A stretch of DNA of 20,106 nt from a virus: positions 1 through 20,106 of IMG/VR virus record IMGVR_UViG_3300032053_000683; one strand, given 5' to 3'. Shown one piece after another: positions 1-20,106 of this stretch. The notes below the pieces were generated by a model, which searched no databases, was not told the origin of the DNA, and worked only from the letters and a program-made list of their open reading frames with translations. Position 1 is the stretch's first letter, and each line of letters opens with the position of its first letter. Position numbers and translations under genes: made by a program.

Positions 1-956
1 TACCATTCTATAGTATCTTTCAAACCAATATCCAATGGAATTCTTGGATACCAACGCAATTCAGTTTCGATCTTAGTATTATCTATGTCGTATCTAAAAT
101 CATGTCCCAGTCTATCTGTTACACTAGTGATTAAACTAAGAGGCTTACCCATCATATTTAGGATAGTTGTAATCAACTCTTTATTACTTACTTGAGTCTT
201 ACCACCTATATTATACTTGGAATTGTCCTTGCCGTAAACAAATACTCTCCACAAAGCTTCGCAGTGATCCCTAACGTGAATCCAATCTCTGATATTTGCT
301 CCATCAGCATACATTGGAATGGACAGGTCGTTCATTGCCTTTGTAATTACAACTGGAATTAATTTTTCTTTGTGTTGACGACGACCATAGTTATTTGAAC
401 AATTTGTCATAACATATGGGATATTGTGTGTAGCGCCATATGCTGCTACAAAGTGATCTGAAGCTGCTTTTGAAGCCGAGTATGGACTTCTAGGAGCATA
501 TAGGTTGGATTCTGTGAAGGCTGGCTCGCCTAACGACAGAGAACCGTAGACTTCATCAGTAGATACATGATGAAAGCGGAAGGATTGCTTTTTAGTTGTA
601 TATCGGTGACGAAGTAGGAGCCACTTCTTCGTTGCTTCTAATAAAGAAACTGTCCCATTGACGTTAGTTATTACAAATGGAGAAGCATTGTTTATTGAAT
701 TATCAACATGACTCTCTGCGGCGAAATGTACTATTCCAATAGGATCGTATGTCGCTAGTAGATTAAATACCAATTCCGTGTCGTTAATGTCACCTTCTGT
801 GAAATATAATTTAGATTTATTGATATCTCGTAAATTTCTGAGATCACCAGCATAGGTTAGATTATCCAGAACGTGAACATGCTCACCCAGGTCTGTTAGA
901 TATCTCACAAAATTAGAACCGATAAACCCGGCTCCTCCAGTCACCATTATAGTCAT
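1..956 (-). CDS. rmlB: dTDP-glucose 4,6-dehydratase (RmlB-like), 3' end cut by the window
   Basis: Converts dTDP-glucose to dTDP-4-keto-6-deoxyglucose, the branch point for dTDP-rhamnose and other deoxysugars; a cytosolic, NAD-dependent extended SDR enzyme. Translating the minus strand from the ATG at 956-954 gives 318 codons with no stop. The N-terminus has the Rossmann motif TGGAGFIGS, followed by HFAAESHVD, the catalytic STDEVYG segment (Thr-Asp-Glu) and SPYSASKAASDH, which holds the YxxxK pair. The last residues visible (VTDRLGHDFRYDID, then a WYPRIPLD stretch) are typical of the RmlB C-terminus, so only some 10-30 residues are missing. It follows the nuclease-like gene by 4 nt, in the same transcript. 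No RmlA, RmlC or RmlD is in the window, so the phage may use host dTDP-glucose or carry the rest further on. It may supply a sugar to the glycosyltransferases upstream (inference). The family assignment is firm; the exact product sugar is not known. Confidence 0.95.
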   Translation of the reverse strand, partial: MTIMVTGGAGFIGSNFVRYLTDLGEHVHVLDNLTYAGDLRNLRDINKSKLYFTEGDINDTELVFNLLATYDPIGIVHFAAESHVDNSINNASPFVITNVNGTVSLLEATKKWLLLRHRYTTKKQSFRFHHVSTDEVYGSLSLGEPAFTESNLYAPRSPYSASKAASDHFVAAYGATHNIPYVMTNCSNNYGRRQHKEKLIPVVITKAMNDLSIPMYADGANIRDWIHVRDHCEALWRVFVYGKDNSKYNIGGKTQVSNKELITTILNMMGKPLSLITSVTDRLGHDFRYDIDNTKIETELRWYPRIPLDIGLKDTIEW

Positions 957-960
957 AATA

Positions 961-1665
961 TTATTTCTTCGCCCTCGCCGCAATTGCAGCCAAATCATCT
1001 TTGTTTTCTAAGTCAATATCAGACTTAGCAAGCGACTTTGCCTGCAAAGCTGTTGAGAATCTATAGTTATATATTGGATGACTACCACCTCTCTTCAAAC
1101 GTATTCTCAATCTCAATTGAGGCTTGAATGCTGGAGTTCCCAAATTAGCTGGATCCTTGCCCATGTGATAAAGACCGAATTCACCAATCTGAATATAATA
1201 TGTTTTCTTGCTGGCATAATACTTTGACACAGCATCATTCGGCACATCAACAAATTTATCTGTAAAGTGCTTATAATCATAAACAACGTCAACAGGCTTA
1301 AACTTATTTAGAGGAACGGTGAATTTTCTAGGAGCACCTTTGCCACCCCAGCCCCTTGAACTATTCACAAGCTCAGGCACTTTAATACTTTCTAGAAACT
1401 TTCTCATCTGCTCTGCAGAAGGAGTTTTAGCACCACTAAGAGTCCATTTATTTTTCTTCAAATCATAATCTAAAGAACCCTGACCAAAGTCAACTTTCAG
1501 ATCAAGCTTGACTTCAACCTTGTACTTAACACCTCGGATGGTGATTTCTGCGTCAGGAGCATTAGAATCTGATCCAGCGCCATGGAAACTCTTGTCTTGT
1601 ATCTTATGCTTCTTTAGGAGTTTATTAATTGTCTCCTCATAGATCAGACCCTTGTTATCAGACAT
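961..1665 (-). CDS. Putative PD-(D/E)XK nuclease-fold protein
   Basis: 234 aa, function not established. The N-terminal part carries a pattern expected for a PD-(D/E)XK endonuclease core: a helix with Glu10/Glu11, then PD at residues 37-38, a 12-residue strand region, EVK at 51-53, and a Gln62 in DFGQGSLDY. In that superfamily the D, E and K bind metal and catalyse phosphodiester cleavage. The remainder is rich in Lys and aromatic residues and has no other motif I recognise. The start is supported by a strong ribosome binding site (AGAGGAG about 7 nt before the ATG at 1665). It lies 21 nt downstream of the metalloprotease-like gene and 4 nt before rmlB, at the end of the helicase-recombinase block, so a role in DNA processing is plausible. 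A structural or non-catalytic role is also possible; the motif alone does not prove nuclease activity. Confidence 0.6.
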   Translation of the reverse strand: MSDNKGLIYEETINKLLKKHKIQDKSFHGAGSDSNAPDAEITIRGVKYKVEVKLDLKVDFGQGSLDYDLKKNKWTLSGAKTPSAEQMRKFLESIKVPELVNSSRGWGGKGAPRKFTVPLNKFKPVDVVYDYKHFTDKFVDVPNDAVSKYYASKKTYYIQIGEFGLYHMGKDPANLGTPAFKPQLRLRIRLKRGGSHPIYNYRFSTALQAKSLAKSDIDLENKDDLAAIAARAKK

Positions 1666-1686
1666 TCAATGCTCCTCTTGATTCAT

Positions 1687-2268
1687 CTATTTATTAGTGA
1701 ACAAGTATAGCTTCTTCAGGAACCTAAAGTAAAGCTTCGGGGCGTGCTTTCCCAAAACTTTTTTATAGCGATTGACTATCCAAGAATTGTCTCGATTCAG
1801 TTTAGCTGCATATGCGGCTTCATATGCATATGCGTCTAATTCATCATAGTCGCTGAGATACAATACATTTTCTTGTAATTTCTTATTGAAATGTTTGAAC
1901 TTCGGTGCTTTGTCTGCTGGCAGGAGTTTTAGACCTCTCCTACTGTCTTGATGTCCATGACGAAATTCATGAACTAAAACTAACAATATTTCTCCCAGAA
2001 TTTTATTTGGATTGACATATGGAGTAGTCTTGTTATAGGTTATGTTGACATTGTATCTCTTTTCGTCAAATTCTACCGTGCTGTATGAATTGAAGAAGCC
2101 AGATACGCAGAAAGAATAATATTCCTCTGCTTTGCTTTTGAATCGAACTGAGAGACTCTCAAATTCTTTGTTTAGATAGCGACATAAAACAGAAAACTTT
2201 ACTTCGCGGTCGCCGATCTGAGCAGCGACACGATCAAGTTTTTTGCGAGCTATCTTAACATTGCGCAT
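1687..2268 (-). CDS. Putative zinc metalloprotease-like protein (HEXXH)
   Basis: 193 aa. The signature is HEFRH at residues 100-104, preceded by a hydrophobic helix (ILLVLV), which is the standard zinc-binding HEXXH helix, followed about 40 residues later by YDELDAYAYE (141-150), where Glu143 or a neighbouring acidic residue could be the third zinc ligand. This layout resembles SprT-like or minigluzincin-type small peptidases, but I cannot assign a named family. There is no signal peptide or membrane segment, so it would act in the cytoplasm. The start codon shares one base with the gp41 stop (TAATG), implying translational coupling with the helicase. SprT-type proteases elsewhere remove DNA-crosslinked proteins; whether this one does is inference from its location only. 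Confidence 0.55.
   Translation of the reverse strand: MRNVKIARKKLDRVAAQIGDREVKFSVLCRYLNKEFESLSVRFKSKAEEYYSFCVSGFFNSYSTVEFDEKRYNVNITYNKTTPYVNPNKILGEILLVLVHEFRHGHQDSRRGLKLLPADKAPKFKHFNKKLQENVLYLSDYDELDAYAYEAAYAAKLNRDNSWIVNRYKKVLGKHAPKLYFRFLKKLYLFTNK
1688..1695 (-). promoter_or_regulatory. Candidate T4-type late promoter motif
   Basis: The minus strand reads AATAAATA here, 7 of 8 matches to the T4 late -10 box TATAAATA. It overlaps the stop codon of the metalloprotease-like gene and ends 22 nt before the ATG of the nuclease-like gene, a sensible distance for a late transcript start. T4-type late promoters have no -35 element. In AT-rich DNA an octamer like this can arise by chance, and here it also encodes the last codons of a gene. 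Confidence 0.3.
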
Positions 2269-3686
2269 TAATCAAAACGTATCCCTGCTCTGGCAAATTT
2301 GTCTTTATCAACATCTTTGCCAACGCTTTTATAGATTTCGGTCGGGCTAGATTGTCCTGCGAGTTCATCTGCCAAATTCTGCTGGCTTTCTTCCACATCA
2401 TAAAGTCGCATCTTACTTCTATCTATACCTATGATAAATCTCTTGTGTTTCGTCACATCATTATCACGGTTCTTAAGCTGCTTGATCATCAACTGATTCA
2501 ATTTTTCCAGTTCCTCTCCGGTTACTGCTGCAAACATAAGATCTGCGGTAGCTGGAAGTCCAAATGATTCAGAAGTGTCCTCTAATCCCGGATCGGAGCT
2601 AGTATAGCCTGATCTTGTTGTCTGAGTAGCACTGACGATGGGTAGTTTGAACTCTACTGCAAGTCCTCGTAGCTCCTCTGCAATGGCTTTGATGTATGTA
2701 TATGAATTGACGTTATTTCCCTGCTTGATTCTTGAAGAGCAGCAGATGTTCAAATAATCAATGAATACGATATCTGGGATGAAGTGCTTCTTCAGAGCCA
2801 ATTCATTGAATAGGTTGCGAAAGTTTACAGAACTTGCCGATGCTGTAGGATATTCCTTGACAATCAGTTTACCCTTCACAGATTGTTTGAGACGTGCGAT
2901 CTTGCGATCATAATTCTCTTTTGGCATGAGCGCCAAGTCATCCATGGTGACATCTAATAGATTTGCATCTATGCGAGAAGCAATTCTCTCTTCAGACATT
3001 TCCATAGTGACATATAATACGTTATATCCCTGTGATAATGCTGATGAAGCGAAATGACACATCATTAAAGATTTACCGACATTTGTGCCAGCAAGAATGA
3101 TAGTCAAAGTCTTTGGAGGAATGCCACCTTTGGTGATCAAATTGAAATATTCTAGATCGAATGGGATTTTCTTTTCAGTACGATGATAGAAGTCGAAACG
3201 CTGACTAGCATCTTCTATGTAATCATGACCTACGTTTGGATCAAATGAAACTCCCAACGCATCAGAAAGAATTTTAGGAATTGCTCCCTTACCTTTCGTC
3301 TGCTTCTTACCTTCCTTATCATCAAGGATATTGATAGATTCTAGGATGGCACCATGTAATGCTTTTTCCTGACAAAACTTTTCAGTGATCTCTACAAGCC
3401 AATCTATATTGGAGTCCGTTGTATCTTTGTCGAGTTCTGTTAGAAGATTAGATGATTCTTTGAAATCGTCTTCAAAAACATTATCTCTACTCTCCAGTGA
3501 AATCTGGATCGCTTCCACGGTGGGCAGGTGGTTGTACTTTAGAATGTAATCCTGAATCTCCCGGAAAACGTGTCTTTCGCTTCTGTCTTGAATGTACTCT
3601 TCTTTTAGGTACGGAATTACCTTTCTTGCGAACGATTCGTTCCTCAAAAGGTTCTTCAATATAATCAACTCGATTTTCTTCATCAT
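2268..3686 (-). CDS. 41: Replicative DNA helicase gp41 (DnaB-like)
   Basis: The 472-aa protein is close in length to T4 gp41 (about 475 aa), the hexameric 5'-3' helicase that unwinds the fork and activates primase. The N-terminal 100 residues form the DnaB-type N domain. The RecA-like core has Walker A AGTNVGKS (199-206), Walker B with DIVFIDYLN (305-313) and the H3-type VSATQTTRSG segment (351-360). The start at 3686 is an ATGATG with a weak AGAG upstream, and the residues following it align in pattern with the T4 N-terminus, so the gene truly begins inside the preceding reading frame (200 nt overlap). It lies downstream of uvsX as in T4. The C-terminus, after about residue 440, is polar and looks flexible. 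The primase gp61 and loader gp59 are not in the window. Confidence 0.96.
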   Translation of the reverse strand: MMKKIELIILKNLLRNESFARKVIPYLKEEYIQDRSERHVFREIQDYILKYNHLPTVEAIQISLESRDNVFEDDFKESSNLLTELDKDTTDSNIDWLVEITEKFCQEKALHGAILESINILDDKEGKKQTKGKGAIPKILSDALGVSFDPNVGHDYIEDASQRFDFYHRTEKKIPFDLEYFNLITKGGIPPKTLTIILAGTNVGKSLMMCHFASSALSQGYNVLYVTMEMSEERIASRIDANLLDVTMDDLALMPKENYDRKIARLKQSVKGKLIVKEYPTASASSVNFRNLFNELALKKHFIPDIVFIDYLNICCSSRIKQGNNVNSYTYIKAIAEELRGLAVEFKLPIVSATQTTRSGYTSSDPGLEDTSESFGLPATADLMFAAVTGEELEKLNQLMIKQLKNRDNDVTKHKRFIIGIDRSKMRLYDVEESQQNLADELAGQSSPTEIYKSVGKDVDKDKFARAGIRFD

Positions 3687-4029
3687 TTAATATCTCTTTT
3701 CTCACATCTTTATAATTGCCGATTATATGCTCTAGACAATCAACAAATATATCTCCAGCTATTATACCGAACTTCTCATCAGAAGTAAAGCCAGAACCTT
3801 TCCCGGCTGGTGCTTCTATCCCAATAGGATCAAAAGAAATTCTGCCATCATCTAGCATAGTTATATTTTTATAACCAAAGACCGCACCTTCATATGGTCC
3901 TTTTAAAATCTGAATCGCCAGATTATATTGTTCAAGATGTTCTGTTACAATTTTGTATCCGACATCTAGCTCATATTTTGGATGGAAATAATTATTCCAC
4001 TTTTGTTTCAGTTTCGATAGAAGACCCAT
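3487..4029 (-). CDS. Conserved T4-like hypothetical protein with overprinted C-terminal tail
   Basis: 180 aa from the ATG at 4029, chosen because AAGGAG lies 8 nt upstream; the open frame extends further upstream but without a ribosome site and through uvsX. It overlaps the end of uvsX by 38 nt. Residues 1-110 contain a compact alpha/beta-looking region (LAIQILKGPYEGAVFGY, then a GDIFVDCLEHII helix), a type I recall in the uvsX-41 interval of T4-like phages. From residue 115 to the end the coding DNA also encodes the first 66 residues of gp41 in another frame; that tail is strongly basic (KKGNSVPKRRVHSRQKRKTR, 136-155) and then polar, so probably disordered and possibly nucleic-acid binding. 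T4 has gene 40 in this position, but I see no evidence for homology. Function unknown. Confidence 0.75.
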   Translation of the reverse strand: MGLLSKLKQKWNNYFHPKYELDVGYKIVTEHLEQYNLAIQILKGPYEGAVFGYKNITMLDDGRISFDPIGIEAPAGKGSGFTSDEKFGIIAGDIFVDCLEHIIGNYKDVRKEILNDEENRVDYIEEPFEERIVRKKGNSVPKRRVHSRQKRKTRFPGDSGLHSKVQPPAHRGSDPDFTGE

Positions 4030-5035
4030 ATTTAAACTCCTTCTTGGCAGCGCCATCAATCTGTTCCAGAAGTTCCTTTGTAAAGAACTTTTCTGGATCT
4101 TTGTATATGGCTTTCTCAAATGCTTTCTTTCCACCTGGAAATTCGTATTGGGTTGAAACTTTCTTTACAATGCCGTGTTTCTCAGCAAATTCTAGAATGC
4201 CATAATACCTATGCAACCCATGTTGATAATCAAGCAACGTTTCCACTTCCTTGTTTTCAACAGTCAAACGAGACTTATTGTTCTTTACTGTGATCAACGC
4301 ACCAGTAACTTCTTTTGTAGCATCATCACGCTTCTTGCTCTTGCTTAAGAACAAAATGGTTGATGCGGCATATTTAAGACCATCACCACCACTCATTTCC
4401 TTCATTGGAACATATGAACCAACTACATCGTATGTATGGTTGGTTACAAGTAGTGCTACACGAGCACGACCCAACTTGAGCGTTAGAACACGAAATGCTC
4501 CACGGATAAGCTGCGCTCTCGTCATATCGCGAGTATCCTTACCTTCGGCAATGTCTGCTACTTCTTTATTTGTAGACAACATACCCAGAGAATCTAGAAC
4601 TAGGAATAATGGTTTGCGCTTCTTTTCATCTTCTTCTAGATAAGCATCAATGATGCGTACAGCTTGTGAACGAAAGTCCTGAATGGTTACAACTGGGACT
4701 AGAAAGAAGCGTTCTGTATCAATACCACGTTCAACCAACTGATCAGTAGTTACAGCAGATTCAGATTCAAAATAGAATACTGCGCCTTCCTTGTTATTCT
4801 CTAGGAAATTCTTAGCAACGTGTAAAGCATAAAATGTCTTACCAGTTGAAGGACTTCCAGCTAATGCCGTGACCTTATTAGCAGCCAAGCCACCAAAAAT
4901 ACTCCCGGATAGGAGAGCATTCAATGAATAGCTTCCTGTATCTAGAAAAGTTTCTACGTCGGCATCGTTACCTTCGGAGACTCGGCTGGCATACTTGTTA
5001 TCAGCTGCCTTCATTAAATTATCAAAAAATGACAT
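3992..5035 (-). CDS. uvsX: UvsX recombinase (RecA-like)
   Basis: RecA/Rad51-family strand-exchange protein used in T4-like phages for recombination-dependent replication and repair. 347 aa, somewhat shorter than T4 UvsX (about 390). Walker A is GSPSTGKT (60-67), Walker B lies in LFLVLDSLGML (143-153), and the TNHTYDVVG segment with the following glycine-rich MSGGDGLKYAAS (about 214-225) fits the L1/L2 DNA-binding region. The start is fixed by AAGGA six nt before the ATG at 5035. It follows gp43 by 9 nt and overlaps the next gene by 38 nt, so it is probably co-translated with the replication genes. The partner UvsY is not in the window. The assignment is firm from motifs and synteny (43-uvsX-orf-41). 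Confidence 0.95.
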   Translation of the reverse strand: MSFFDNLMKAADNKYASRVSEGNDADVETFLDTGSYSLNALLSGSIFGGLAANKVTALAGSPSTGKTFYALHVAKNFLENNKEGAVFYFESESAVTTDQLVERGIDTERFFLVPVVTIQDFRSQAVRIIDAYLEEDEKKRKPLFLVLDSLGMLSTNKEVADIAEGKDTRDMTRAQLIRGAFRVLTLKLGRARVALLVTNHTYDVVGSYVPMKEMSGGDGLKYAASTILFLSKSKKRDDATKEVTGALITVKNNKSRLTVENKEVETLLDYQHGLHRYYGILEFAEKHGIVKKVSTQYEFPGGKKAFEKAIYKDPEKFFTKELLEQIDGAAKKEFKYGSSIETETKVE

Positions 5036-5044
5036 GTGTTTTCC

Positions 5045-7621
5045 TTATGCGAAAAATAAATCGAGTGAACTAGTCTCTTCCAGCTTCCAACCAATGCTGT
5101 CGAGAATAGTGTTTAGAGGAGACAAAAATGACTTCTCAAATTGTGTATCATAATCTATGAACTGTTGGAGTTCAAATTCTTTAGGTAGAGAATTAGGAAA
5201 AGATATTGCATTACACTGAACTGTATTTGGTTCTTTCAAATATGTGTACTTGATCTTCTCACCCTCTTTAATTTCGGGATATCTACGTTCCAGCTTATGC
5301 TTCTTTAGCAGATGATTATACATCAGTGCGCCCTTGACATGGAATGGAGTTTTAAATCCCCAGACGTTCTTTGCATCAGAATATTGTAGTAAGTTATTGC
5401 AACCTCTAGGTAGAGCTATTTCTTCAACTGGAGAATTCTTAAATTCTTCCCAATATTCATCAACGTATGCCACTAACGCCAAACGGTCTTTGGTCATTAT
5501 GATATTATAAGCTTCTTTGATCTTATTGCGGCACTTCGTTGGTAGCGATCCTGCTTTAATTGCTTCTAATCCAACTATCTTTAATTTAGGTTTGGTATAT
5601 TCAACACCTTCGTTGTTATACACTGACATCATGTAATGCTTCTTAGCAGTCCATATTGCTTTATTGGCTAAAGCTTCGCGTTTCATCTTCATTTTATGAG
5701 AGAACGCATTTACATAGTCATCCAACTTGAGATAAGACTTCTCAATGAATTTTTGTATTGTTGTCTCACAGAAAGTATCCATGACACGGATAACATCAAT
5801 GATTTCCCTCTTCTTCAAATTGGGAACATTCTGTTCTATGATGGGACCAAGATTCAAATAGATCGAATCCGTGTCAGATGCGATAACAAAATCTACGTCC
5901 GTGGTCTTGGATAGTTTATTCAGATAATCGTTGATCTCTTTTTGGATCCAACGAATGGCTAACTGACCAGATGATGTTACTGCCTCAGCAATACGAATAT
6001 CAAAGAATCTAAAATATTCATTGCCGATGGCGCCATATGCTGAGTTCAATGTTACCTTCTTAGCAAGCTGTAGATTGTTCAACATTGAAATGCGTTTTTC
6101 AATATTCTTTATTTCTTCAGGGTCCTTGGTTTTTTCAAGCAATTTCTTAGAAGAGATCATCTGATCTTTGAATTTCTTACGATCAGCATACATTGACTCC
6201 ATTAATTCTGCAAGGAAGCCTTGCTTCTTGCGACTGAATATCTGTCCATTGGGAGTCAATGCAACGTTATATTCCTTGAGGAGTTTTGTGTCTATACTTT
6301 GATTCAATAAAGTTTCGATTGTAATCTTTTGCGTTGCAAACCAGCTGCTGAATTCATTATTCAAACCATCTGGATCCATTAAAGTCTCTGGTCCTAGATT
6401 ATACATCATAATCAAATGCGGATATAGACCATCCAAGTCGAATGAAACAACCCAATCATGCATACCAATCTGTGGGTCCTTAACATAGGCACCCATATAT
6501 TGTCCACCCTTAACGCTATCCTTCTTTGGTGGAATGATAACTCCCTTTAAACGTAAAGCGTTATTGATAATTGCATCCCACATCCTTACCTGAGAGAACA
6601 CGTCGCCATAGTTGACTTTATTGTCATATGCAAGAGTCATAGCCAATTCAAGCAATTGAAGTTTATCATTTAATTCTATAACAAGAGTTACGTCCTTGAT
6701 ATTATAATCAATGAACTTCTGAAAGTCTCTTGTGTATAGAGTATAGAGATTCTCATATTCTGAGTAATCTAGTTTTGTTTCTCCAAGTTCAACTTGAGCA
6801 ATATGCTCTAGACGGTATGATTCTTGATTTGGACTGGAAGAATATTTCTTGTAGAGAGAAATATAATCTAACATTGCTACGCCGCAGATGTCAAAGAACA
6901 CAGTCTTTTTCCCACCCATATTAGATTCACGATCTGTGATTTTCTTCCATGGAGATAGTTTTAGAATTTCTTCTTCAAGAAATAACCGGCGAGCGCGATT
7001 GATCAGATATGGAAAATCGAAAAACTCAATATTCCAACCTGTTATGATATCGGGAGAATGTACTTCCCAAACCTTTAGGAATTTGGTGATGAGATCTTTT
7101 TCATCATCGCACTTAAGATATCGTACATCTTTACGACCTTTGGGATCAAAATCCCCACAACCAAATACATAATAGATACCATCTACGGCATCTTTAATAG
7201 AAAAATTCTTAACGTGTAGAGTTATCGCAGTGATTGGTTCAAATGCGGATGATGGTTCTGGGAATCCATTTTCAGAACCGACTTCGATATCTATGGTTCC
7301 TACGACAATTTGGTTGGGATCCCAGTCAACATGTTTGCCGAATACCTCTGATATGTAAGCATATTCATAACGAGTATTACCATATATCGTAAAGTTCTTG
7401 ACGTCACGATATAGTTTACAAAACTCACGTGCCTCATAGATACTGGAAAATTCCATCTCTTCAAGTGGTTCGCCATTCAATGAACTTAGTTTTGTATTTG
7501 GCTTCTTACCACGGACGTAGAGTTTTGGCTTGTATGGGATTCGCTGCTTAATGCGTTTTCCATTCTCTACTCCACGAACTAGAATGAAATTCCCTAGATT
7601 GATTACATCGGTATAAAACAT
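5045..7621 (-). CDS. 43: DNA polymerase gp43 (family B) with 3'-5' exonuclease
   Basis: Replicative phage polymerase, 858 aa (T4: 898). The proofreading domain has Exo I DIE (Asp111, Glu113), Exo II NIEFFD (197-202) and Exo III YNIKD (306-310). The polymerase domain has motif A DLDGLYP (Asp395), motif B KKVTLNSAYG (521-530) and motif C DTDS (583-586), whose Asp residues bind the catalytic metals. Motif A differs from the usual DxxSLYPS in having Gly and His (DLDGLYPH). The extreme C-terminus, SLDLFFA, is a plausible clamp-binding peptide, by analogy to the C-terminal gp45-binding tail of T4 gp43. The start codon lies 2 nt after the 68-aa orphan and lacks a clear Shine-Dalgarno, only an A-rich leader; in T4 gp43 represses its own translation at an RNA hairpin here, but I see no convincing hairpin. 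It works with gp45, gp44 and gp62 encoded upstream. Confidence 0.97.
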   Translation of the reverse strand: MFYTDVINLGNFILVRGVENGKRIKQRIPYKPKLYVRGKKPNTKLSSLNGEPLEEMEFSSIYEAREFCKLYRDVKNFTIYGNTRYEYAYISEVFGKHVDWDPNQIVVGTIDIEVGSENGFPEPSSAFEPITAITLHVKNFSIKDAVDGIYYVFGCGDFDPKGRKDVRYLKCDDEKDLITKFLKVWEVHSPDIITGWNIEFFDFPYLINRARRLFLEEEILKLSPWKKITDRESNMGGKKTVFFDICGVAMLDYISLYKKYSSSPNQESYRLEHIAQVELGETKLDYSEYENLYTLYTRDFQKFIDYNIKDVTLVIELNDKLQLLELAMTLAYDNKVNYGDVFSQVRMWDAIINNALRLKGVIIPPKKDSVKGGQYMGAYVKDPQIGMHDWVVSFDLDGLYPHLIMMYNLGPETLMDPDGLNNEFSSWFATQKITIETLLNQSIDTKLLKEYNVALTPNGQIFSRKKQGFLAELMESMYADRKKFKDQMISSKKLLEKTKDPEEIKNIEKRISMLNNLQLAKKVTLNSAYGAIGNEYFRFFDIRIAEAVTSSGQLAIRWIQKEINDYLNKLSKTTDVDFVIASDTDSIYLNLGPIIEQNVPNLKKREIIDVIRVMDTFCETTIQKFIEKSYLKLDDYVNAFSHKMKMKREALANKAIWTAKKHYMMSVYNNEGVEYTKPKLKIVGLEAIKAGSLPTKCRNKIKEAYNIIMTKDRLALVAYVDEYWEEFKNSPVEEIALPRGCNNLLQYSDAKNVWGFKTPFHVKGALMYNHLLKKHKLERRYPEIKEGEKIKYTYLKEPNTVQCNAISFPNSLPKEFELQQFIDYDTQFEKSFLSPLNTILDSIGWKLEETSSLDLFFA

Positions 7622-7623
7622 TA

Positions 7624-7830
7624 TTATTTCTTGGGTTTCTTGAAAGAGTCAATCAAGTCTTTCTCTACAATGGGTTCATTGTTTTTATAGATTATGTCAC
7701 TAACTAGTGTCCAACGGTCTTTCTTACGACCATCATTCCTATCAGCAACATCTAAATACCAACCACCAAATTCTTTGATTTTGAGACCGTTAGTTTCAAA
7801 GAATTTCTTTAAATTACTTAATGTATGCAT
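7624..7830 (-). CDS. Small hypothetical protein (68 aa) between tRNA and DNA polymerase
   Basis: 68 aa, charged and Lys-rich, with an aromatic patch FGGWYLDV (21-28) and a DRW segment; no known family recognised. The ATG at 7830 is only 4 nt after the encoded CCA end of the tRNA, and no Shine-Dalgarno sequence fits; the nearest purine-rich element would lie inside the tRNA. Removal of the tRNA would leave an almost leaderless message. It ends 2 nt before gp43, so its translation could feed ribosomes onto the polymerase start, which also has a weak ribosome site. Position makes a role linked to polymerase expression possible, but nothing in the sequence shows it. Confidence 0.65.
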   Translation of the reverse strand: MHTLSNLKKFFETNGLKIKEFGGWYLDVADRNDGRKKDRWTLVSDIIYKNNEPIVEKDLIDSFKKPKK

Positions 7831-7834
7831 ATTG

Positions 7835-7909
7835 TGGAAGCGGGAGTTGGAATCGCACCAACGACCTCCGGATTATGAGTCCGATGCTCTACTTCTGAGC
7901 TATCCCGCA
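7835..7909 (-). tRNA. tRNA with anticodon CAT (Met or Ile2), CCA encoded
   Basis: The minus strand folds as a 75-nt cloverleaf: acceptor TGCGGGA/TCCCGCT, D stem GCTC/GAGC, anticodon stem TCGGA/TCCGG with loop CTCATAA (anticodon at 7877-7875), T stem GTTGG/CCAAC, then T73 and an encoded CCA at 7837-7835. The anticodon stem does not have the three consecutive G-C pairs of initiator tRNAs, so it is an elongator Met or a lysidine-modified Ile2 (AUA) tRNA; the sequence cannot tell which. Oddities are a U1-U72 mismatch, a T loop TGCGATT with G at position 55, and a short D loop AGAAGTA with a single G. It lies 5 nt after the stop of the upstream gene and 4 nt before the next ATG, so it must be cut from a polycistronic transcript. 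Confidence 0.88.
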
Positions 7910-7914
7910 CCCGA

Positions 7915-8133
7915 TTAAAGTTCAGGAACAACTTCCGTCACATCAATGTCAACATTACCCTTTTGGGTTTGACGTCTCTTCACTGCTGCTCTATGACTTT
8001 CATGGGCACTTATGAATGACCTAATCTGGTCACGATGTTCTGCCTTCGTCATACCAAGACTGATTGCCATCAATGCTAGCATCCTCTTAGTTTTACGAGG
8101 AAGAATGCTATTAAAATCCGATCTATTTGCCAC
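7915..8133 (-). CDS. Small conserved T4-like phage protein, function unknown
   Basis: 72 aa with a GTG start directly after the upstream stop (TAAGTG), preceded by GAGAG about 8 nt away. The N-terminus MANRSDFNSILPRKTKRM is of a kind I recall in small uncharacterised proteins of T4-like phages, near the polymerase region; I cannot give it a name. The middle is a predicted helical segment (LALMAISLGMTKAEHRDQIR), followed by a basic stretch HRAAVKRRQTQKG and an acidic end. It could bind nucleic acid or a replication protein, but there is no motif to support either. The tRNA begins 5 nt after its stop codon. Confidence 0.7.
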   Translation of the reverse strand: MANRSDFNSILPRKTKRMLALMAISLGMTKAEHRDQIRSFISAHESHRAAVKRRQTQKGNVDIDVTEVVPEL

Positions 8134-8868
8134 TTATTTACTCTCTGTATTTAAAAATGATTCACACTTCTTCCAGAAGTTTTCTTGAACACCTGGATGA
8201 AATATTTGGAATGAATGCCAAAACATAGGTCTTGCTTCTTTACCATCTGATGCTAAATGACCAAATGTGGTGCCTCTTCCAACATGAGGCATGCCATCTT
8301 TGAGTGCCCATGAAGCGCACTCAGCTGGACTACTATCATACCCTAATGGCATATAAAAGTCAACAGGAACGATATTACTCTGTGATTCTGTAGCATATGT
8401 ATACTCTTCAGCAACATCTGCTCTCTTAGTTTCTAATCCACTTGGCTTATTAAGTGTTACAAAACTGTCTACACTTATGGCTAGACAAGAAGGAGCAACA
8501 AAAACATGTTGATTATTTTGAATGTGATTAGAACGTTGAATATTCCCAACTAGCCTACCGGCTGCTGCGGCTTTCATAGTTTCGTCTATAGCCTGATCAT
8601 TTAGAGGAATAGCATCTACGTCTAGAAACAAAATTACATCATGATCAAAACGTTTTTGAACCTCTGCACCGTCAAATGTGGTATGTGTAATACCATTTAG
8701 CACCCATGCTAAATCCAATGATGCCCCATGGCGCATATCTGTATGAATGCTGTAATGAACATAACCCTGTGGATTAAATTTATTAACAACACGTCTTTGT
8801 AGCTCTACAGTCTTCAGATCAATATTGTCCATGAAGAAAGAAATAATACATGCATTCGGCTTTTCCAT
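8134..8868 (-). CDS. Putative GT-A-fold transferase-like protein (DxD)
   Basis: 244 aa from the ATG at 8868, chosen because AAAGG precedes it and it starts one base after the upstream stop; a longer in-frame start inside the methyltransferase gene is less likely. The only clear signature is FLDVDAIPL (81-89), whose DVD after hydrophobic residues resembles the metal- and nucleotide-sugar-binding DxD of GT-A glycosyltransferases. Further on there are HVFVAPSCLAIS and HVGRGTTFGH segments and a terminal His/Trp-rich part (MFWHSFQIFHPG), as in transferases that move a sugar within a GT-A fold. No signal peptide is visible. It is the last member of the GT2, methyltransferase, methyltransferase group, with tight spacing. 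Acceptor and donor are unknown; the GT assignment is moderate. Confidence 0.55.
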   Translation of the reverse strand: MEKPNACIISFFMDNIDLKTVELQRRVVNKFNPQGYVHYSIHTDMRHGASLDLAWVLNGITHTTFDGAEVQKRFDHDVILFLDVDAIPLNDQAIDETMKAAAAGRLVGNIQRSNHIQNNQHVFVAPSCLAISVDSFVTLNKPSGLETKRADVAEEYTYATESQSNIVPVDFYMPLGYDSSPAECASWALKDGMPHVGRGTTFGHLASDGKEARPMFWHSFQIFHPGVQENFWKKCESFLNTESK

Positions 8869-8869
8869 T

Positions 8870-9562
8870 TTACACCTTTGGTTTTTCACATACAGCAATA
8901 TAGAGACCATTCCACCAAGTCTCAGCGTCCTGATTCTTTTCTTCAGGAGTCTTTAATTCCCATTCTTGATGAATGATTAAATTTGTTTCTTTGATACCAC
9001 GACGAGTTCCTGTCTTAGCAGGAGGATGATTCCAGTCATCTACAACAAAAATGAATACATCAGCTAGATTATCAATGTAATATGTTAGCGCATTACACTG
9101 ATCTTCATCTGTATGACCACCGTCATAGAAATATACATTGACGTCTTTGATCTCTTCTTTTTGTCGAGGATTCAATTTAAAGCAATCTGCTTCAATAAAG
9201 CAGTAATTCAATATCCCACTCTTCTTAGCATTTGCGTGAAATAGTGCTGCTGATGGATTTATTGAATTTCCAGTCGGTGTGTGCTTTATCTCAGATTCTT
9301 TACCAAACTCAGAAAAATTATCAATGGCGATGGCATTTGCATATTTGTTTCCGTATAATGCGGCGACAAATGTAGAACCTAACCAAACTCCAATTTCTAA
9401 ATAGCGATCGCCTTCTTTAATAAGATTGTTTAGGAGAACACGATTTCTGAAAGAAGCCATGCCCATCACATCAAATTCTACGGCAGTCAATTTAGTATAA
9501 CGACGCACTGCTTTGTCAATAGCAAGATCAATTCTACTAATGTAATCTTTCACTTTCTCCAT
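8870..9562 (-). CDS. Class I SAM-dependent methyltransferase-like protein (second of a pair)
   Basis: 230 aa. The SAM-binding motif I is YLEIGVWLGST (about 53-63), followed by the acidic end of strand 2 in AIAIDNF, a FIEADCFKL segment (motif III-like), and YFYDGGHTDED, the DGGH that family members with the Methyltransf_24-type fold use near the metal or substrate. FVVDDWN further on is the typical DDW after strand 5. The start is supported by GGAG 11 nt before the ATG at 9562, and it overlaps the preceding gene by 13 nt. It is followed by the DxD protein after a single base. The pair of related enzymes suggests duplication or consecutive methylations of a sugar. The substrate is unknown; a hydroxylase-like relative of the same fold cannot be excluded. 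Confidence 0.72.
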   Translation of the reverse strand: MEKVKDYISRIDLAIDKAVRRYTKLTAVEFDVMGMASFRNRVLLNNLIKEGDRYLEIGVWLGSTFVAALYGNKYANAIAIDNFSEFGKESEIKHTPTGNSINPSAALFHANAKKSGILNYCFIEADCFKLNPRQKEEIKDVNVYFYDGGHTDEDQCNALTYYIDNLADVFIFVVDDWNHPPAKTGTRRGIKETNLIIHQEWELKTPEEKNQDAETWWNGLYIAVCEKPKV

Positions 9563-10173
9563 ATAAATTTGGCTCCATGACCCTCAACATTCTGAACACC
9601 CCAAATAGAATCAACTGCTTCTTTAATCGGAACATGAAACCAATCATCTCCAATTAGAATTCCACCCGGTCTAATAATACTAGACCAATTCTGGAGATCA
9701 TTCAATACAGAGAAAAAATCGTGTCCGGCGTCGATGTACACTAGATCTGGAACAACATTAAAATTCTTAAGTGTAAGAAATGCGTTCTGTGAATCACATG
9801 GGAATGGGGTGATTATGTTTTGAAATCCAGTATGCAATGTATTAGATAAAAATTGATCGTATATTGTAGGACGACCATTTTTACAATCCATAATATATGA
9901 TGATCTATCCCACATTTCAACTGACCCTAGAAAAGTGTCTATACAAACAATTTCTAGATCTTCAATGCCTTGTGCAATAGCTGCGTTTGCCATATATCGA
10001 GCACTTCCGCCGAGCCATGTGCCAACTTCAACAATTAACTTTGGTTTGACTTCTGCAATCACTTCATCAAATGCAGGATGTTCACTTGACCAACCATGAC
10101 TGTTGAATGGTAGCTGTGCTACATCATAATATGGATCATGACCACCAAATAATAATTCTCTCACTTTCGCCAT
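9550..10173 (-). CDS. Class I SAM-dependent methyltransferase-like protein (first of a pair)
   Basis: 207 aa. Motif I is IVEVGTWLGGSARY (47-60), the strand-2 acidic residue lies in IVCIDTF, and LVYIDAGHDF plus GGILIGDDWFH follow, the same series of motifs as in the next gene downstream. This pattern fits the Methyltransf_24 and cephalosporin-hydroxylase-like group, which includes many sugar O-methyltransferases in glycan clusters. GGGAG lies 8 nt before the ATG at 10173. It overlaps the GT2 gene by 13 nt and the second methyltransferase by 13 nt, so the three are surely one translational unit. Likely cytoplasmic. The substrate cannot be deduced; a glycan is suggested only by the neighbours. 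Confidence 0.75.
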   Translation of the reverse strand: MAKVRELLFGGHDPYYDVAQLPFNSHGWSSEHPAFDEVIAEVKPKLIVEVGTWLGGSARYMANAAIAQGIEDLEIVCIDTFLGSVEMWDRSSYIMDCKNGRPTIYDQFLSNTLHTGFQNIITPFPCDSQNAFLTLKNFNVVPDLVYIDAGHDFFSVLNDLQNWSSIIRPGGILIGDDWFHVPIKEAVDSIWGVQNVEGHGAKFIWRK

Positions 10174-10913
10174 GGCAAAACTCCCTCATAACGTCTAAAC
10201 ATTTCCTCATTACCGTGCTTAAAAAAGTCCGGTTGAACTGAAAGAGGACTGTTACCAACAGTGTAGTTCACACTGTATTTATATGTACAATCAAAGTTAG
10301 GTGCGTGCTGTCTTAGTGTAGCACATATCACTCTATCTATTTCTGGTTGACCTGGTTCTCTGAACTTTCGGAACCAAATTGATGAAATTCCAACAGCAAG
10401 TTTTCTTGGTATAAGATAGCAATTCACATCAATAAAATAGTCTTGAGGATGTAGTACACTTGCCCACTTGCCTAAACTTTCGCAATCATCATTCCCTAGA
10501 TATTTCCCATCGACGTCCTGTAATTGTCTTAGAGAATATGCCCAGTCTCTACCACTATCAATAACTTGCAAGCAGTCAGATACGTGATCTGGAAGTAATG
10601 AATTATCGTCATCTAGAAATATTAGATGCTCACCATCAGCCAGATAACTTCCCGCACCATACATTCTATGTCCATTCCAACGATCTGTTCCGGTTGGATA
10701 TGGTAGATTGATTATGTCTAGACGATAATCAGATTTGTTGCTAAAATCTATTGTTTCCAATATATTTTCTACAACTGGTTTTCGGTTTGGTCCATCAACA
10801 AAAAGCAAATGCTGAATTGGTCTATGAGTTTGATTCATGACCGATTCAATGCATTTGCGTAATAGAGGATTGCCCGTTGTCGCTGTTATAATTGTTACGA
10901 GTGCTTTAGACAC
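10161..10913 (-). CDS. Glycosyltransferase family 2-like protein
   Basis: 250 aa with a GTG start at 10913, chosen because AAGGA lies 8 nt before it. The N-terminus is classic GT2: VTIITATTGNPLLRKCIESV, with a nucleotide-binding strand, then QHLLFVDGP, and the metal/UDP-sugar binding LIFLDDDNSLLPDH (DDD). The catalytic-base region cannot be placed with confidence; the C-terminal half has no membrane helix, so the enzyme is soluble. It opens the group of two methyltransferases and a DxD protein, after an 81-nt gap that separates it from the VWA gene. It probably transfers a sugar to a cell-surface glycan, a virion protein or modified DNA; which of these is not shown. Confidence 0.88.
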   Translation of the reverse strand: MSKALVTIITATTGNPLLRKCIESVMNQTHRPIQHLLFVDGPNRKPVVENILETIDFSNKSDYRLDIINLPYPTGTDRWNGHRMYGAGSYLADGEHLIFLDDDNSLLPDHVSDCLQVIDSGRDWAYSLRQLQDVDGKYLGNDDCESLGKWASVLHPQDYFIDVNCYLIPRKLAVGISSIWFRKFREPGQPEIDRVICATLRQHAPNFDCTYKYSVNYTVGNSPLSVQPDFFKHGNEEMFRRYEGVLPWRK

Positions 10914-10994
10914 ACAAACTGTCCTTTTTCATTACGAATATTTTTAGACTTTTTACCAAAGTTTGGATGATTATTCCCACGGATATTTGTGGTT
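10914..10994. other. 81-nt intergenic spacer between VWA gene and GT2 gene
   Basis: One of two real gaps in the window. On the minus strand it holds a short inverted repeat (CCAC and GTGG around 8 nt, 10977-10992) just after the VWA stop, AT-rich sequence, and the AAGGA ribosome site of the GT2 gene. I see no good -35/-10 pair and no T-run after the weak hairpin, so neither a promoter nor a terminator can be called. Confidence 0.5.
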
Positions 10995-11750
10995 TTATGG
11001 AGTTGCTACTGGTGCGCCTGATGTTGATAGATTAACTGTAACATTAACTGATGGTGCGGCGGCATCACCAGCCGAAACAATTGGAATGTTTCCACCCATA
11101 GATGCAGTTCTTTCAGAAAGTGTGAATGACGCTCCTGATGCTGCATAACCAACACCCTGCGGAGCAGCCTTGAATGTATTGAGAGAACGAGTCAGTGACT
11201 CATATGTTCCAGCGACACCAAGCTTGTTAGCACCAAATGTTAAAGAACTTCCTGCAGCAATACCATACTTGGCAGCTTCAGCAATAGCATTCTGATTAGC
11301 ACCTAAGAATACAAATTCCCACTTCCAAATATTGGTGTGCTCAGTGATCAAGGCATTCAACATATCTTTTGTTGTTCTATGACTAGCGTTTTCTTCTCCA
11401 TCTGTTAGAATAACGAAAATCACTTTGCCCGGACGATCGCTTTCCTTCAAAGAAGCAAAATGCTTACCAAGATCTCGAATAGTATCCGCAGCGGCATCAA
11501 GTAAAGCAGTGCCGCCTGCAGGAATATATGTCTTATTAGTTAGCTCGGCAACATCCTGAATGCGAGCAAGTTTGTAGGTGAAATTCTGATCAGTGGAAAA
11601 TTGTAATAGGGAGAACGTGTCTCCTTCTTTGGCAGTTTCTTTCTGCCCCGCAAGGAAGGCATTAAAGCCTCCTAGAGTGTCCTTAAGGATAGTCTGCATA
11701 GAACCAGACTTATCTAGAACCAATGTGATGTGCGTGTAATTCTCTTTCAT
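10995..11750 (-). CDS. von Willebrand factor type A (VWA) domain protein
   Basis: 251 aa. A VWA domain fills the first 190 residues, with a complete MIDAS metal site: DKSGS (13-17), Thr81 in PAGGTALLDA, and Asp117 in VILTDGEE. A long FLGANQNAIAEAAKYGI segment follows. The last 50 residues are Ala/Ser/Gly/Val-rich (GYAASGASFTLSER to the end), low in complexity and probably flexible. No signal peptide or membrane segment, so it is cytoplasmic, as for TerY-type VWA proteins. VWA domains bind protein partners through a metal ion, so this is likely an interaction module. It starts 3 nt after the metallophosphoesterase stop and is probably co-transcribed with it from the promoter at 12964-12992. 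The role in the phage is unknown. Confidence 0.9.
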   Translation of the reverse strand: MKENYTHITLVLDKSGSMQTILKDTLGGFNAFLAGQKETAKEGDTFSLLQFSTDQNFTYKLARIQDVAELTNKTYIPAGGTALLDAAADTIRDLGKHFASLKESDRPGKVIFVILTDGEENASHRTTKDMLNALITEHTNIWKWEFVFLGANQNAIAEAAKYGIAAGSSLTFGANKLGVAGTYESLTRSLNTFKAAPQGVGYAASGASFTLSERTASMGGNIPIVSAGDAAAPSVNVTVNLSTSGAPVATP

Positions 11751-11753
11751 ATA

Positions 11754-12563
11754 TTAAACCTCAAATGTAGTATTGATATCAAAATTTTCGTTCTCAGGGA
11801 ACGCGGGTTGCATTTGATTAGCATACCCTCTTGGATTACAAATAACCTGTGTCTCACCAATTATATAGGCATGAGAATCATGCGTATGACCATGCACCCA
11901 AACTTTAATCTGTTGATTATCTAATATAATTGATTCCAAACTTGTGTAGTAAGCATAGTTCAGAGGATTATTCACACCATAGCGTGGATGACTACTCTTC
12001 ACAGAGGGAGCCATGTGGGTCATTACGATAACTTTCTTATCCTTGTTTTCTGCAAGGAACTTTTTAAGAGAGTCAATAGCAAGACGATGATCAGCAACCG
12101 TGTCATCAGGATGAAGAGTTCTTTTATCATCTTTCATGATAATATCATAGTCATTCATTCCACGACGTGCATGCATCTTAATAATCGTATCATTATGCAT
12201 CATATCTGTCCATAGAGTAGCTCCCCAAAGAACGATATCGTTCTCAAGAGTTACACTTTCTTTTTCTAGAAGAGTGACATTAGTATCACTTAGAAAGTCG
12301 CGCAATACTGGTAAAGTTATTTCCCAGCTGCCGCTATAATGCTCATGATTTCCCATGATATAATATGCTTTATCATATTTTGCACATTGTACCTTGAAGA
12401 ATTCTCTATAACGGTCACGTTGTAGTATAGCAGTTTTATCTGTCCTGTGCGGCTGAAGATATGTGGCGAGCGCAATATCTCCTGCAAGAAGAAGATTATC
12501 TCCTCCCGGAAGTTTCAGATCGCAAAATTCTAGATGAATATCGCTTAATAAATTAAATTTCAT
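11754..12563 (-). CDS. Calcineurin-like metallophosphoesterase
   Basis: 269 aa from the ATG at 12563, which puts the family-typical opening MKFNLLSDIHLEF at the N-terminus; a GTG 12 nt upstream is possible. All metallophosphoesterase motifs are present: SDIH (7-10, Asp8 and His10), GD (28-29), GNHE (71-74), a THMAP segment near residue 187 and GHTH near residue 230, which together hold two metal ions. Such enzymes cut phosphomonoesters or diesters in nucleotides, nucleic acids or proteins. It overlaps the DUF1289 gene by 11 nt and ends 3 nt before the VWA gene. It is cytoplasmic. The substrate is not evident, and the small size argues against the SbcD/gp47 recombination nuclease, which is longer. 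Confidence 0.93.
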   Translation of the reverse strand: MKFNLLSDIHLEFCDLKLPGGDNLLLAGDIALATYLQPHRTDKTAILQRDRYREFFKVQCAKYDKAYYIMGNHEHYSGSWEITLPVLRDFLSDTNVTLLEKESVTLENDIVLWGATLWTDMMHNDTIIKMHARRGMNDYDIIMKDDKRTLHPDDTVADHRLAIDSLKKFLAENKDKKVIVMTHMAPSVKSSHPRYGVNNPLNYAYYTSLESIILDNQQIKVWVHGHTHDSHAYIIGETQVICNPRGYANQMQPAFPENENFDINTTFEV

Positions 12564-12753
12564 TTCTTTCTTCACAATTCTTCAAAATTAAACTCTTGGT
12601 GGCATCATCTGCCGTATCCCATTCAATGATCTCGGGAATAGAGCGAAAACAGCCAACACAAAATCCTGTCTGGCTACTTATAAAACAGTTGTTGTTACAT
12701 GGTGACGTCGTTGGCGGTGGAATTTTATTCCAGACGTCATTCAAGTCACGCAT
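12553..12753 (-). CDS. DUF1289-like small cysteine protein
   Basis: 66 aa. The pattern SPCNNNC (18-23), then GFCVGCFRSIPEIIEW (30-45), gives four cysteines at 19, 23, 32 and 35 followed by the R-(S/T)-x-x-E-I-x-x-W signature of DUF1289 proteins, which are thought to bind a metal or Fe-S cluster; their function is not known. The family is mainly found in Proteobacteria, and so this gene hints at the host group. The ATG at 12753 overlaps the end of the preceding small gene by 8 nt (ATGCGTGA), and the metallophosphoesterase starts before it ends. It has no ribosome site better than an A-rich run, which suggests coupled translation. Confidence 0.82.
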   Translation of the reverse strand: MRDLNDVWNKIPPPTTSPCNNNCFISSQTGFCVGCFRSIPEIIEWDTADDATKSLILKNCEERNEI

Positions 12754-12934
12754 TTTTTCTTTTCAAGTTAATCAGTGGCTTCATATCATGAAGCCCTATT
12801 GACTTAAGAAATTCTCTTGAGGATCGCATCTTTTCTTCAAAAGAAACATTCCCAAACTTCTCCGAACTCTCCTCCGGAGTGAAGGACTTTCTAACAGCCA
12901 ATTTCAACTTGGGATTTGTAATTCTATATCTCAT
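12746..12934 (-). CDS. Hypothetical 62-aa protein, first gene after promoter
   Basis: 62 aa, basic at both ends and acidic in the centre, without a recognisable motif. The ATG at 12934 has GGA about 7 nt upstream, and a sigma70-type promoter lies just before it, giving a leader of about 23 nt. The 8-nt overlap with DUF1289 points to coupled translation. Being first in a short operon it is likely made early in infection (inference). Function unknown. Confidence 0.6.
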   Translation of the reverse strand: MRYRITNPKLKLAVRKSFTPEESSEKFGNVSFEEKMRSSREFLKSIGLHDMKPLINLKRKNA

Positions 12935-12963
12935 TTAAAATCCAAATTTAATCAGATACTTAT

Positions 12964-12992
12964 ATTATACGCTACTATACGACTAATGTAAA
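12964..12992 (-). promoter_or_regulatory. Sigma70-type early promoter P3
   Basis: On the minus strand TTTACA (12992-12987) and TATAAT (12969-12964) are separated by 17 bp, the ideal spacing. The -10 is followed by ATAAG, so the start would be near 12957, about 23 nt before the ATG of the 62-aa gene. The segment from the spacer end to the -10 (AGTAGCGTATAATATA) matches the promoter before gp45 at 15 of 16 positions. It lies in the gap after the dCMP deaminase gene, so it should drive the 62-aa gene, DUF1289, the phosphoesterase and the VWA gene. Confidence 0.85.
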
Positions 12993-13012
12993 GCAATATA
13001 ACTGCAATAGGA

Positions 13013-13486
13013 TCAACTAGTTGCGGTAAGTACAGGGAAATCATAAACATATTCGACAAGTTCTACTCCCATCTCTGCAGCATATCTTTTGGTCTTATCA
13101 AAGGCATCGCTCCAGCGAACTAGTTGGTCTGGGCTGGCGATAGGAGCAACGATACGTGTTATTCCTGCCTGCGCTACCTGAACCACACAACGATCGCACG
13201 GAATGAAGGGAATTGTGTACAGAGTATATCCATGAACTGGTTCTCTAGCTGCAAAAATCGCATTCATTTCACCATGAACAATTCGGCTATATTTCTCGTC
13301 TCGGTTTGAATAAAGCTTGGCATCATCTGGCATCATCTTTGGAAAGCCATTAAAACCAACAGAAGCAACCGTCCTATCTGGACGAACTATTACCGCACCA
13401 ACCTTGGTACTAGGATCCTTGCTCCAACTAGAAATTGTTCTAGCTAAATCAAGAAATCTAAGATCCCATTTCTTTATATTATCCAT
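13013..13486 (-). CDS. Deoxycytidylate (dCMP) deaminase
   Basis: Zinc enzyme that deaminates dCMP to dUMP for dTMP synthesis. I prefer the ATG at 13486 (157 aa): AGGA lies 8 nt upstream, and the protein then opens with MDNIKKWDLRFLDLA, typical of the family; an ATG at 13534 that overlaps the preceding stop is the alternative (173 aa). The zinc site is HGE (71-73; most relatives have HAE) and PCDRC (96-100). KDPSTKVGAVIV (23-34) fits the family's N-terminal segment. The extra zinc-site insert of T4 dCMP deaminase is absent, so it is the compact type. It is the last gene of the P2 set, followed by the P3 promoter. It would work alongside gp1 kinase in nucleotide supply. Confidence 0.92.
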   Translation of the reverse strand: MDNIKKWDLRFLDLARTISSWSKDPSTKVGAVIVRPDRTVASVGFNGFPKMMPDDAKLYSNRDEKYSRIVHGEMNAIFAAREPVHGYTLYTIPFIPCDRCVVQVAQAGITRIVAPIASPDQLVRWSDAFDKTKRYAAEMGVELVEYVYDFPVLTATS

Positions 13487-13530
13487 CAAAGTTATCCTAG
13501 CGGCGTCATAGGTGTTTGGATTCTTTAGAA

Positions 13531-13968
13531 TCATTCGCGATTTCTCGGTCCGTAGCCGCTGGGATTCTCAGGACCCCAAAGACCAGCTTCCTTCAGAGGA
13601 TCGATTTTTATTTCAAACGCAGGATCAATCCAATCAACAACGCCAGTAATGGGAGCAGTCGTAGTAACACTTTGTTCCTTGCAACAAGATTCTCCCGCTT
13701 CTTCTCGAGCAGCATAATCATTACAATTATCACCTTTTGTCTCAGAGTATTTCTTATTAAACTCACCTTGCGCGCACAGACTTTCAAAAATATTCCAAAG
13801 TTTCTCAAACTTCAATTGATACAGACCTTCCAGCCCCATTGTAATATTGGCAATATCGTCAGTAGACATATCTTGTTCTAGAACACCTTCCGTTAGAACT
13901 TTCATATCCTCAACAATTCCCCAACAATTCATAATTGCTTGTTCTAAATCAAATCTATCGTTGCTCAT
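13531..13968 (-). CDS. Conserved T4-like phage hypothetical protein (145 aa)
   Basis: 145 aa from the ATG at 13968, chosen because GGGAG is 5 nt upstream; a GTG 12 nt earlier is unlikely as it would place the ribosome site inside the gene. The N-terminus MSNDRFDLEQAIMNCWGIVED and the following VLEQDMSTDDIANITMGLEGLY helical region are of a type I recall in uncharacterised T4-like phage proteins. The C-terminal half holds two adjacent cysteines in GESCCKEQ, then a Pro-rich tail GLWGPENPSGYGPRNRE. No enzyme motif. It sits two bases after the stop of the upstream gene and before the deaminase. Function unknown. Confidence 0.75.
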   Translation of the reverse strand: MSNDRFDLEQAIMNCWGIVEDMKVLTEGVLEQDMSTDDIANITMGLEGLYQLKFEKLWNIFESLCAQGEFNKKYSETKGDNCNDYAAREEAGESCCKEQSVTTTAPITGVVDWIDPAFEIKIDPLKEAGLWGPENPSGYGPRNRE

Positions 13969-13970
13969 AA

Positions 13971-14555
13971 TTACTCCCACAATCCTTGGTAATATTTCCC
14001 GAATAAACGGGTTCCATTTTGAATTCTCGCCGTGTGCTTCTTCAATCCATCCATATCAAGTTGGTATGTATGGTTGGGACCATCTACCATTTGATAAAAT
14101 TCCGCGCCCGCAATAGTTTTGGCTGAATTCATAGGCAGTGGTTCACCGATAGGATTATGATCCTTATCAAGTGCTTGCCACAATGTATCTAATGTTCCAG
14201 AACGAAATTGGTCTTCATCATCATCAGATATGATCTGAGTAAATGCCCAGATCATTTCATCCATTATCCAATCCCAACGATTGAAATGATATTCGTCGGT
14301 ATCATATTCATTTTCTTTAGGAGCAGCGGCAGTAGAACGTATTTCTTCTGGGACATCCTCATCATCTGTGTTAGGCGCGCCATGCTTATTTTTCTGAACT
14401 TGCTTTAACATAGGAAGAATAATTAGACCAAGAGTGTGATCCATATTCCATGTATCGTATTTATCAATACGAATGTTAATCTTACGTTCTTTGGCGTCTT
14501 GCCAGACGCCCTTCACTTTCTTGCTATTTTGATGTCTACCAATATAAACACGCAT
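13971..14555 (-). CDS. Conserved phage hypothetical protein (194 aa)
   Basis: 194 aa. A recurring phage protein with the segments IRIDKYDTWNMDHTLGLIIL (29-48), MLKQVQKNKHGAP, and RWDWIMDEMIWAF, and ending in RIQNGTRLFGKYYQGLWE. I recognise this pattern from many myoviruses, where it has no assigned function. The centre is acidic (SDDDEDQF). Here the N-terminal portion is short: only some 30 residues precede the conserved WNMDH part, while other versions I recall have a longer N-terminus. The ATG at 14555 overlaps the cupin-like stop by one base. No membrane segment. Function unknown; the high conservation in phages implies an infection role. Confidence 0.8.
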   Translation of the reverse strand: MRVYIGRHQNSKKVKGVWQDAKERKINIRIDKYDTWNMDHTLGLIILPMLKQVQKNKHGAPNTDDEDVPEEIRSTAAAPKENEYDTDEYHFNRWDWIMDEMIWAFTQIISDDDEDQFRSGTLDTLWQALDKDHNPIGEPLPMNSAKTIAGAEFYQMVDGPNHTYQLDMDGLKKHTARIQNGTRLFGKYYQGLWE

Positions 14556-14998
14556 TATACTTTCCTAGTCATATCGAGATATTCTGCCCAATGAATCCAT
14601 TGTCCATCTACCAAAAATCCCCATTCTTTTTTCTTTCTTCCGCGAAAGAATAGAGTCCAAGTCTTGCCTGGCTCTGGGCATTCTATCCAATGATAGTCGC
14701 CATTATTAAAACGAAAGTGTCCAGGACCTCTCCAAAACTTTCCATTTGGCGTATGTTCCCAATAACCACCTCTTAGAATAATTGTAAAATACTTCCATGG
14801 ATGGTCATGGAACACTGGGTCATCTGAACGCATGAATTGGTGCAAGAAAATGTTAAATGGGATGTCAATTCTTTGACGTTGATCATGGTCGGGGAACGCG
14901 AGATAATAGCGAACCAAATATGGTTCTTTGCCGTCTCTGTCCATAATGACAGACTTACGACCTCTGCGGTCTAACCAATTCAACAGCCAATTCATCAT
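14555..14998 (-). CDS. Cupin-like protein, first gene of P2 transcript
   Basis: 147 aa. Cupin-type residues are HDHPW (64-68), Glu81 in GGYWEH, and His103 in DYHWIE, which could together bind a metal; YFTIILRGGYWEH and GHFRFNNGD look like the two cupin motifs. The C-terminal half has EWGFLV followed by WIHW. It is a recurrent small phage protein of unknown role. The gene begins ATGATG directly after the P2 -10 box: the first ATG is 7 nt from the end of TATAAT and there is no ribosome site, so the transcript may be leaderless. It could be a sugar isomerase-like or sensor protein, but this is only a fold-level guess. Confidence 0.75.
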   Translation of the reverse strand: MMNWLLNWLDRRGRKSVIMDRDGKEPYLVRYYLAFPDHDQRQRIDIPFNIFLHQFMRSDDPVFHDHPWKYFTIILRGGYWEHTPNGKFWRGPGHFRFNNGDYHWIECPEPGKTWTLFFRGRKKKEWGFLVDGQWIHWAEYLDMTRKV

Positions 14999-15004
14999 AT
15001 ATCA

Positions 15005-15033
15005 ATTATACTACATCAAACTGTAATAGTCAA
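15005..15033 (-). promoter_or_regulatory. Sigma70-type early promoter P2
   Basis: Minus strand TTGACT (15033-15028) and TATAAT (15010-15005), spacer 17 bp. The -35 overlaps the stop codon of the GT4 gene. The spacer shares TACAGTT and GTAG with the gp45 promoter. A start 7 nt after the -10 falls at the first base of the ATG of the cupin-like gene (14998), so the transcript would have no, or almost no, 5' leader. Confidence 0.87.
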
Positions 15034-16028
15034 GTCAGAAACACATCATGGAATTTCTTCATAGAATTCTCTGCGTTGAATGGTTTTACAATCTCGCTGT
15101 AATTATATTTTGGTCTGAAGGGTAATTCCAAAATCATATCATCAATGTTAGATTCATTGTATAGAAGATCATAGTTCTTCAATAGGTCAACATGGTGACC
15201 ATCTTCTCCGCCTTGCCATGCAAGCACAGGTTTGTCATGAAATAGAAATTCACACATTGATAGTCCAAAGGATTCTCCGCGAACTCTCGCATGTAACATT
15301 GCGTCACAGGCATTAATAAAACTTGTCTTGGCTTTTGCTCCGAAGAATGGTTTGGTGTAAATGACGTTGGGATGATTCCAACTAGGATGTGTATTCGCAA
15401 ATAGAAATATTATGTTCGGATGTTTCTTGGTGATGCGATTGACTGATTCGATAGCAAATGGTAGATCAAATGTATATGTTCCACCATAACGTCCAAAAAC
15501 AAATTTGTTTTTGCCGATACCTAACGACTCGCGCAGGTTGTCTTCTGGTTGTGGAAGTTCTACTGTTAGAGGAACAAATGGAATAGTACCTCCAACCCAT
15601 TGCGGTTTTCCACCTCTCCATCTATTCATATGATTCGCTAACCATTCTGAAATGTATGCATAACGATGTCCATGTGGTTCATATGTTTGAAAGACAGCAT
15701 GAATTGCTGTCTTTGTAGATTTTGGTAGAGGAGGCTCTTCTACTCCGGCACGTTGGCTATAGACTAGATCAAATTTAGAAGCAAGTTTTTCAAATTCATC
15801 TTCTGTATTGAATTCGTATATTTTAAATTTTGTGCTTAGATACTTAACCAATTCTTTATTGGTCCCCACATCTAGATTTGTACTAGCTGATCCAGGAAAC
15901 TCATATGTTGGACAATACGCGATCGCACTTTCGTTCCCCAAAATCGTTTGATTGTAGGTTGCATAGTCAACTACGGAATTAGTCACACCCCTAAGATTTA
16001 TGGTGTGAGTCTCAAAAAGAATTTTCAC
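15030..16028 (-). CDS. Glycosyltransferase, GT-B fold (GT4-like)
   Basis: 332 aa. The C-terminal half has the family-4 E-x7-E pattern: ESFGLSMCE (252-260), preceded by ACDAMLHARVRG and followed by FLFHDKPVLAW, which bind the nucleotide-sugar donor. KNKFVFGRYGG (173-183) is the usual start of the second Rossmann half. The N-terminal half (KILFETHTINLRGVTNSVVDY) is the acceptor domain. The GTG at 16028 overlaps the upstream stop (GTGA); there is no strong ribosome site, suggesting coupling. It is soluble and likely cytoplasmic. It could use a sugar made by RmlB, but this is inference, as the two are 14 kb apart. The acceptor is unknown. Confidence 0.85.
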   Translation of the reverse strand: MKILFETHTINLRGVTNSVVDYATYNQTILGNESAIAYCPTYEFPGSASTNLDVGTNKELVKYLSTKFKIYEFNTEDEFEKLASKFDLVYSQRAGVEEPPLPKSTKTAIHAVFQTYEPHGHRYAYISEWLANHMNRWRGGKPQWVGGTIPFVPLTVELPQPEDNLRESLGIGKNKFVFGRYGGTYTFDLPFAIESVNRITKKHPNIIFLFANTHPSWNHPNVIYTKPFFGAKAKTSFINACDAMLHARVRGESFGLSMCEFLFHDKPVLAWQGGEDGHHVDLLKNYDLLYNESNIDDMILELPFRPKYNYSEIVKPFNAENSMKKFHDVFLT

Positions 16029-16312
16029 GGGCGAGAATATTTCTCTTTCATTGTCTTGGGTGCATTCTTTGAAGAGTATACATCACCAGAGAAAAACATT
16101 TCAAGAACTGCTCTGGCTTGGTCAACACTAACATTGCATGCTTCGGCATATGCTTTCAAGTGCCATTCATCTAATTGGTCTTTTTCTAGACGGCGAAGAT
16201 CACCAGCAATCAATTTAAGTCTACCAAGTTCACCCAAATAGTCACCATCAGCATAATCACCAGTAAGCATATTGCGAGTCACAACACGCTTATAATCCAT
16301 TGGATAACCCAT
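16025..16312 (-). CDS. Hypothetical protein after regA (95 aa)
   Basis: 95 aa from the ATG at 16312, just after the regA stop (TAATATG) with AGAG 9 nt upstream; an in-frame start 24 nt earlier lies inside regA. The N-terminal part MGYPMDYKRVVTRNMLTGDY is followed by a charged helical region (LGRLKLIAGDLRRLEKDQLD) and a Lys-rich end. No known family recognised. It lies directly between regA and the glycosyltransferase, in the place where gp43 begins in T4, so it marks the left border of the insertion. Function unknown. Confidence 0.7.
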   Translation of the reverse strand: MGYPMDYKRVVTRNMLTGDYADGDYLGELGRLKLIAGDLRRLEKDQLDEWHLKAYAEACNVSVDQARAVLEMFFSGDVYSSKNAPKTMKEKYSRP

Positions 16313-16313
16313 A

Positions 16314-16709
16314 TTAACTTTCTCTTTTCTTTCCAATATTATATTTCGCGACTAGCTGCCAATCAGCCTTGTCCTTGAACGCTATGATTTTGATTTGCGA
16401 TAGCGGTGCAACATTCGTCTTTGTCTTTTCCTGATCTACAATATTACATAGACCCCATTCTTCTAATAGATTAGCAATAGTATTTCTGCGACCTAGATCA
16501 TTCTCAACTATGTTGGATGGTTTGCCATCAAGAGCAAATAACTCTTTGAAATGAACTATGTAATATTTACCTTGCTTGTGTAGGATATGGCATGACTGAT
16601 AGAGTACGTTCTCTTGCTTGGCAGCGACGCCAATTCTAGTAAGAGTTTCACGGACTTTCAAGAAATCATCACTCTTTGGTAAGAGGACCTCTACTAGATT
16701 TTCGACCAT
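16314..16709 (-). CDS. regA: RegA translational repressor
   Basis: RNA-binding repressor that blocks ribosome entry on early T4-phage mRNAs, including those of gp44, gp45 and the like. 131 aa (T4: 122). Long stretches match T4 RegA: FLKVRETLTRIGVA, VLYQSCHILHKQGKYYIVHFKE, and an ANLLEEWGL region, ending with LVAKYNIG (T4 LVPKYTIGN). It begins 2 nt after the gp62 stop; no extra gene intervenes, as in T4. The N-terminus carries 5 extra residues compared with T4. Targets here would be AU-rich start regions of the phage mRNAs, but none can be called from the sequence alone. Confidence 0.97.
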   Translation of the reverse strand: MVENLVEVLLPKSDDFLKVRETLTRIGVAAKQENVLYQSCHILHKQGKYYIVHFKELFALDGKPSNIVENDLGRRNTIANLLEEWGLCNIVDQEKTKTNVAPLSQIKIIAFKDKADWQLVAKYNIGKKRES

Positions 16710-16711
16710 GA

Positions 16712-17089
16712 CTATTCACCTATTTTTGTTTTTACTCTTATAAAGGCGAGTTGCTCATCTGTCAAAACTCTCAATGCATCCGATGCTTTCTTATCGGAAT
16801 AGCCAAAATACAGTTTTACAGCCTCCAAATTTCCTTCCTTAAGTGGTTTTGCCCATTTAACAAAAGGACGCTTCTTCGCTCTAATGGTATTTAGGTAGAA
16901 GTCAATCTGAGGACGTTTATCTAATTGGTGATACGAGTTTAACTCGTTGCAGTATGGTAGAGTGTCTGGATGGTATGATAACGCACGATTCACCATGAAT
17001 GGCGAATATACTCTCTCTGCTTCAGGGTCATCAAAGACCTTTTTCTTGTTTTCTAAAATTCCAGGTAGAATGTCATCAAACAGTTTCAT
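16712..17089 (-). CDS. 62: Clamp loader small subunit gp62
   Basis: Works with four gp44 subunits to open and load the gp45 clamp. The protein matches T4 gp62 in YSPFMVNRALSYHPDTLPY and in IRAKKRPFVKWAKP (T4: KRYGKWAK), but is short: 125 aa from the ATG at 17089, against 187 in T4. I prefer this start over the ATG at 17131, because the 14 extra residues (AWLNLLLNLVNGF) look like noise and overlap the upstream gene more, and GGTGA lies near the later ATG. It overlaps the 74-aa gene by 14 nt. In T4 gp62 follows gp44 directly; here a small gene sits between. It is followed by regA after 2 nt. Confidence 0.92.
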   Translation of the reverse strand: MKLFDDILPGILENKKKVFDDPEAERVYSPFMVNRALSYHPDTLPYCNELNSYHQLDKRPQIDFYLNTIRAKKRPFVKWAKPLKEGNLEAVKLYFGYSDKKASDALRVLTDEQLAFIRVKTKIGE

Positions 17090-17300
17090 GAAACCATTCA
17101 CCAAATTCAGCAGTAGATTCAGCCATGCCATCTTTTTTAAGAATAACGCTGATGATCCAATTCTCGGCGGCGAACTTGGTAGAAAAATAGTTTATCGTCT
17201 TCTCATGCATATAGCTTGTGGCAATTTGAAATTCTGAGTCGAATTGCTCTATATGCCACAAAGAAGATTCAGCAGGACGTTTTGCTCTATAATGCATCAT
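17076..17300 (-). CDS. Small hypothetical protein between clamp loader subunits (74 aa)
   Basis: 74 aa beginning at an ATG overlapping the gp44 stop (ATGA), the layout of translational coupling; an ATG three bases later is equally possible. Aromatic- and Glu-rich, with SLWHIEQFDSEFQIATSYM and KFAAENWIISVILKKDGM segments, and no recognised family. It ends inside gp62 by 14 nt. In T4 gp44 and gp62 are adjacent and their translation is coupled, so this gene lies in the relay between the two subunits. It could be a separate protein, or a fragment split from an originally longer gp62. Function unknown. Confidence 0.6.
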   Translation of the reverse strand: MMHYRAKRPAESSLWHIEQFDSEFQIATSYMHEKTINYFSTKFAAENWIISVILKKDGMAESTAEFGEWFHETV

Positions 17301-18238
17301 TTGAATTCACAATCTACCATAAGCTCAGTCAGAAATGCCATCAGATTAATTTCATGATCCGCAACAAATGCTGCTTGATATTGATACTTACCTAGTAATA
17401 CAACGGCGATGGCGCAGGAAGGACCTTTCACTAAATCCGCAAGTTTATCATAGATATCGCGCATGATTTTTTGAGAATCTGCATCACAATTCATTCCAAC
17501 CCATTTACGGATAGATTTGAAATCCTTCTCCTTAAGATGCTTGACTAGCTCACCAATCTGTACATCACCAATCTGAGCAAGGATACCAACATCAATAGTT
17601 CCACCGACAGAGTAACGTTGTAATTCATTTAGAATACGACGATAATCTGGGAAGAATTTTGTTATTAGTTCTACTAGAACCTTTGATTCAAAAGTTACTT
17701 TCTCACCCCTAAGAATTTTCTCAACACGTTTCATGAACATGCCTGCCATCTTAGACTTGTCTGCTCCAGAGAGTTTAAAGTTAATGACTGCACAACGAGA
17801 ATGTAATGGAGCAATGATTCGATTCAGAAAGTTACATGTAAAGATGAATGAACAATTACTTGCAAACTCTTCAATGACTCCACGGAAGGCAGCTTGCGCG
17901 GTTGGCGTTAGATAATCACCTTCATCAATGATGATGACTTTGCGTCCACCACTCAAGGAAACTGAAGAAGCGAATCCCTTCACTTTGACACGAAGTGTAT
18001 CAATACCAGACTCATCAGATCCATTGATCATGATATAATCAGCACCAACCTGTTCGCACATGGCACGAGCAATAGTAGTTTTTCCTACACCGGGACCGCC
18101 AGCAAGGATCATGTTTGGAATTTCACCCTTGTCTACAAATTCCTGAAAAGGAATTTTCAGGGAGTCCGGGAGAATACAATCTTTCACAGTCTTTGGGCGA
18201 TATTTTTCGACCCAAAGAATCATCTCATCATTCAACAT
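17297..18238 (-). CDS. 44: Clamp loader large subunit gp44 (AAA+ ATPase)
   Basis: AAA+ ATPase that loads the sliding clamp on primed DNA, 313 aa (T4: 319). N-terminal WVEKYRPKTVKDCILP is the family's opening. Walker A GGPGVGKTT (47-55), Walker B VIIIDEGD (101-108), sensor 1 FIFTCNF (131-137), and SRC (147-149), whose Arg148 is the trans-acting finger, are all present. The C-terminal collar ends in AFLTELMVDCEFK, close to the T4 end. The start at 18238 follows GGAG by 11 nt; an internal ATG at codon 6 is possible. It follows the 115-aa gene by 18 nt and overlaps the next gene by 4 nt. Confidence 0.97.
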   Translation of the reverse strand: MLNDEMILWVEKYRPKTVKDCILPDSLKIPFQEFVDKGEIPNMILAGGPGVGKTTIARAMCEQVGADYIMINGSDESGIDTLRVKVKGFASSVSLSGGRKVIIIDEGDYLTPTAQAAFRGVIEEFASNCSFIFTCNFLNRIIAPLHSRCAVINFKLSGADKSKMAGMFMKRVEKILRGEKVTFESKVLVELITKFFPDYRRILNELQRYSVGGTIDVGILAQIGDVQIGELVKHLKEKDFKSIRKWVGMNCDADSQKIMRDIYDKLADLVKGPSCAIAVVLLGKYQYQAAFVADHEINLMAFLTELMVDCEFK

Positions 18239-18256
18239 AATATAATTGCTCCGCTA

Positions 18257-18604
18257 TTATCCAGCTTGGAATGTTGGAGCGTCTCCGGTGTTGATAATCA
18301 ACTTATCATCCTTTTTAGTCATGCTAGCTTCTGCAAATGATATGTTTGCTCCGCGTTCGCCAACATTACCATCAGAATACTTCACCCAAAAAGAAACTTT
18401 CAAATAGTTATTCTTTGCGGATTTCAGCTGTTCTTTGATGCCATCAAAACCATGCTTCTCTATTAAAGAATTTAGATATTTCTTTTGCGTAGCCATTCTG
18501 CCAGCTAAAAGAAATTCAGCACGAGCTGGTGCTTCACGTGCAGTCTCATATACTGGAAGTGCCAGAAACTGCTCTACAGTAAAACTTTTCTTGGTGTAAT
18601 TCAT
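18257..18604 (-). CDS. Hypothetical protein between gp45 and gp44 (115 aa)
   Basis: 115 aa. No family recognised. Two parts can be seen: an alpha-helical first half (EQFLALPVYETAREAPARAE, then KYLNSLIEKHGFDGIKEQLK) and a beta-rich second half (NYLKVSFWVKYSDG, ISFAEASMTKKDDKLIINTG). It starts one base after the gp45 stop (TAATATG) and so is likely translated with the clamp. In T4 gp45 and gp44 are adjacent, with nothing between, so this is an addition to the module. A replication- or clamp-linked role is suggested by place only. Confidence 0.7.
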   Translation of the reverse strand: MNYTKKSFTVEQFLALPVYETAREAPARAEFLLAGRMATQKKYLNSLIEKHGFDGIKEQLKSAKNNYLKVSFWVKYSDGNVGERGANISFAEASMTKKDDKLIINTGDAPTFQAG

Positions 18605-18605
18605 A

Positions 18606-19283
18606 TTAATTGAACTTGGAAGTTGTCTGTTCTAGTGCGATCCAATACAAAAGCTTTTTATCTTGGTGAGTAAACTTGCTTACACCAACAGCTGAAATTT
18701 CAACCTTGTATGCGCCGCTAATGAGTTTTAGATTCTCAATCTTTAGAACGGCAAAGAACTTGATTTTACTATTACCTTCTACAACCACACTAGCATCGTC
18801 TACAACTTCACCTTTAACATCCATGGCACATATTGTAATGTCGCCGCCGTCGCTCTTAATAACAATGTTTGGGCATTTTAGAATGGATGCAACTGAGAAA
18901 ATCCAATTCTGAATATCTTGCGTGATATTTAGAGTCACGTCAAATCCAGGAACACTAATGTTCTTGTTTGGTGGAGCAAAAATTAAATTGCTTGGTGTAA
19001 AACGCTGACGAATCTTAGCAGCACCAGCAAGACCAGTGAATGTAAGAAATTCTTTTTCTACTACCACTTCCGGTGCGCTCTTGTTCATAGACAAAAGACC
19101 TAAAGTCTTATTCAAATCATAGATTCCAAATTCCTGCTTGAATTCTTCATCAATTTGTGCTTCGGCAAGAATTGCCTTATTAGCCGAGATAGTTCGGAGA
19201 ACCTTTCCTGCTTTTACAACCAGACCTTGGTTGATGGTCGAAAAGTTCTTTAGAACTTCTACGGTATTTTCAGATAATTTCAT
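18606..19283 (-). CDS. 45: Sliding clamp gp45
   Basis: Trimeric ring that tethers gp43 and also activates late transcription in T4. 225 aa from the ATG at 19283 (T4: 228); a TTG two codons earlier is unlikely because AAGGA precedes the ATG by 7 nt. It matches T4 gp45 in MKLSENTVEVLKNFSTINQG, IYDLNKTLGLLSM and PNKNISVPGFDV, and a C-terminal WIALEQTTSKF. The promoter P1 lies just upstream, with a leader of about 20 nt, so it heads the clamp, loader, RegA transcript. The assignment is firm. Confidence 0.97.
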   Translation of the reverse strand: MKLSENTVEVLKNFSTINQGLVVKAGKVLRTISANKAILAEAQIDEEFKQEFGIYDLNKTLGLLSMNKSAPEVVVEKEFLTFTGLAGAAKIRQRFTPSNLIFAPPNKNISVPGFDVTLNITQDIQNWIFSVASILKCPNIVIKSDGGDITICAMDVKGEVVDDASVVVEGNSKIKFFAVLKIENLKLISGAYKVEISAVGVSKFTHQDKKLLYWIALEQTTSKFN

Positions 19284-19310
19284 AATCAAATCCTTCTAGT
19301 AACAGTCTAT

Positions 19311-19339
19311 ATTATACTCTACTTAACTGTAGAAGTCAA
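19311..19339 (-). promoter_or_regulatory. Sigma70-type early promoter P1 (before gp45)
   Basis: Minus strand TTGACT (19339-19334), 17-bp spacer, TATAAT (19316-19311). It sits in the last codons and the stop of gp1. The start is expected near 19304, giving a leader of about 20 nt that contains the AAGGA site of gp45. No MotA-type box is seen at -30, so host polymerase alone should use it. Confidence 0.88.
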
Positions 19340-19960
19340 GTATTCATTCACTTGGCGCTTTAGGTCTTCCAAAGAGCCATTGTTCTCTATTGTAAAATCG
19401 ACCGGATAACCGATCCATGCCCACTCCGAATAATGTATATCTGGGTATTTAGACATTTTCTGATCTTTTCTAATAGATTCAAATCTGTCGGGCAATTCGT
19501 GATTTATATTTTCCGCAGTACTGAACCACTCTGGTTCTGGTCCTCTCTTAATACGAAGAATTAGACCACCATTATCGCGAATCATTTTCATTTCGTTTGG
19601 GAAGCGAGTATCTGTGATTACATAACTCTTGTCGGGATTGAGTCTCTTCTCCACAGAACGAACCCAAATCGCCTCATGGAATACATTGCGTCCTGCTTCT
19701 GTACCCATCAACTGTAAAGCTTCGCGAGGAGTGAAGTCTCTACCCATTATCTTAGACCAGAATGCGTCTGGTTGTTCTCTAAAAGCACGGGATTGAACCG
19801 TATCACCTTCTAATAGATCACGGTTCCACCCAAAGATGGGAGCCAATGCGTCCTTTACTGATTTAGCAAAACTTTCACGCTCGTAGCCATAATCATCTGC
19901 TAAAATATCACCAACGGTTCCTTTGCCGGAACCGATAAAACCAACCAAACCAACAATCAT
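19319..19960 (-). CDS. 1: Deoxynucleoside monophosphate kinase gp1
   Basis: Phosphorylates dNMPs (dGMP, dTMP and hydroxymethyl-dCMP in T4) to diphosphates for replication. 213 aa (T4: 241). P-loop GFIGSGKGT (7-15), and ITDTRFPNE (115-123), where the Asp and Arg fit the family's catalytic and lid region; GTEAGRNVFHEAIWVRSV is also typical. The ATG at 19960 overlaps the upstream stop by one base (TAATG). Its 3' end contains the gp45 promoter. In T4 gene 1 lies away from the clamp genes, so this position is a rearrangement. Hydroxymethylase genes are not seen, so its role need not involve modified dCMP. Confidence 0.93.
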   Translation of the reverse strand: MIVGLVGFIGSGKGTVGDILADDYGYERESFAKSVKDALAPIFGWNRDLLEGDTVQSRAFREQPDAFWSKIMGRDFTPREALQLMGTEAGRNVFHEAIWVRSVEKRLNPDKSYVITDTRFPNEMKMIRDNGGLILRIKRGPEPEWFSTAENINHELPDRFESIRKDQKMSKYPDIHYSEWAWIGYPVDFTIENNGSLEDLKRQVNEYLTSTVK

Positions 19961-20106
19961 TATACTGCCTTCGGGACCTTCGCCAATTGTGGTCGTAGAT
20001 CCTTTTTTAGATCTATATTGAGTGCTGACAATACATCATCAAGATGCACGGCATCAGCCAAACAGGCATATACATGCTGACCTCCTGGAATTGGTGATAT
20101 CGTACC
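19960..20106 (-). CDS. C-terminal end of an unidentified protein (start outside window)
   Basis: The last 48 residues of an open frame run in from the window edge and end in a TAA that shares a base with the gp1 start. It includes PGGQHVYACLADAV (7-20) and ends with DLRPQLAKVPKAV. Too short to identify. It is in frame with no internal stop and its TAATG junction to gp1 suggests a real gene in the same operon. Confidence 0.6.
   Translation of the reverse strand, partial: GTISPIPGGQHVYACLADAVHLDDVLSALNIDLKKDLRPQLAKVPKAV

Follow-up and report, generated by a model that had tools for sequence, protein, structure and literature searches.

The DNA analyzed here, hereafter the window, is an entire IMG/VR virus record of 20,106 bases (IMGVR_UViG_3300032053_000683), belonging to an uncultured T4-like phage. 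Its minus strand carries a T4-like replication block, with PHROG matches for gp45 (clamp), gp44 (clamp loader), gp43, uvsX and gp41, while regA was called through a DNA-level match to a cyanophage sequence with the annotation "translational repressor", and gp62 was named from position alone. The T4 order is gp45, gp44, gp62, regA, gp43, uvsX, gp41, and the gene order of the window's replication region agrees with it. The closest polymerases among 50,697 phage records, at 47% identity, are found in marine viruses and cyanophages. Between the regA-like gene and gene 43 lies a run of four genes, all on the minus strand, encoding a 62-aa protein, a DUF1289 protein, a calcineurin-like metallophosphoesterase (MPE) and a VWA protein. 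The run and its surroundings, in the direction of transcription, comprise:

13013 to 13534, minus strand: dCMP deaminase-like gene, the upstream neighbour (PF00383, E 1.9e-15)
12964 to 12992, minus strand: sigma70-like promoter match, TTTACA-17-TATAAT, with 11 of 12 consensus bases, a consensus match only
12746 to 12934, minus strand: 62-aa protein, first gene of the run, an ORF with a homologue in the related locus L192
12553 to 12753, minus strand: DUF1289 protein, 66 aa (PF06945, E 5.8e-16, 58.5 bits against a cut-off of 27)
11754 to 12563, minus strand: calcineurin-like MPE, 269 aa from its ATG (PF00149, E 3e-10; phrog_1649, E 3.5e-47)
10995 to 11750, minus strand: VWA protein, 251 aa (PF00092, E 1.7e-6; phrog_7371, E 5.1e-47)
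10161 to 10913, minus strand: glycosyltransferase family 2 (GT2) gene, after an 81-nt gap behind the VWA gene (PF00535, E 4.4e-8)
8134 to 8910, minus strand: u258, a conserved protein with no match in Pfam or NCBIfam, whose gene lies next to the VWA gene in six relatives

The original prediction for this locus was that of a promoter-led operon of these four genes. All four ORFs were verified, three of them also as to family, and the junctions are as tight as claimed: the 62-aa and DUF1289 genes overlap by 8 nt, the DUF1289 and MPE genes by 11 nt, and 3 nt separate the MPE and VWA genes, bearing in mind that script-made ORFs start at the first ATG, GTG or TTG, which places some starts too far upstream and makes overlaps uncertain by tens of nt. 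The MPE might also start at a GTG (11754-12575, 273 aa), which would bring its overlap with DUF1289 to 23 nt; the ATG is the likelier start, because aligned relatives begin at, or one residue before, that Met.

The promoter match is indeed found ahead of the run, within the 78-nt gap (12935-13012) preceding the 62-aa gene, and so just beyond the range 10995-12957 originally assigned to the operon. The window has three sites with at least 11 of 12 consensus bases, each of them on the coding strand, whereas 60 shuffles gave 0.78 on average (maximum 4); at a looser cut-off of 9 of 12, 82 sites compare with a shuffled mean of 62.8 (sd 7.0), a mild enrichment. Early genes of cyanomyoviruses reportedly use the unmodified host RNA polymerase with sigma70 (PMC2984593), which makes a sigma70-type early promoter reasonable here. 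Judging from the promoter match and the surrounding replication genes, early expression of the run is plausible. Other T4 promoter classes were also considered: the exact late promoter motif TATAAATA is uninformative, occurring once in the window (10276-10283) against 1.52 expected, and a middle-promoter reading of TTGCTTTA, ahead of the run, was dropped, its distance from the -10 seeming wrong for the usual MotA-box motif and spacing.

The 62-aa protein has no match in Pfam, PHROG or NCBIfam. Its description as an orphan does not fully hold, since a homologue occupies the same position in L192, with a local score of 65 against a shuffled mean of 23.3 (sd 4.5), a score reached by none of 2000 shuffles. 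What the DUF1289 protein has in common with the DUF1289/YdhL family is the PF06945 match and four cysteines, C19, C23, C32 and C35, invariant in 8 aligned sequences. It has no clear relative among solved structures (best E 0.08), and no homologue in isolated phages at E 0.01; the DUF1289 protein of the related locus L111 gave a single weak match to these phages (E 2e-3). A DUF1289 ORF is nevertheless named in a report on Oceanospirillum phage GJ44 (PMC8451122). In E. coli, ydhL is reported as a hit of overexpression screens for resistance to H2O2 and HOCl (PMC8228696), with no bearing on phages.

The MPE exceeds the PF00149 cut-off by a wide margin (41.3 bits against 21.5) and scores 161.5 bits with phrog_1649, a family of phage MPEs from cyanomyoviruses, Vibrio phages and jumbo phages, whose match to the protein is near full-length; tblastn detects it in 149 phage records. 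Residues D12, H14, D33, N76, H77, H187, H230 and H232 (numbered on the 273-aa form) are invariant in 45 sequences, and the protein retains the dimetal residues expected from the motif pattern of calcineurin-like phosphoesterases. The closest solved fold to its AlphaFold2 model (pLDDT 94.9) is PptH (6unc; Z 22.6, 245 residues, 3.3 A), followed by many phosphoesterases at Z 17.1 or lower, 5.5 Z units below. Identity to PptH is only 14% over the structural alignment, with no detected sequence similarity: PptH is not among the 5 chains found by the MPE family profile at E up to 10, and for this reason the likeness of fold hints at the kind of pocket rather than at the substrate. PptH, the phosphopantetheinyl hydrolase of Mycobacterium tuberculosis, is described as acting on carrier proteins, from which it strips phosphopantetheine, with a Mn-Fe centre (PMC8557913). 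When 10 window proteins were scanned with PADLOC, the MPE alone matched, to a single model, PDC-S10, which comes with no description (E 1.3e-10). The role in host takeover or anti-defence that the original prediction put forward stays a conjecture.

The VWA protein scores 28.8 bits with Pfam against a cut-off of 23.8; its homologues in L111 and L192 fall slightly under that cut-off (23.5 and 23.4 bits), yet are strong matches to the family profile. A MIDAS is formed by D13-x-S15-x-S17, T81 and D117. Across 59 sequences D13, S17, T81 and D117 do not vary, and the conservation of S15 is at least 90%. The AlphaFold2 model (pLDDT 91.9) features a single VWA domain starting from the N-terminus, with a complete MIDAS, and a tail of low confidence from about residue 220; integrin I domains are the closest solved folds (Z 19.3). 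The match to phrog_7371, a family of phage VWA proteins, covers residues 2-200, and 207 phage records are found by tblastn. The PHROGs function entry for this family is "unknown".

Scans of viral contigs with single sequences (the window VWA, MPE and polymerase) returned two contigs of the window's own phage and one distant polymerase, but little else; relatives were reached by alignment-based scans only. The two contigs, L007 and L008, are near-identical copies of the phage from further samples; neither reaches the MPE gene, and L007 ends inside the VWA gene. A scan with u258, which gave 17 loci, two of them from the window's own phage, was the source of L192 and L204.

Linkage of the genes in other phages, which the original prediction implied, was found. 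Of 23 clade loci mapped, window included, four (the window, L192, L111 and L112, the last two near-identical to each other) feature DUF1289, MPE and VWA genes in identical order and place. L114 has the DUF1289-MPE pair without the VWA gene, L204 the MPE-VWA pair without DUF1289. The DUF1289 and MPE genes overlap in the window, L192, L111, L112 and L114, by 23 nt in L192, 4 nt in L111 and 11 nt in L114, and the window MPE shares 46-49% identity with those of L192, L111 and L114. In six other loci, G002 (L195), L200, L053, L054, L201 and L202, a VWA gene lies between u258 and u72. The 172.6-kb G002, whose polymerase gives a lower E-value against that of the window than do the polymerases of L111, L112 and L114, contains all three genes, but dispersed: the MPE gene is 38.8 kb from the VWA gene, and DUF1289 lies about 7 kb upstream of the VWA-u258 locus. 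Five loci (L113, L115, L116, L117 and L196) have an MPE without either partner in the stretch covered, L203 has an MPE and, at the contig end, the start of a VWA gene behind the polymerase gene, L198 and L199 carry DUF1289 but neither of the other two, and none of the three genes was found in L193, L194 and L197; many clade contigs being short, such absences carry little weight, although for L193 the search covered a large record (257 kb) and detected no MPE and no VWA.

In the polymerase tree the window, L116, L203, L114, L111, L112 and L204 fall on one side of a branch (support 90/90), and the loci with VWA by u258 form a separate group (100/100). Within the tree, identity to the window polymerase reaches 58% at most, indicating that the linked order has lasted through much divergence. 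L192 was left off, its polymerase sequence being too short, but its u258 is the nearest to that of the window (67%). The simplest reading has the linked order present early in the first polymerase group, with subsequent breakage or loss in part of its members. The MPE tree requires two changes for the trait of overlapping with DUF1289, and a single origin is not settled. The window VWA lies on a long branch: a group of it with just the L192 and L111 proteins finds neither support nor rejection (AU p 0.104), and the wider group of all nine clade VWAs has a support of just 57/9. The window VWA might be the result of a gene replacement at this position.

As to the extent of the unit, a promoter-led operon of four genes is a fitting description of the window only. 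In L192 the run opens with the 62-aa homologue and an extra 112-aa gene, the gap ahead of it holds only a weak promoter-like site (TTGCAA-17-TAAAAT, 9 of 12), and at the other end the VWA ORF overlaps the GT2 ORF by 4 nt. In L111 and L114 the dCMP deaminase-like gene overlaps the DUF1289 gene, leaving no room for a promoter. Even in the window, where the tight run behind the promoter match stands, nothing marks the end of a transcription unit after the VWA gene. The conserved feature is the DUF1289-MPE pair, usually with VWA, within a longer run.

Beyond the clade, three samples of viral contig loci were analyzed: the best 80 of at least 589 confirmed VWA loci, 80 of at least 497 MPE loci and 80 of 205 DUF1289 loci, each scan being bounded by its search patterns. 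In the VWA sample no MPE or DUF1289 was found by profile in flanks of up to 6 kb (0 of 80), the closest phosphoesterase by motif being 2.5 kb away, in L096; L192, L111, L112 and L204 are not part of this sample, which therefore under-counts the linkage. The VWA profile matched 2 of the 80 MPE loci (L111 and L112), directly behind the MPE in both. DUF1289 was found in 11 of the 80 MPE records (8 among 50, and 3 among the other 30 MPE loci), 10 times within the locus, as against 0 in 80 VWA loci whose flanks had equal size; 3 of these 10 are the overlapping type, and in a second group of 7 the two genes are 1.9-2.5 kb apart, four of them, placed on the tree, forming one tight branch of near relatives. 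When 90 VWA records were searched whole, DUF1289 appeared in two, G002 and LR756501, in the latter far from the VWA. Among the 80 DUF1289 loci an MPE occurs in five (L192, L111, L112, L114 and L310) and a VWA in three, while 15 include a GT2 homologue and 14 a u258 homologue. In L310, which also carries regA-like and dCMP deaminase-like genes, DUF1289 lies 228 nt ahead of the MPE. In a genome collection, 80 MPE loci with flanks of up to 5 kb included none with DUF1289 or VWA. Within these samples, linkage occurs only in phages, is bound to the clade and is optional.

Co-occurrence of VWA and MPE as such is not claimed: at E up to 0.001 phrog_1649 matches 34 of the 90 VWA records, but also 14 of 14 control genomes, the cut-off being too unspecific. 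Strong matches (at least 80 bits) occur in 12 of the 90, at 5.2 to 305 kb from the VWA. Synechococcus phage B23, the one phage with a phrog_1649 MPE that was inspected, features no VWA of the window family in a 16.8-kb stretch and no DUF1289 in the whole record.

The cassette is real, modestly conserved and built of common parts, and no account of a DUF1289-MPE-VWA combination was found in the papers that literature searches brought up. Our working interpretation, held tentatively and at somewhat less than even chances, is that of an optional, translationally coupled accessory cassette of the variable regA-43 interval, in which an adaptor-aimed phosphoesterase tunes metabolism during takeover. 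The host RNA polymerase would transcribe the run at early or middle times, with the surrounding replication genes, and read on into sugar-modifying genes. Catalysis would fall to the MPE, as a dimetal phosphoesterase whose substrate is a phosphate ester of the host or the phage; DUF1289, to which the gene overlap couples it, might be its small metal-binding partner; the VWA protein might be an adaptor, the MIDAS metal of which would hold a carboxylate-bearing target and so aim the MPE. The cassette would thereby tune host or phage metabolism, rather than act as a TerY-type signalling switch. A specific version, in which a host carrier protein loses its phosphopantetheine (or a like phosphodiester) to the MPE, so that host lipid synthesis stalls, with DUF1289 supporting the metal site and VWA docking the enzyme to its target, seems very improbable, and we know of no phage carrier-protein hydrolase system.

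The strongest rival, to which we give about equal weight, is that three unrelated accessory genes of a variable region are neighbours by descent, co-inherited in one clade with no joint function. Each is widespread alone (at least 589 VWA, at least 497 MPE and 205 DUF1289 stretches in viral contigs), the three sit apart in some relatives, the MPE loci of the genome collection have neither partner in their flanks, and it is the entire regA-43 block, with its CDO-like, dCMP deaminase-like, GT2 and u258 genes, that keeps rough synteny across the clade, not the three genes alone. Mere co-inheritance fits less well with the retention of the DUF1289/MPE overlap in five loci, at the MPE identities given above, while other genes of the interval come and go among relatives, and with the recurrence of the pair in L310 with a gap. 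We regard as unlikely a service role of MPE and VWA for the downstream glycosyltransferase, methyltransferase and u258 genes, such as the removal of nucleotide-sugar by-products: the VWA/GT2 overlap in L192, the adjacency of u258 to VWA in six relatives and the frequency of GT2 and u258 among DUF1289 loci speak for such a role, while in G002 the VWA gene adjoins u258 with the MPE far away, and the immediate neighbours of VWA homologues in other phages are many and varied.

The original prediction had drawn an analogy with TerY-type systems. TerY-P consists of a TerY-like VWA, a PP2C-like phosphatase and a kinase-zinc-ribbon protein (PMC11090510), and the window resembles it in having a MIDAS VWA encoded next to a phosphatase-type enzyme and a small protein with four cysteines. 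Moreover, a phage VWA is found among Ter-type genes elsewhere, going by the gene table of Ralstonia phage RsoM2USA, where three successive ORFs are annotated as "general stress protein 16U" (ORF17), "DUF475" (ORF18) and "von Willebrand factor type A" (ORF19) (PMC8504454). The analogy is not supported, however, in its enzymatic parts: TerY-P is a bacterial defence or stress locus with a PP2C and a kinase, whereas here the locus is a phage replication region and the phosphatase a calcineurin-like MPE, and neither PP2C_2 (PF13672) nor Pkinase (PF00069) was found in 10 clade records, mostly fragments, G002 included, in which the linked genes are covered. The window's match to vWA-TerF-like is below the Pfam cut-off (18.6 against 29.4 bits), and Pfam gave no other Ter family for the window proteins scanned. 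We take general stress protein 16U, the type of ORF17 in RsoM2USA, to be a TerD relative. A phage TerY-P-like or Ter-type metal-sensing switch is accordingly the least probable of the readings considered, and very improbable here.

What was a guess from one contig has become a conserved neighbourhood with natural variants, with or without VWA and with or without DUF1289. These offer a ready comparison for what two very common phage families, VWA and MPE, do together; if their products form a complex, this would provide a handle on both families.

Other arrangements of these gene types were noted. In the jumbo phage LR745208 a VWA gene ends 7 nt before a phosphoesterase ORF; this candidate was rejected, the ORF being of SbcD/Mre11 type by eye, close to an SMC-like gene, and missed by the MPE profile, with the phrog_1649 match of the record elsewhere. 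Likewise rejected was Pseudomonas phage psageK4, where a Metallophos protein (E 1.4e-5) 2.5 kb behind the VWA is not matched by the MPE profile. In five actinophages inspected, the VWA gene lies beside tRNA genes. L208, one of the 80 MPE loci from the genome collection, contains uvsX-like and gp41-like genes and is itself phage-like.

In five actinophages (loci L005, L012, L013, L014, L015 and L016), the gene for a VWA protein of the family found in the window, that is, the family matching phrog_7371, is adjoined by tRNA genes. In Gordonia phage Mareelih these form a long array, with the VWA gene at one end and a gene for a Ro-like RNA-binding protein at the other, and the VWA gene of L012, L013, L015 and L016 comes immediately after a small ORF of 83-104 aa. 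This setting may reflect a role in RNA handling.

Other companions are found elsewhere. In a jumbo phage, a phosphoesterase gene follows the VWA gene, and an SMC-like gene lies upstream in the same locus:

L004 (jumbo phage LR745208), 7989-9755: VWA gene, 7 nt, then SbcD/Mre11-looking phosphoesterase gene

The entries of the gene table of Ralstonia phage RsoM2USA list general stress protein 16U, DUF475 and von Willebrand factor type A as consecutive ORFs (PMC8504454), which suggests that Ter-type genes travel with some phage VWA genes.

Two relatives with linked metallophosphoesterase and VWA genes have a small gene directly 3' of the VWA gene:

L111, 7775-8050: small protein gene, 91 aa
L204, 8892-9110: small protein gene, 72 aa

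The two proteins have similar N-termini, both containing FDNVKVGD; the window lacks a gene at this position.

Homologues of the window's glycosyltransferase family 2 (GT2) gene and of u258, a conserved protein with no Pfam or NCBIfam match, are also present in nine DUF1289 loci beyond the mapped clade:

L291-L294, L296, L308, L353, L354, L356: DUF1289 with GT2 and u258 homologues

In L291 and L292, two genes intervene between DUF1289 and the GT2-like gene, one for a small protein and the other for a protein of 250 aa.

Two further features lie in the window itself:

3487-4134, minus strand: 215-aa ORF, its ends overlapping the gp41-like gene and uvsX
7835-7909, minus strand: tRNA-Met (CAT) gene with a small gene on either side, a short way upstream of the polymerase gene

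The 215-aa ORF, which judging by its position may correspond to T4 gene 40, has homologues in the uvsX-gp41 interval of 7 mapped relatives (L114, L194, L195, L196, L198, L199 and L200), the L114 copy being cut.
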